NCBI GenBank assembly: GCA_013697785.1
Contig: JACCWE010000079.1
Location: 1-48,542 of the forward strand
Source of the DNA: Gemmatimonadaceae bacterium
Lineage (GTDB): Bacteria; Gemmatimonadota; Gemmatimonadetes; Gemmatimonadales; Gemmatimonadaceae
DNA length: 48,542 bases
Direction of reading: 5' to 3'
The notes beneath the pieces are model-generated. The model had not been told where the DNA came from. It made no database searches and worked only from the letters and a program-made list of their open reading frames with translations. The number at the start of each line of letters is the position of its first letter. Within the stretch, counting starts at the first letter, position 1. The position numbers and the translations under genes are program-made. This document shows positions 1 to 48,542 of the stretch, piece by piece.

Positions 1-246
1 CGCCTCGATGGCCGCCTCGAGCTCGACCTTCACCGCATTGAAGCGCGCGCCGAATGCCGGCTTATCTGCACCGGCAAGGGTCGGGAGCTTCGCCTTGAAG
101 TCATTGAGCGCGCCGCGCGTGCGCCCGACCGACGATGCGCGCACGGACTCGAGCGTCTCGAGCGTATGGGCGGTGCCGAGCTGTGTGAGCGTGGCATCGC
201 GAAAGGCGTCGAGCTGTGCGACCAGATCCGCGAGGGGCGTGGACAT
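1..246 (-). CDS. pheS: Phenylalanyl-tRNA synthetase alpha subunit, N-terminal part (partial)
   Basis: The first 82 codons of a gene running off the left edge. Translation from the ATG at 246 begins MSTPLADLVAQLDAFRDATL and continues as a charged helical segment ending near LEAAIEA. This resembles the N-terminal coiled-coil arm of PheS, which contacts tRNA-Phe; the catalytic core lies outside the window. The family assignment leans on position: infC-rpmI-rplT-pheS is a classic bacterial order, and this gene directly follows rplT after about 100 bases. A GAAGAG purine stretch sits just upstream of the ATG. A strong hairpin separates it from rplT and may set its expression relative to the ribosomal genes. 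Confidence 0.8.
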   Translation of the reverse strand, partial: MSTPLADLVAQLDAFRDATLTQLGTAHTLETLESVRASSVGRTRGALNDFKAKLPTLAGADKPAFGARFNAVKVELEAAIEA

Positions 247-265
247 CTCTTCAGGGAAGTGCGAT

Positions 266-313
266 GAGAGAAAACGAAACGGCGGCAGCGGCGACGAGGT
301 CGCGCTGCCGCCG
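266..313 (-). terminator. GC-rich stem-loop with T-rich tail between rplT and pheS
   Basis: An 11-bp perfect stem (280-290 with 303-313, arm CGGCGGCAGCG) has a 12-base loop. On the minus strand it is followed by a T-rich but interrupted tract (TTTCGTTTTC). It lies between the rplT stop and the pheS start and looks like an intrinsic, possibly partial, terminator or attenuator. Confidence 0.6.
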
Positions 314-345
314 CTGATCAGCGCCGAAAAAGAAGATCGGTTGCG

Positions 346-711
346 TCAGGCCGCGACGGTGAGCGCAGCGCGAGCCTTGTCCGCGAGCATCGTGAAGGCG
401 CTCGGATCGCGAACCGCGAGATCCGCGAGAATCTTCCGATCGACCTCGATGCCGGCCTTCTTGAGCCCGTGCATGAAGACGCTGTAGCTCATGTCGTGCT
501 GGTGAGCGGCGGCGTTGATGCGGATGATCCAGAGCTTCCGAAACTCGCGCTTCTTGTTCTTGCGATCGCGATACGCATAGACCCAGCCGCGCTCGACGTT
601 TTCCTTCGCGGCCTTCCAGAGCTTCGAGCGGGCGCCGAATGCTCCGCGCGCCGCCTTCATGATCTGCTTCTTACGCTTCAGTCGTACGACGTTGCTTTTT
701 ACGCGTGGCAT
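346..711 (-). CDS. rplT: 50S ribosomal protein L20
   Basis: A 121-residue protein of normal L20 length. The N-terminus [19 protein letters not shown] is the basic, rRNA-threading extension typical of L20, followed by the conserved [23 protein letters not shown] and [22 protein letters not shown] segments. L20 binds 23S rRNA early in large-subunit assembly, and in several bacteria it also represses its own operon through the mRNA. It follows rpmI by 10 bases in the infC-rpmI-rplT order, so it is presumably on the transcript that starts near 1635 and passes the attenuator upstream of infC. Confidence 0.98.
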
Positions 712-721
712 AGTGGTCTCC

Positions 722-919
722 TTACGATTGCAGGAGGCGCTTCATACGCTTGATGTCGCCCTTGGTCGCGATCAGACCCGGGCGGCGAAGATTGCGCTTC
801 CGCTTCGACGATTTCTTGGTCAGGATGTGGCTCTTGAAGGCCTTGAACCGCTTGACCTTGCCACTGGCTGTGAGCTTGAAGCGCTTCGCAGCGCCCTTGT
901 GCGTCTTCATCTTCGGCAT
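722..919 (-). CDS. rpmI: 50S ribosomal protein L35
   Basis: A 65-residue, very basic protein starting [20 protein letters not shown], the signature N-terminus of bacterial L35. The C-terminal part ([18 protein letters not shown], then DIKRMKRLL) also fits the family. It is a small structural protein of the large ribosomal subunit. It lies 24 bases after infC and 10 bases before rplT, the usual position, and is surely cotranscribed with both. Confidence 0.98.
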
Positions 920-943
920 TGAAATCCCTTTCGGTAAGGCAGC

Positions 944-1459
944 CTACTTCGGCGCCAGAATCATTGTCATGTTCTTGCCTTCGAGCTTCGCATCCGCCTC
1001 GATCTTCCCGATGTCGGCGAGCTCCGCGGACACGCGATCGAGCACATCCTTGCCCAGCTCCGGATGCGCGACCTGACGGCCGCGGAACATCATCGTGACT
1101 TTCACCTTGTTCCCTTCCTCGAGGAATCGCCGAGCGTGCCGCGTCTTCGTGGCAAAGTCGTGATCATCGATTCCGGGGCGGTACTTCACCTCTTTCAGGT
1201 GAATGACGTGCTGCTTCTTCTTCGCGACCCGTGCCATCTTCGCCTGCTCGAACTTGAACTTGCCGTAGTCCATGATTCGGACGACCGGCGGCCGAGCGAG
1301 CGGTGCGACTTCCACCAGATCCAACCCTTGTGCTTCTGCCTGAGCGAGCGCGGTGTCCAGCTCGAGAATTCCAAGCTGGCTGCCGTCGGGCGCGATGACG
1401 CGAAGCGGACTAATGCGAATCTGGCGGTTCACGCGGACGCGCTTGGTGCTATCCTGAAT
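944..1459 (-). CDS. infC: Translation initiation factor IF-3 (probable AUU start)
   Basis: IF-3 binds the 30S subunit, prevents premature joining with 50S and checks start codon choice. The family N-terminal motif (KRVRVNRQIRISPLRVI) and DYGKFKFEQ segment are present, as is the C-terminal domain. I place the start at an ATT at 1459: it immediately precedes the conserved region (IQDSTKRVRVN) and has GGAG nine bases upstream, giving 171 aa, the usual length. The in-frame alternatives (TTG at 1483, GTGs at 1498 and 1501, GTG at 1573) lie inside or upstream of an intrinsic terminator, which makes them poor starts. AUU is the known infC start in Escherichia coli, where IF-3 represses its own translation; the same control is inferred here. 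Confidence 0.9.
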   Translation of the reverse strand: MQDSTKRVRVNRQIRISPLRVIAPDGSQLGILELDTALAQAEAQGLDLVEVAPLARPPVVRIMDYGKFKFEQAKMARVAKKKQHVIHLKEVKYRPGIDDHDFATKTRHARRFLEEGNKVKVTMMFRGRQVAHPELGKDVLDRVSAELADIGKIEADAKLEGKNMTMILAPK

Positions 1460-1635
1460 GGGCGATATCTCCGACGAAGACAAAAAAAACGCGGACACCA
1501 CTCCGGAGTCCGCGACGCGCGAAGAGCACCCGCATGCGGGCGCCCATCGAACACTGAGACTCCAACAGCACACCAGGCGCGTGAGCGCGCGGGCCGAAGG
1601 GTGAGAGCGAAGTGACTCGCTCTACTTGATTGTCA
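1460..1635 (-). ncRNA. infC operon leader RNA with transcription attenuator
   Basis: The roughly 175-nt leader between the predicted promoter and infC contains several stem-loops (for example around 1604-1622 and 1527-1545) and ends in an intrinsic terminator. The segment at 1558-1565 (minus strand TTGGAGTC) can pair with 1503-1510 (GACTCCGG), eight pairs including two G-U. That pairing would occupy part of the terminator's 5' arm, so it is a candidate antiterminator. Ribosomal or IF-3 operon leaders controlled by L20 or other signals are known in other bacteria; the ligand here is not evident. Confidence 0.6.
1481..1514 (-). terminator. Intrinsic terminator/attenuator upstream of infC
   Basis: A 7-bp GC-rich stem (minus strand CGCGGAC at 1508-1514 pairing with GTCCGCG at 1490-1496) with an 11-base loop is followed directly by eight T residues (1482-1489). 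It stands about 20 bases before the infC start and after the predicted promoter, so it must be regulated or leaky for the operon to be read. Confidence 0.8.
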
Positions 1636-1641
1636 GGGCGT

Positions 1642-1669
1642 AATTTACGGCTACGGAGCCGTAAGTCAA
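1642..1669 (-). promoter_or_regulatory. Predicted promoter of the infC operon
   Basis: Minus strand -35 TTGACT at 1664-1669, a 16-base spacer and -10 TAAATT at 1642-1647. The spacer contains the inverted repeat TTACGGCT/AGCCGTAA, which could instead be a weak hairpin after the upstream hydrolase gene. Confidence 0.5.
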
Positions 1670-1692
1670 CTCCCGGAGCTCTTCGGCCCGAA

Positions 1693-2535
1693 TCACGGGG
1701 CCAGCCCGTAGCTCTTCCCGTCGTGCGCCAGCCTGTCCCACGCGTGCGTCGCGTCATGCTCGAACAGCAGGAGCCACTCCTCCTTCAATGCCCGGGCGAG
1801 GATCGCGCGCTTCGTTTCCAGTGTCACCAGCGGCTCGACGTCGTAGCCCATGATCCAGGGGAGCGGCAGATGCGCGGCCGTGGGCACGAGGTCGCCCAGG
1901 AAAAAAGCCTTCTCCCCCTTCGACTCGATCAGAATTCCCTGATGAAAGGGAACGTGCCCCGGCGTCGGGATCACCGTGATCCCCGGGACGATTTCCTTCT
2001 CGCCCTCGACGAGGTCGAAGAGCCCGGCCTTCACTATCGGCGCGAAGTTGTGCGGCAGATAGCTCGCCGCCGTCCGCTCGTTCGTATGCGTCGCGTAGTC
2101 CAGCTCCCCCCTCTGTACGACGTAGCGCGCCTTCGCGAACGCAGGGTGAACTGCACCCGCCTCATCGACATACGTGTTGCCGCCGCCGTGATCGAAGTGA
2201 AGATGCGAGTCGATCACGACCTTGATGTCGTCGGTGGTGTGGCCGAGCTTCGCGAGCGCATCCTCGAGCGCCGTCCGCCCGTTCTCGCCGCGATTCTCGA
2301 TACCGTAGATGTCGATGAAACGATCGTTCTCCTTGTTCCCCGCCCCGCAGTCGATGAGAACGAGGCCGCCGTCGTGCTCGACGAGGATGCAGCGCATGCC
2401 GAGCGGAATGCGATTGCGCTCGTCGGCAGGAATACGGCGCTCCCAAAGCGGCTTCGGCACGACGCCGAACATCGCACCGCCATCGAGCTTCTGTCCGCCG
2501 GCCTGCAGTGCATGAATTTTCAGCGAACCGATCAT
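1693..2535 (-). CDS. Metallo-beta-lactamase-fold hydrolase
   Basis: A 280-aa protein of the MBL superfamily. The metal-binding HxHxDH motif is HLHFDH at residues 111-116, with further metal ligands in TPGHVPFHQG and the GDLVPTAAH segment. The domain fills the whole protein, resembling the quorum-quenching lactonase/AttM-like or generic MBL hydrolase groups; the substrate cannot be read from sequence. The start at 2535 (MIGSLKIHALQAGG) was chosen because the family fold begins there and upstream in-frame sequence belongs to the next gene's shadow. It lies 29 bases downstream of the exonuclease gene and was probably cotranscribed with it. Confidence 0.85.
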   Translation of the reverse strand: MIGSLKIHALQAGGQKLDGGAMFGVVPKPLWERRIPADERNRIPLGMRCILVEHDGGLVLIDCGAGNKENDRFIDIYGIENRGENGRTALEDALAKLGHTTDDIKVVIDSHLHFDHGGGNTYVDEAGAVHPAFAKARYVVQRGELDYATHTNERTAASYLPHNFAPIVKAGLFDLVEGEKEIVPGITVIPTPGHVPFHQGILIESKGEKAFFLGDLVPTAAHLPLPWIMGYDVEPLVTLETKRAILARALKEEWLLLFEHDATHAWDRLAHDGKSYGLAP

Positions 2536-2564
2536 GCGCGACTCGACCAGCGGTTGCGGCGCGC

Positions 2565-3515
2565 TCACGCCGTCGTGTCCTTGTCGACGGGACCCGGCAT
2601 CGCGCGCTGGCCGCGCGAACGTGGGCCGTGTGCCATGCTCTCGCCGAGGAGGCGCTGGAGATCGTCCCAGCATCTGCACTCGCGGTCGCGGGCCTCGTCG
2701 AGCAGACGAAGGAGCACGTGCGCTGTGGCGACCGCATCGCCCGCGGCGCGATGCCGCGCGAGGATCTCCACGCCGTAGTAGTTCGCGACCGAATCGAGGC
2801 GCCGGCTTCTGAGCTGCGGAAGCACACGTCGCGCGAGACGCACCGTGCAGAGCCGACGCCCCGAGAGCCGTTGCCCTGTCGCGCGCTGCACTTCGGCGGT
2901 AACGAAGCGCCAGTCGAAGTCCGCGTTGTGCGCGACGAAGACGTGCCCCTGGAGCACGCTCACCACCTGCTCGCAGACGTCGCGGAAGCGCGGCGCGTCC
3001 TTCACCATCTCCCAATTGATCTGCGTCAGATTCGTGATCATGGGCGGGATCGAGCGCTCGGGATTGACGAGCGTCTCGAAGCGCTCGGCCACCACGCCAT
3101 CGCGCACGACGATCGCCGCGATCTCCGTGATGCGGTCGCCGCTCCACGGACTCGTGCCGGTCGTCTCGACGTCGACGACGACGTACGAGAGCGACGCGAG
3201 CTCGTCACGCTCGAAGGTCGCGTCATAGCTCGAGCGATCCTCGCGCACCCCCTCCACCGCGACGGTCGGACGTTGCGCGTGCGGCTCGGGCGCGAGCGAC
3301 CAGCGTCCGTCCGTCGCGCGCGCGAACTCCGGCCGCTGAGCGAACAGCGCCAGCGCCATCGCTTCGGCCACCACCAGCGGCGCGCCGGGCATCTGGCACA
3401 CGTGCTCGATCAGCGCCTTCGCATCCGCCGCGCCGTTCGAGAGGAAGGCGACCGCGCGCTCGGTGAGCCGTGTCTCGGCGGGACGCGCGGCGATGCCGCC
3501 GATACTCAATCCCAC
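2565..3515 (-). CDS. DEDDh 3'-5' exonuclease (DnaQ/PolC epsilon-like)
   Basis: A 316-aa protein whose middle and C-terminal part is a DnaQ-type exonuclease: Exo I DVETTG (115-120), Exo II HNADFDW (196-202), and Exo III H-x4-D within HRAAGDA (about 255). These acidic residues bind two metal ions in 3'-5' exonucleases. The first 100 residues form a helical extension of unknown role. No polymerase or helicase domain is fused, so it may be a repair nuclease or a stand-alone proofreading-like enzyme rather than DnaQ itself. Its ATG overlaps the arginine deiminase stop by 10 bases, suggesting coupling. Confidence 0.85.
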   Translation of the reverse strand: MGLSIGGIAARPAETRLTERAVAFLSNGAADAKALIEHVCQMPGAPLVVAEAMALALFAQRPEFARATDGRWSLAPEPHAQRPTVAVEGVREDRSSYDATFERDELASLSYVVVDVETTGTSPWSGDRITEIAAIVVRDGVVAERFETLVNPERSIPPMITNLTQINWEMVKDAPRFRDVCEQVVSVLQGHVFVAHNADFDWRFVTAEVQRATGQRLSGRRLCTVRLARRVLPQLRSRRLDSVANYYGVEILARHRAAGDAVATAHVLLRLLDEARDRECRCWDDLQRLLGESMAHGPRSRGQRAMPGPVDKDTTA

Positions 3516-4741
3516 GGATCTTCGCGATGCACGGGGAGCGTCATGCAGCGAGGGCCGCCGCCCGCGCGCACGAGCTCAGAGCCCTCGAATGTGATGACCG
3601 CGCGCTCGCCTTCCTTCACGCGGTCGTCGCCGGTGAGAAAATCGACCGACGTGATGACGCGGAAGCCCATCTTTCCCATCTCCGCGATCGTCGCCTCGTT
3701 GCGCGAGTAGGAGAGGATGACTCCCGGACGCATCGCGACGAAGTTGCAGCCGCTTGCCCACTGCTCGCGCTCCTGCACCGAGCGGCGCGTGCCGCCGCAG
3801 AAAACCGGCGTCATCGGCAGCCCCACGTGCTCCAGCGCCGCGAACACGTTCGGCATCTCCTGCATCTGCTCATTTCCCTTCTTGCGATACAGAATCGGCA
3901 GCCGCTCGGGTCCGATGAAGTGCGGCGGATACACCGCGCAGAGGTCGCGATCGAGCTGCGTGAAGATCATGTCGAGGTGAATCGCCGTGTTCTCCTTCGG
4001 CATGACCACGACGATGACGTGCGTGATCGCCGTCTCCTCGAACAACTTCGCAGTGAGATGATCGATTGCCGCGGGGCTCGAGCGCTCGCTGAAGCCGATG
4101 ATGACGGTGTCGTGGCGCAGCGGATGCACATCGCCACCCTCGAGCGTGTAGTTGTGTCTCCGCTCGGCGGCGCCGTCGTAGAGAATTCCCTTGTTCGCGA
4201 GCTGCGGGTGATGGAGGAAGAGCAGCTTCATGATCAGCTCCTCCGACCAGCGCACCGCGTAACGCATCGATCCGATCATCACGTGGTCGCCGACGACCAT
4301 CGCGGTGTCGCGCGTGAAGAAGAGATTGGGCAGCGGCGGAAGGAGATAACCGCCCTCGTTGAGCGACCTCGCGAGCGGGCCGGGCTCCTCCTCTTCCCCC
4401 TCGATGAGCATCTCGACCAGCTCTTCAGCGCTCCGCTCCTCGATCTTGTTCGCGAGCGGGCCGGAGGGAACGATGTCGAGCGTCTCGCGCACGAGCAGAT
4501 CGCGCGCGGCGGGGATCGAGACGACATCTGCGAGGAGGTCGCGAACGGAAAGGACGGTCGTAAAGCGCTCGAGAATCGCTACGAGCCGTCGATGCTCCTT
4601 CCGCGCGTTATCGAGGTCGATGATGTCGTCGTAGAGGAAATCCTCGCGGGTGTCGGGCGTGACCGCGAGCAGCTCTGGACCGGGCAGGTGGACGAGCACC
4701 GAGCGAAGCCGGCCGATCTCTGAAGAAACGTGTACTGGCAT
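3506..4741 (-). CDS. arcA: Arginine deiminase
   Basis: A 411-aa guanidino-group-modifying enzyme. Arginine deiminase converts arginine to citrulline and ammonia, the first step of the ATP-yielding ADI pathway. Family landmarks are FTRDT (142-146), EGGDVH (201-206), the catalytic His in HLDMIF (about 255) and, near the C-terminus, GGGPRCMTLPVHRED with the nucleophilic Cys at about 399. Start at 4741 (MPVHVSSEIGRLRSVLVH) gives the normal N-terminus. No arcB or arcC is seen nearby. The gene is divergent from rex, whose operator lies 77 bases upstream, so control by Rex is possible but unproven. Confidence 0.93.
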   Translation of the reverse strand: MPVHVSSEIGRLRSVLVHLPGPELLAVTPDTREDFLYDDIIDLDNARKEHRRLVAILERFTTVLSVRDLLADVVSIPAARDLLVRETLDIVPSGPLANKIEERSAEELVEMLIEGEEEEPGPLARSLNEGGYLLPPLPNLFFTRDTAMVVGDHVMIGSMRYAVRWSEELIMKLLFLHHPQLANKGILYDGAAERRHNYTLEGGDVHPLRHDTVIIGFSERSSPAAIDHLTAKLFEETAITHVIVVVMPKENTAIHLDMIFTQLDRDLCAVYPPHFIGPERLPILYRKKGNEQMQEMPNVFAALEHVGLPMTPVFCGGTRRSVQEREQWASGCNFVAMRPGVILSYSRNEATIAEMGKMGFRVITSVDFLTGDDRVKEGERAVITFEGSELVRAGGGPRCMTLPVHREDPWD

Positions 4742-4817
4742 GAGTGCACACAACTTAACCGTGGAGTCGCACTGCGAGCCAGCACTCATCTAGCCTCGAC
4801 CGGAGAGTCGTTTTATC

Positions 4818-4835
4818 TTGTGAATGAATTCACAA
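4818..4835. promoter_or_regulatory. Rex operator (ROP box) overlapping the rex start codon
   Basis: TTGTGAATGAATTCACAA is a perfect match to the Rex consensus TTGTGAA-N4-TTCACAA. The rex ATG (4824-4826) lies inside it. A TATCTT hexamer at 4814-4819 just upstream could be a -10 element, which would make the transcript leaderless or nearly so and place the operator directly over the transcription start. Confidence 0.92.
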
Positions 4836-5471
4836 GCCACGACGCCCTTGAAGAGAATCGCCGATTCCACCGTCAGACGTCTGTCACTCTACCTTCGCTT
4901 TCTCGAGGAATTCGAGACCGCGGGGCTGACGACCATATCCAGCGATGAGCTGGCCGCTCGCGGCGGCACCACGTCCGCTCAGGTGCGAAAGGATCTTTCC
5001 TTCTTCGGCTCCTTCGGCAAGCGCGGCCTCGGCTACCAGGTGGCCGAGCTCACGCAGCGCATGCGGAAGATCCTCGGCCTCGAGCGCGACTGGAGAGTCA
5101 TCATCGTCGGCGCCGGAAAAATCGGCGCCGCGCTCGCGCAGTACGAGGGCTTTCAACAGCGCGGCTTTCGCGTCGTCGGCCTCTACGATGCCGATCCCGC
5201 GAAGATCGGGCGCGAGATTCATCACCTTCACGTTCGCGCGATCGACGCGCTCGCCGAGGACAATGGCGAGCGGCCTGTGGACATCGCGGTGATCGCAGTC
5301 CCGGCCTCTGCCGCGCAACGAGTGGTCGATCAGGTGGTCGCGGCGGGAATCTCGGGAATCATGAGCTTCGCGCCAATTCAGCTTCACGTGCCGAGCGACG
5401 TCACACTCAACACGGTGAACATGGCCATGGAGCTCGAGCGGTTGTCGTTTGCGTTGTCGAACAGGGAGTAG
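4824..5471 (+). CDS. rex: Redox-sensing transcriptional repressor Rex
   Basis: A 215-aa Rex protein. Residues 1-80 form the winged-helix DNA-binding domain (STVRRLSLYLRFLEE; SAQVRKDLSFFGSFGKRGLGY), followed by a Rossmann NAD(H)-binding domain with GAGKIG at 96-101 and the C-terminal domain-swapped helix (NTVNMAMELERLSFAL). Rex senses the NADH/NAD+ ratio and releases its operator when NADH is high, typically controlling respiratory and fermentative genes. The perfect operator across its start codon shows autoregulation. No ribosome binding site is visible in the few bases upstream of the ATG. Divergent to arcA. Confidence 0.96.
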   Translation: MNSQATTPLKRIADSTVRRLSLYLRFLEEFETAGLTTISSDELAARGGTTSAQVRKDLSFFGSFGKRGLGYQVAELTQRMRKILGLERDWRVIIVGAGKIGAALAQYEGFQQRGFRVVGLYDADPAKIGREIHHLHVRAIDALAEDNGERPVDIAVIAVPASAAQRVVDQVVAAGISGIMSFAPIQLHVPSDVTLNTVNMAMELERLSFALSNRE

Positions 5472-5486
5472 GCTGGCGAAGGTCTG

Positions 5487-5511
5487 CGAGTGGTCAGCGC
5501 CCGATCACTCG
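5487..5511 (+). terminator. Stem-loop after rex (possible terminator)
   Basis: A 9-bp stem, CGAGTGGTC with GATCACTCG (one G-U), and a 7-base loop stand 16 bases after the rex stop in the region convergent with ksgA. No T-run follows, so it may stabilise the mRNA end rather than terminate on its own. Confidence 0.4.
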
Positions 5512-5630
5512 AACACACCCACTAACAATCGGATACGGACGAAAACGGAAAGAGGCACGGACAACAAGCGGAGACTGCGACTGCCAGGCGGGACGCTTTT
5601 TTCCGGGGATGCGCTTGCCCGCTCGACGAC

Positions 5631-6428
5631 CTACGTCCATAGCATTAGCGCCCGCCCCAGCGCATAGAACTGCGCCGCGCTCAGCGTTTCGGGGCGCACA
5701 TCGGGATCGATCCCCGCCATCGCGAGCGCCGCCTCCGCCTCCTCCGCGCTCCGCCCGGCTACGGTCCGCACCACGCGCCGCATTTGCTTCCGACGAAGCG
5801 CGAATGCCGTCTGCACAAAAATACGAAACGGCTCCTCGATTCCGTGCGGAACCACCGGCTCCGCGCGCGGCGTCACGCGCACCACTGCGCTGTCCACGCG
5901 CGGCGGCGGATTGAATGCGCCTGACGGAATTCTGAAGAGCATCTCGACATCCGCCACGGCCTGCACGTTCACGCTCAGCGCGCCGTAGTCGTCTGCGCCG
6001 GGCGGCGCCGCCATCCGCGCCGCCACCTCCTTTTGCACGAGCAGCACCGAGCGCAGCGCGCGCGGCTGTCTGAGCGCCTGGAATAGTATCGGCGTCGTGA
6101 TGTAGTACGGAACGTTGCCCGCCAGCGCGTACGCACCGCCGGCAGCTTCTCCGAGATTCACGTCGAGCACGTCGGCTTCGATGATCGTGAGCCGCGGCTC
6201 GCCCGCGTACTTCTCGCGCAACAGCTCGACGAGCCGGCGATCGATCTCGATCGCCACCACGCGCGCGGCGCGCGCGAGCAGCGCTTCGGTGAGCGAGCCG
6301 CGCCCCGGACCGATCTCCACGACCGTCTCATCGCTCGTGAGCGCGACGGCATCCGCGATGCGCGCGAGGATGCGCGGATCGGTGAGAAAGTGCTGGCCAA
6401 GACTTTTTCTGATTGGCGGCGGCCGCAT
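5631..6428 (-). CDS. rsmA: 16S rRNA (adenine1518-N6/adenine1519-N6)-dimethyltransferase
   Basis: A 265-aa KsgA/RsmA protein. It dimethylates two adjacent adenines in the 3' terminal helix of 16S rRNA as a late check on 30S assembly. Visible motifs: the N-terminal KSLGQHFLTD, SAM-binding EIGPGRGSLT (38-47), the acidic EID (61-63), and the catalytic NVPY (105-108) in GNVPYYITTPI. The C-terminal helical domain contains the usual FALRRKQMRR. It lies 12 bases after the SpoIIE-type phosphatase gene, so it is likely the last gene of that transcript. Confidence 0.97.
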   Translation of the reverse strand: MRPPPIRKSLGQHFLTDPRILARIADAVALTSDETVVEIGPGRGSLTEALLARAARVVAIEIDRRLVELLREKYAGEPRLTIIEADVLDVNLGEAAGGAYALAGNVPYYITTPILFQALRQPRALRSVLLVQKEVAARMAAPPGADDYGALSVNVQAVADVEMLFRIPSGAFNPPPRVDSAVVRVTPRAEPVVPHGIEEPFRIFVQTAFALRRKQMRRVVRTVAGRSAEEAEAALAMAGIDPDVRPETLSAAQFYALGRALMLWT

Positions 6429-6440
6429 GCGTGCCGCCGC

Positions 6441-8036
6441 TCAGCTGCGCGTGATGACCACCGCGAGATCGTCGCGCTGCACGGCCTCTCCGGTGTGCTC
6501 GGCCAACTCCTCGAACACGCGTTGCACGATCGCCGACGGCGTCTCGGTGCGGTAGCGCTGCACGATGTCGAGCACAGGCTGCTCGCCGAGTCGCACGCCG
6601 AAGCGATTGCGCGCGTCGCTCACGCCGTCGGTGAAGAGCAGGAGGAGATCGGTGCCGGGCGCCCACGCGCGCGAACGCGCATGCGGGAGCGTCTCGACCA
6701 TGCCGATCGGCGGGTCGATCGCGGGGAGGCGATCGATCGTGCCGTCGGCGGCGACGTGAAAGGCGTGCGGATGTCCGGTGTTCGCATAGCGCAGCGTACC
6801 GGCCGCGCGATCGATCACGCCGTAGAACGCCGTAATGAACATCTCCGTCGTCACGAGCTCCTCGCGTAACGTTCCCTCGAGCGCGGCCAGCACCGAATCG
6901 GGATCGAGCGACGTCTGCGCGTGAATCGCCGACGCGCTCATCGCCAGCGCCATGATGAGCGCCGCTCGATAGCCGTGGCTCGAGACGTCGCCGATCATGA
7001 TGCCGGTGCGATTCGGCGACAGCCGGAAGAGATTGTAGAAGTCGCCGCCGACGCTCTCGGCAGGGACGACGCGAGCCGCCACCTGCGCCTCGGGCGCCAC
7101 TACATCGGCGCGCGGAAGGAGCTTCATCTGCAGATCGTGCGCGAGCGCGAGCTCCTGAATCAGTCGCTGCTGGCTGAGCGACGCCCGCACGAGCCGAGTG
7201 TTCTGAATCGCGGTACCGATTTGCGTCGCAATCGCCGCGATCAGCTTCTGATCGCCGGCGCTGAACGGGTGCTCCGAATAACGATCCGAGAGATTGACGA
7301 CGCCGAGCGGCTCCATCCCTCCCGTCGGCAGCGTCCACATGATCGGCACCGACAACATCGTCCCGCGACGATACGCCGACTCGGCTTCACACGGCATGGT
7401 GCCCGCTTCCGCGACCATCGCGTGCTGCTCGCGAAAGACCTTGGCCGACACGCTCGTGGTGTCGTGCAGCGCAATCGGCGGGATGTCCAGCACCACGCCG
7501 CCGATCGCCGCGACCGTCTGGAGCGTGTCGGTCACGCGATCGTGCACGAGGATCGAGCCGCGTCGCGCGCCCACCGTCTCCGAGATTTCCTTGAGGATGG
7601 TCGCCGCCGCCTCTTCGAGCGAGACGGTGCGGCCGAGGATTTCGGTGATCGTGTAAAGAAGGTTGATCTCCTCGTATCGCTCGGCAAGCTCGTTGGCGGC
7701 GTGTTCCACCTCGAGCGACGACTGCAGATATTGGCCGACGATCGCGCTCAGAAATCGCGAGTAGCTCTGGAGCGGCGCGTTCGGTACGGGCGACGGGCCG
7801 GCGACGATCCACGCCTTCCGCGGCCCGGGAATGCGCGCGACGATCACCGCGCCGCTTGGCGATTCGACGGTCTGCGACGCGATGTTTTCGAGCGGAGGGG
7901 TCCAGCCGAGGATGCCCATCGCGGGGACGCTGCTGGCAATGCGCGTGGGCGGGCGCGAGTCGTCGCCGAGCCAGACCGCCGCCGCCGCGCCGGTGCCGTC
8001 GCGGAAGGCGGTGAGCAGCGCGATCAGGTCAATCAT
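6441..8036 (-). CDS. GAF-domain SpoIIE/RsbU-like PP2C serine phosphatase
   Basis: A 531-aa protein with three parts. The first 115 residues are unassigned. A GAF-like sensor follows (about 130-285, SLEEAAATILKEISETVGARRGSI and onwards), then a PPM/SpoIIE phosphatase domain (about 320-530) with the metal-binding acidic motifs VGGDFYN, GIMIGDVSSHG, and LLLFTDGVSDARN. Such enzymes dephosphorylate anti-anti-sigma factors in response to the GAF signal. Its start overlaps the stop of the RsbW-like kinase gene by 8 bases, and the STAS gene lies just before, making a complete partner-switching trio. The signal bound by the GAF domain is unknown. Confidence 0.9.
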   Translation of the reverse strand: MIDLIALLTAFRDGTGAAAAVWLGDDSRPPTRIASSVPAMGILGWTPPLENIASQTVESPSGAVIVARIPGPRKAWIVAGPSPVPNAPLQSYSRFLSAIVGQYLQSSLEVEHAANELAERYEEINLLYTITEILGRTVSLEEAAATILKEISETVGARRGSILVHDRVTDTLQTVAAIGGVVLDIPPIALHDTTSVSAKVFREQHAMVAEAGTMPCEAESAYRRGTMLSVPIMWTLPTGGMEPLGVVNLSDRYSEHPFSAGDQKLIAAIATQIGTAIQNTRLVRASLSQQRLIQELALAHDLQMKLLPRADVVAPEAQVAARVVPAESVGGDFYNLFRLSPNRTGIMIGDVSSHGYRAALIMALAMSASAIHAQTSLDPDSVLAALEGTLREELVTTEMFITAFYGVIDRAAGTLRYANTGHPHAFHVAADGTIDRLPAIDPPIGMVETLPHARSRAWAPGTDLLLLFTDGVSDARNRFGVRLGEQPVLDIVQRYRTETPSAIVQRVFEELAEHTGEAVQRDDLAVVITRS

Positions 8037-8445
8037 GGCGCTTGAGAGTCATCCGAACCACGTTGCCCTGGTTCGAAAAACGCTCGATGCGGTCCATCAG
8101 TCTGGTCATGAGAAAGAGGCCCCGGCCGTCCTCGCGCTCGATGTTGCCGGGCTCCGTCGGGTCCGTCAGGCACTCCTCGAAGTCGAAGCCACCGCCCTCG
8201 TCGAGCACTTCGAGGATCAGTCGATCCTGCGTGACGTCGATCTTCACCTGCACGTGTGCATCGAGCCGCTCGCCGTTGCCGCGAAGGATCGCGTTGGAGA
8301 GCGCTTCACTCAGCGCAACGGGGATGTTGAGGCAGCACTGGCGCTGCGGATAGGCGAATTGCGCACACTGCTGCTTCACGACCTCGACGACACGCTCGAT
8401 ATAGCGGATGTCGCTCGGAATCTCGAGCTCCAGCGCAATGTGCAC
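8029..8445 (-). CDS. RsbW-like serine kinase / anti-sigma ATP-binding protein
   Basis: A 138-aa HATPase_c protein. It has the N box (ALSEALSNAILRGN, E47 and N51), the G1 box DEGGGFD (82-88) and the G2 box GRGLFLM (108-114). Members phosphorylate a STAS-domain antagonist and sequester a target, classically a sigma factor. The start is a GTG at 8445 (MHIALELEIPSD); about 65 bases separate it from the STAS stop, and upstream in-frame sequence is open, so an earlier start cannot be excluded. It is followed by the phosphatase gene with an 8-base overlap. No sigma factor gene is adjacent. Confidence 0.9.
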   Translation of the reverse strand: MHIALELEIPSDIRYIERVVEVVKQQCAQFAYPQRQCCLNIPVALSEALSNAILRGNGERLDAHVQVKIDVTQDRLILEVLDEGGGFDFEECLTDPTEPGNIEREDGRGLFLMTRLMDRIERFSNQGNVVRMTLKRHD

Positions 8446-8510
8446 GCGCCCGGGAGCGAACGGCTGCGCGGAGCTGATCGCCGACTCCCGGCGTTCGCTG
8501 GCGCGTCCGC

Positions 8511-8843
8511 TCAGAAGGTCTCCAGCGCCCGTTCCTTCGTGTCGGAGATCTGGAAGAGCGTGTCGAGCTTGGTGAGCTCGAAGAGCGTCTTCAGATCATC
8601 GTTGAGGTTCGCGAGGCGAAGCTCGCCGCCCTGCTCGCGGATCTTCTTGGAAAGTGAAACGAGCACGCCGAGGCCGGAGCTGTCGATGTAGCCCGTCTGA
8701 CTGAAGTCGATCAGGAACTTGCGCTCACCCTTCTCGAGCTCGTCCAGCACACGCTGCTTGAGCTCCTGCCGGTTGCCGACGATGAGTTGCCCTTCCACGT
8801 CTACCACGACAATCTCTCCCTGCTTCTTGATCGCGAAGCTCAT
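8511..8843 (-). CDS. STAS-domain anti-sigma factor antagonist (RsbV-like)
   Basis: A 110-aa single STAS domain protein. The conserved phosphorylation motif is GYIDSSGLGVL, with the target serine at 55 or 56. In partner switching, the RsbW-like kinase phosphorylates this serine and the PP2C phosphatase removes the phosphate; the unphosphorylated form captures the kinase. The start at 8843 (MSFAIKKQGEIVVVDVEG) has GGGGAG upstream. It is first in the trio. The 178 bases upstream, to the coaD stop, hold its likely promoter, including a TATCTTTC element at 8944-8951. Confidence 0.93.
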   Translation of the reverse strand: MSFAIKKQGEIVVVDVEGQLIVGNRQELKQRVLDELEKGERKFLIDFSQTGYIDSSGLGVLVSLSKKIREQGGELRLANLNDDLKTLFELTKLDTLFQISDTKERALETF

Positions 8844-8943
8844 GTCCCGTTCTCCCCGTCGAGATCTAAACTCATGCACCCTGACAAAGGCGGCGAATCG
8901 CTCGCCTTGTCGCATCTTAATGTCGTTTCTGCATCAGTCGGCC

Positions 8944-8951
8944 GAAAGATA
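8944..8951 (-). promoter_or_regulatory. Possible -10-type element (TATCTTTC) upstream of the STAS gene
   Basis: On the minus strand the 178-base gap between coaD and the STAS gene carries TATCTTTC about 100 bases before the start codon. It resembles the TAnnTTTG -7 box described for Bacteroidota and the TATCTT elements near rex and 45033. No clear upstream box was found at the expected distance. Confidence 0.3.
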
Positions 8952-9021
8952 ATGTGCAGCGCGACGCGAAACTGAGCGGGTTAATGCAAAACTCCGTCCA
9001 CGGCGAGCGGGCTCACTCCAG

Positions 9022-9519
9022 TCATGGAGCGACGCCGCCGTCGGTGCCGAAGCGCTTGCGGAGCGCCGCGTCGACCACCGGGTGCACGAGTCCGGACGTG
9101 TTGCCGCCGTACTTGGCGACCTCCCGCACGACGCTCGAGCTCACGTAGGTCCGGTCGATGCTGGGCACCATGAACACGGTCTCGAGATCGTTGTTGAGAT
9201 GCCGGTTCATGAGCGCCATCTGGTACTCGTACTCGAAGTCCGCCACGGCACGGAGCCCGCGAATCGACAGCGTTGCGCCGACGTCGCGCGCGAAGTCCAC
9301 CAGCAGTCCATTGAACTCGCGCACCTCGATTCGCGGATCGTTGCCGATGCTGTCCCTGATCATCTCGACGCGCTCGGCGATCGAGAAAAGTGGCTGCTTG
9401 GCGGAGTTGATAGCGACGGCGACGATGAGCTTGTCGACGAAGGTGAGGCTGCGCCACATGAGATCTTCGTGTCCGCGCGTTACGGGATCGAAGCTGCCAG
9501 CGTACACCGCGATCGGCAT
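9022..9519 (-). CDS. coaD: Pantetheine-phosphate adenylyltransferase
   Basis: A 165-aa nucleotidyltransferase. CoaD transfers AMP from ATP to 4'-phosphopantetheine, the penultimate step of coenzyme A synthesis. The N-terminus MPIAVYAGSFDPVTRGHEDL carries the (T/H)xGH ATP-binding motif (residues 11-17); SIRGLRAVADFEYEYQMALMN and the SIDRTYVSSSVVREVA segment match the family closely. It follows rsmD by 39 bases; rsmD-coaD is a frequent bacterial pair. It is the last gene of the long housekeeping run. Confidence 0.97.
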   Translation of the reverse strand: MPIAVYAGSFDPVTRGHEDLMWRSLTFVDKLIVAVAINSAKQPLFSIAERVEMIRDSIGNDPRIEVREFNGLLVDFARDVGATLSIRGLRAVADFEYEYQMALMNRHLNNDLETVFMVPSIDRTYVSSSVVREVAKYGGNTSGLVHPVVDAALRKRFGTDGGVAP

Positions 9520-9558
9520 GAGCTCGTGGGTTGCGAGAGAGGAGCGTGTTCGAAGCCG

Positions 9559-10074
9559 TCAGCCACGATAGAAAGTGAGCGCCGTGTCACCATAACGGCG
9601 AGTGTCGCCGCCCTCCGGCATCGCTTCTCCGACCGCGTGCTCGAGCGCCAGGATGCGCGAGAATTGCACCTCGCGCCAGCTGTCGGCGACCTGAGCCGCG
9701 AATCCCTTACGGTACGGTGGGTCGGCGAAGGCGACGTCGTATGCGCGTGCGTCGAGCGCCGCCACGAAGCGAAGCGCGTCCATCCGCTCGACCGTGGAAA
9801 GGTCGCCGGCGCCCAGCTGCGCGATATTGGCGCGAAGCGACGACAGGCTCGGTGCTGCGGACTCGACGAAGGTGGCGTGGGAGGCGCCGCGAGAGAGCGC
9901 TTCGAGGCCCAGCGCGCCGGAGCCGGAAAAGAGATCGAGGATCGTCGCGCCGGGAAGGTCGTTCTGCATAATGCTCATCCACGCCTCGCGAACACGATCC
10001 GCGGTTGGTCGAACGGTGATCCCGCGCGGCGCTGCAATCGTGCGTCCGCGCCAGCGTCCGGCGACGATGCGCAC
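9559..10074 (-). CDS. rsmD: 16S rRNA (guanine966-N2)-methyltransferase
   Basis: A 171-aa RsmD-family SAM methyltransferase acting on G966 of 16S rRNA during 30S assembly. The start MRIVAGRWRGRTIAAPRG is typical. TADRVREAWMSIM and the SAM-binding LDLFSGSGALGLEALSRGA (about 47-65) follow, and the N6/N2-methyltransferase catalytic motif is FADPPY (116-121). The C-terminus (ALEHAVGEAMPEGGDTRRYGDTALTFYR) is complete. The recJ stop lies 6 bases upstream, so the genes are surely cotranscribed. Confidence 0.96.
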   Translation of the reverse strand: MRIVAGRWRGRTIAAPRGITVRPTADRVREAWMSIMQNDLPGATILDLFSGSGALGLEALSRGASHATFVESAAPSLSSLRANIAQLGAGDLSTVERMDALRFVAALDARAYDVAFADPPYRKGFAAQVADSWREVQFSRILALEHAVGEAMPEGGDTRRYGDTALTFYRG

Positions 10075-10080
10075 GCGCGA

Positions 10081-11802
10081 CTAGTGGTGCACGGCGGCGA
10101 GCTTCGCCGTGAGGCGCGGCACTCCGTTCCAGTCATCGCGCTCGAGTCGATAGGCGATGTCGAACGGCGTTGCGACATCGAGCTCGCTGGCGAGCGACGC
10201 CATTCCCCAACCGATCGCTTCGATCTCGCCGCTGTCGGTGCGCAGCCGGAGCTTGAGGTGCCCATCACCCATGACTCGAGCGGGCGACGCGAGCCGCACA
10301 CCGCGCGAGACGAGCACCGGTGTGGGATTCGATGGTCCGAACGGCTCGAAGTGCCGCAGCAGCCCCTCGAGCTCGAAGGTCGCCTCGGAGATCGGGAGCT
10401 CGAGATCGACTCGCAGCTCGGCGACGAGATCATCGACCGTGAGCTGCGCGAGCGCGATCTCGTTGAAGCGGCGCGCGAGCTCGGGAACGTTCGCGCGTGC
10501 GATCGTGACGCCGGCGGCAGCACGATGGCCGCCGAAGCGAAGCAGCAGATCGCGGCACTCGGTGAGCGCGCCGTGGAGATCGAAGGCCGAGATCGACCGG
10601 CCGGAGCCCCTCCCCTCCTCGCCATCGAGCGCGACGAGAAGCACGGGTCGTCCGTGCTCCTCCAGCAGGCGCGAGGCGACGATCCCGATCACACCCGGAT
10701 GCCACCCTTCTTCGGCGAGGACGATGCCGTGCGTCGCATCGAGGTCGAGCGCCTCGATCATCTCGCGCGCGCGCGCGAGCGTCTTCCTGTCGACATCCTG
10801 GCGATGACGGTTCATCTCCTCGAGCTCGCGCGCGATCGTGTTCGCCTCGTGCTCATCCTCCGACATCAGCAGCTCGACGCCGCGCAGTGCATGGCCCAGG
10901 CGACCAACCGCGTTGAGCCGCGGTGCGAGGATGAATCCGACGCGCCCGGCGTTGAGCGGCTTCCCCTCGAGCCCCGACGCGCGGATGAGCGCGCGAAGTC
11001 CCTGGTTGGTCGTGTCCTTCATCACCTTGAGTCCCGCGCGCGCGAGCACGCGATTCTCTCCACGCAGCGGTGCGACGTCCGCGATCGTCGCGAGCGCGAC
11101 GAGATCGAGCATGCGATAGACGTCGTCCTCGTTGCCGCCGACCGCGCGTGTGAGCGCGAGCGAGAGCTTGAATGCGATGCCGACCGCCGCGAGGTCCTTG
11201 TCGGGATATTCGCAGCCGTCCTGCTTCGGATTCAGTATCGCGAGGCAGCTCGGCGGCGGCCCACTCGGCAGATGGTGATCGGTAATGATCACATCGAGGC
11301 CGGCCTCACACGCAACGCTCACGGGCGCGAGCGCATTGGTCCCGCAGTCGCACGTGACGAGCACTTTCGCATCGACAGCGATGGCGGCGTTGACGCCGGC
11401 CATCGTGAGATCATAGCCGTCCTCGATGCGCCGAGGGATGAACGGGATCGCGTCGCCGCCGAGCTTCCGGATCGTTCGCAGCAGCACGGTGGTCGAGGCC
11501 ATGCCGTCGACGTCGTAATCGCCGTGAACGACGATGAGCTCACCGGCGCTAATCGCGCGCGCGAGGCGCTCGACGGCGACATCCATTCCGAGCATGAGGT
11601 CGGGATCGTGCAACTGCTCGATGCGCGGGCGGAGATACCGTTTCGCGTCATCGACGGTGCTGAAGCCGCGCCGAAGCAGCAGCTCGCAGATCACCGGCGG
11701 GAGGTGCAGCTCCGCAGCCAGCGCCGCAACGGCCGTCGCATCTGGCGCGCTGGGCAGGACCCAGCGAGACGGAGGACGGGTGCGTGCGGCAAGTGCGTTC
11801 AC
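10081..11802 (-). CDS. recJ: Single-stranded-DNA-specific exonuclease RecJ
   Basis: A DHH-superfamily 5'-3' exonuclease of about 573 aa, used in recombination and mismatch repair. Motifs: HGDYDVDGMAST, LVTCDCGTNA, ITDHHLP (the DHH triad), and the DHHA1 signature GGHRAAAG, followed by an OB-like C-terminal domain. Two starts compete: GTG at 11802, preceded by GGGGAGGG at about 13 bases, and TTG at 11838, three bases after the upstream stop; both are in frame and I prefer the GTG. The preceding gene is the zinc-ribbon coiled-coil protein. Confidence 0.93.
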   Translation of the reverse strand: MNALAARTRPPSRWVLPSAPDATAVAALAAELHLPPVICELLLRRGFSTVDDAKRYLRPRIEQLHDPDLMLGMDVAVERLARAISAGELIVVHGDYDVDGMASTTVLLRTIRKLGGDAIPFIPRRIEDGYDLTMAGVNAAIAVDAKVLVTCDCGTNALAPVSVACEAGLDVIITDHHLPSGPPPSCLAILNPKQDGCEYPDKDLAAVGIAFKLSLALTRAVGGNEDDVYRMLDLVALATIADVAPLRGENRVLARAGLKVMKDTTNQGLRALIRASGLEGKPLNAGRVGFILAPRLNAVGRLGHALRGVELLMSEDEHEANTIARELEEMNRHRQDVDRKTLARAREMIEALDLDATHGIVLAEEGWHPGVIGIVASRLLEEHGRPVLLVALDGEEGRGSGRSISAFDLHGALTECRDLLLRFGGHRAAAGVTIARANVPELARRFNEIALAQLTVDDLVAELRVDLELPISEATFELEGLLRHFEPFGPSNPTPVLVSRGVRLASPARVMGDGHLKLRLRTDSGEIEAIGWGMASLASELDVATPFDIAYRLERDDWNGVPRLTAKLAAVHH

Positions 11803-11841
11803 AGCGTGAAAATTACCCTCCCCTGGGGGGAGCAACAAGCA

Positions 11842-12546
11842 TCATCCCGTCGCGTACAGGAGCACTCCACACGCCTCGCACACATCGATCGCGCGTCCCG
11901 CCGCGATCGCATTCCGGCGCTGCATCGGGATCGCGGTATCGCATCGCCCGCATGCCTGTCCGCGCAGCGCGTAGAGCACGTGCGACGTGTTGCGGCTAAG
12001 GATGCGCTCGTACTTGAGGAGAATTCCCTTCGACACGTGCGTCGCCCGCTCCATGCGGATCGCCAAGGCCGCGTCGAGATCCTTTTGGATGACCGCGCGC
12101 TCCTTGGCGTGCGCCTCGCGCTGCTCCATCTGCCGCGCATCGAGCTCGCCGAGGAGCTTCTGCTGTCCATCGATCGCTTGGTGCACGTCGTGCACGCGCA
12201 GCGAGAGCGAGTGGAGGTCGGTCTCTTCCTCCGACAGTACCTTCTTCAGCATGTCGACCTGCGCCATTGCCGCGGTCGCCTCCTTCGGCTTTCTCACGAC
12301 GTCGAGCGTGGCGAGGTTGCGCTCCTGCATCGCCTTGTGATCCTCGACCTTGATCGAGAGCTCGCGCCGCTTCTTCTCTTCCTGCTCCGCGGTCGACTTC
12401 GCGCGGGCGAGTGACTCCTCGAGGTGCCTGCGCTCGGCGTCCAGCGCTACCAGCTGTGAATCGAGCGCACGCATCTTCTCGTTGAGCTGCGCGACGATCG
12501 TGTCTTCCGCTTGCAGGGCCAATACCGCTTCCAGATCTGGACTCAC
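11842..12546 (-). CDS. Coiled-coil protein with C-terminal C4 zinc ribbon (DUF164/CT398-like)
   Basis: A 234-aa protein. Residues 1-170 are heptad-rich and highly charged, predicted as a long antiparallel coiled coil. The C-terminal 60 residues contain CGRCDTAIPMQRRNAI followed by CEACG, a C4 zinc ribbon. This architecture matches the zf-RING_7/DUF164 family seen in many bacteria, whose proposed role is nucleic-acid or protein binding; function is not settled. It lies between dnaG and recJ, suggesting an accessory role near replication or repair, which is only guilt by association. Confidence 0.85.
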   Translation of the reverse strand: MSPDLEAVLALQAEDTIVAQLNEKMRALDSQLVALDAERRHLEESLARAKSTAEQEEKKRRELSIKVEDHKAMQERNLATLDVVRKPKEATAAMAQVDMLKKVLSEEETDLHSLSLRVHDVHQAIDGQQKLLGELDARQMEQREAHAKERAVIQKDLDAALAIRMERATHVSKGILLKYERILSRNTSHVLYALRGQACGRCDTAIPMQRRNAIAAGRAIDVCEACGVLLYATG

Positions 12547-12555
12547 TAAACCTCC

Positions 12556-14388
12556 TTACGTTTTTCGGGCAGGGCCATAGCCCTTGAATGAGCGATCGCC
12601 CATCGCATTCTTCTCATTTCGCAGACGCTCCATGTTCGACAAGATGTCATCCTGCTGATCGAGCGACGCGATAGGCATCTCGCGCTGCTGTTCGTGCAGC
12701 TCCCTCTTCACCGCGATGCCGCGAAAATATGCGAGCAGCGCAGCGAAGTTCTCGGCGTACTTCTCGCCCTCGCCGATCGGGTCGTTCAGCAGCTCGTTGA
12801 ATCGATCCGCACTATCCGGCACGAGACGGCTCGCCAGCACATCGGCGGGATCGTCGGGCTCCCCGCTGAGCAGTGCGCGATAGATGTCAGCAAGCGCGAA
12901 ATCATGCAATTGGTCCGGTCCAACGGTTTCCACGGCCTCTTCGATCAGCGACCGGACGTGCAGAAGTATACGAACCAGCAGTCGCTCCTTGGGGGGTGGC
13001 GGCGAAGTCGGGGCCCTTCGCTCCACCGTCCGGCGCTCGACGACCGTCGAATTATCGGGCGGAGGCGGCACCGGCGCCCTCCCGGAGTGCGACGTCGTGA
13101 TGCGCGGCGACAGCTGCGCCACCTCTCGTTCCAGGCGCTCGCGACTGACTCCGGACACCTCGCTCGCGCGCGCGATGTAGATGTCGCGTGTGATGCTGTC
13201 GGCCGTCGCGCGCAGAGTCGGAAGCAGCTTGTCGATGGCAACGCGCTTCTTGTGCAGATCGGCGAAATATCCGCCGCGCTCGAGCTCCATCAGCTTCCGC
13301 TCGAAGATGTCGACGGCGCCCGCGAGCTGCTCCATCAGCTTCTCGCCGCCGAACTTGTCGACGAACGAATCGGGGTCCTCGCCCTCCGGAAGAGTGACCA
13401 CCTGCACCGCGAGCTGCTGCCTCAGCAGCTGATCGCCGGAGCGGAAGGTCGCCTTGAGCCCCGCCTTGTCGTTGTCGTAGAGCAGGTACGCCTGCTTCGC
13501 GTACTTCGGAAGCAGCGCGGCCTGATCCTCGGTGAGCGCGGTCCCGAGAGGTGCGACCACCCATTCGAAGCCGGCGGACACGAGGCGCACGACGTCGAAG
13601 TACCCTTCGACGATCATCACGCGCCCTTCACGCCGGATCGCGTGCTTCGCCATGTGGAGCCCATAGAGTATCCGCCCCTTCGAGTAGACCGGCGACTCGG
13701 AGGAGTTCAGATACTTCGGCTCACCGGGGCCGAGCAATCGTCCGCCGAAGCCCGTGCAATTTCCGCCGACGTCGAGGATCGGGAACACGAGCCGGTTCCG
13801 GAATCGCGGCCGCAGCTCGCCGCTGTCCTCGCGGAGGACGAGCAGGCCGGCCTCGCCGAGCATCTCTTCGCTGACGCCGAGCGCGCCGAGATGCTCGCGC
13901 ATCGCGTTGGTGTCGCGCGGCGCGAAACCCAAACCGAAGCGATCGGCGACGTCGCGCGAGATGCGGCGGAAGGCGAGGTAGTTTCGCGCCTCTTCACCGG
14001 TCCGCTCATCCCAGAGCTGCGTGCGAAACCAGTCCGCGGCCATCGCGTTCACATCCCAGAGCGGCTGCCGCGGATCTGCCGCATCCGAGCGCCGCTGCAC
14101 TTCGTCGATCACGATCCCCGAGCGCTGTGCGGCGTAGCGGATCGCGTCGGGGAAGCTCATGCCGAGTCGCTTCTGCAGGTACTTGAAGACATCGCCCGAC
14201 TCGTTGCAGACGAAGCAGTGATACATCCCCTTCGCCGGCACGACCGAAAAGTTCGGGCCGGTGCCCTGGTGAAAAGGACATGGACCGCGAAAGCTGTTGC
14301 CGACGCGCTTGAGCTTCACGTGCTCGCTGATGATCTGCACGATGTCGGCGCCGTCGCGCACGCGCTCGACGGATTCGTCGGTGATCAT
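12556..14388 (-). CDS. dnaG: DNA primase
   Basis: A 610-aa DnaG that synthesises RNA primers at the replication fork. The N-terminal CHC2 zinc domain has C37, H40, C58 and C61 (CPFH then CFVC). The TOPRIM catalytic domain includes VEGYFDVVRL (about 265) and LLYDNDKAG. A C-terminal helicase-binding region of about 150 residues follows a proline-rich linker. The start ATG at 14388 shares its A with the mutS2 stop (TGATG), a translational coupling, with GGAG eight bases before the ATG. No rpoD gene follows, unlike the macromolecular synthesis operon of proteobacteria. Confidence 0.97.
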   Translation of the reverse strand: MITDESVERVRDGADIVQIISEHVKLKRVGNSFRGPCPFHQGTGPNFSVVPAKGMYHCFVCNESGDVFKYLQKRLGMSFPDAIRYAAQRSGIVIDEVQRRSDAADPRQPLWDVNAMAADWFRTQLWDERTGEEARNYLAFRRISRDVADRFGLGFAPRDTNAMREHLGALGVSEEMLGEAGLLVLREDSGELRPRFRNRLVFPILDVGGNCTGFGGRLLGPGEPKYLNSSESPVYSKGRILYGLHMAKHAIRREGRVMIVEGYFDVVRLVSAGFEWVVAPLGTALTEDQAALLPKYAKQAYLLYDNDKAGLKATFRSGDQLLRQQLAVQVVTLPEGEDPDSFVDKFGGEKLMEQLAGAVDIFERKLMELERGGYFADLHKKRVAIDKLLPTLRATADSITRDIYIARASEVSGVSRERLEREVAQLSPRITTSHSGRAPVPPPPDNSTVVERRTVERRAPTSPPPPKERLLVRILLHVRSLIEEAVETVGPDQLHDFALADIYRALLSGEPDDPADVLASRLVPDSADRFNELLNDPIGEGEKYAENFAALLAYFRGIAVKRELHEQQREMPIASLDQQDDILSNMERLRNEKNAMGDRSFKGYGPARKT

Positions 14389-16769
14389 CAGGTGAGCTCC
14401 GCGATGGTCACGCCGGTGCCGCCCTCGTTCCACGCCCCGGGGCGATGTTCCTTCACCCGACGGTCGGCACGCAGCAGCTCGTCGACGCGCTCGCGGAGCG
14501 CGCCCGTTCCCTTCCCGTGGATGATGCGCATCATGTGCAGATCCGCGCCGATCGCCGCGTCGAGCGCACGCTGCAGCGCGAGCTCCATCTCGTCGACGCG
14601 CATCCCGCGCAGATCAATCTCCGTCGACACATCGACATCCGGCAGCGCCGCGTGAGACTCCGTGCGCGCCGCCGCCCGCTCGGCCGCCCGCGACACGGTG
14701 GAAAGCGTCGCCATCGGCACCGTCATCTTGAGCGCACCCACCGCGACGATCGCCTGGTCGTTGCGGAGCTCGACGATCTGCCCGGTGCGTCCGTCGAGCG
14801 TTTCCATCTCGACGGTATCGCCCACCGCCATGACGCCGCCCGCCGCCGCGGCCGGTGCGCGACGAACGGGGCGGTCCTCTCGATCGAGGCGCTCGATCTC
14901 CTCGGCGTGCGTCGCCGCCAGCTCCTCCACGCGACGCCGCGCATCGCGCGCCGTCGCCACCGCGCCCGTCTCGCGCAGCTCGCGCACCGTGCGCTCGATC
15001 TCCGCGCGCCCTTCGAGCAGCATGCGACGCGCATCCTCACGCGCGCGCCGCTCCAGCGCCCGCTCCGACTCGCGCAGAGTGAGATCACGCTCCTCGATGC
15101 GCTGCAGCCGCGCCGCTGCGCGCGACGAATCGTGCTCGACCGCCGACTCGCGAGCGGTGAGTGTCTTCTCGCGCTCCTGCAGATCGCCGAGCAGCGCGCT
15201 CACATCTCGTTCACCCGTGGACAGACGTGACTCCGCGCGCTGCAGCACGCTCTCGGGGAGGTGCAGCCTGCGCGCAATGCTCAACCCGTACGAGCGCCCC
15301 GGAATTCCCTTGATGAGCCGGTATGTCGGCGCGAGGGCGACCGAATCGAATTGCAGCGATCCATTCACGACGCCGGGATTCTCGGTCGCGAGCAGCTTGA
15401 GCGCACCGAGGTGCGTCGTTGCAATCGTGAACACGCCACGTGCGGTGAGCGCGTCGAGGATCGCGCCGCCCAGCGCGGCTCCCTCGGCCGGATCGGTGCC
15501 GGAGCCGAGCTCGTCGATGAGAACGAGGCTCGCGGACGTCGCACCGGCGAGGATCTCGCCGAGATTTCGGAGATGCGCGCTGAACGTCGACAAGCTCGCC
15601 TGAATCGACTGCTCGTCGCCGATATCGGCGAAGCAGTCGTCGAAGATCGGAATGCGACTCTCGGCCCCGACGGGCGCGGGGATCCCCGACTGCGCGAGCG
15701 CGGAGATGAGCCCGAGCGCCTTGAGGAGCACCGTCTTGCCGCCGGTGTTCGGGCCGGAGAGGAGCAGCGTGCGCTCGCTTGCCGACATCTCGAGGTCGAA
15801 CGGCACCACGGCGCCGCCGCGCGCGAGGAGGAGCGGATGGCGCGCGTCGCGGAGCGAGAAGCCTTCGTGTGCGGGCACGAAGTCCGCCGGCGCGCATCCG
15901 AGCTCCTCGGCGAAGCGCGCGCGCGCGTAAAGCACGTCGAGCGCAACGAGCGCCTCGAGCGACGCGACCATCTCCTCGCGCAGAGGCCGAATCGACTCCG
16001 TGAGCTCTGCGAGGATGCGCTCGACCTCTTCGCGCTCGTCCGCCTCGAGCGCGCGAATGCGATTGCCGAACTCGATCGCCGCCGGTGGCTCGACGAATAC
16101 GGTACCTCGGGTCCCCGATTCGTCGTGCACGATCCCTCCCACCGCGACGCGTCCCTCTCGCCGCACCGGAATCACGTAGCGGCCGTTCCGCATGGTCACC
16201 GACATGTCGGGAACGCGCTGGTGCGACTCGAGCTTCGCCATCGCACGCTCGAGGAGCTGCACGAGCTCACCCTGCGCACCACGGAGCTCGCGGCGCAGCC
16301 GGCGCAGCGCTCCCGACGCCTCATCGCGCACGGTGCCATCGGGGTCGATCGAGCGCTCGATCTCCTCTTCCATCTCCTTCGCAGCGACGAGCGGCGCCAC
16401 GAACGGGTGCAGCACGGCGCTCACGACCGCGCCGGCTCCGGTGCCGCCGAGTGTCTCCTTCGTGATGCGCGATGACCTCAGGAGCACCGCGCCTCGCGTG
16501 AGCTCGTCGCCGGTCCAGGAGCTGCCGATCGCGCGCAGGCGCGCGAGGGAGACGGAGAGATCGGGGATCGGCTCGGGATGCCAGCCATTCTCGGAGATGA
16601 CGACCGCGCGCGTAGCGACTACGCGCCGCTGTTCCGTCTCCATCCACTCGATGTCCCCGCGCGGCTCCAGGGCACGGATGCGCGCCGCGCCCAGCGCCGA
16701 CGTCGCGCGATCCGCGAGAACGTCGAGCACGCGCGAATACTCCAGAACTCCGAGCGCGTGTTTATTCAT
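14388..16769 (-). CDS. mutS2: Endonuclease MutS2
   Basis: A 793-aa MutS2-type ATPase. The Walker A motif is GPNTGGKT (about residue 335), Walker B/D-loop LVLIDELGSGTDP, and the H-loop TTHLGALK. A long coiled coil (about 500-630) leads to a C-terminal Smr nuclease domain with DLRGMRVDEME and HGKGTGALR. Unlike MutS it lacks the mismatch-recognition domain; family members suppress homologous recombination or act on stalled and collided ribosomes. The ATG at 16769 (MNKHALGVLEYSRVLDVL) is preferred over an in-frame GTG two codons upstream. It follows yqeY by 10 bases and overlaps dnaG by one base. Confidence 0.95.
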   Translation of the reverse strand: MNKHALGVLEYSRVLDVLADRATSALGAARIRALEPRGDIEWMETEQRRVVATRAVVISENGWHPEPIPDLSVSLARLRAIGSSWTGDELTRGAVLLRSSRITKETLGGTGAGAVVSAVLHPFVAPLVAAKEMEEEIERSIDPDGTVRDEASGALRRLRRELRGAQGELVQLLERAMAKLESHQRVPDMSVTMRNGRYVIPVRREGRVAVGGIVHDESGTRGTVFVEPPAAIEFGNRIRALEADEREEVERILAELTESIRPLREEMVASLEALVALDVLYARARFAEELGCAPADFVPAHEGFSLRDARHPLLLARGGAVVPFDLEMSASERTLLLSGPNTGGKTVLLKALGLISALAQSGIPAPVGAESRIPIFDDCFADIGDEQSIQASLSTFSAHLRNLGEILAGATSASLVLIDELGSGTDPAEGAALGGAILDALTARGVFTIATTHLGALKLLATENPGVVNGSLQFDSVALAPTYRLIKGIPGRSYGLSIARRLHLPESVLQRAESRLSTGERDVSALLGDLQEREKTLTARESAVEHDSSRAAARLQRIEERDLTLRESERALERRAREDARRMLLEGRAEIERTVRELRETGAVATARDARRRVEELAATHAEEIERLDREDRPVRRAPAAAAGGVMAVGDTVEMETLDGRTGQIVELRNDQAIVAVGALKMTVPMATLSTVSRAAERAAARTESHAALPDVDVSTEIDLRGMRVDEMELALQRALDAAIGADLHMMRIIHGKGTGALRERVDELLRADRRVKEHRPGAWNEGGTGVTIAELT

Positions 16770-16779
16770 GACCACACAA

Positions 16780-17253
16780 TCAACTGGGGCTGCTCAACTC
16801 CTCTTTCGCGATCCGGCTGATCGTCGAACCTTCCGAGCGACCCTTGAACATCGGGGTCACCTTCCCCATCACGCCGCCGATGTTCGTCGCACCCTCCGCG
16901 ATCACCTTTTTGATGGCCGAGCGAATCTCATCGTCGCTGACGTTCGCGGGGAGATACGCCTCGAGCGCCGTCACTTCGGCGCGCTCGCGGTCGGCGAGAT
17001 CGACGCGCGCGGCCTTGTCGTACATCTCGATCGACTCGCGCCGCCGCTTGATTCCCTTGCGCAGCACATCGCTCACCTCGATATCGGTGAGCTCGCGCTT
17101 CGCCTCGATGCGGCGATTCTTGATGTCGGCGAGGATGGTGCCGAGCAGAAGCACTGCGTTCTTGTCCTGCGCCTTGCGAGCGGTGTTCAGGTCGCCCTGG
17201 ATTTTGCTCTGCAGCGCAGATACCGCCGACGCTCCATCGGGAGTGCTTGTCAT
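16780..17253 (-). CDS. GatB/YqeY domain protein
   Basis: A 157-aa YqeY-family protein related to the tail domain of GatB, the amidotransferase subunit that binds tRNA. Landmarks are LQSKIQGDLNTARKAQDKNA, RRRESIEMYDKAARVDLADR, and TNIGGVMGKVTPMFKGRSEG. Stand-alone YqeY proteins probably bind tRNA or a tRNA-linked partner, but no reaction is established. It is often found beside rpsU, dnaG or mutS2; here it precedes mutS2 and follows the HIT gene by about 50 bases. Confidence 0.93.
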   Translation of the reverse strand: MTSTPDGASAVSALQSKIQGDLNTARKAQDKNAVLLLGTILADIKNRRIEAKRELTDIEVSDVLRKGIKRRRESIEMYDKAARVDLADRERAEVTALEAYLPANVSDDEIRSAIKKVIAEGATNIGGVMGKVTPMFKGRSEGSTISRIAKEELSSPS

Positions 17254-17303
17254 CGCCGAAAACTAACGCGAAACACGGATCGTGCGCGCGTGAGCGAGTA
17301 CGG

Positions 17304-17645
17304 TCACCCGGGCGGCCACTTCATGCGTCGTCCGCCCAGCAGGTGCATGTGCAGGTGATAGACCGTCTGTCTTCCGTCGTCGCGCGTGTTGATCACCACT
17401 CGATAGCCCGACTCGCCGATCCCCTCGCCCTCGGCGATGTCGGTCGCGAGCCGGGACATCTGACCGACGATGAGCGGATTCTTCACGTCCGACAGCGTCG
17501 GGATGTGCTCGCGCGGTACGATCACGACGTGCGTCGGCGCCTGCGGATCGATGTCGCGAAAGGCCAGGCACTCGGGCGTCTGCGCGACGAGCTTCGCGGG
17601 AATCTCCCCGCGAATGATACGGCAGAAGAGACAGTCGTCAGACAC
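17304..17645 (-). CDS. HIT-family nucleotide hydrolase
   Basis: A 113-aa histidine triad protein of the HinT branch. N-terminal CLFCRIIRGEIPAK matches the family start, and the triad is HLHMHLLGG (97-105), whose middle histidine is the nucleophile attacking phosphoramidate or AMP-lysine substrates. The start is a GTG at 17645 (SDDCLFCRI follows); it overlaps the rsmE stop by 8 bases, so translation is likely coupled. Longer in-frame translation upstream belongs to the rsmE antiframe and was discarded. Confidence 0.95.
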   Translation of the reverse strand: MSDDCLFCRIIRGEIPAKLVAQTPECLAFRDIDPQAPTHVVIVPREHIPTLSDVKNPLIVGQMSRLATDIAEGEGIGESGYRVVINTRDDGRQTVYHLHMHLLGGRRMKWPPG

Positions 17646-18390
17646 GCGAACGCTCGGCCGCTGCGGAGAGCGCGGCACGCACGATGCCGAGCGATGCGAT
17701 CGCCGCGGTGTCGAAGCGAAGAGTGAGCGGCGCGAGTGCCACGGGGACGAAGCCGGCACCGAGCAGCTCCGAGCGCTCGCTCGCCTCGAGCCCGCCCTCG
17801 GGTCCGATCGCGAGCGTGATCGGCGCGGTGATCGGCAGCGACGGCAGCGGCTCGCCGGCTTTGTCGAGAAGCCAGCGCGTGCCGGCCGGACATGCGGCGA
17901 CGGCGCGATCAGGAGGCGCATCGGGATAGACCACGGGAAGCCACGCGCCGCCGGACTGCGTGAGCGCTCCGACCATGCGCGCGCGCAGCTTGGTCTGGAA
18001 CGACATCCCTTCGCCACGCGGCGTCACGTCGCGCGAGCGGCGCCACATTATCGGGCGCCAGCTGAAGGCCGCGAGCTCCGTCGCCTTCTCGCCGACCAGC
18101 AGCATGCGATCGCGATCGGCGATCGGCACCATGAGATGGATGACGGGGAGCGGATCGACCCGGTCGAGCAGGTCGACCTCGACCATCGCGTGCGCCTTCG
18201 CGAGCTTGACGACGTTGCCGTAGCCGATGCCGCCAGCGCCATCGACGAGTCGAAGTCGATCGCCGATCGAGATGCGGCGCACACGCGCGTGGTGCGCCTC
18301 GCCCTCGCTGAGCGTCGTCACGCGCCCTGATACCATCGGCTCGGACGCGAAAAACGTTGCTATTGCCGTGCGATCACGCTGCTCCACCAC
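17638..18390 (-). CDS. rsmE: 16S rRNA (uracil1498-N3)-methyltransferase
   Basis: A 250-aa SPOUT-class methyltransferase, RsmE. It has the PUA-like N-terminal domain (ATFFASEP, GEAHHARVRRISIGDRLRL) and the C-terminal knotted SAM site with LAIGPEGGLEASE and LTLRFDTAAIASLGI. The enzyme methylates U1498 of 16S rRNA in the assembled 30S subunit. A GTG at 18390 or 18387 must be the start because family residues begin immediately after; it overlaps the end of prmA by about 30 bases. The prmA-rsmE pair is conserved in many bacteria. Confidence 0.95.
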   Translation of the reverse strand: MVEQRDRTAIATFFASEPMVSGRVTTLSEGEAHHARVRRISIGDRLRLVDGAGGIGYGNVVKLAKAHAMVEVDLLDRVDPLPVIHLMVPIADRDRMLLVGEKATELAAFSWRPIMWRRSRDVTPRGEGMSFQTKLRARMVGALTQSGGAWLPVVYPDAPPDRAVAACPAGTRWLLDKAGEPLPSLPITAPITLAIGPEGGLEASERSELLGAGFVPVALAPLTLRFDTAAIASLGIVRAALSAAAERSRV

Positions 18391-19220
18391 TCTCCCTCAC
18401 GAAGTTCGTATTCCAGAAGCCAGCCATCGGCTCGCAGCGACGACAGCAGCTGCTCGCGCTCCGTAACGAGAATGCCGCTGATCACGGCCCTTCCGCCAGA
18501 GGGCAGCGCCCGCGCCATGACCGGCGACAGCTCGAGGATGACTGATGAGATGATGTTGGCGAGAATGAGCGAGACCGGCGCGACGAGTGGCAGCAGCGCC
18601 GCTGCGTCGCCCTGAAGCACCGTCACCCGTGGCACGACACCATTCATCTCCACATTCTCGATCGCGTTGCCGATCGCGTCCGGATCCATCTCGATCGCGA
18701 CGACGCGTCCCGCGCCGAGCTTCGCCGCAGCGATCGCGAGTACGCCGCTGCCGCTCCCGAGGTCGGCGACGAGCGCGCCGGGCTCGACGAGGCTCTGCAT
18801 CAGCGCAAGCACTCCACGCGTCGTCTCGTGCTCGCCGGTGCCGAATGCCATTGCCGGCTCGATGAGAATCTGGATGTCGGCGTCGGCGATCTCGCCGCTC
18901 AGCCAAGGGGGCGCGACCGCGATTCGTCCGATGCGCTGCACGCCGACGCGCGTAACCCAGCGCGTGCTCCAGTCGACTTCGCCGAGCGCTGTGCGCTCGA
19001 CGCTCGCGCCCGCGGTCGCGAGCGCATCGCAGAGCGCGTCGAGCTCCGCGCCCTCGAGGAGATGCGTGAGCAGCGCGCTCCCGACTTCCTGCACGGCGCC
19101 CGCGCCGCCATCCATGAGCATCTGTATCGTGTGCTCGCGAACTTCTCCCTCCTGCGCCTCGATGCGCAGCGAGACCCAGCGCGCTGCCGTCACGGCCTGC
19201 GCATCAGGCGCCAAGCGCAT
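18360..19220 (-). CDS. prmA: Ribosomal protein L11 methyltransferase
   Basis: A 286-aa PrmA. The N-terminal 110 residues correspond to the substrate-recruiting domain, followed by the linker and a Rossmann SAM domain with AFGTGEHETTRG, ADLGSGSGVLAIAAAKLGA and LANIISSVI (NPPY-equivalent region). PrmA trimethylates several amino groups of L11. Its ATG overlaps the dnaJ stop by 17 bases. The order dnaJ-prmA-rsmE is common and fits a single transcript here. Confidence 0.95.
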   Translation of the reverse strand: MRLAPDAQAVTAARWVSLRIEAQEGEVREHTIQMLMDGGAGAVQEVGSALLTHLLEGAELDALCDALATAGASVERTALGEVDWSTRWVTRVGVQRIGRIAVAPPWLSGEIADADIQILIEPAMAFGTGEHETTRGVLALMQSLVEPGALVADLGSGSGVLAIAAAKLGAGRVVAIEMDPDAIGNAIENVEMNGVVPRVTVLQGDAAALLPLVAPVSLILANIISSVILELSPVMARALPSGGRAVISGILVTEREQLLSSLRADGWLLEYELREGEWWSSVIARQ

Positions 19221-20334
19221 CCTTCATTCTCGACCAGAATCCGCGTGCGCGCGTCGCTGGCGGCGCCGCCTCGGCCTCGCGCAGCGCCTCGATGATCGTC
19301 TTCTGCTCGTCGGAAAGCGACTGCGGCGTCCAGAGCTGCACGCGCACCTGCAGATCGCCCGACCCCGACGCATTCACGCGCGGCAGACCGCGGCCGCGCA
19401 GTTGGAAGACCTGCCCGCTCTGCGTCCCCTGCGGCACGCGAAGGGAGAGCGTCGTGGTGATGTACGGAACCGAGACGTCGGCGCCCATCACCAACTGACC
19501 GTACGTCACCAGCACTTCCGTATACAGATCCGCACCGTCGCGCTCGAAGCGCGGATCATCGTCGACCTCGAAGGCAACGAGGATGTCGCCGCGCGGGCCG
19601 CCGAGCGGTCCGACGCTTCCCTGTCCGCGGAGCATGAGATACTGGCCTGTCGACACGCCCGCGGGGATCGGCACCGCGATCGTGTGCTCCGCGCGGCTGC
19701 GGCCTTCGCCCTTGCAACGCTTGCACGGAATCTCGATCGTCTTTCCCTGCCCTGCGCACGTGGGGCACGGGGCGACGCTCACGAATTGACCGAAGAACGA
19801 CCGCTGCGCGCGACGCACTTCGCCGCTCCCTGCGCACGTGTTGCAGCGCTGCGGTTTCGTCCCCGGTTCCGCACCCGAGCCTTCGCAACGCTCGCATGGA
19901 TCGAGGAGCTTCACGACGATCTTCTTTTCTACGCCGATCATCACCTCGGGAAGGGTGAGCGGCATCGTGATCTTGACGTCGGCGCCCGAGCGCTGATTGC
20001 CGCGAGACGAGCCGCCGAACATCTCCTCGAATCCGCTGAATCCTCCGAAGTCGCGCATGAAGATGCCGAGCGCCTCGGAGAGATCGACGTGATGCATGCC
20101 CGCATTCCCGCGACCGCGCAGCCCTTCCTCGCCGTACCGGTCGTAGACAGCGCGCTTGTTTCCGTCGCGCAGCACGTCGTACGCCTCGGTGATCAGCTTG
20201 AAGCGCTCCTCGGCTTCCTTCGATCCGCCATTCCGATCAGGATGGTATTGCATCGCGAGCTTGCGATACGCCTTCTTGATCTCATCGTCGGACGCGTCGC
20301 GCGCGATCTCGAGAATCTTGTAAAAATCCGCCAT
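19204..20334 (-). CDS. dnaJ: Chaperone DnaJ
   Basis: A 376-aa type I J-protein. The J domain (1-70) includes the HPD tripeptide in YHPDRN that stimulates DnaK ATPase. A short G/F-rich stretch follows (about 70-110). The zinc domain has all four CxxCxGxG repeats: CERCEGSG, CNTCAGSG, CPTCAGQG, CKRCKGEG. The C-terminal substrate-binding domain is complete, with an extra tail (ATRARGFWSRMKDALGA). It follows hrcA by 26 bases; neither dnaK nor grpE is nearby, so they must be elsewhere. Confidence 0.97.
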   Translation of the reverse strand: MADFYKILEIARDASDDEIKKAYRKLAMQYHPDRNGGSKEAEERFKLITEAYDVLRDGNKRAVYDRYGEEGLRGRGNAGMHHVDLSEALGIFMRDFGGFSGFEEMFGGSSRGNQRSGADVKITMPLTLPEVMIGVEKKIVVKLLDPCERCEGSGAEPGTKPQRCNTCAGSGEVRRAQRSFFGQFVSVAPCPTCAGQGKTIEIPCKRCKGEGRSRAEHTIAVPIPAGVSTGQYLMLRGQGSVGPLGGPRGDILVAFEVDDDPRFERDGADLYTEVLVTYGQLVMGADVSVPYITTTLSLRVPQGTQSGQVFQLRGRGLPRVNASGSGDLQVRVQLWTPQSLSDEQKTIIEALREAEAAPPATRARGFWSRMKDALGA

Positions 20335-20360
20335 TGTTCCGGTGTCGAGGTGCGAAGTGA

Positions 20361-21401
20361 TCAGTCGAGCAAGTCGGAGATCAGATTCGACGTGTGCGTG
20401 ACGAGGGTGACGATCTTCTCGTACGGCATACGCGTCGGACCGATCACGCCGATCACTCCCGAGAGCGATCCTGAGTGGTACTCCGCCGTAACGACGGTGA
20501 AGTCCGAAAAGTTCGGGTCGACGTGCTCATTGCCGATGGTGATCGAGATGCCCGCGGAGCTCTTGTGCGAGCGCAGCAGCTGGCCGAGCGCTTCGGGACG
20601 ATCGGTCAATGCGAGCAGCTTCTTCAGGTTGCCGCCGCTCGAGAACTCAGGCTGCTCGGCGAGCAGCGACGCCTGGCCAAGCAAAACGGGCGACGTGCTC
20701 AACGGCCGCAGTGCGTCGAAGATCTGATCGCCTTCCTGCAGGAAGATGTTGAGCAGCTCGCTCACGTCCTGCGCAGCGCCGCTGTCGCGCAGGCGCGTCG
20801 CGAGATCGCGTCGGATCTCGCCGAGCGTGAGTCCGGAGAGACGCTCGTTGAGCACACGCGAAACCTCCGCCAGCACCTTCTCGGCGATCTCACTCGGAAC
20901 TTCGACGAAGACGCTCTGCGCTGCGCCACCGTCGAGTCGCATGACGAGGAGCAGACGCTCGGCACTCATGCGAATGAGCTCGAGGTTGTGCAGCGTCGCC
21001 TCTTCGAGACGCGGTCCGAGCGCGACGCCGAGCTCCTGCGTCAGGATGCCGAGCACCTGCGCGGCCCGACGGAGGATCGCTTCGATAGCGGTGCTCGTGC
21101 CCGAGAGCTCCTCGAAGATTCGCTCGCGTTCGATCTCGTTGATCGGTGTGACCCGCATGAGCGAGTCGACGTAGACGCGATACGCCATGTCGGTGGGGAT
21201 GCGACCGGCGGACGTATGCGGATGGAGGAGGAAGCCCTTCTCCTCGAGATCGCTCATCGTGTTGCGGATGGTCGCGGGCGATACGCCCAGGCCAAATCGA
21301 CGGGCGATCATGCGCGACCCAGCAGGCTCAGCCGTCTCCACGTACGATTGGATGACGGCCTCGAGCACACGGCGTTCACGTTCGTTGAGCTGATGCGCCA
21401 T
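20361..21401 (-). CDS. hrcA: Heat-inducible transcription repressor HrcA
   Basis: A 346-aa HrcA repressor. The N-terminal winged helix (LNERERRVLEAVIQSYVETAEPAGSRMIA and SPATIRNTMSDLEEKGFL) matches the family, as do the dimerisation/GAF-like region and the C-terminal GVIGPTRMPYEKIVTLV. HrcA binds CIRCE inverted repeats and is stabilised by GroEL. The gene lies 13 bases after hemW and directly before dnaJ. I see no CIRCE element (TTAGCACTC-N9-GAGTGCTAA) in the short upstream gap, so local autoregulation is not apparent. Confidence 0.97.
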   Translation of the reverse strand: MAHQLNERERRVLEAVIQSYVETAEPAGSRMIARRFGLGVSPATIRNTMSDLEEKGFLLHPHTSAGRIPTDMAYRVYVDSLMRVTPINEIERERIFEELSGTSTAIEAILRRAAQVLGILTQELGVALGPRLEEATLHNLELIRMSAERLLLVMRLDGGAAQSVFVEVPSEIAEKVLAEVSRVLNERLSGLTLGEIRRDLATRLRDSGAAQDVSELLNIFLQEGDQIFDALRPLSTSPVLLGQASLLAEQPEFSSGGNLKKLLALTDRPEALGQLLRSHKSSAGISITIGNEHVDPNFSDFTVVTAEYHSGSLSGVIGVIGPTRMPYEKIVTLVTHTSNLISDLLD

Positions 21402-21414
21402 AACTTCAAATCTA

Positions 21415-22572
21415 CTAACGACTTCCAGCGTGGGTCAAGTCCACCGCGAGGGCGTCCAGACGAAGCCAGCCGAGGGGGGTGAGCTTGATGCGGTCTCCGA
21501 CGATACTGGCCCAGCCGGCATCGAGCCAGCGCGCGGTGTGGGCGAGCAACTCATCGCTCAAGACGAGACCGTCTGTCGTCCGCAACCCCACGTACGTCGC
21601 CTCGGCGCCGATCTCCTCGGGCGTGAGCATTTCGCTGCCATCGGTGGGATCGATGCCCTCTCGAAGGCGGCGAAGCCATTCGGCGTACGGCGCGACGTTC
21701 CAGCTGCGGCGGGCGCCATCGAAGCGATGCGCCGAGGGGCCGATCGCGGCGTAGGGGACATGCAGCCAGTAGCTGGAGTTGTGTCGCGCGCGCGCACCGG
21801 GCAGCGCATAGTTCGACACCTCGTAGTGCTCGAAGTCCGCCGCCGTGAGCGTTGCGTCAGCGAGGAGAAAATCCCGCTCGTAGCGAGCCTCGGGCGACTC
21901 GGTGATCTCTCCGCGCTCGCGCCAGTGTCCGAGCGGGGTGTGCGGCTCGACCGTGAGCCCGTAGAGCGAGAGATGATCCGGGCGCAGGGCGAGCGCGCGC
22001 GCGAGATCGTCGCTCCAGTCGCGCGGGATATCGTCCGGAAGGGCGAATATCAGATCGATCGAGAACTGATTGATCCCCGCGGCGCGCAGATGATTCACAG
22101 CCTCGCCGATCTGATCGACGTCGTGCGTGCGTCGCATCCATTCGAGCGCCGGCGGCGAGAAGGATTGCGCGCCAAGCGAGACGCGGTTGATGCCGGCGGC
22201 GCGCCACACTGCCGCCGACTCCAGGGAGACATCGTCGGGATTCGCCTCGAGCGTCACTTCGGCCCCATCGTCCCAACTCGCATGAGAGCGAATAGTCGCG
22301 AGCAGCTCGGCGATGCCGGCGCCGCCAAGGCGCGATGGTGTTCCCCCGCCGAGGTACAGGGTGTCGAGCGGCCAGTGCTCGGCGCTCGCGTCGAGGCTTT
22401 CGTCGGCGCGGCCGCGGAGCTCGAGCTCGCGGCGAATCCCTTCGATGTAATCGGACACCGGCACTTCGCGTCGTACCGCGATCGAGAAATCGCAATACGA
22501 GCAGCGGCGAGCGCAGAACGGGACGTGCACGTACAGGTGGCGTGGGGGCACCCGGAAAGATAACTCGCTCAT
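21415..22572 (-). CDS. hemW: HemW-type radical SAM protein
   Basis: A 385-aa radical SAM enzyme. The cluster motif is CARRCSYCDF (C20, C24, C27), with the glycine-rich LYLGGGTPSRLG and the family signature NRVSLGAQSF. HemW is described as a heme chaperone that loads heme into respiratory enzymes; it was once confused with coproporphyrinogen dehydrogenase HemN. The lack of HemN's additional N-terminal features favours HemW. It sits between dprA and hrcA; hemW-hrcA adjacency is common in bacteria. Confidence 0.93.
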   Translation of the reverse strand: MSELSFRVPPRHLYVHVPFCARRCSYCDFSIAVRREVPVSDYIEGIRRELELRGRADESLDASAEHWPLDTLYLGGGTPSRLGGAGIAELLATIRSHASWDDGAEVTLEANPDDVSLESAAVWRAAGINRVSLGAQSFSPPALEWMRRTHDVDQIGEAVNHLRAAGINQFSIDLIFALPDDIPRDWSDDLARALALRPDHLSLYGLTVEPHTPLGHWRERGEITESPEARYERDFLLADATLTAADFEHYEVSNYALPGARARHNSSYWLHVPYAAIGPSAHRFDGARRSWNVAPYAEWLRRLREGIDPTDGSEMLTPEEIGAEATYVGLRTTDGLVLSDELLAHTARWLDAGWASIVGDRIKLTPLGWLRLDALAVDLTHAGSR

Positions 22573-22614
22573 GCGGCTCGCCGATGCGCGCTGTGCGTTT
22601 GCAGCCCCGGATAA

Positions 22615-23733
22615 CTAGATCCCCCGCCGCCTGATCTCCCCCGTGAGTGCACAGTCGATGGCTCCCGCCAGCTCGAGCTCCGTCAGCGCAGTCAGGCACT
22701 CGCGCACCGGCAGCGCCGAGCGCGTCGCCAGCGAGTCGAGATCGGGCGCCGGCGACGCGAGCGCCTCCCAGATCGCGAGCTGCGCACTATCGGTGATCGC
22801 TCGAGTTCGCTGCCGCGCGTTCGGCGCCGAGAGCCCCGCGAGCATCAGCGCATCGTCCACCTCGGCGATCATGATCGCGCCGTCCCGAAGGAGAAGATTC
22901 GAGCCGGCACTCTGCGGCACATCGATGGGGCCAGGCACTGCCGCAATGGGCCGATTGAGCTCGAGCGCGCGCTCCGCGGTGATGAGCGCGCCACTTCTGT
23001 GGGGCGCCTCGATCACGATCGTGGCCTTCGCGAGCGCGGCGATGATGCGATTCCGCTTCGGAAACGATCCACCGTTCGCCCGATCGCCGGGCAGCTCCTC
23101 GCTCAATGCCACACCGCGTGCGCAGATCTCCTCGTGCAGCGCCCGATGCGCCACAGGATACGCGACGTCGACGCCGGTGCCCAGCACCGCCGCCGTGCAC
23201 CCACCCGCCCGGAGCGCCGCGCGATGCGCCACGCCATCGATGCCGCGAGCCATTCCGCTGACGACGGTCGCCCCCGCACGCGCGAGCGCGCCCGCGATCT
23301 CGGTGGTGATTCGCTCGCCGCACGATGTGGCCCGCCGCGTGCCGACGATCGCGACGCACGGTGCGCTCAGCTGCTCGATCGCGCCGATTGCGAAGAGCAC
23401 CATTGGTGGATCGCGCAGGTCCAGCAGCTGAACGGGATAGTCCGACTCTCCGCACACGAGCGCGCGCGCACCCACGCGCTCCGCACGCTCCATCGCGCGG
23501 TCGGCACTCTCGCTCGCAGTCTCCCGCGCGGGCGTCCGCTGTGCGGCATCCCACGCCTGCAACGCGGAGCCAAATATTGCGATCTGTTCCCTGAAGCTGA
23601 CCGCGCCGACTCCGGGGAGGAGCGACAGCGCAAGCGCGGCGTGCCGCGAGCGATCGCTAGGGAAGGACGGCGTTCGCCGCCTCGACCTGCGCCGCTTTCC
23701 GGAGATCGAGCAGCTTTTTCCAGAATGCGCCAA
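22615..23733 (-). CDS. dprA: DNA-processing protein DprA
   Basis: DprA loads RecA onto incoming single-stranded DNA in natural transformation. The Rossmann core contains CVAIVGTRRATSCGERITTE, VVSGMARGIDGVAHRAAL and GSFPKRNRIIAALA; a C-terminal winged-helix segment (about 310-370) follows. The start is uncertain. Family similarity begins near RHAALALSLLPGVG, just after the obgE stop (23657), but no ATG, GTG or TTG occurs there. The only canonical in-frame start is a TTG at 23733, 77 bases inside obgE. A CTG within the conserved segment is the alternative. Confidence 0.9.
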   Translation of the reverse strand: MAHSGKSCSISGKRRRSRRRTPSFPSDRSRHAALALSLLPGVGAVSFREQIAIFGSALQAWDAAQRTPARETASESADRAMERAERVGARALVCGESDYPVQLLDLRDPPMVLFAIGAIEQLSAPCVAIVGTRRATSCGERITTEIAGALARAGATVVSGMARGIDGVAHRAALRAGGCTAAVLGTGVDVAYPVAHRALHEEICARGVALSEELPGDRANGGSFPKRNRIIAALAKATIVIEAPHRSGALITAERALELNRPIAAVPGPIDVPQSAGSNLLLRDGAIMIAEVDDALMLAGLSAPNARQRTRAITDSAQLAIWEALASPAPDLDSLATRSALPVRECLTALTELELAGAIDCALTGEIRRRGI

Positions 23734-24682
23734 GAACTTCGTCGAGCCCCAGCCGTCCTGCCGCGCTCAGCGCATAGACGCCGAATGCGTCCGGCGCCTC
23801 GATCGGCGGCGTCTCCATCTCGCCCAGCAGATCCATTTTCGAGAACACCACGCAGTGGGGAATTTCCGCCAACTCCGCGGAGTAGCTGCGAATCTCGGTG
23901 CGCAGGCCATCGTACTCGCCCTGCCAGTCCATCGAATCGATCGGGATCAGAAAGGCGAGAATGCGCGTGCGCTCGATGTGCCGCAGGAATTGCAGCCCGA
24001 GTCCCTTCCCCTCGTGCGCCCCTTCGATGATTCCCGGAATGTCGGCAACGACGAACGAGCGATGATCGCTGAGCGGCACCACGCCCAGATTCGGCGAAAG
24101 TGTCGTGAACGGATAGTCCGCGATCTTCGGATGCGCCGCCGAGATCACCGACAGGAGGGTCGACTTTCCCGCATTCGGCTGCCCGACGAGCCCGACATCC
24201 GCGATGAGCTTGAGCACGAGCTCGAGCGTGCGGGAGACACCCTCCTCTCCGGGCTGCCACTCGCGCGGCGACTGGTGCGTTGGCGTAGCAAAAAAGGCAT
24301 TTCCCTTTCCGCCTCGGCCGCCCTTGGCGACGAGAATCTCATCTCCGTCCGCGAGCACCTCACCGAGCATCTCGCCTGTTTCGACGTCGCGCACGATGGT
24401 CCCCGGCGGCACCGGAAGAACGATATCCTCTCCCGACCGCCCGGTCTTGTTGTTGCCCGAGCCATGATCCCCACGCTCGGCCGCCCACTTGTCGCGATAT
24501 GTATAGTCGAGGAGCGTCGCGAGATTGTAATCGCCGCGCACGTAGACGTCGCCGCCGCGACCGCCGTCGCCGCCGTCCGGGCCGCCAAGCGGAATGAACT
24601 TCTCGCGTCGGAACGCGGAGATGCCGGAGCCACCGTCGCCGGCAGCCACCTTTATCTGCACGCGATCGATGAAAGACGTCAC
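23657..24682 (-). CDS. obgE: GTPase Obg
   Basis: A 341-aa Obg GTPase. The glycine-rich N-terminal Obg fold (GDGGSGISAFRREKFIPLGG, then GGDGGRGGDVYVRGD, GGRGGKGNAFF) is followed by the G domain with G1 GQPNAGKS (167-174), G2 TTLSPNLG, G3 DIPGIIEGA and an NKxD variant, SKMDLL. Obg takes part in 50S assembly and stress control. It lacks the long C-terminal tail of some homologues. The start GTG at 24682 forms a GTGA overlap with the upstream CMD gene, and the 3' end overlaps the presumed dprA start. rplU/rpmA, the usual neighbours, are absent. Confidence 0.96.
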   Translation of the reverse strand: MTSFIDRVQIKVAAGDGGSGISAFRREKFIPLGGPDGGDGGRGGDVYVRGDYNLATLLDYTYRDKWAAERGDHGSGNNKTGRSGEDIVLPVPPGTIVRDVETGEMLGEVLADGDEILVAKGGRGGKGNAFFATPTHQSPREWQPGEEGVSRTLELVLKLIADVGLVGQPNAGKSTLLSVISAAHPKIADYPFTTLSPNLGVVPLSDHRSFVVADIPGIIEGAHEGKGLGLQFLRHIERTRILAFLIPIDSMDWQGEYDGLRTEIRSYSAELAEIPHCVVFSKMDLLGEMETPPIEAPDAFGVYALSAAGRLGLDEVLGAFWKKLLDLRKAAQVEAANAVLP

Positions 24683-25317
24683 GAGCGGCGCACCCGCGTC
24701 CAGAGCAGTGAATAGCGATGGCTCGATTCCGCGCTGAGCCTGGGTGCCACGATGCGCAGGGTCTCGTCGACCTCTTCCGGCGCAGCGCCAGCGTTGAGCG
24801 CTCCATGCAGGTGCGAGTGCAGCTGCCGATCCTGCTCGAGCGCCGCGCACGCCGCGACGATACACAGCTCGCGCCGCCTCAAGTCCAGCCCCGGGCGGCC
24901 AAGCACTCGGCCGTAGAGATCTATCATCCACGTGTCGAGCGCGGGATGCAGCGTGCGAATGTTCGCGCGGAGGCGCTTGTACAGATTTCCGTATACCTCC
25001 TCACACGTCTTGTCGCCACGCGATGTCCAGATCGCCGAGAGCGATTCTTCGAAGTCCGCCGTTTCCGCAAGGCGATTCGAGGCGCGGCGCCAGAGGCGCA
25101 TGCCATTGAGCGTGCGAGGAAAGCCGGCGAACAGATAGGTCTGCAGAACGAGCTCCTCCACCCAAACGGGATCGATCGCACTCTTCGCGGCGGACTCGAG
25201 CGATGCGCGCATCTCTCCCTCCGACCCCGCCGCGAGCACGGCGGCGAGATTGATGAGCTGCGCGGTGGCCGCATCGAGCGAGCCGTAAGCTGTTTCCGTT
25301 TCGGTCAGAGACGTCAT
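24679..25317 (-). CDS. Carboxymuconolactone decarboxylase (AhpD-like) family protein
   Basis: A 212-aa, all-helical protein. The segment RRRELCIVAACAALEQDRQL-HSHLHGALNAGAAPEEVDE matches the CMD/AhpD domain. The CxxC pair that makes AhpD a peroxidase is absent, so redox activity by that mechanism is unlikely; a structural or hydrolase-like role is possible. The first half carries a second, more diverged CMD-like stretch (SAIDPVWVEELVLQTYLFAGFP). The stop overlaps the obgE GTG by four bases, an unusual pairing with a ribosome-assembly GTPase. Confidence 0.75.
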   Translation of the reverse strand: MTSLTETETAYGSLDAATAQLINLAAVLAAGSEGEMRASLESAAKSAIDPVWVEELVLQTYLFAGFPRTLNGMRLWRRASNRLAETADFEESLSAIWTSRGDKTCEEVYGNLYKRLRANIRTLHPALDTWMIDLYGRVLGRPGLDLRRRELCIVAACAALEQDRQLHSHLHGALNAGAAPEEVDETLRIVAPRLSAESSHRYSLLWTRVRRS

Positions 25318-25353
25318 CGTTTTATCGCGGAATGTAGCCGGAATTGGCGCACG

Positions 25354-26280
25354 TCAGTTCGCCACGTGTACTTCGCCTACGAGCTCGTTGCGGGTGTTCA
25401 TGATGGGCGTGCGCGCAAAGGCCGACAGTCGCGGTGAAAGCTCCTCAGGCAGGACGCCGAGGAGCTGAAGGAGTTTCAGAAGCGCAGGGTGCTGCGCGCG
25501 AGTGGCTCCGTCCTCGACCTTGATCGCGACCGCTAGTCCTTCCGAAGGTATGGTAACCGCGTGCACCCCCTCCGCGCCGACCTTGCTGATGAGGCGGCCC
25601 TCGGATTCCTCCACCAATACAGTGTCGAAGCGGTCGGTACCGCCGAAAAGAAACGGATGCGCGGCGATCGCATTCAGGATCCGCGACGGCACCTCCTCCC
25701 CCCGCTCGGCGGCCGCGCCCAGCCGTGCGAACGCACGTCCCAGCGCTTCGAGCGGAAGCCCAACTGCGACGACGCCGCAGCCGTCGACCATCAACTCCAT
25801 GTCGTCGCGCGGGCTTCCGCTCCACTTCGCAATCTGCGCGAGGGCACGATCCTGCACTTCGTGACCGAGTCGCTCATAGCCGAGCGTGGACCATGATTGA
25901 CCGCGCGCGAAGGCGAGCATGCCGGCGTGCTTTCCGGAGCAGTTGTTGTGCAGCCGCGATGGAGAAAGTCCCGCCTGGACCATGAGTCGAACCCCGCGCC
26001 GCGTCATCGGCTCGTGCGCGCCGCACGCGAGGTCGCCTTCCTCCAACCCGATCGAATCCAGCATCCGCGCTGCCAACTCGATGTGCTCGGGCTCTCCGCC
26101 GTGCGATGCACACGCCAGGGCGAGCTCCTCGCTGCCCCAGCCGCACGCGTCGAAGCCGCCGGACTCCACGAACGAGAACAGCTGAAAAGGCTTTGCGCAC
26201 GAGCGCCACACCGTGAGCAGGGATGGGTCGCCCGCGGTGCCGAGCACCGCGCCCTCGGCATCGCACACGACTGCGTGCAC
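25354..26280 (-). CDS. Asparaginase, AnsA/PF06089-type (L-asparaginase II)
   Basis: A protein of the plant/Rhizobium-type asparaginase group. Typical segments are RSCAKPFQ, CASHGGEPEH, CGAHEP, NNCSGKHAGML and VDGCGVVAVGLPLEALGRAFARL. It is expected to hydrolyse asparagine to aspartate and ammonia. The coordinates use the first canonical start, a GTG at 26280. Conserved family residues (VVATRGDTIESRHR) continue upstream in frame to about 26349, so the real start is earlier. The best candidate is a CTG at 26349 with GGAG six bases before it, 20 bases inside the EamA gene. Confidence 0.88.
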   Translation of the reverse strand: MHAVVCDAEGAVLGTAGDPSLLTVWRSCAKPFQLFSFVESGGFDACGWGSEELALACASHGGEPEHIELAARMLDSIGLEEGDLACGAHEPMTRRGVRLMVQAGLSPSRLHNNCSGKHAGMLAFARGQSWSTLGYERLGHEVQDRALAQIAKWSGSPRDDMELMVDGCGVVAVGLPLEALGRAFARLGAAAERGEEVPSRILNAIAAHPFLFGGTDRFDTVLVEESEGRLISKVGAEGVHAVTIPSEGLAVAIKVEDGATRAQHPALLKLLQLLGVLPEELSPRLSAFARTPIMNTRNELVGEVHVAN

Positions 26281-26329
26281 GCGGTGTCGCGATTCGATGG
26301 TGTCGCCGCGTGTGGCGACTACGTCGAGA

Positions 26330-27256
26330 TCAAAGTGATTCGCTGACAGCCTCTTCTCCGGTGGTCGCCGATGTGTTCATCACGGCGACGAGAATTCCGA
26401 GCAACACGAGCGCGAATCCGGCGAGCGCCCGTCCCGACGGCATCTCGCGAATCCCCGGCAGCAGCGCCGCGAGCACCGTCGCCCCGATCGGCTCGCCGAG
26501 CACCGTGAGATTGACGACGAACGCGGGCGCATATTTCACCGCCCAGTTCATTCCGGTGTGGCCGAGCAGCATCGGGCCGACTGCGAGCGCCACGAAGATC
26601 GCGAGCTCGCGCGGCGGCTGATGCAGGAGCGGCAGCCGCGCCGCCACCGAGATCGAAAGCAGCGTGACGAAGCACACGCCGTACACGATCGCCACGTACG
26701 GCCAGAGATCGAGCTGCTGGCGCACTCGGCGCCCCGTAAGATAATAGAGCGCTGCTGCGACGCCGCCGCCGAGGGCCAGGAGGTCGCCGACGAATGCCCT
26801 GTTGCCGTGCGCACCCGGCTCGCCCCAGTCGGCGGAGCCGAGCACCGCGGCGCCGCATACCGCGAGCGCGATCCCCATCCATTGCCGTCGCGATGGCGCT
26901 TCCTTGAGCCATGCGGCCGATGCTCCCGCGACGATCACGGGCTGCAGGTCGACGAGCACCGTCGACGCCGCGATCGTCGTGAGCGCGATGGACGCATTCC
27001 ACGCCCAGAAGTGGAGCGCGAGCAGCACGCCGGCGCCGGCCGCGAGTGCGAGCCCGCTGCGATCGAGCGTGCGCCACTGCCGCCATCCGCCCGTGACCAT
27101 CAGCGCGACGCCGACGATGATCAGCGAGAAGAAGAGCCGCCACGTCGCGATGACCACCGCGTGCGCGTGGGAGAGGCGGATGAGCGGGCCGGCGAACGAG
27201 ATGCCGATCACCGACAACGCCAGCACGCCGAGGACTACGCGATTCGATGGTCGCAT
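26330..27256 (-). CDS. EamA-family (DMT superfamily) permease
   Basis: A 308-aa integral membrane protein with about ten hydrophobic segments arranged as two EamA repeats, as in RhaT/YdcZ-type drug/metabolite transporters. The first repeat includes SVIGISFAGPLIRLSHAHA and the second PMLLGHTGMNWAVKYAPAF and EPIGATVLAALL. Such carriers export amino acids, nucleotides or toxic metabolites; the substrate cannot be read here. It is upstream of, and overlaps, the asparaginase reading frame. Its own promoter would lie in the short gap after the mla terminator. Confidence 0.87.
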   Translation of the reverse strand: MRPSNRVVLGVLALSVIGISFAGPLIRLSHAHAVVIATWRLFFSLIIVGVALMVTGGWRQWRTLDRSGLALAAGAGVLLALHFWAWNASIALTTIAASTVLVDLQPVIVAGASAAWLKEAPSRRQWMGIALAVCGAAVLGSADWGEPGAHGNRAFVGDLLALGGGVAAALYYLTGRRVRQQLDLWPYVAIVYGVCFVTLLSISVAARLPLLHQPPRELAIFVALAVGPMLLGHTGMNWAVKYAPAFVVNLTVLGEPIGATVLAALLPGIREMPSGRALAGFALVLLGILVAVMNTSATTGEEAVSESL

Positions 27257-27328
27257 GACTCGCGACAGCTTACCGCGGTCCTCGGCACGGCGACAAGGCG
27301 CGCGCGCACGAAGGCCGATGCGCGCCGG

Positions 27329-27356
27329 AAAAGTCTCTTGAATTCAAGAGACTTTT
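27329..27356. terminator. Perfect palindromic bidirectional terminator
   Basis: AAAAGTCTCTTG-AATT-CAAGAGACTTTT forms a 12-bp stem with a 4-base loop and ends in a T-run on both strands. It stands one base from the mlaD stop and upstream of the EamA gene, so it should end the mla transcript. The core 27332-27353 is a 22-bp perfect palindrome. Confidence 0.85.
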
Positions 27357-27357
27357 T

Positions 27358-28335
27358 CTAGAAAACCTTCACCATTCCCTTCGTGTACTTCCGCGGATTT
27401 TTGCGCACGTCCTCGAGGATCGCGCCGAGATCGGTGAGCGTCTTGTTCAACTTATCGTAGAGCATCGGATCGTTGATGATGCGGCCCGCGGTTCCGTTGC
27501 CGCTCGAGAGTGCGCGCAGCAGTGAGTCCGCTTGACCGGTGACGGCGACCATGTGTGTGTAGAGCGTGTCGTCGGTGAGGAGTCTGCCGACGCTGCTGTG
27601 CGACGAGTGGAGCTGCGCGAGCACGGTGTCGAGCTGCGCGGTGACGTCCACGAGATGGTTATAGAGCGCAGGATCGTCGACCATCTTCCCGAAGGTGCCG
27701 TTCGGGCGATCGAGGCGGCCGAGCAGCGTGTTCATGTGCGTGAGTGTGCCGTTGAGCTGATCGTAGAGTGTGCGGCTGTTGATCAGCTGCCCCATTGTGC
27801 CGTCGCCATGCGCGATGCCACCGGTGATCGACTTGAGATCGTGCGTGAGCGAGACGACGTCGGCAAGCGCGCCGTTCGCCTGGGTGAGCATCGCCTCGTA
27901 GTCGAGCGAGGGGAGACTCTGGATCGTGTCGCCGGCGGGCAGGACTGCGAAGCGCGGCGTGCCCGGGGAGATGTCGAGCACCTTGTCGCCGAGAAGGCCG
28001 AGCGACTTGAGCTTGATGCGGGAGTCCTCGCGAATGAGCCCGCGCAGGCGACTCTCGACTTCGAGCGTCACGCGCAGGTTGCGCGTGGTGTCGCCGGACG
28101 GGGGGAGAAAGTCGATCGTCTTCACATTGCCGGCGAGCTGGCCGGCGAGCGTCACGGTGCCGCCCTTCTGCAATCCATTCGAATTGGAGAGGAAGGTGAC
28201 GAGCGTGTACCGCTTGGTGAAGAGATCTGCTGCCTCGCCCAGCTTGACGACGGCGATCGTGAGGACCGCGATCGCGGCGAGAATCAGCGCGCCCACCTTG
28301 AGCTGGTCCCAGGTGATGAACGTAGAGCGTTTCAT
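27358..28335 (-). CDS. mlaD: MCE/MlaD-family lipid-transport substrate-binding protein with C-terminal repeats
   Basis: A 325-aa periplasmic, membrane-anchored MCE protein. One N-terminal transmembrane helix (about 13-32) precedes the MCE domain (about 40-125; GLQKGGTVTLAGQLAGNVKTI). MCE proteins form rings that ferry phospholipids between membranes. Residues 179-314 consist of four tandem 34-residue repeats with the pattern G(T/S)xGxxxxDxxLYxxL, a helical tail possibly forming a barrel or bridge. It follows mlaF by 4 bases and ends at a strong terminator. MlaB and MlaC equivalents are not present in the window. Confidence 0.9.
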   Translation of the reverse strand: MKRSTFITWDQLKVGALILAAIAVLTIAVVKLGEAADLFTKRYTLVTFLSNSNGLQKGGTVTLAGQLAGNVKTIDFLPPSGDTTRNLRVTLEVESRLRGLIREDSRIKLKSLGLLGDKVLDISPGTPRFAVLPAGDTIQSLPSLDYEAMLTQANGALADVVSLTHDLKSITGGIAHGDGTMGQLINSRTLYDQLNGTLTHMNTLLGRLDRPNGTFGKMVDDPALYNHLVDVTAQLDTVLAQLHSSHSSVGRLLTDDTLYTHMVAVTGQADSLLRALSSGNGTAGRIINDPMLYDKLNKTLTDLGAILEDVRKNPRKYTKGMVKVF

Positions 28336-28339
28336 AACC

Positions 28340-29257
28340 TCAAACTCCTCCGAGGAAGTCCTGCACGTACCGATCCTGGCTCGCCGTCATGTCTTCCGGT
28401 GAGCCGAAGAACACAATTTTCTTTTCTGCGAGCAGCGCGATCTTGGTCGCCATGCGGAAGGCGGATCGAATGTCGTGCGAGACGACGACGCTCGTCACCT
28501 TGAGCTCGCGCTGGAGCTTCATGATCAGCCTCGTGATCGTGCCTGTGGTGAGCGGATCGAGCCCCGACGTCGGCTCATCGTAGAGCATGATCGCGGGATT
28601 GACCGCCATGCCGCGCGCGATGCCGACGCGCTTCTTCATTCCACCGGAGAGCTCCGCCGGAAGCTGATCCATCACGCGATCCGGCTCGAGATCGACGAAC
28701 TCGAGCTTCTCGCGCACACGCGCCTCGATCTCGTCCTCGGAGAGCGTCGTGTGCTCTCGCAGCGGGAAGGCCACGTTCTCGAACACAGACATCGAATCGA
28801 AGAGGGCGGCCCCCTGAAAGACCATCCCCATCTTCTGGCGAATCACGAGTGCTTCTTCGTACGTGACGTCGTTGAGCACTTCGCCATCGACGATCACGCG
28901 GCCGGAATCGGGGCGAAGGAGACGAAGGATGAGCTTGAGCGTCGTCGACTTCCCGGTTCCGGATTCGCCCGCAATGACGATCGTCTCTCCTCGGCGAGCG
29001 ACGAGAGAGACGTCCTCGAGAATCGGACGATCGAAGGCGAGCGAGATGTGCTCGAGCTCGACGATGGCCTCGCGCGAGACGCCGACGCGCTCCTGTGCCT
29101 CCTCGCTCTCCTCGAGCTCCTCCGCGAATCGCGCGCGAAGCTCGTCCTCGGCGCGACGGAGACGCGGCTCGCCATCGTCCTCGGGTAGGGCGCGGCGCTC
29201 CTCTTCGTGCTCGGGCGGCGCCGGAGCACCCGTGGTGTCTGGAGGGATATCGGTCAT
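28340..29257 (-). CDS. mlaF: Mla-type ABC transporter ATP-binding protein
   Basis: A 305-aa ABC ATPase. Walker A GESGTGKST (97-105), Q-loop MVFQGAALFDSM, signature LSGGMKKRVGIAR, Walker B IMLYDEPTSGLD and the switch histidine in VVSHD are all present. The long A-to-signature spacing and FDSMSVFENVAFPL fit MlaF/Ttg2A. An unusual acidic N-terminal extension of about 65 residues, rich in Glu/Asp/Arg, precedes the core. The start ATG at 29257 overlaps the mlaE stop (ATGA). Confidence 0.93.
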   Translation of the reverse strand: MTDIPPDTTGAPAPPEHEEERRALPEDDGEPRLRRAEDELRARFAEELEESEEAQERVGVSREAIVELEHISLAFDRPILEDVSLVARRGETIVIAGESGTGKSTTLKLILRLLRPDSGRVIVDGEVLNDVTYEEALVIRQKMGMVFQGAALFDSMSVFENVAFPLREHTTLSEDEIEARVREKLEFVDLEPDRVMDQLPAELSGGMKKRVGIARGMAVNPAIMLYDEPTSGLDPLTTGTITRLIMKLQRELKVTSVVVSHDIRSAFRMATKIALLAEKKIVFFGSPEDMTASQDRYVQDFLGGV

Positions 29258-30024
29258 CCGAAGAGAAACAGAAGAACCTGCGTGAGGAAGTAGTCGACGA
29301 TGAGAATCATGACGCTCGCCACGACGACGGTGCGCGTCGTCGCATTGCCGACGCCTTCGGTGCCGCCCTTCGTGTTGATGCCGAAGTAGCAGCCCGTAAC
29401 GGCGATGATCCCGCCGAAGACGAACGGTTTGGTGAGCCCCTGCACGAAGTCGGACGGGATATAGTGCAGGATGAAGCCGCCGGACGCGATCTGCTCCCAC
29501 ACCGTCCGCCAGTAGAGGCCCGTCGGGATGCCGACGTAGGCCGTGGCGATGACATTGCCGCCGCCGATGCCGACGGTGTCGCTCAGAATCGTGAGCACGG
29601 GCATCATGATGAGCGCGGCGACGAGCCTGGGAACGACCAGCTTCTTGATCGGATCGACGCCGAGGGTGTTGAGCGCATCGATCTGCTCGGTGACGCGCAT
29701 CGAGCCGATCTGCGCCGCGATGCCGGAGCCGACGCGTCCGGCCACGAGGATCGCGGCAAGCACGGGGCCAAGCTCGCGGACCATCGAGGCGGTGACGAGA
29801 CGGCCGATGTACATCGTCGCGCCGAACTGCGCCATCTGCACGGAGGTCTGGAGCGCGAGCACCATTCCGGTGAAGAAGCCGGTGAGCAGCACGATGCCGA
29901 GCGACTCGACGCCGATCGAGTCCATCTGCTGGACGACGTCGCCAATGTAGAACGGGCGCGCGAAGATGAAGCGAATGGCCTTGGCGGCGAGTCCGAAGTA
30001 CTCCTGGACCGCCAGCACCCGCAT
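29254..30024 (-). CDS. mlaE: Mla-type ABC transporter permease
   Basis: A 256-aa MlaE-family permease of standard length with about five or six membrane helices. Family motifs: LLTGFFTGMVLALQTSVQMAQFGA, ELGPVLAAILVAGRVGSGIAAQIGSM, EQIDALNTLGVDPIKKLVVPR. It forms the membrane core of the phospholipid transporter with MlaF and MlaD. The ATG at 30024 gives the usual N-terminus; an in-frame TTG at 30063 is possible. The promoter is about 70 bases upstream, and the gene starts a compact E-F-D operon divergent from hldE. Confidence 0.92.
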   Translation of the reverse strand: MRVLAVQEYFGLAAKAIRFIFARPFYIGDVVQQMDSIGVESLGIVLLTGFFTGMVLALQTSVQMAQFGATMYIGRLVTASMVRELGPVLAAILVAGRVGSGIAAQIGSMRVTEQIDALNTLGVDPIKKLVVPRLVAALIMMPVLTILSDTVGIGGGNVIATAYVGIPTGLYWRTVWEQIASGGFILHYIPSDFVQGLTKPFVFGGIIAVTGCYFGINTKGGTEGVGNATTRTVVVASVMILIVDYFLTQVLLFLFG

Positions 30025-30099
30025 TTTCGCGCCATCGTTGATGCTTTCGAGAATGCCTGCCAATCGCTGCCCGAGCGAGAGTGGTCCCGTTGCCGGGGA

Positions 30100-30127
30100 G
30101 TTATAAACCCAAGTGGTGCAAGGGCAA
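30100..30127 (-). promoter_or_regulatory. Predicted promoter of the mlaEFD operon
   Basis: Minus strand TTGCCC at 30122-30127 (-35), 16-base spacer, TATAAC at 30100-30105 (-10). The predicted start near 30093 leaves a leader of about 70 bases before the mlaE ATG. Confidence 0.5.
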
Positions 30128-30181
30128 GGGACGTGCCCGAGCCCGCTGTGCGACAATCTAGTGAGGGTGCTCCGCGTGCCG

Positions 30182-30187
30182 TAGCTT
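30182..30187 (+). promoter_or_regulatory. Possible -10 element (TAGCTT) of hldE
   Basis: TAGCTT ends eight bases before the hldE ATG, implying a leaderless or very short-leader transcript. Similar TAnCTT hexamers precede rex, the CAT tRNA and the gene at 45033. Confidence 0.3.
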
Positions 30188-30195
30188 AAGCGCCC

Positions 30196-31191
30196 ATGCA
30201 ACCCCTTCTCACTCGCGATCGACTTTCGGCGCTCCTCGATGCTGCCGCCGGGCGCCGGATCGCCGTGATCGGCGACGCGATGCTCGATGTCTATCTGCGA
30301 GGCGACGTCGACCGGATCTCGCCTGAGGCGCCGGTGCCGGTGGTGCGGGTGCGGGAGAAGCGCATGGCGCTGGGCGGCGCGGCGAACGTCGCGCAGAACG
30401 TGGTCGCGCTCGGTGCGGAGTGCGAGCTGGTGTGCGTCGTGGGAGCGGACACGAGCGCCGCGTCGCTGCGATCGATGCTTGCCGCGCTCGGCGCCCCCGA
30501 CGGGGCAATCGTCGAGACCGCGCGGCCGACGACGACGAAGACGCGGGTGCTCGCGCGTGCACAACAGGTGGTGCGCGTGGACGAGGAGGAAGATGGCGAG
30601 CTCGGTGCGGAGGATGTCGCGCGCGTCCTTGCGGCGGTGCGTATCGCGGTGGAGCGGGCGGATGCCGTCGTGCTCGAGGACTACAACAAGGGCGTACTGG
30701 TCGCGGCGGTGATCGATGAGTCGCTGGCTGTTGCCGCGGCGCGAGAAATTCCGGTGATCGTGGATCCCAAGTACCGGAATTTCTTCGCCTATCGCGGCGC
30801 AACGATCTTCAAGCCGAACCGCCGCGAGCTCGAGTCGGCACTGGGTGCGACAATGGATGTCGAGCATCCGGAGACGCTGCCGGCTCTCGTGCAGCGACTC
30901 GGCGTCGCGAATCTGCTGTTGACGCTCGGCGAGCGGGGGATGGTGCTCGTGGGCGCGAAGGGCGAAACGGCGCGCGTGCCGACGACAGCGCGCGAGGTTT
31001 ACGATGTGGTGGGCGCGGGCGACACGGTGACTGCGTATCTCGCGGTGATGCTCGCCGCAGGTGCCACGGTGGCCGAGGCGGCGGTGATCGCGAACTTCGC
31101 GGCGGGGGTGGAGGTCGGGAAGCTGGGCGCGGCGACGGTGAGTGGTGCGGAGGTGCTCGCGGCGTACGATGAGGTGGCGGCGCAGGGGTAG
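30196..31191 (+). CDS. hldE: D-glycero-beta-D-manno-heptose-7-phosphate kinase (RfaE1)
   Basis: A 331-aa PfkB-family sugar kinase corresponding to the kinase half of HldE. Landmarks are GDAMLDVYLRGDVDRISPEAPVP, MALGGAANVAQNVVALGA, and the anion-hole/catalytic VYDVVGAGDTVTAYLA. The enzyme phosphorylates heptose-7-phosphate at C1 on the route to ADP-heptose for the LPS inner core. The adenylyltransferase half (HldE-C/RfaE2) is absent, so it must be encoded elsewhere. The gmhA-type isomerase at 46232 would supply its substrate. It is alone on the plus strand before a tRNA gene. Confidence 0.9.
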   Translation: MQPLLTRDRLSALLDAAAGRRIAVIGDAMLDVYLRGDVDRISPEAPVPVVRVREKRMALGGAANVAQNVVALGAECELVCVVGADTSAASLRSMLAALGAPDGAIVETARPTTTKTRVLARAQQVVRVDEEEDGELGAEDVARVLAAVRIAVERADAVVLEDYNKGVLVAAVIDESLAVAAAREIPVIVDPKYRNFFAYRGATIFKPNRRELESALGATMDVEHPETLPALVQRLGVANLLLTLGERGMVLVGAKGETARVPTTAREVYDVVGAGDTVTAYLAVMLAAGATVAEAAVIANFAAGVEVGKLGAATVSGAEVLAAYDEVAAQG

Positions 31192-31242
31192 TCGCGCGAC
31201 GCTATCTGAGCTTGCTCGAAATGTGTAGCTTGAAAAAACGAA

Positions 31243-31316
31243 GGGCCCTTAGCTCAGATGGTTAGAGCAGTGGACTCATAATCCAACGGTCGCAGGTTCG
31301 ATCCCTGCAGGGCCCA
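31243..31316 (+). tRNA. tRNA with CAT anticodon (Ile2-lysidine type or elongator Met)
   Basis: A complete cloverleaf: acceptor GGGCCCT (31243-31249) with AGGGCCC (31309-31315), D arm AGCTCAGATGGTTAGAGC, anticodon loop CTCATAA, T arm GCAGG-TTCGATC-CCTGC, discriminator A. CCA is not encoded. Anticodon CAT serves initiator Met, elongator Met or Ile2 (AUA, after lysidine modification). The paired first base pair excludes the usual initiator. The GGGCCCTTAGCTCAG start resembles Ile2 tRNAs I know, but I cannot settle it. Confidence 0.93.
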
Positions 31317-31320
31317 TGCG

Positions 31321-31362
31321 CAAAACGGCCGCGCGAGCAAGTTGCTCGCGCGGCCGCTTTGT
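31321..31362. terminator. Strong hairpin after the CAT tRNA, bidirectional
   Basis: A 15-bp perfect stem (31326-31340 with 31342-31356; arm CGGCCGCGCGAGCAA) is flanked by AAAA on the left and CTTTGT on the right. It can terminate the tRNA on the plus strand and the hydrolase gene on the minus strand. Confidence 0.8.
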
Positions 31363-31378
31363 ATTCGCCCCCGGTCCG

Positions 31379-32224
31379 CTACACGAAGCGCTGGATGAAT
31401 CCGAGCGCCGTGTCCGCGACTTCGCGCCAGCCGCTATCGATCGTGAGCGCATGACCGCGGTTCTTGATTTCGATGATCTCGGTGATGCCGGGATTGTCCT
31501 TGTGCTCCTTGAACGATGCGTTTGTGATCGCCCACGGCACCCTATTGTCCTTCTCTCCCGAGATGAAGAGCAGCGGTCCGCGCTCGTCGTTCTTCAGGTC
31601 GACCTGCGCTTCCGTCCACGGGTCGAGATTCGCGGTCGCGGACTGAAAGAGCGGAGCACCCGGCGCCGGGACGGCGAAGGTTGCGTACAGCTCACGCGCT
31701 TCCTTCTCGCTCACGGCATTCGCGAAGCCGAAGCGAAACTGTTCGAAGGTGAGGGGCACCGCGCGATGCCAGCTCGCCGGATTCGAGAGCACTGGAAACG
31801 CGGACTTGAGCGCTGAGAATGGAAGCGGCAGCACACCCCGAAACGGCGCGGGATCGATCGCAACCGTCGCCGCCGAGCGTCCGCGTCCGTCGAGGATCTG
31901 CGCGAGCAGCCCGCCGAACGAATGTCCGATGACGGCCGGCTGCCGACCGAGCTTCTGGATGATTTCGTCGAAGTTATCGGCGACCCGACTCACAGTCTTG
32001 TTCGCGAAGACGTCTGGATGCGCGTTCGCATCGGCGACGGTCTCGGGCTCATCCGGCCACCCGTGTGTGAGCACGGCGAAGCCGGCGTCCTCGAACACCG
32101 CGGCCCACCGGTCCCAACTCGTGGGTAGGAGTCAAAGCCCGTGAACGAAGACCACCGGCTGCAGCTCCGAGTTGTTCGCGCTGGCGAGCTGTCCCCGTTC
32201 GTGCGTTGTAACGGGAGACATCAT
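31379..32224 (-). pseudogene. Alpha/beta hydrolase interrupted by an in-frame TGA
   Basis: Read from ATG at 32224 (MMSPVTTHERGQ), the frame runs through VVFVHGL, meets a TGA at 32132-32134, then continues without frameshift as LLPTSWDRWAAVFEDAGF to a full C-terminus at 31379. The rest of the 282-codon frame is intact: nucleophile GHSFGG, acid in ISGEKDN, histidine in NRGHALTIDSGW. Relatives that I recall have Trp here (VHGLWLLP), so a single TGG-to-TGA change explains it. It may be a fresh pseudogene, a sequencing error or a readthrough case. As annotated, no functional product is expected because the nonsense codon precedes the catalytic residues. Confidence 0.85.
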
Positions 32225-32274
32225 TCTCTGTTTAGCCGCGGATCGCCGCGGGTGATTAATTGAGTGGACGCGTA

Positions 32275-32436
32275 CTACGTGAACAGCGCCGCCGCCTTGA
32301 TCAGCGTCTGCGTGAAACCCCAGGCGAGCGGCACGAGCACGAACGTCCACGACAGCATCACCCACCCCTTGTGGCTGTTCTCCGCGGGCGAGGTCGCACT
32401 CGAGGCGGCACTCGAGAATCGCACATCATCAGCCAC
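32275..32436 (-). CDS. Small membrane protein, probable MFS transporter small subunit
   Basis: A 53-aa protein. It starts at a GTG (32436) that overlaps the MFS stop by 8 bases, with GGAG seven bases upstream. An N-terminal polar stretch precedes KGWVMLSWTFVLVPLAWGFT and QTLIKAAALFT, one or two hydrophobic helices. It resembles the short partner protein often encoded directly after OFA-type MFS carriers, in which a KGW...W...PL(A)WG pattern recurs. The role is presumably to stabilise or assist the carrier; this is inferred from position and pattern. Confidence 0.75.
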   Translation of the reverse strand: MADDVRFSSAASSATSPAENSHKGWVMLSWTFVLVPLAWGFTQTLIKAAALFT

Positions 32437-33898
32437 GAGTAGGCTCCGTCGTTAGTGTGGGCGTCGCCATCGTGCCCGTCACCGGGCCGTCCAGATCGTG
32501 GTATTTCGCGTCTACCGGCCGCACCAGGAGATCGCACACGAGGCCGACGAGCAGCAGCGCCGCCATGATGTAGAGGGTGAGATCGTACTGATGCGCCTTC
32601 GGAACTCCGTGATCAGTTTGATACTTCCCGAGATAGCTCACGAGCGCGGGCCCGAGCACGCCTGCCGTCGACCATGCGGTGAGCAGACGGCCGTGAATCG
32701 CCCCTACCTGCCGGGTGCCGAACAGGTCGCGCAGATACGCCGGAATAGTCGCGAAGCCGCCGCCGTACATCGTGAGAATCAGGAAGCAGCACAGCACGAA
32801 CAGCGCAACGCTCTGAATGCGACCGCTCTGCGGAATCAGAATGTAGAGGAGCGGTCCAAGTGTGAAGAACGCGAGGTACGTGGCCTTGCGTCCGATGACG
32901 TCGGAAAACGACGACCAACCGAAACGTCCCGCCATGTTCGCGATACTCAGGAGACCGACGAAGCCGCCCGCGATGACGGCGGTAACGCGTCCCGGAAAAA
33001 GGTCCTGGCTCATCGGAGACGCCTGGCTCAATACACCGATCCCTGCCGTGACGTTGACGAGCAGCATCACCCACAGCAGCCAGAACTGCGGCGTCTTCCA
33101 CGCATCGTCGACGGACACATTGTAGCTCGCGACGAGCTTCCCCGTGTGCTTCGCCGCATTAAAGCCGCGCGGCAGCCATCCCGGCGCCGGCACGCGCACG
33201 GTGACGACACCGAACATCATGTAGATGAGATAGATGGCACCGAGCGTCACGAACGTACCGGTAACGCCGAGTCCGTGATGCATGCCGTGAAAGATCTCCA
33301 TCAGCTTCACGGACAGCGGCGCTGCGATCATCGCACCGCCGCCGAAGCCCATGATCGCGAGGCCGGTCGCCATTCCCGGCTTGTCGGGGAACCACTTGAT
33401 CAGCGTCGAGACCGGCGAGATGTAGCCAAGCCCCAAACCGATACCGCCGAGCACACCGTACCCCGCGAGCAGCAGCCAGAATTGATGATAGTACACGCCC
33501 ACCGAGCCGACGAAGAATCCGCCGGCGAAGCACAGTGCGCTCGCAAACATGGCCTTGCGCGGTCCGACGCGATCGAGCCATGCACCGAAAGTCGCGGCCG
33601 ACAAGCCGAGAAAGACGATTGCGAGACTGAACACCCAGCCGATGGTCGGGATCGACCAGTCGGTCGGCGCAGCCGAGAGCGCATCGACGAGCTTCGATTG
33701 CGAGAGCGCGCGCAGCGTATCGGTGGGCGCGAGCTGGCTCACGGCGACGAGCTTCGTCAGAGGTTTGTTGAAGACGCTGAACGCGTACGCCTGGCCGATG
33801 CACAGATGGATCGCGAGCGCGGCTGGTGGAACGAGCCAGCGGTTGAAACCCGGCTTCGCAATGATTCGATCGCGATCGAGGAAGGACAGAAGTGCCAT
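32429..33898 (-). CDS. OFA-family MFS transporter (oxalate/formate antiporter-like)
   Basis: A 489-aa, 12-helix major facilitator. The OFA signature is visible near the N-terminus (IHLCIGQAYAFSVFNKPLTK) and in helix 4-5 (YGVLGGIGLGLGYISPVSTLIKWFPDKPGMATG). The substrate is probably a small mono- or dicarboxylate such as oxalate, formate, lactate or pyruvate, but the sequence does not decide. The start MALLSFLDRDRIIAKPGFNRW at 33898 is the first in frame. A 53-aa partner gene overlaps its 3' end. No oxalate or formate catabolic gene is nearby. Confidence 0.9.
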   Translation of the reverse strand: MALLSFLDRDRIIAKPGFNRWLVPPAALAIHLCIGQAYAFSVFNKPLTKLVAVSQLAPTDTLRALSQSKLVDALSAAPTDWSIPTIGWVFSLAIVFLGLSAATFGAWLDRVGPRKAMFASALCFAGGFFVGSVGVYYHQFWLLLAGYGVLGGIGLGLGYISPVSTLIKWFPDKPGMATGLAIMGFGGGAMIAAPLSVKLMEIFHGMHHGLGVTGTFVTLGAIYLIYMMFGVVTVRVPAPGWLPRGFNAAKHTGKLVASYNVSVDDAWKTPQFWLLWVMLLVNVTAGIGVLSQASPMSQDLFPGRVTAVIAGGFVGLLSIANMAGRFGWSSFSDVIGRKATYLAFFTLGPLLYILIPQSGRIQSVALFVLCCFLILTMYGGGFATIPAYLRDLFGTRQVGAIHGRLLTAWSTAGVLGPALVSYLGKYQTDHGVPKAHQYDLTLYIMAALLLVGLVCDLLVRPVDAKYHDLDGPVTGTMATPTLTTEPTRG

Positions 33899-34030
33899 GC
33901 AGTTGTTCCGGTTTGGGTTGCCGTTGCCAGCGCGGAAACACTATCCTCCAGTCGACGCCGTCGCCACTACCCCGCCCTTCGAGCCCGCATTACATTTTTG
34001 CTCTACCGCGGTGGCGTCGCCGTCGCGCTC

Positions 34031-34104
34031 GGTCGCGTAGCTCAGCTGGTTAGAGCGCTGGTCTCACATACCAGAGGTCCGGGGTTCAAGTCCCTGCGCG
34101 ATCA
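34031..34104 (+). tRNA. tRNA-Val (CAC)
   Basis: Cloverleaf with acceptor GGTCGCG (34031-34037) and CGCGATC (34097-34103, one G-U), D arm GCTCAGCTGGTTAGAGC, anticodon stem CTGGT/ACCAG with loop CTCACAT (anticodon CAC), and T arm CGGGG-TTCAAGT-CCCTG. The discriminator is A at 34104, and CCA is not encoded. A TACATTTTTG box about 35 bases upstream may be its promoter. Confidence 0.95.
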
Positions 34105-34110
34105 TGATGC

Positions 34111-34150
34111 AAGCGAGCCCCCGCTGCCATTCGGCACCGGGGGCTCGCTT
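34111..34150 (+). terminator. Hairpin after tRNA-Val
   Basis: A 13-bp perfect stem, AAGCGAGCCCCCG (34111-34123) with CGGGGGCTCGCTT (34138-34150), and a 14-base loop begin seven bases after the tRNA. Only a short T pair follows, so termination may be imperfect. Confidence 0.65.
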
Positions 34151-34167
34151 CACATCCCGCCTCTCGC

Positions 34168-34809
34168 TCACACCACGGCGATCGGCACTATCCCCTCGCC
34201 ACCACCCGCATACCGCTCGCCGCACGATTCGCACTGCACGCGAACCGCATCCGGCACCCGCGCCAGCAACGGCAGCTTCTCGCCACACTGACACACCCAC
34301 CCCACCAGCCGCGCCGGCACGCCGACCACCATCGCATACGCCGGCACATCGCGCGTCACCACAGCGCCCGCGCCGACGAAGCAATACTCGCCGAGCGTGT
34401 TGCCGCACACGATCGTCGCGTTGGCACCGATCGACGCGCCTTTCCGCACGAGCGTCTCGCGATACTCGTTCTTGCGCGACACGTGGCTGCGCGGATTGTA
34501 GACGTTCGTGAACACCATCGACGGGCCGAGGAACACATCGTCCTCGCAAATCACGCCCTCGTAGAGACTCACGTTGTTCTGCACCTTCACGTTGCGCCCG
34601 AGCGTCACGCGCGGCATCACGACGACGTTCTGTCCAAGATTGCACGCGGGTCCGATCGAGCAGCGCGCCATCACGTGCGCGAAGTGCCAGACCTTCGTTC
34701 CCGCGCCGAGCACGCTCTCATCGTCCACATACGCCGACTCGTGCACGGAGGCGCCGTTCGGCAGCTCGCGCATCTCCGGCTCGTCACCGCGCGCCGCACG
34801 ATCACTCAC
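34168..34809 (-). CDS. UDP-2-acetamido-3-amino-uronate N-acetyltransferase (WbpD/WlbB-like) with zinc ribbon
   Basis: A 213-aa left-handed beta-helix acyltransferase. Hexapeptide repeats fill residues 25-165, with family signatures GTKVWHFAHVMARCSIG, QNNVSLYEGVICEDDVFLGPS, FTNVYNPRSHVSRKNEY and GASIGANATIVCG. The C-terminal tail carries CQCG and CESCG, a probable zinc ribbon present in many but not all homologues. WbpD-like enzymes acetylate the 3-amino group of UDP-GlcNAc(3NH2)A. The GTG start at 34809 overlaps the upstream dehydrogenase stop by four bases, making it last of three cotranscribed genes. Confidence 0.88.
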   Translation of the reverse strand: MSDRAARGDEPEMRELPNGASVHESAYVDDESVLGAGTKVWHFAHVMARCSIGPACNLGQNVVVMPRVTLGRNVKVQNNVSLYEGVICEDDVFLGPSMVFTNVYNPRSHVSRKNEYRETLVRKGASIGANATIVCGNTLGEYCFVGAGAVVTRDVPAYAMVVGVPARLVGWVCQCGEKLPLLARVPDAVRVQCESCGERYAGGGEGIVPIAVV

Positions 34810-35897
34810 GCGCGCTGACTCTCGCGCGAGAAGGCCCTGAGCGGCAAAGCAATTTCGTGCTCGGAGCGCGCCGACTCGTAGATCGCGAGGATCAACTCGA
34901 GCGACTTCCGCCCCTCGCGGCCATCGGTCTCCGCCGCCGCCTCACCGCGCAGCACCGCGATCACGTTTTCGTAGTACGGCCGATGCCCCGAGCCATACAC
35001 CGAGAGCGGGTTCGGCGCCGCGCGCAGCAGCTCCGCCTCGCGATCGATATCGTCGTACTCCGCGAACTCCCAGTGCTCGATGCGATTGAGCGCAGTGCCG
35101 CCGATCTTCACGGTGCCTCGCTCGCCGATCACGGTGATCGAGCCTTCCATGTTCCGCGGATAGGCGAGCATCGTCACCTCGATCGTTCCGAGCGCCCCGT
35201 TCCGGAAGCGCAGAATCGCGACGCCGGTGTCCTCACTCTCGATGCGCCGCGCGAGCGTCGCCGTGCGCGCGGTCACCGACTCCACCTGGCCAACGAGCCA
35301 CTGGATCATGTCGACGTAATGGCTCGCTTGATTCATGAACGCGCCGCCGTCGAACTCCCACGTGCCGCGCCACGGCGCCATGTCGTAGTACGACTGCGGG
35401 CGATTCCACCGAACGGTGGTATTCGCGAGATAGATGCGCCCGAAGCGCCCCGCATCGAGCGACCGCTTGAGCAGTTGAATCGATGGATTCAAGCGATTCT
35501 GCTTCACGACGAAGAGATGCACACCGGCGATGTCGCACGCCTTCACGAGTGCATCGGCTTCCTCGAGTCGCGTTGCCATCGGCTTCTCGGAAATCACGTG
35601 CAGCCCCCGCTCGGCCGCCATGATTCCCTGCCGAGGATGCATCCCACTCGGGGTACAGATCGCGACGGCGTCGGCCTGCGCCGTGTCGAGCATCTTTTCG
35701 TAGCTCGTGAAGAACGGGACGCCTGCCTTGTCGCCCGCAGCCTTCGCGCGATCCGGCAGCTCGTCGCACACCGCGACGAGCTCGAGCTTCGGGTTCGACG
35801 TGATGGCGTCGATGTGCCGCTCACTGATTCGGCCGCATCCCACGAGCGAAATCCGAATCGGGCGGTCGTCGCCGAGCACGCTCACGTATCGCTCCAT
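34806..35897 (-). CDS. Gfo/Idh/MocA oxidoreductase (WbpB/WlbA-like)
   Basis: A 363-aa NAD(P)-dependent dehydrogenase. The Rossmann motif is SLVGCGRISERHI (17-29), the EKP motif is SEKPMA (103-108), and the C-terminal substrate domain includes the NQASHYVDMIQWL active-site region. In the WbpA-WbpB-WbpE-WbpD pathway, this class oxidises C3 of UDP-GlcNAcA to the 3-keto sugar. Position between a wbpA-like and a wbpD-like gene supports that role. Start chosen at 35897 (MERYVSVLGDDRPIRI), 16 bases after the preceding stop. Confidence 0.87.
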   Translation of the reverse strand: MERYVSVLGDDRPIRISLVGCGRISERHIDAITSNPKLELVAVCDELPDRAKAAGDKAGVPFFTSYEKMLDTAQADAVAICTPSGMHPRQGIMAAERGLHVISEKPMATRLEEADALVKACDIAGVHLFVVKQNRLNPSIQLLKRSLDAGRFGRIYLANTTVRWNRPQSYYDMAPWRGTWEFDGGAFMNQASHYVDMIQWLVGQVESVTARTATLARRIESEDTGVAILRFRNGALGTIEVTMLAYPRNMEGSITVIGERGTVKIGGTALNRIEHWEFAEYDDIDREAELLRAAPNPLSVYGSGHRPYYENVIAVLRGEAAAETDGREGRKSLELILAIYESARSEHEIALPLRAFSRESQRA

Positions 35898-35913
35898 TGT
35901 TTCTGTTAGTCGC

Positions 35914-37251
35914 TCAGACGTGAGCGACGACCACGCGCTCCGGATGCATCGGCTCGTGCTTCGCGCACGCATTACGCGTGTCGATCACGAGCTGCGCATG
36001 TCTGCACACGCGACTGTAATCAATGGACGAGTGATCGGTCACGACCATCACGGCATCCGCGTTTGTGAGCGCCGCGTCCGTGAACGCCACCGACACGCCG
36101 ACCGCGCCCGCAGGCGTGTGCCCATCGGCGACGATCTCGGGCACGTACGGATCGTGATAGCTCACGATCACACCCTTGTTCGTGAGCAGATCGAGAATCT
36201 CGAGGGCCGGCGACTCGCGCAGATCGTCGATATCCTTCTTGTACGCGACGCCGAGCACGAGCACCTTCGAGCCCTTGAGCGGCTTCCCCGCGTCGTTCAG
36301 CGCATCTTGGAGTTTCCCCACCCAGAACGCGGGCATCTCGGTGTTGATCTCGCCCGCGAGCTCGATCATCCGCGTCTTGTAATGCAGCGTGCGCATCTTC
36401 CACGCGAGATAGTGCGGATCGAGCGGAATACAGTGCCCGCCGAGTCCGGGGCCCGGCGTGAATTTCATGTAGCCGAACGGTTTGGTGGCCGCAGCCTCGA
36501 TCACCTCCCACACGTCGACGCCCAGCCTGTCGCAGATCATCGCCATCTCATTGACGAGACCGATGTTGATCATGCGGAAGGTGTTCTCGAGAAGCTTCGC
36601 GAGCTCCGCTGCCTCGGGCGACGAGACCTCGACGACGCTGTCGATGAACAGCTGATAGACCTGGCCGCCAAGATCGGTACACGCTGCGGTCACACCGCCG
36701 AGAACCTTGGGCGTGTTCTTCGTGAACCACTTGGCGTTGCCCGGATCCACGCGCTCGGGGGAGAAGCAGAGGAAGAAATCCTTCCCCACGACCAATCCGT
36801 TCGACTCGAAGCGCGGCAGCATCAGCTCGCGCGTCGTTCCCGGATACGTCGTCGATTCGAGCACCACGAGCTGACCGGGGCGAAGCCGCTCCACTATCGC
36901 CTCGGTCGCTGCGACGATGTACGACATGTCCGGATCCTTCGTCTTCCCAAGCGGGGTCGGCACGCACACGGAGATGACGTCGCACTCGCCCAGGCGGGAC
37001 ATGTCGGTCGTCGCCTCGAGCTTGCCGGACCGGCGGAGGGCGGCCACATCTGCGCCCTTCACGTCCTTGATGTGGCTTTCGCCGGCGTTGACGAGGTCGG
37101 CGACGCGCTCCGAGACCTCGAAGCCGATCACCTTGAGCCCCACTCGTCCCATTTCGACGGCCAGCGGCAACCCTACGTAGCCGAGGCCCATGACACCGCA
37201 AACCAGCTCGCGGCGGTCGATTTTGTCCGACAGCGATTCGAAAGTTCCCAC
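35914..37251 (-). CDS. wbpA: UDP-N-acetylglucosamine 6-dehydrogenase (WbpA-like)
   Basis: A 445-aa UDP-glucose/GDP-mannose dehydrogenase-family enzyme. The NAD site is GLGYVGLPLA (22-31), the catalytic cysteine is C274 in GLGGHCIPLDP, and the conserved ESTTYPGTT and KLLENTFRMINIGLVNEM segments are present. These enzymes oxidise C6 of a UDP-sugar to the uronate. The next two genes (WbpB- and WbpD-like) suggest UDP-GlcNAc as substrate rather than UDP-Glc or UDP-ManNAc. The start is a GTG at 37251. It leads a three-gene operon for a di-N-acetylated uronic acid used in surface glycans. Confidence 0.9.
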   Translation of the reverse strand: MGTFESLSDKIDRRELVCGVMGLGYVGLPLAVEMGRVGLKVIGFEVSERVADLVNAGESHIKDVKGADVAALRRSGKLEATTDMSRLGECDVISVCVPTPLGKTKDPDMSYIVAATEAIVERLRPGQLVVLESTTYPGTTRELMLPRFESNGLVVGKDFFLCFSPERVDPGNAKWFTKNTPKVLGGVTAACTDLGGQVYQLFIDSVVEVSSPEAAELAKLLENTFRMINIGLVNEMAMICDRLGVDVWEVIEAAATKPFGYMKFTPGPGLGGHCIPLDPHYLAWKMRTLHYKTRMIELAGEINTEMPAFWVGKLQDALNDAGKPLKGSKVLVLGVAYKKDIDDLRESPALEILDLLTNKGVIVSYHDPYVPEIVADGHTPAGAVGVSVAFTDAALTNADAVMVVTDHSSIDYSRVCRHAQLVIDTRNACAKHEPMHPERVVVAHV

Positions 37252-37367
37252 AGGCCGATGATTGGGTGGTGAGGTCGCGTCGCTGGGAGGACGCCCCCCG
37301 CGCGACGCCGGTAACCTCGCCGGGCGTCGGCAGTCTGAAAGAAGAGCGCGGCGCGCGCACCCCTCAG

Positions 37368-39200
37368 GTGCCGGAACTTAACGGAAGCAAATTGACCGAT
37401 CAAGTAAAACGCTACCCTCTGCCGCTGGCGCCAACCGCGCTATCGGCACTCGTGCCGTGCTCCCATAACGGGTGCCCGCTGGGCGTCGACGCGCCCGCGA
37501 TCGCCAGCGCGCTCCTCGCCGGCGACCACCCGCGCGCCTTCCTGCTCGCGCGGGGCCCCAACCCCTTCGCGAGCGCATGCGGACACGGCTGCCATGCGCC
37601 CTGCGAGACCGCCTGCAACCGGCGCGCGTTCGGTGCCCCGGTCGCGATAGCGGCACTCGAGGCCTATGCGAGTGGCTTCTCGACCCCGCAGACGCTCGCC
37701 TCGCCCGAGCCATGCACGTCCGCGCACGATGCGCGCTCCGTCGCCGGACTGGTCGGAGAGACGCCGGACACGGCCTTCCGCGCCGCCCGCTCCGGCAAGC
37801 GCGTCGCGATCATCGGCGCCGGCGCCGCAGGTATGGGCTGCGCGCACGACCTCGCCCTCCTCGGCCACGAGTCCACGATCTTCGACGAGGCGAGCGAGCC
37901 GGGTGGCGTGCTGACTGGCGCGATCCCCTCCTTTCGCTTCCCGGTTGCGAGCGCACGCGCCGAGTGCGCATCGATTCTGTCGACGCACGCACAGCTCGCG
38001 TCGAACGCGCCCGTCACGGGGATCGAGACGCTCCGCGCGATGCTCGCGACGGAATTCGACGCGATCTTCCTCGCGATCGGCGCGTCGGCGCCGGCAGACA
38101 CGATGTTTCCCGGCCAGCCTCCGCATCCGCGCGTCGTCGATGCTATTTCGGTGCTCGCGAAGCACGTGCCGCTCTCCGGACGCGTCGTCGTGATCGGCGA
38201 CGGCGATCTCGCACTGGACGCCGCGCGCGTTGCGCTCCGTCGCCCGCGCAGCGAAGAGGCGCGGAGCGTCGCGATCGCGCACGCCGTGCTCCCGGAGTCG
38301 CTGGAGCAAACGTCGGCGCAGCCAGAGGCTCTCGCGTCCGCGCTCCAGGACGGCGTCATCCTCCACGGCGGATGGCAGCCGCGCCGCTATCTCGTCGATG
38401 AGCAGGGTGCGCTCACCGGCGTCGAGATCGCGCACGCGACGGAAGGCGTGACGAAGGTGCTCGCGTGCGACTCACTCGTGACTGCGAGCACACGCATTCC
38501 AGGGCGCCAGTTCGGCTCGGAGCTCAAACACGACGAGCGAGGGTTCATCGCGGTCGATCCGCTGACGCTTCAGACATCTCTGCGCGGCGTGTGGGCCGGC
38601 GGCGCGTGTGCCTTCGGGCATCGCACGATCGCGCACGCGGTCGCCGACGGCAAACGCGCGGCGTGGCAGATTCATGCGGCGCTCACAAAGAGCGTCGTGC
38701 GAACGGTGATGTCCTCGGCATGGGTGGAGCTGGGCGACGAGGAGTGGGATGGCGAGCGTGCCGCACGCGCGATCGCCGCTCGTCGCGTAGACAACGCCGC
38801 ATCGACGGCGCCGCCGGCTGATCCCTTCTCGAGCAGCGCGCTGCGCGACGTCCAGGAGATCGTGCGCGAAGCGAGCCGCTGCTTCGACTGCACGGTGCTT
38901 CCGGTGATCTCCGACGCCTGCACGAAGTGCGGCAAGTGCGTGAGCGGCTGCCCGGAAAAGGCGCTCTCGTTCTCGAGCGACGAAATGCGAATCGTGGTCG
39001 TCGACAGCGCGCAGTGCACGCGCTGTGGAGTGTGCGTGGAGATGTGTCCACCCGGTGCGATCGCGATGGCGCGCGCGATCTGGGAAGAGCGGCTCGTTGC
39101 GGGCCTGGCCACTACGCCCGAGCGTCGCGCGCCGGTGATTCGCCGAGCGCCGAGCTACACGCCGCCGGACATCGGTGGGCTGCCGGCGGTTCGGATTTAG
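37368..39200 (+). CDS. FAD-dependent oxidoreductase with N- and C-terminal Fe-S motifs (GltD-like)
   Basis: A protein of about 610 aa. The N-terminal Cys region (CSHNGCP; CGHGCHAPCETAC) is a reduced version of the GltD/DPYD Fe-S domain. A glutamate-synthase-beta-like core follows, with KRVAIIGAGAAGMGCAHDL (FAD) and VVVIGDGDLALDAARVAL (NADPH). In the final FAD motif, GGD is replaced by GGA (GVWAGGACAFGH). The C-terminus holds a double [4Fe-4S] ferredoxin: CTKCGKCVSGCP and CTRCGVCVEMCPP. It probably shuttles electrons between NAD(P)H and an unknown partner. The start is uncertain: GTG 37368 or TTG 37392. Confidence 0.8.
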   Translation: MPELNGSKLTDQVKRYPLPLAPTALSALVPCSHNGCPLGVDAPAIASALLAGDHPRAFLLARGPNPFASACGHGCHAPCETACNRRAFGAPVAIAALEAYASGFSTPQTLASPEPCTSAHDARSVAGLVGETPDTAFRAARSGKRVAIIGAGAAGMGCAHDLALLGHESTIFDEASEPGGVLTGAIPSFRFPVASARAECASILSTHAQLASNAPVTGIETLRAMLATEFDAIFLAIGASAPADTMFPGQPPHPRVVDAISVLAKHVPLSGRVVVIGDGDLALDAARVALRRPRSEEARSVAIAHAVLPESLEQTSAQPEALASALQDGVILHGGWQPRRYLVDEQGALTGVEIAHATEGVTKVLACDSLVTASTRIPGRQFGSELKHDERGFIAVDPLTLQTSLRGVWAGGACAFGHRTIAHAVADGKRAAWQIHAALTKSVVRTVMSSAWVELGDEEWDGERAARAIAARRVDNAASTAPPADPFSSSALRDVQEIVREASRCFDCTVLPVISDACTKCGKCVSGCPEKALSFSSDEMRIVVVDSAQCTRCGVCVEMCPPGAIAMARAIWEERLVAGLATTPERRAPVIRRAPSYTPPDIGGLPAVRI

Positions 39201-39245
39201 CGTGGGGAGCTCGTGAGTGTGGATGCGAGCGACGCAAAACCGACG

Positions 39246-40451
39246 CTAGCTGACCGTCGCTCCGCCGCGCTTGAGGCGGCCGATCAGCGCTTCCGTCGCG
39301 CGCACGTGTAGCACGAGCTCGGAGTCCTCACTCCGCTGATCGATCACCTCGCCCTCGCGATGCAGCTCGGCCAACAGCCGACCGTCGCTAACCGGGATTC
39401 GCACCTCCGACACCGGACGCATCGTCCGCACGCGCGTCGTCAGCGCGCGGAGCAGCGGCTCGAGGCCATGCTCCGAGACCGCCGAAACGAAGATCGAGTC
39501 CGGATACTTGTCCCGCACCTGCTCCTGCAGCGAGAGCAGCGCGTCGTTGTCGAGGCGGTCGATCTTGTTGAAGACGTGGAGCACGGGCTTCTCCAGCACG
39601 CCGAGCTCGTTCAACACACCATCGACGACGTGGACGTGATCCTCCCACGTCGATCGACTCGCATCGATCACGTGCAGGAGCAGATCCGACTCGTTTACCT
39701 CCTCGAGCGTCGCACGAAACGATGCCACGAGATGATGCGGCAGCTTCCTGATGAAGCCGACCGTATCGGTGACGAGCGCCTTTTGGTGCTCGCCGAGCTT
39801 CACCTCGCGCGTGAGCGGATCGAGCGTCGCGAAGAGCCGATCTTCGACGAACACCTGGGAGTCACCCGCGAGCGAACGCAGCACCGATGACTTCCCCGCG
39901 TTCGTGTATCCGACCAGCGACACGCGAAACTCACCCTTTCGCGAGTGCCGCTGCACCACGCGGGCGCGCGTCACGTCGACGAGGCGCTCCTTGAGCAGCT
40001 TGATCCGGTTGTTAATCAGCCGGCGATCGGTTTCCAGCTGTGTTTCACCGGGCCCGCGCATGCCGATGCCGCCGCGAAACTTTTCGAGGTGGGTCCACAT
40101 GCGCGTGAGGCGCGGCAGCGTGTACTCCAGCTGCGCGAGCTCCACCTGCATCTTCGCCTCGCTCGTGCGCGCGCGAGTCGCGAAGATGTCGAGAATCAGC
40201 TCCGCGCGATCCACGACGCGAGTGTTGAGCGCGGTCTCCACATTGCGCCCCTGGGCGGGCGAAAGCTCGTCGTCGAAGATGATGACCGTCGCCTGCTGGA
40301 CCTCGATGGCGAGGCGCAGCTCCTCGATCTTTCCCTTGCCGAGGTAGGTGCCGGGGTGTGGGCGGTCGAGCATCTGCGTCACTTCGCCAACGACCGTCGC
40401 TCCTGCCGTATCCGCGAGCTCGGCCAGCTCCTCGAGATGCTCGTTCAGCAA
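39246..40451 (-). CDS. hflX: GTPase HflX
   Basis: A ribosome-associated GTPase that rescues or splits stalled ribosomes. The N-terminal HflX domain (GTYLGKGKIEELRLAIE, IIFDDELSPAQGRNVE) is followed by the coiled linker (GPGETQLETDRR) and a G domain with G1 GYTNAGKSS, G3 DTVGFIRKLPH and G4 NKIDRL. Coordinates start at a TTG (40451), the first canonical codon, but family sequence (ERAILVGAP) continues upstream in frame to about 40538. The probable true start is a non-canonical ATT (40538, AGG seven bases upstream) or CTG (40517). Confidence 0.95.
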   Translation of the reverse strand: MLNEHLEELAELADTAGATVVGEVTQMLDRPHPGTYLGKGKIEELRLAIEVQQATVIIFDDELSPAQGRNVETALNTRVVDRAELILDIFATRARTSEAKMQVELAQLEYTLPRLTRMWTHLEKFRGGIGMRGPGETQLETDRRLINNRIKLLKERLVDVTRARVVQRHSRKGEFRVSLVGYTNAGKSSVLRSLAGDSQVFVEDRLFATLDPLTREVKLGEHQKALVTDTVGFIRKLPHHLVASFRATLEEVNESDLLLHVIDASRSTWEDHVHVVDGVLNELGVLEKPVLHVFNKIDRLDNDALLSLQEQVRDKYPDSIFVSAVSEHGLEPLLRALTTRVRTMRPVSEVRIPVSDGRLLAELHREGEVIDQRSEDSELVLHVRATEALIGRLKRGGATVS

Positions 40452-40565
40452 ATGTCTCGCGCGCGCGGACTTGATTGGCGCGCCAACGAGTATCGCGCGC
40501 TCAGCCGGCGGATGCAGATCGATCGAATTTCTTGAAATGGCTTTACCTGTTTTCCCGTTTCGCCG

Positions 40566-41033
40566 TCAGCGTACGCCGCTCAGCGAATTGAAATTTCCGG
40601 TGCGATCGTACTGGATCGTGAAGTCCCCCACACCCGAGCCCACGGTGAGATCGCCGAGCACGCGATAGGGAATGCTCCCCGTCTTCATCAGCTCGCGACC
40701 GGCTGCGTTCAGTCCGTTCCAGTTGAAGTGGAGCGGCAGCACGACTTCGGTCGAGTCGTTGCTCTGCACCATGAAGTGCTTGTCCAGCGCGCCGGCGCCG
40801 ACATCCAGCGAGTCCACCATCACCTTGTACGTAACCCGCGATGCGTCGAGCCGATAGCCGTTCGGATTATAAACGCTCAGGATGACGTCGAGGGTCCCGC
40901 CAGTGAGACCAATGCCTCCGACCTGGACGTTCTTGAAGGTGACGATCGGATCCTTGAAGCCGCCCCTGCCGAGGCCTGCGCACGACGCGCTCACGAGCGC
41001 GGCGGCAGCGATCAGTGCGAACTTGAGCCGCAT
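40566..41033 (-). CDS. LEA14/WHy-type exported protein, probable lipoprotein
   Basis: A 155-aa protein. The N-terminus MRLKFALIAAAALVSASCAG is a signal peptide ending in a cysteine; the lipobox SASC is atypical at -3, so lipidation is likely but not certain. The rest fits the water-stress/hypersensitive-response (LEA type 2) domain, with VTFKNVQVGGIGLTGGTLDV and LSVYNPNGYRLDASRVTYKV. Such domains are beta-sandwiches found in envelope proteins of many bacteria; the function is unclear. It lies between rarA and hflX in the same direction. Confidence 0.82.
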   Translation of the reverse strand: MRLKFALIAAAALVSASCAGLGRGGFKDPIVTFKNVQVGGIGLTGGTLDVILSVYNPNGYRLDASRVTYKVMVDSLDVGAGALDKHFMVQSNDSTEVVLPLHFNWNGLNAAGRELMKTGSIPYRVLGDLTVGSGVGDFTIQYDRTGNFNSLSGVR

Positions 41034-41052
41034 ACTCACTCCGATAGTGTGA

Positions 41053-42435
41053 TCAGCCGCTCGACGACGAATCGTCGTCCGCAGCCTTCTTCCTGATCTC
41101 GGCCCACCACGCGAGCCGCTTGCTGATCTCCTTCTCGAAGCCGAAGCGGCCGGGCTCGTAGAGCACGGTGCCCCGAAGCGCATCGGGAAGGTACTCCTGC
41201 GGAATGTAGGCGTCCTCCGCGTCGTGCGCGTACTGATACCCTTTATGATACCCCAGTTCCTTCATCAGTGCGGTCGGCGCGTTGCGGATAGGCATCGGCA
41301 CGCCCTCCGCCGGCGACTCCCGCGCGGCCGCGAGCGCGGCTGAGAGCGCGTTCTTCGCGCTGTTCGATTTCGGTGCGGTCGCGAGATAGATCGTCATCTC
41401 GGCCAGCGGCAAATAGCCCTCCGGCGCGCCGAGCATGTGCCACGCATCTCGAGCGGCAACCGCGAGCTGCAGCGCATTCGGATCCGCGAGTCCGACATCC
41501 TCCGCGGCCATCGCGATCGCGCGGCGAAAGATCGTCATCGGATCCTCACCGCCCTCGATCATGCGCGCCATCCAGTAGAGCGCACCCTGCGGATCGGAGC
41601 CGCGCAGCGATTTGTGGTACGCGGAGAGAAGGTTGAAGTGCTCCTCACCGGATTTGTCGTGGCGCGCGAAGCGCAGCTGCATCGCATCACGCGCGACCGC
41701 CACGGTGATGCGCCCCTTCGCTCCGACGTGCGACGCCGCTGCGTCCAGCACCGTGAGGGCGCGGCGCGCGTCTCCGTCGGCCTCGGTGGCGAGGACGGCG
41801 AGCGCGTCGTCGTCGATCTCGAGCTCCTGGTCGCCGAGCCCGCGCCCGCGATCCTCGAGCGCGCTGCGGAGCACCTTCGTCACATCCTCCGGCGTGAGCG
41901 CCCGGAGCACGAACACGCGCGTGCGCGAGAGGAGCGCGCCGTTGATCTCGAACGACGGATTCTCCGTGGTTGCGCCGATGAGTGTCACGGTCCCGCGCTC
42001 GACATGCGGGAGAAATGCGTCCTGCTGCGCGCGGTTGAGTCGATGAATCTCGTCCACGAACAGCACCGTGCCGCGGCCGCTCATCGCGAGGCGCTCCTCG
42101 GCCGCCGCGATGATCTCGCGCACGCGCGGCACGCCCTCCGTCACGGCGGAGAACGGGACGAACTCGCGCTCCGTGTAGTTCGCGATGAGCAGCGCCAACG
42201 TCGTCTTGCCGCTTCCAGGCGGACCCCAGAAGAGCATCGATGTCACCTTCCCCCGCTCGATCGACTCGCGGAGCGCCATCCCCGGCGCGAGCAGATGCTC
42301 CTGTCCCACGAACTCGTCGAGCGAGCCAGGGCGCATGCGCGCGGCGAGCGGCTGTGAGCCGGGGGGCGGCTGGAACAGCGATGGCGCCGCGGAACCCGTT
42401 CCCGCGCGACCGCGAACACCCTTCCCCGTCGCCAT
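41053..42435 (-). CDS. rarA: Replication-associated recombination protein A (RarA/MgsA)
   Basis: A 460-aa AAA+ ATPase of the clamp-loader clade. Walker A is GPPGSGKT (71-78), Walker B FVDEIHR (126-132), sensor 1 GATTENP, and the C-terminal MgsA domain (DAEDAYIPQEYLP) is complete. RarA acts at stalled replication forks. The ATG at 42435 lies two bases after the ZIP gene stop. The N-terminal 25 residues are a basic, low-complexity leader before LAARMRPGSLDEFVGQEHLL. Confidence 0.95.
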   Translation of the reverse strand: MATGKGVRGRAGTGSAAPSLFQPPPGSQPLAARMRPGSLDEFVGQEHLLAPGMALRESIERGKVTSMLFWGPPGSGKTTLALLIANYTEREFVPFSAVTEGVPRVREIIAAAEERLAMSGRGTVLFVDEIHRLNRAQQDAFLPHVERGTVTLIGATTENPSFEINGALLSRTRVFVLRALTPEDVTKVLRSALEDRGRGLGDQELEIDDDALAVLATEADGDARRALTVLDAAASHVGAKGRITVAVARDAMQLRFARHDKSGEEHFNLLSAYHKSLRGSDPQGALYWMARMIEGGEDPMTIFRRAIAMAAEDVGLADPNALQLAVAARDAWHMLGAPEGYLPLAEMTIYLATAPKSNSAKNALSAALAAARESPAEGVPMPIRNAPTALMKELGYHKGYQYAHDAEDAYIPQEYLPDALRGTVLYEPGRFGFEKEISKRLAWWAEIRKKAADDDSSSSG

Positions 42436-42437
42436 CG

Positions 42438-43154
42438 TCAGATTCCCGCGACCGCGCGCGTCGCGAAGTACAGTGCGCACCCCGTCACGAACGCGAGCTG
42501 CGGCCGCCAATCCCGCTTGCCCTGAAATTCGGGTACCAGATTCGAGGCAGCCACGTAGAGCGTCACTCCTGCCGAAAGTCCAAGTCCCACCGCGTCGAGC
42601 GCAGGCACGGCGTCGGTGACGAAGACACCTGCCATCGTCGACAGACCCAGCGCGAGCCCGGCCTGCACCGCTCTTGCACGCCCCGCGCCAGCAGCGAGAA
42701 AGAGGCTCGCGATTGCGAAGCCCTCGGGGAGCTTGTGCAGGACGATCGCGATGAAGACCAGAGAGCCGAGCGCGGCGCTGACGTGGAAGGCGCTGGCGAT
42801 CGCGACGCCATCGACGAAGGTGTGCAGCAGCAGCCCGACGAGCGCCGAGAAGCTGACGAGCTCAGTGACCTCGTGCGTCTCCTCGCCGAAGTGGAAGTGC
42901 GGCGCGAGCATGTGCTGCGTGAGATGCACGAGCAGGTAGCCGGCGAGCGCCGCCATCGCGCCTCGCGCGCCCGAGCGCTCGATGGCCTCGGGAAAAATGT
43001 CGGTGAGGCAGACGCAGATCATGAAACCCGCGGCGAGCGCAATCATCGCATGGAGGGCGCGCGTGCTCCACTTCGAGCGCGTCGCGACGACGAGGGCGCC
43101 GATGACGTTCGCCGCCGCAGCGACCGCGGCGTAAATCAGCGGTGTGCGCGTCAC
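42438..43154 (-). CDS. ZIP-family metal transporter
   Basis: A 238-aa membrane protein with about eight helices. ZIP signature residues are HTFVDGVAIASAF in helix 4 and HKLPEGFAIASLF in helix 5, supplying the His/Asp/Glu metal-site ligands. A short His-rich loop (HFHFGEETHE) sits between helices 3 and 4. The family imports zinc, iron or manganese in most cases. The GTG start at 43154 overlaps the upstream unknown gene's stop by four bases. No Fur or Zur box was recognised. Confidence 0.9.
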   Translation of the reverse strand: MTRTPLIYAAVAAAANVIGALVVATRSKWSTRALHAMIALAAGFMICVCLTDIFPEAIERSGARGAMAALAGYLLVHLTQHMLAPHFHFGEETHEVTELVSFSALVGLLLHTFVDGVAIASAFHVSAALGSLVFIAIVLHKLPEGFAIASLFLAAGAGRARAVQAGLALGLSTMAGVFVTDAVPALDAVGLGLSAGVTLYVAASNLVPEFQGKRDWRPQLAFVTGCALYFATRAVAGI

Positions 43155-43678
43155 TCGGCCGTGAGCCCGAGCGATTCGACGAACGTGTCGAGCGCGAACT
43201 CGAGCTCGGGCGCCGCCGGGAATTCATGGCGTGAGAGCTTCCAGCTGTTCGTGCGCACGAGCCGGCGCTCTTCGAGCCCTTTCCCCTGCAGCAGATAGAG
43301 CCAGCGATCGGTGCGCGCGTAAATGAAGAGCTCGAGCATCGGATTGAGCGTGAGTTGGTCTTCGCCGGAGTAGATCGCGATCTCGACACCGCCCGCGGCA
43401 GCGACGAGCGTCTTGATGCGTGTGAGCGCATCGCGGACGTCGGGGAGCGGAAGACGGTCACCGCGCCATTTGCGCTTGCGGCGCGCATCGACGATCGCGA
43501 CGTCGATGGCCGGCGGCAGCTGCTCGATCAGCGCCAGCAGGAGATCGACGATGCGCTCCGCGTGCGCGACGACGTGCGCGCTGTAGTAGTCGTCTTCCTT
43601 CGAGAAGACGAAGCCGTCGGCTGCGGAGCGAAAGCGCTTCCACACCGAAGTCTCAGGTTGGCGGCCGCGAAACCACAT
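43151..43678 (-). CDS. Conserved-looking protein of unknown function (175 aa)
   Basis: I do not recognise this protein. It is 175 aa and begins MWFRGRQPETSVWKRFRSAA. It is soluble, of mixed alpha/beta character, without signal peptide or clear catalytic motif. Notable stretches are DGFVFSKEDDYYSAHVVAHAERIVDLL, IDVAIVDARRKRKWRGDRLP and LFIYARTDRWLYLLQGKGLEERR. The start lies 11 bases after the CCA-adding enzyme stop, and its stop overlaps the ZIP gene (GTGA), so it is embedded in a coupled operon, arguing for a real gene. Confidence 0.75.
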   Translation of the reverse strand: MWFRGRQPETSVWKRFRSAADGFVFSKEDDYYSAHVVAHAERIVDLLLALIEQLPPAIDVAIVDARRKRKWRGDRLPLPDVRDALTRIKTLVAAAGGVEIAIYSGEDQLTLNPMLELFIYARTDRWLYLLQGKGLEERRLVRTNSWKLSRHEFPAAPELEFALDTFVESLGLTAE

Positions 43679-43689
43679 CTGCAGCTCTC

Positions 43690-44982
43690 TTAGGAGTGTT
43701 GTGCGCCGGCGAGCTCGCTCGCGCGCGCGAGCAGCTGGTCGTTCGTGTTGCGGGCAGGATCGTCGAGCACCCATTCGAGGAGTGCACGCAGCGTCGATCC
43801 GAGCTGCGGCCCCGCCTTGATGCCGGCCTTCATGAGGTCGCCGCCATCGATGGAAAGATCGCCGGTTTCGAGCGGATCGCGAAGTGCGATGAGCCCCGCG
43901 CGATCCCGGAGCGCACGCACGCCGCCGCGCCGAATCGGGCCGGAGTCGCCGTCCTCGGCCGCGAAGCGGGCGTCGAGCACCGTGAAGAACGCGTCGACAC
44001 GTGTGCGCCCAATCGCCGCGACCCAGCGGCGCATCGCACCATCCGACCAGCTCTCGCCGCCCACCGACTCGCGGATCTCTGCCGCGAGCGCGTGCCACCG
44101 CTCGAGCAGATCTCCGACCCAGTGCACGCGCTCGTTCGAGAAGCGCAGCCCGCGAAGCAGATCGCGCGCGGCGGCCGGCTCGACATCGAGCACGAGCGCG
44201 GTCAGGCGGTTCACGGTGTGCTGCGTTTGCTCTGCGCTCGCATCCCTCGCGCGCGGGAGCAGGTCGAGCGTCGCGAGCGCGACGTCGCTGATCTCTGCGA
44301 GCGGCGGAGCAACCACCGCGAACGCGCCGCTGTTTCGCCACAGCCGGAATGCGTCTCCCGGCCGTTCGACCTGCTGCATCGTCTTCTCGATCTCCTGCTG
44401 CACGCGCTCCATCGACAGCCGCCCGAGATGCGGCGCCGACTCGGTGATCGCGGCCCACGTCTCGCTCTCGATCGCGAAGCCGAAGCGCGCCGCGAAGCGC
44501 ATCGCGCGCAGCGCGCGCAGCCGGTCCTCTCGCATCCGGTCCGCGGCGACGCCAACCGCGCGCACGAGTCTGTCCGCGAGATCCTTACGACCGTGGAAGG
44601 GGTCGAAGATCTCGCGCGAATTCGGCGAGTACGCGATCGCGTTGATGGTGAAGTCCCGCCGCGCGAGATCTTCCTCGAAGCTCGCGCCGAACTCCACCAC
44701 CGCATGCCGCCCGTCCGTCTGCACATCTCGGCGAAAGGTCGTGACCTCGTGCATCACGCCGTCCTTGTCGAGCACGCCCACGGTGCCGAAATCGATTCCG
44801 ACGGGCACCGTGCGCCGGAAGAGCTTCTGGACCTGCTGCGGTGTCGCCGCTGTCGCGATGTCCCAGTCGAGATTTGCGTGCCCCAGCAGGGCATCGCGCA
44901 CGGCCCCGCCCACGAACCAGCTCTCGTGCCCGGCCCGGAGCAACAGCTGGGCAATCTCGAGAACGGTTGCGGGAGGCTGCAT
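43690..44982 (-). CDS. cca: CCA tRNA nucleotidyltransferase
   Basis: A 430-aa class II nucleotidyltransferase. Motif A is FVGGAVRD (23-30) with catalytic DWD (39-41); motif B is RRDFTINAIAY, followed by DRMREDRLRALRAMRFAARFGF. C-terminal helical domains are diverged, as is usual. It adds or repairs the 3' CCA of tRNAs; both tRNA genes in this window lack encoded CCA. Poly(A) polymerase activity cannot be excluded from sequence. I use the ATG at 44982 (MQPPATVLEIAQLLL); an in-frame GTG at 45030 would abut the divergent gene. Confidence 0.92.
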   Translation of the reverse strand: MQPPATVLEIAQLLLRAGHESWFVGGAVRDALLGHANLDWDIATAATPQQVQKLFRRTVPVGIDFGTVGVLDKDGVMHEVTTFRRDVQTDGRHAVVEFGASFEEDLARRDFTINAIAYSPNSREIFDPFHGRKDLADRLVRAVGVAADRMREDRLRALRAMRFAARFGFAIESETWAAITESAPHLGRLSMERVQQEIEKTMQQVERPGDAFRLWRNSGAFAVVAPPLAEISDVALATLDLLPRARDASAEQTQHTVNRLTALVLDVEPAAARDLLRGLRFSNERVHWVGDLLERWHALAAEIRESVGGESWSDGAMRRWVAAIGRTRVDAFFTVLDARFAAEDGDSGPIRRGGVRALRDRAGLIALRDPLETGDLSIDGGDLMKAGIKAGPQLGSTLRALLEWVLDDPARNTNDQLLARASELAGAQHS

Positions 44983-45017
44983 CAAAGCGTCGCCCCCCGA
45001 GGACCCCGCGGAACCAC

Positions 45018-45023
45018 TATCTT
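45018..45023 (+). promoter_or_regulatory. Possible -10 element (TATCTT) before the gene at 45033
   Basis: TATCTT ends nine bases before the ATG at 45033, close enough for a leaderless transcript. The same hexamer stands four bases before the rex ATG. No convincing -35 box is visible. Confidence 0.35.
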
Positions 45024-45032
45024 TATTCACCT

Positions 45033-45458
45033 ATGCAGCTCACAGACATTCTCGACCAAAGCTCCGCGATGCCCGACTTCAAGGCCGCGGTCCTCTCCGT
45101 CCGCGAACGCATTCGTACTCCGCTCGTCACCTCCGCGCGCCCGGTCCCGCACGTCAAGATCGTGCGTCTGCTGACGCATCTCCTCGAAGCCGAGCCCGAG
45201 CTCGCGATCACGTCGGTTCGCATCCATGCAGACTCCGGCTGCTCCGATCTCACCGGTATCATCGACGTCTCCTGCGTCGACGGCGCGCGTCGTTTCGCCT
45301 TCAGCTGGGACTGCGCCTGGCGGGCACACGAGATGGGTTGGACGGACTGCTTCGGCTTCCCCGACCAGATGCGTGCGGCACGCGAATACGACTGGCGCTG
45401 CTTCAAGAGCTGGCAGTCGGTGGACGAAACGCGCAACGAGAGCTTCGCCACGGCGTGA
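45033..45458 (+). CDS. Protein of unknown function (141 aa)
   Basis: I do not recognise this family. The 141-aa product has a helical N-terminal half (FKAAVLSVRERIRTP; HVKIVRLLTHLLEAEPELAI) and a C-terminal half rich in Trp and Cys (CSDLTGIIDVSCVDGARRFAF, SWDCAWRAHEMGWTDCFGFP). It has no signal peptide or membrane segment. It is the only plus-strand gene between two minus-strand operons and is divergent from cca by about 50 bases. The compact, non-repetitive sequence and own promoter-like element support a real gene. Confidence 0.7.
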   Translation: MQLTDILDQSSAMPDFKAAVLSVRERIRTPLVTSARPVPHVKIVRLLTHLLEAEPELAITSVRIHADSGCSDLTGIIDVSCVDGARRFAFSWDCAWRAHEMGWTDCFGFPDQMRAAREYDWRCFKSWQSVDETRNESFATA

Positions 45459-45479
45459 TCGTGCGTGCAGTGCCATCCG

Positions 45480-46235
45480 TCATCCGCACAGCACCGCTCC
45501 ACCGTTGACGTTCAGGATCTCGCCCGTGATGTGGCGCGCGCGGTCCGAGCATAGAAACACGATCGGCGCGGCGATGTCCTCAGCCGTCGCCACACGCCCC
45601 AGCGGAATCGTCCTTTCCACCTTCGCGCGCCCATCGCCCACGAGCGACGCCGCCGCCATCTCGGTATCGACCCAGCCAGGCGCGACGCTGTTGAAGGTGA
45701 TGTCCCGCGGCGCTACCTCCACGGCCACCGACTTCACGAACGAGATCATCGCCCCGCGTGAGGCCGCGTAGTCCGAGTGCCCTGCCTCGCCGCGCTGGCC
45801 CGCAGTGCTCGACACGAGGACGATGTGCCCATGGTCCGAGATCGCGCGCACCGCCGATCGCGACGTCGTGAACATCGAATCGAGATTCGCGCGCATCGTG
45901 GTGTGCCAGCGATCGTCATTCATCTCGGCCAGCGGGACGTCCTCGAACGGCCAGATCGCCGCGTTGCCGACGAAGATGTCGAGGCCTCCGAACTCGCGCT
46001 TCGCCCGCGCGAACAGCGAGTCGGTGCCGCCCGATGCGCTCAGGTCTGATGCGTGCGCGAAGACGCGCACGCCGAACCCCGCGATTTTGCGAGCCACGTC
46101 CTGCGCGTCCTTCTCTCGATTGCGATAGCCGATGCCGACGTCGGCACCGCACTCCGCGAGCAACAACGCCGTCGCCGCACCGATGCCACGCGATCCACCG
46201 GTGACGAGTGCGCGCTTTCCCTTGAGATCGATCAT
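45480..46235 (-). CDS. SDR-family oxidoreductase (FabG-like) with YxxxR active site
   Basis: A 251-aa classical short-chain dehydrogenase. The NAD(P) motif is TGGSRGIG (12-19), NAA is at 91-93, the catalytic Ser is in VSSTAG (142-143) and the Tyr is Y156. The expected lysine at Y+4 is replaced by arginine (YAASR, R160). The closing VAPGWVDTEM and VNGGAVLCG segments fit FabG-type reductases. The substrate is unknown. Its ATG overlaps the gmhA stop (ATGA), tying it to a sugar/lipid operon. Confidence 0.88.
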   Translation of the reverse strand: MIDLKGKRALVTGGSRGIGAATALLLAECGADVGIGYRNREKDAQDVARKIAGFGVRVFAHASDLSASGGTDSLFARAKREFGGLDIFVGNAAIWPFEDVPLAEMNDDRWHTTMRANLDSMFTTSRSAVRAISDHGHIVLVSSTAGQRGEAGHSDYAASRGAMISFVKSVAVEVAPRDITFNSVAPGWVDTEMAAASLVGDGRAKVERTIPLGRVATAEDIAAPIVFLCSDRARHITGEILNVNGGAVLCG

Positions 46236-46804
46236 AGCTCCCGCTCGATGAGTTCACAGATCGCGTGCTCGATACAGAGATGCAACTCCTGCGCACGGTC
46301 CGTGCGCTCGGTCGGAATCACCACGCTCACGTCGGCGAGCGCCCGCAGCGCGCCGCCGCTCCGCGCGGAAAACGCGAGTACCTTCACGCCGACGCGCTTT
46401 GCGGCCTCGGCCGCACGCAGCACATTGGGCGATTCTCCACTGGTCGAGTGGATCACGAGCAGGTCACCGGGTCGCGCCAGCGCCTCGACCTGTCGAGCGA
46501 ACACCTGCTCGAAGCCGAGATCATTCGCCGCCGCCGTGAGGAGTGAGCTGTCCGTGGTGAGCGCGATCGCCGCCACCGCCCGCCGCGCGCGCATGTAGCG
46601 CACGACGTATTCCGTCGCGAGATGCTGCGCGTCGGCAGCGCTGCCGCCGTTGCCGCAGAAGAACAGCGTTCGCCCCGCCTTCACGGTCGAGCGCAACAGC
46701 TCCGCCGCGGCGTCGAAGTCCGCCTCGAGCGCTGCTGCGCTGGCGAGCGCCGTCGCCGAGAGCTCGCGCAGCGCACGCACCACGCTCCCGGCGCCGTCGC
46801 TCAC
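46232..46804 (-). CDS. gmhA: Phosphoheptose isomerase (GmhA-type SIS protein)
   Basis: A 190-aa SIS-domain protein. GNGGSAADAQHLATEYVVRY contains the catalytic E65, and the C-terminal ELHLCIEH supplies H180; both align with the Escherichia coli GmhA residues of the same number. Other matches are AANDLGFEQVFARQVEAL and HSTSGESPNVL. It isomerises sedoheptulose-7-phosphate to heptose-7-phosphate, the first step towards ADP-heptose. The GTG start at 46804 has GAGG five bases upstream and overlaps the PHP gene stop by four bases. Confidence 0.9.
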   Translation of the reverse strand: MSDGAGSVVRALRELSATALASAAALEADFDAAAELLRSTVKAGRTLFFCGNGGSAADAQHLATEYVVRYMRARRAVAAIALTTDSSLLTAAANDLGFEQVFARQVEALARPGDLLVIHSTSGESPNVLRAAEAAKRVGVKVLAFSARSGGALRALADVSVVIPTERTDRAQELHLCIEHAICELIEREL

Positions 46805-47559
46805 GACCGCCTCAGGAACATCGACTTGAGCTTCGTTAGCATTCCATGGTCCGTTTCGGGAATGGGGTTTACCGGCAGCACCGCTTCCCTGTTCAGCAGA
46901 CGGCGCGCGTTGATCGTGCAGAGGAGCTCCGCCTGCTCGTGCGCGTCGATCCCCTCGAGCCAGTCGCGCGCCATCGCGAGGGAGCGCGAGTCGCCGTGCG
47001 TGTCGCTCGCGATGCAGTCGATGAGTCCTTCCTCGAGCAGCCTCCGCGCGAGGCGCGACGTCGGCGCGTTGCCGAAGACCATCACTGCGTCCATCTGAAT
47101 CACCGCGCCCACGCTCCGCCATTCGCGCACGATCTGCGGCGTGCACTGATGATAGCGCTCGGGGTGCGCGATCACCGGAGTGACACCGCTCATGCGGATG
47201 CGGAGAATCTCCTGCGTCGCCCCCGGTGGCACGTGCATGCGCGGGAACTCGACGAGCGCAGCGCCGGAGTCGCCGAGATGGAGGTGCGGCGCGCGCAGAT
47301 CCGCACCCGGCGCGTCGAGCATGATCTCCCACCCGAGCACGAGCTGCGGCAGCGACGGCGCGTGCTCTACGAGAGTCGCCAGAATCGCACGATTGCGCTC
47401 GATCGGCGCGCGGTGCGCTTCCGTCGCGTTGAGGTGCGGCGTGCACACGAGCACCGTCACGCCGTCCTGCCGAAAGCGCTCCAGAACCGGCACGGATGCT
47501 TCGACGGATGGCGACCCATCGTCGACGCCAGGGAGGAGATGAGTATGGATGTCGATCAT
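46801..47559 (-). CDS. PHP-domain phosphatase, CpsB/CapC (YwqE)-like
   Basis: A 252-aa PHP-fold metallophosphatase. MIDIHTHLLPGVDDG at the N-terminus, CTPHLN, GWEIMLD, IAHPERY and CIASDTHGD supply the expected metal ligands of CpsB-type protein tyrosine phosphatases, which control polysaccharide export kinases. No tyrosine kinase lies in this window. Because it is coupled by overlaps to pcrB upstream and gmhA downstream, a sugar-phosphate or lipid-phosphate substrate is a reasonable alternative. The start at 47559 overlaps the pcrB stop (ATGA). Confidence 0.85.
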   Translation of the reverse strand: MIDIHTHLLPGVDDGSPSVEASVPVLERFRQDGVTVLVCTPHLNATEAHRAPIERNRAILATLVEHAPSLPQLVLGWEIMLDAPGADLRAPHLHLGDSGAALVEFPRMHVPPGATQEILRIRMSGVTPVIAHPERYHQCTPQIVREWRSVGAVIQMDAVMVFGNAPTSRLARRLLEEGLIDCIASDTHGDSRSLAMARDWLEGIDAHEQAELLCTINARRLLNREAVLPVNPIPETDHGMLTKLKSMFLRRS

Positions 47560-48281
47560 GCGCGCGCTGCCAGCGTCAGAGCGCTGAGCACTCGCGCGCC
47601 ACCCTCCTCGAGCGCACCGCCGATCACGACGATGTCCGCGCCCGCATCGCGCGCCGCTCGCACGGAGTCCGCGCCGCGAATGCCGCCGCCAACCAGCAGA
47701 GGCCCGCGCCACGCGGCACGCGCGCCGCGTATCATCGCCGAGCCCACCGCGCGCGACGCCCCGCTCCCCGCGTCGAGATACGCGGCGTGCATTCCGATGA
47801 GCGCCGCGGCGCGCAGATGGGCAGCCGCGACCTCGGGTTTATCGGCCGGCAGCGGGCGCGTCTGGCTCACCGATTCGACTGACGTCACATGCCCCCCGTC
47901 CACCAGGCAGTAGGCGGTGCTGATCGCCTCGATCTCGGGATGCTGCAGAAAGAATGGCACCGCGCGCACGTGCTCCTCGATCAGATACTGCGCATTGCGG
48001 CCAGACACGAGCGACAGCAACAGCACCGCATCCACTGCCGCATCGAGCTGCGAAGCCATCGCCGGAAACTGCACCAGCGGAAGCTCGGGCGCCGCGCGCT
48101 TGAGGCGAGCGGAAAGCTCGCCGCCTTCGCCAGCCGGACCGAATGAATTGCCGAGCAGCAGCAGCGCCGCGCCCTCGCCCGCCGCGCGACGCGCCAGCTT
48201 CTCGGCCTCCGCCATCGTGGTGCGATCGGGATCGATCAACACCGCGAGCCCCGAGCGACCCGAGAGCAGACTCTCGCTCAT
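47556..48281 (-). CDS. Geranylgeranyl/heptaprenylglyceryl phosphate synthase (PcrB-like)
   Basis: A 241-aa TIM-barrel prenyltransferase. The phosphate-binding AVLIDPDRT segment near the N-terminus, YLDAGSGAS, and the final LLVGGGIRGADSVRAARDAGADIVVIGG are typical of GGGP synthases. These enzymes join a long prenyl diphosphate to glycerol-1-phosphate, the first committed step of archaeal ether lipids. Bacterial relatives occur in Firmicutes (PcrB) and Bacteroidota, with uncertain products. No glycerol-1-phosphate dehydrogenase gene is adjacent. It shares ATGA overlaps with both neighbours. Confidence 0.9.
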   Translation of the reverse strand: MSESLLSGRSGLAVLIDPDRTTMAEAEKLARRAAGEGAALLLLGNSFGPAGEGGELSARLKRAAPELPLVQFPAMASQLDAAVDAVLLLSLVSGRNAQYLIEEHVRAVPFFLQHPEIEAISTAYCLVDGGHVTSVESVSQTRPLPADKPEVAAAHLRAAALIGMHAAYLDAGSGASRAVGSAMIRGARAAWRGPLLVGGGIRGADSVRAARDAGADIVVIGGALEEGGARVLSALTLAARA

Positions 48282-48542
48282 GCGCGACTGACTGGAGCGG
48301 CGAGTTTCGCGATCGCCGCCATCGCGGCCGTCGCGCGCGCCGAAAGCGTTTCGGGGTGCTCCGCGGCGGCCTCGAACGCGTACGTGACCATCGCGTCGAC
48401 CGCGAGCAGGTCGAGAGCACGATCGCGCCCGGCACACTCGAGCGCGAGCAGCTCGGCGAGCAGACACTCCGCCGTCGCGAGCGCGGCGTCATGCGCGCTC
48501 GACGAGCGATCGCCCATGCGCGTGCCGAGCACGGTGCGCAGC
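48278..48542 (-). CDS. Unknown protein, C-terminal part (partial)
   Basis: The last 88 codons of a gene running off the right edge. The visible part (AHDAALATAECLLAELLALE, AVDAMVTYAFEAAAEHPETLSARATAAMAAIAKLAAP) is alanine-rich and helical, with no motif I recognise. Its stop overlaps the pcrB ATG (ATGA), so it is the upstream member of the pcrB operon. Confidence 0.65.
   Translation of the reverse strand, partial: LRTVLGTRMGDRSSSAHDAALATAECLLAELLALECAGRDRALDLLAVDAMVTYAFEAAAEHPETLSARATAAMAAIAKLAAPVSRA

Follow-up and report, generated by a model that had tools for sequence, protein, structure and literature searches.

What does the structured leader in front of infC sense in Gemmatimonadota? 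The window analysed here is a 48,542-nt stretch of contig JACCWE010000079.1 from a Gemmatimonadaceae bacterium, in which Pfam searches identify infC, rpmI and rplT as a minus-strand operon directly downstream of a leader of ~150 nt. Our reading, to which we give a probability of roughly 85%, is that this leader is an L20-sensing transcription attenuator; judged from sequence comparison, it probably stops transcription upon accumulation of free L20, which is encoded by the last gene of the operon. The three genes are as follows.

944–1459, minus strand: infC, IF3 (PF05198 and PF00707)
722–919, minus strand: rpmI, ribosomal protein L35 (PF01632)
346–711, minus strand: rplT, ribosomal protein L20, presumed to be the ligand (PF00453)

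The next gene upstream of the leader (1693–2510, minus strand) appears from its translation to encode a metallo-beta-lactamase-fold hydrolase-like protein, and thrS does not adjoin the infC operon in the window, unlike in E. coli.

For comparison, we collected 186 Gemmatimonadota infC loci, all taken by their infC and with some genomes present twice, and computed statistics on a set of 138 leaders with less than 85% identity. Transcription of the leader can be assigned to a promoter with the following hexamers, which are 16 nt apart in the window.

1664–1669, minus strand: −35 hexamer TTGACT, with TTGAC kept at the same place in relatives
1642–1647, minus strand: −10 hexamer TAAATT, for which the relatives' consensus is TARNTT

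A promoter scan of the window found one site versus 0.3 expected in shuffled sequences. Among relatives, with a cut-off of at least 8 of the 12 positions of TTGAC-17-TARNTT, a promoter was found just 5' of the leader in 72% of the 138 loci, versus 1.5% of control stretches and 5% of shuffles, and its distance to the leader is near-constant. The promoter-like pair that the original prediction had placed at 1642–1669 is therefore conserved and, since it is, transcription is predicted to start at about 1635, ahead of the terminator, and not downstream of 1481. The elements that follow this start are listed below in the order of transcription.

1624–1627, minus strand: AAGU, the side of the L20-type site with the AA dimer, at the same position as the AAGU 5' of H41 in Gemmatimonadota 23S rRNA
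1604–1623, minus strand: hairpin P1, H41-like, 8 bp with loop 1615–1612
1598–1603, minus strand: CACCCU, which supplies the ACC strand of the L20 helix and hardly varies, apart from compensatory changes in the fourth pair
1566–1597, minus strand: P2 region, with an internal loop, closing the L20-type site
1557–1565, minus strand: switching strand UUGGAGUCU, whose partner is either the ACC strand (L20 site) or 1511–1503 (antiterminator)
1524–1545, minus strand: hairpin P3, between both antiterminator strands
1503–1511, minus strand: antiterminator 3' strand GGACUCCGG, overlapping the terminator 5' arm
1482–1514, minus strand: intrinsic terminator, called in 180 of the 181 parsed leaders of relatives
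1469–1472, minus strand: Shine-Dalgarno GGAG
1457–1459, minus strand: predicted infC start codon AUU

The L20 helix consists of the pairs A1602-U1559, C1601-G1560, C1600-G1562 and C1599-G1563, with A1561 bulged. The terminator (−16.0 kcal/mol in the window) has a stem of 1514–1508 with 1496–1490 and upper pairs 1506–1505 with 1499–1498 above a U-U mismatch, followed by a tract of eight U at 1489–1482; a simple terminator scan missed it owing to the loop rule of the scan. An intrinsic terminator had been predicted at 1481–1514, behind a structured leader, and both were recovered, the former as 1514–1482 with its stem and eight U, the latter resolved into P1, P2, P3 and the terminator.

This architecture is shared across the phylum. 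The order AAGY - hairpin P1 - CACCY - P2 - RGG(N)GUYC - P3 - terminator precedes infC in about 180 of the 186 loci; it was parsed in 184, of which three mis-registered ones were left out, giving 181 leaders. AAG is present in all parsed leaders, and a recognisable AAG-P1-CACC leader is absent from two of the 186 infC loci (L039 and L168). RNAalifold gave no consensus structure on a MAFFT alignment because gaps shifted the register of P1, and pairs were therefore counted on fixed blocks and on a covariance-model alignment. A perfect P1 of at least 6 bp between AAGN and CRCC was found in 110 of the 138 leaders versus 6 of 2,760 shuffles. In the covariance-model alignment, P1 is 79% paired versus 67.1% in shuffles, with a covariation score of 0.38 versus 0.19 that 0 of 500 shuffles reached. 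The proposed stems do covary, with ~119 double substitutions in P1 on the infC protein tree versus 14 when the partner was slid by one. The ACCY/RGGU helix is instead almost invariant, as expected of a protein site, being paired in at least 99% of leaders with C-G, U-G, U-A or G-C as its fourth pair. The freedom of the P1 sequence to vary while its pairs are kept also bears on leader-peptide attenuation, in which a ribosome on a short leader ORF would set the fold. Attenuators elsewhere use that mechanism, but the aligned leaders show no conserved start codon or frame from AAG to the terminator, and we regard it as very improbable for this leader.

The conserved elements point to the nature of the sensor, which the original prediction lacked. 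The L20 region of 23S rRNA in Gemmatimonadota has the sequence GAAGU-GGCCGCU...AGCGGCC-CGCCGAAG, with H41 between; these sequences came from relatives since the assembly of the window has no 23S gene. The corresponding region of E. coli 23S rRNA reads AAAGU-CAUGG...CCAUG-CACCGAAG, where GGU pairs with ACC. The leader has in common with H40/H41 the series AAGY-helix-CRCC and GGU; its GGU strand is shifted to the 3' side. By this likeness, its 5' half, AAGU - P1 - CACC - P2 - GG(A)GU, is a predicted L20-binding site of the type seen in 23S H40/H41 and in the Firmicutes L20 leader. Two features of the rRNA site, its AA dimer and a run of two G-C pairs, are retained in known L20 leaders (PMC7247131). 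The core of L20 ribosomal-protein leaders (AAG - hairpin - CRCC ... GGU, with the AA dimer and consecutive G-C pairs) is present here, as are a leader terminator with a competing structure and the position before infC-rpmI-rplT. A likeness of GGUGUGCUG to 23S H46 was also considered and rejected, the string being absent from the Gemmatimonadota 23S genes searched and H40/H41 fitting the core better.

The leader is real, conserved and uncatalogued. At gathering scores, Rfam returned no leader match in the window, RF00558 included, and no leader family was found in eight close relatives with the threshold relaxed to E 5, which bears out the earlier view that this is not a described RNA family. 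T-box, riboswitch and leader-peptide readings were discarded in the absence of a match or a conserved ORF. We built a covariance model from 60 leaders, all from Gemmatimonadota. In the genome of the window, the leader is the sole strong match to this model (E 5.5e-7; next 0.32). Among 32 Firmicutes loci the same model gave 20 matches, each upstream of infC and mostly with weak scores; it found no match in family f10, which belongs to another class, and was weak in family f5. Conversely, a member of family f8 scored 33 bits against RF00558, whose gathering threshold is 58.7. Built on Firmicutes of low G+C content, the Rfam model thus misses relatives that share the binding site.

How might such a site control transcription? 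We infer L20 binding, its effect in favouring termination and the order of folding from the arrangement of the strands. With more L20 than free 23S rRNA, the protein would bind the leader and keep GG(A)GU paired to ACCC, so that the terminator 1514–1490 would form and transcription would end before infC. With L20 in short supply, GGAGUCU would pair with the terminator 5' arm GGACUCC across P3, and RNA polymerase would read through. The pairing of 1558–1565 with 1503–1510, overlapping the terminator 5' arm, which had been predicted from the window alone, is exact over 8 bp, and extends to 9 bp if 1557:1511 is included. On folding the window sequence, the terminator state came to −67.4 kcal/mol and the forced antiterminator state to −63.0 kcal/mol; with a gap of 4.4 kcal/mol, both states are comparable. 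Since the terminator state is the stabler on paper, antitermination must be kinetic or assisted.

In a single G+C-rich sequence such a pairing would be insufficient evidence, and its significance comes from its recurrence across the phylum, where GG(N)GUYC, the 3' strand of the L20 helix, is complementary to the terminator 5' arm. In the main motif type, one double substitution, 42 pair-keeping single changes and 11 breaks were counted for the antiterminator. Double changes are few because two further helices draw on its strands; being too few as proof within that type, they were complemented by swapping strands between genomes. Real pairs averaged −11.4 kcal/mol versus −10.0 kcal/mol for swapped ones (z −8.1); with relatedness ignored, not one permutation in 20,000 equalled the real pairs, and z was about −4.1 within each of two motif types. 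Moreover, deep lineages have altered both strands together: the family of the window has GGAGUCC/GGACUCC, while CGGGUUC/GGACCCG, CCGGGUUC/GAGCCCGG and CUCGGGUCG/CGGCCCGAG occur elsewhere in the class. These two lines of evidence argue against a plain terminator behind a structured 5' UTR, where the second pairing would be a by-product of G+C richness and of the conserved terminator. That explanation draws on the many G+C-rich windows that can pair with the arm, and only 40% of leaders have the switching strand as the one strongest partner of the arm, because G+C-rich leaders offer other partners; the weakening upon swapping in every permutation and the joint changes nevertheless make it improbable. 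Equally improbable is that L20 acts on infC translation through the leader, with the terminator merely setting basal read-through. E. coli L20 does repress translation of rpmI-rplT (PMC10931766), but here the Shine-Dalgarno sequence (1472–1469) lies outside both alternative helices, and it is the terminator arm that is conserved as the switching strand's partner. The phylum-wide comparison thus supports, ahead of infC-rpmI-rplT, transcription attenuation with a mutually exclusive antiterminator, as originally predicted.

The infC start codon suggests a second layer of control. Together with a Shine-Dalgarno sequence, the best start is AUU in 50, CUG in 47, AUC in 31 and AUA in 4 of the relatives (132/138), and 98 of the 138 leaders have no in-frame AUG, GUG or UUG after the terminator or the last in-frame stop. 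In E. coli, IF3 rejects starts of this type; translational feedback by IF3 is thus likely, and this second control of infC would be phylum-wide. Such starts, and the first place of infC in the operon, could also suggest that the ligand of the attenuator is IF3 or another factor instead of L20. We consider this unlikely, although marginally less so than the two alternatives weighed above, since the conserved core is a copy of the L20 site found in 23S rRNA and in the Firmicutes leader, and IF3 control needs no structure upstream to account for the start codon.

With L20 as the putative ligand, the closest known system is the L20 leader of Firmicutes (RF00558), the attenuator of B. subtilis infC-rpmI-rplT, which has the same operon, a terminator before infC and rRNA mimicry, and whose elements AAG-hairpin-CRCC...AGG come in the same order as in Gemmatimonadota. 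In B. subtilis, L20 represses this operon by favouring the leader terminator (PMC6097659, PMC10931766). Other systems are more distant. The E. coli rpmI leader, with its pseudoknot and irregular hairpin, likewise has L20 as ligand and mimics 23S rRNA, but its pseudoknot controls rpmI-rplT translation within the operon and there is no terminator switch before infC (PMC10931766). The predicted L20 leader of Deltaproteobacteria (Eckert and Weinberg 2020) keeps the AA dimer plus two adjacent G-C pairs but differs in scaffold and lineage (PMC7247131), and the text of that paper does not mention Gemmatimonadota. The B. subtilis rplJL attenuator, which responds to L10(L12)4, follows the same anti-antiterminator/antiterminator/terminator logic but with another protein, a kink-turn RNA site and another operon (PMC4538822, PMC10931766). 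In the literature searched, we found no description of a ribosomal-protein leader in Gemmatimonadota. Our findings would therefore extend L20 feedback by transcription attenuation, of a kind known from Firmicutes, to these soil bacteria.

Judged from complementarity, the two groups of leaders appear to differ in how the site is coupled to the terminator. In Gemmatimonadota, the terminator arm is matched by the GGU strand (−11.3 kcal/mol) rather than by the ACC strand (−4.5 kcal/mol), whereas in Firmicutes loci the ACC strand is the better match (−9.5 versus −3.8 kcal/mol for the GGU strand); strand swapping on the Firmicutes ACC strand made little difference (−8.65 versus −8.24). The Firmicutes-type wiring, defined in this analysis by the ACC strand being the partner of the terminator arm, does not hold here except in locus L235 of family f8, where the values are −12.1 for the ACC strand and −5.1 kcal/mol for the GGU strand, as in Firmicutes. 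One view of these values, to which we give about even odds, is that one L20 aptamer is used in opposite couplings: its 5' ACC strand would antiterminate in Firmicutes and f8, its 3' GGU strand in other Gemmatimonadota, and L20 binding would free the terminator in both. The sensor would thus have been kept and the output rewired, and separate L20 and IF3 feedback may share the operon. This would offer a natural comparison in which one protein-binding RNA is joined to a terminator via either strand.

Some loci depart from the main layout. The infC leaders of L234 and L235, both of f8, look Firmicutes-like, with AAGCAGAAGCC..GGCUUCUCGCCUG...CAGGU, and leaders of this family look intermediate. Five f10 loci (L237, L240, L241, L243 and L244) have a conserved terminator, AGCGGAU...UCCGCUUUUUUUU, ~80–120 nt before infC, and infC has apparent GUG starts in that family, which perhaps carries another leader type.
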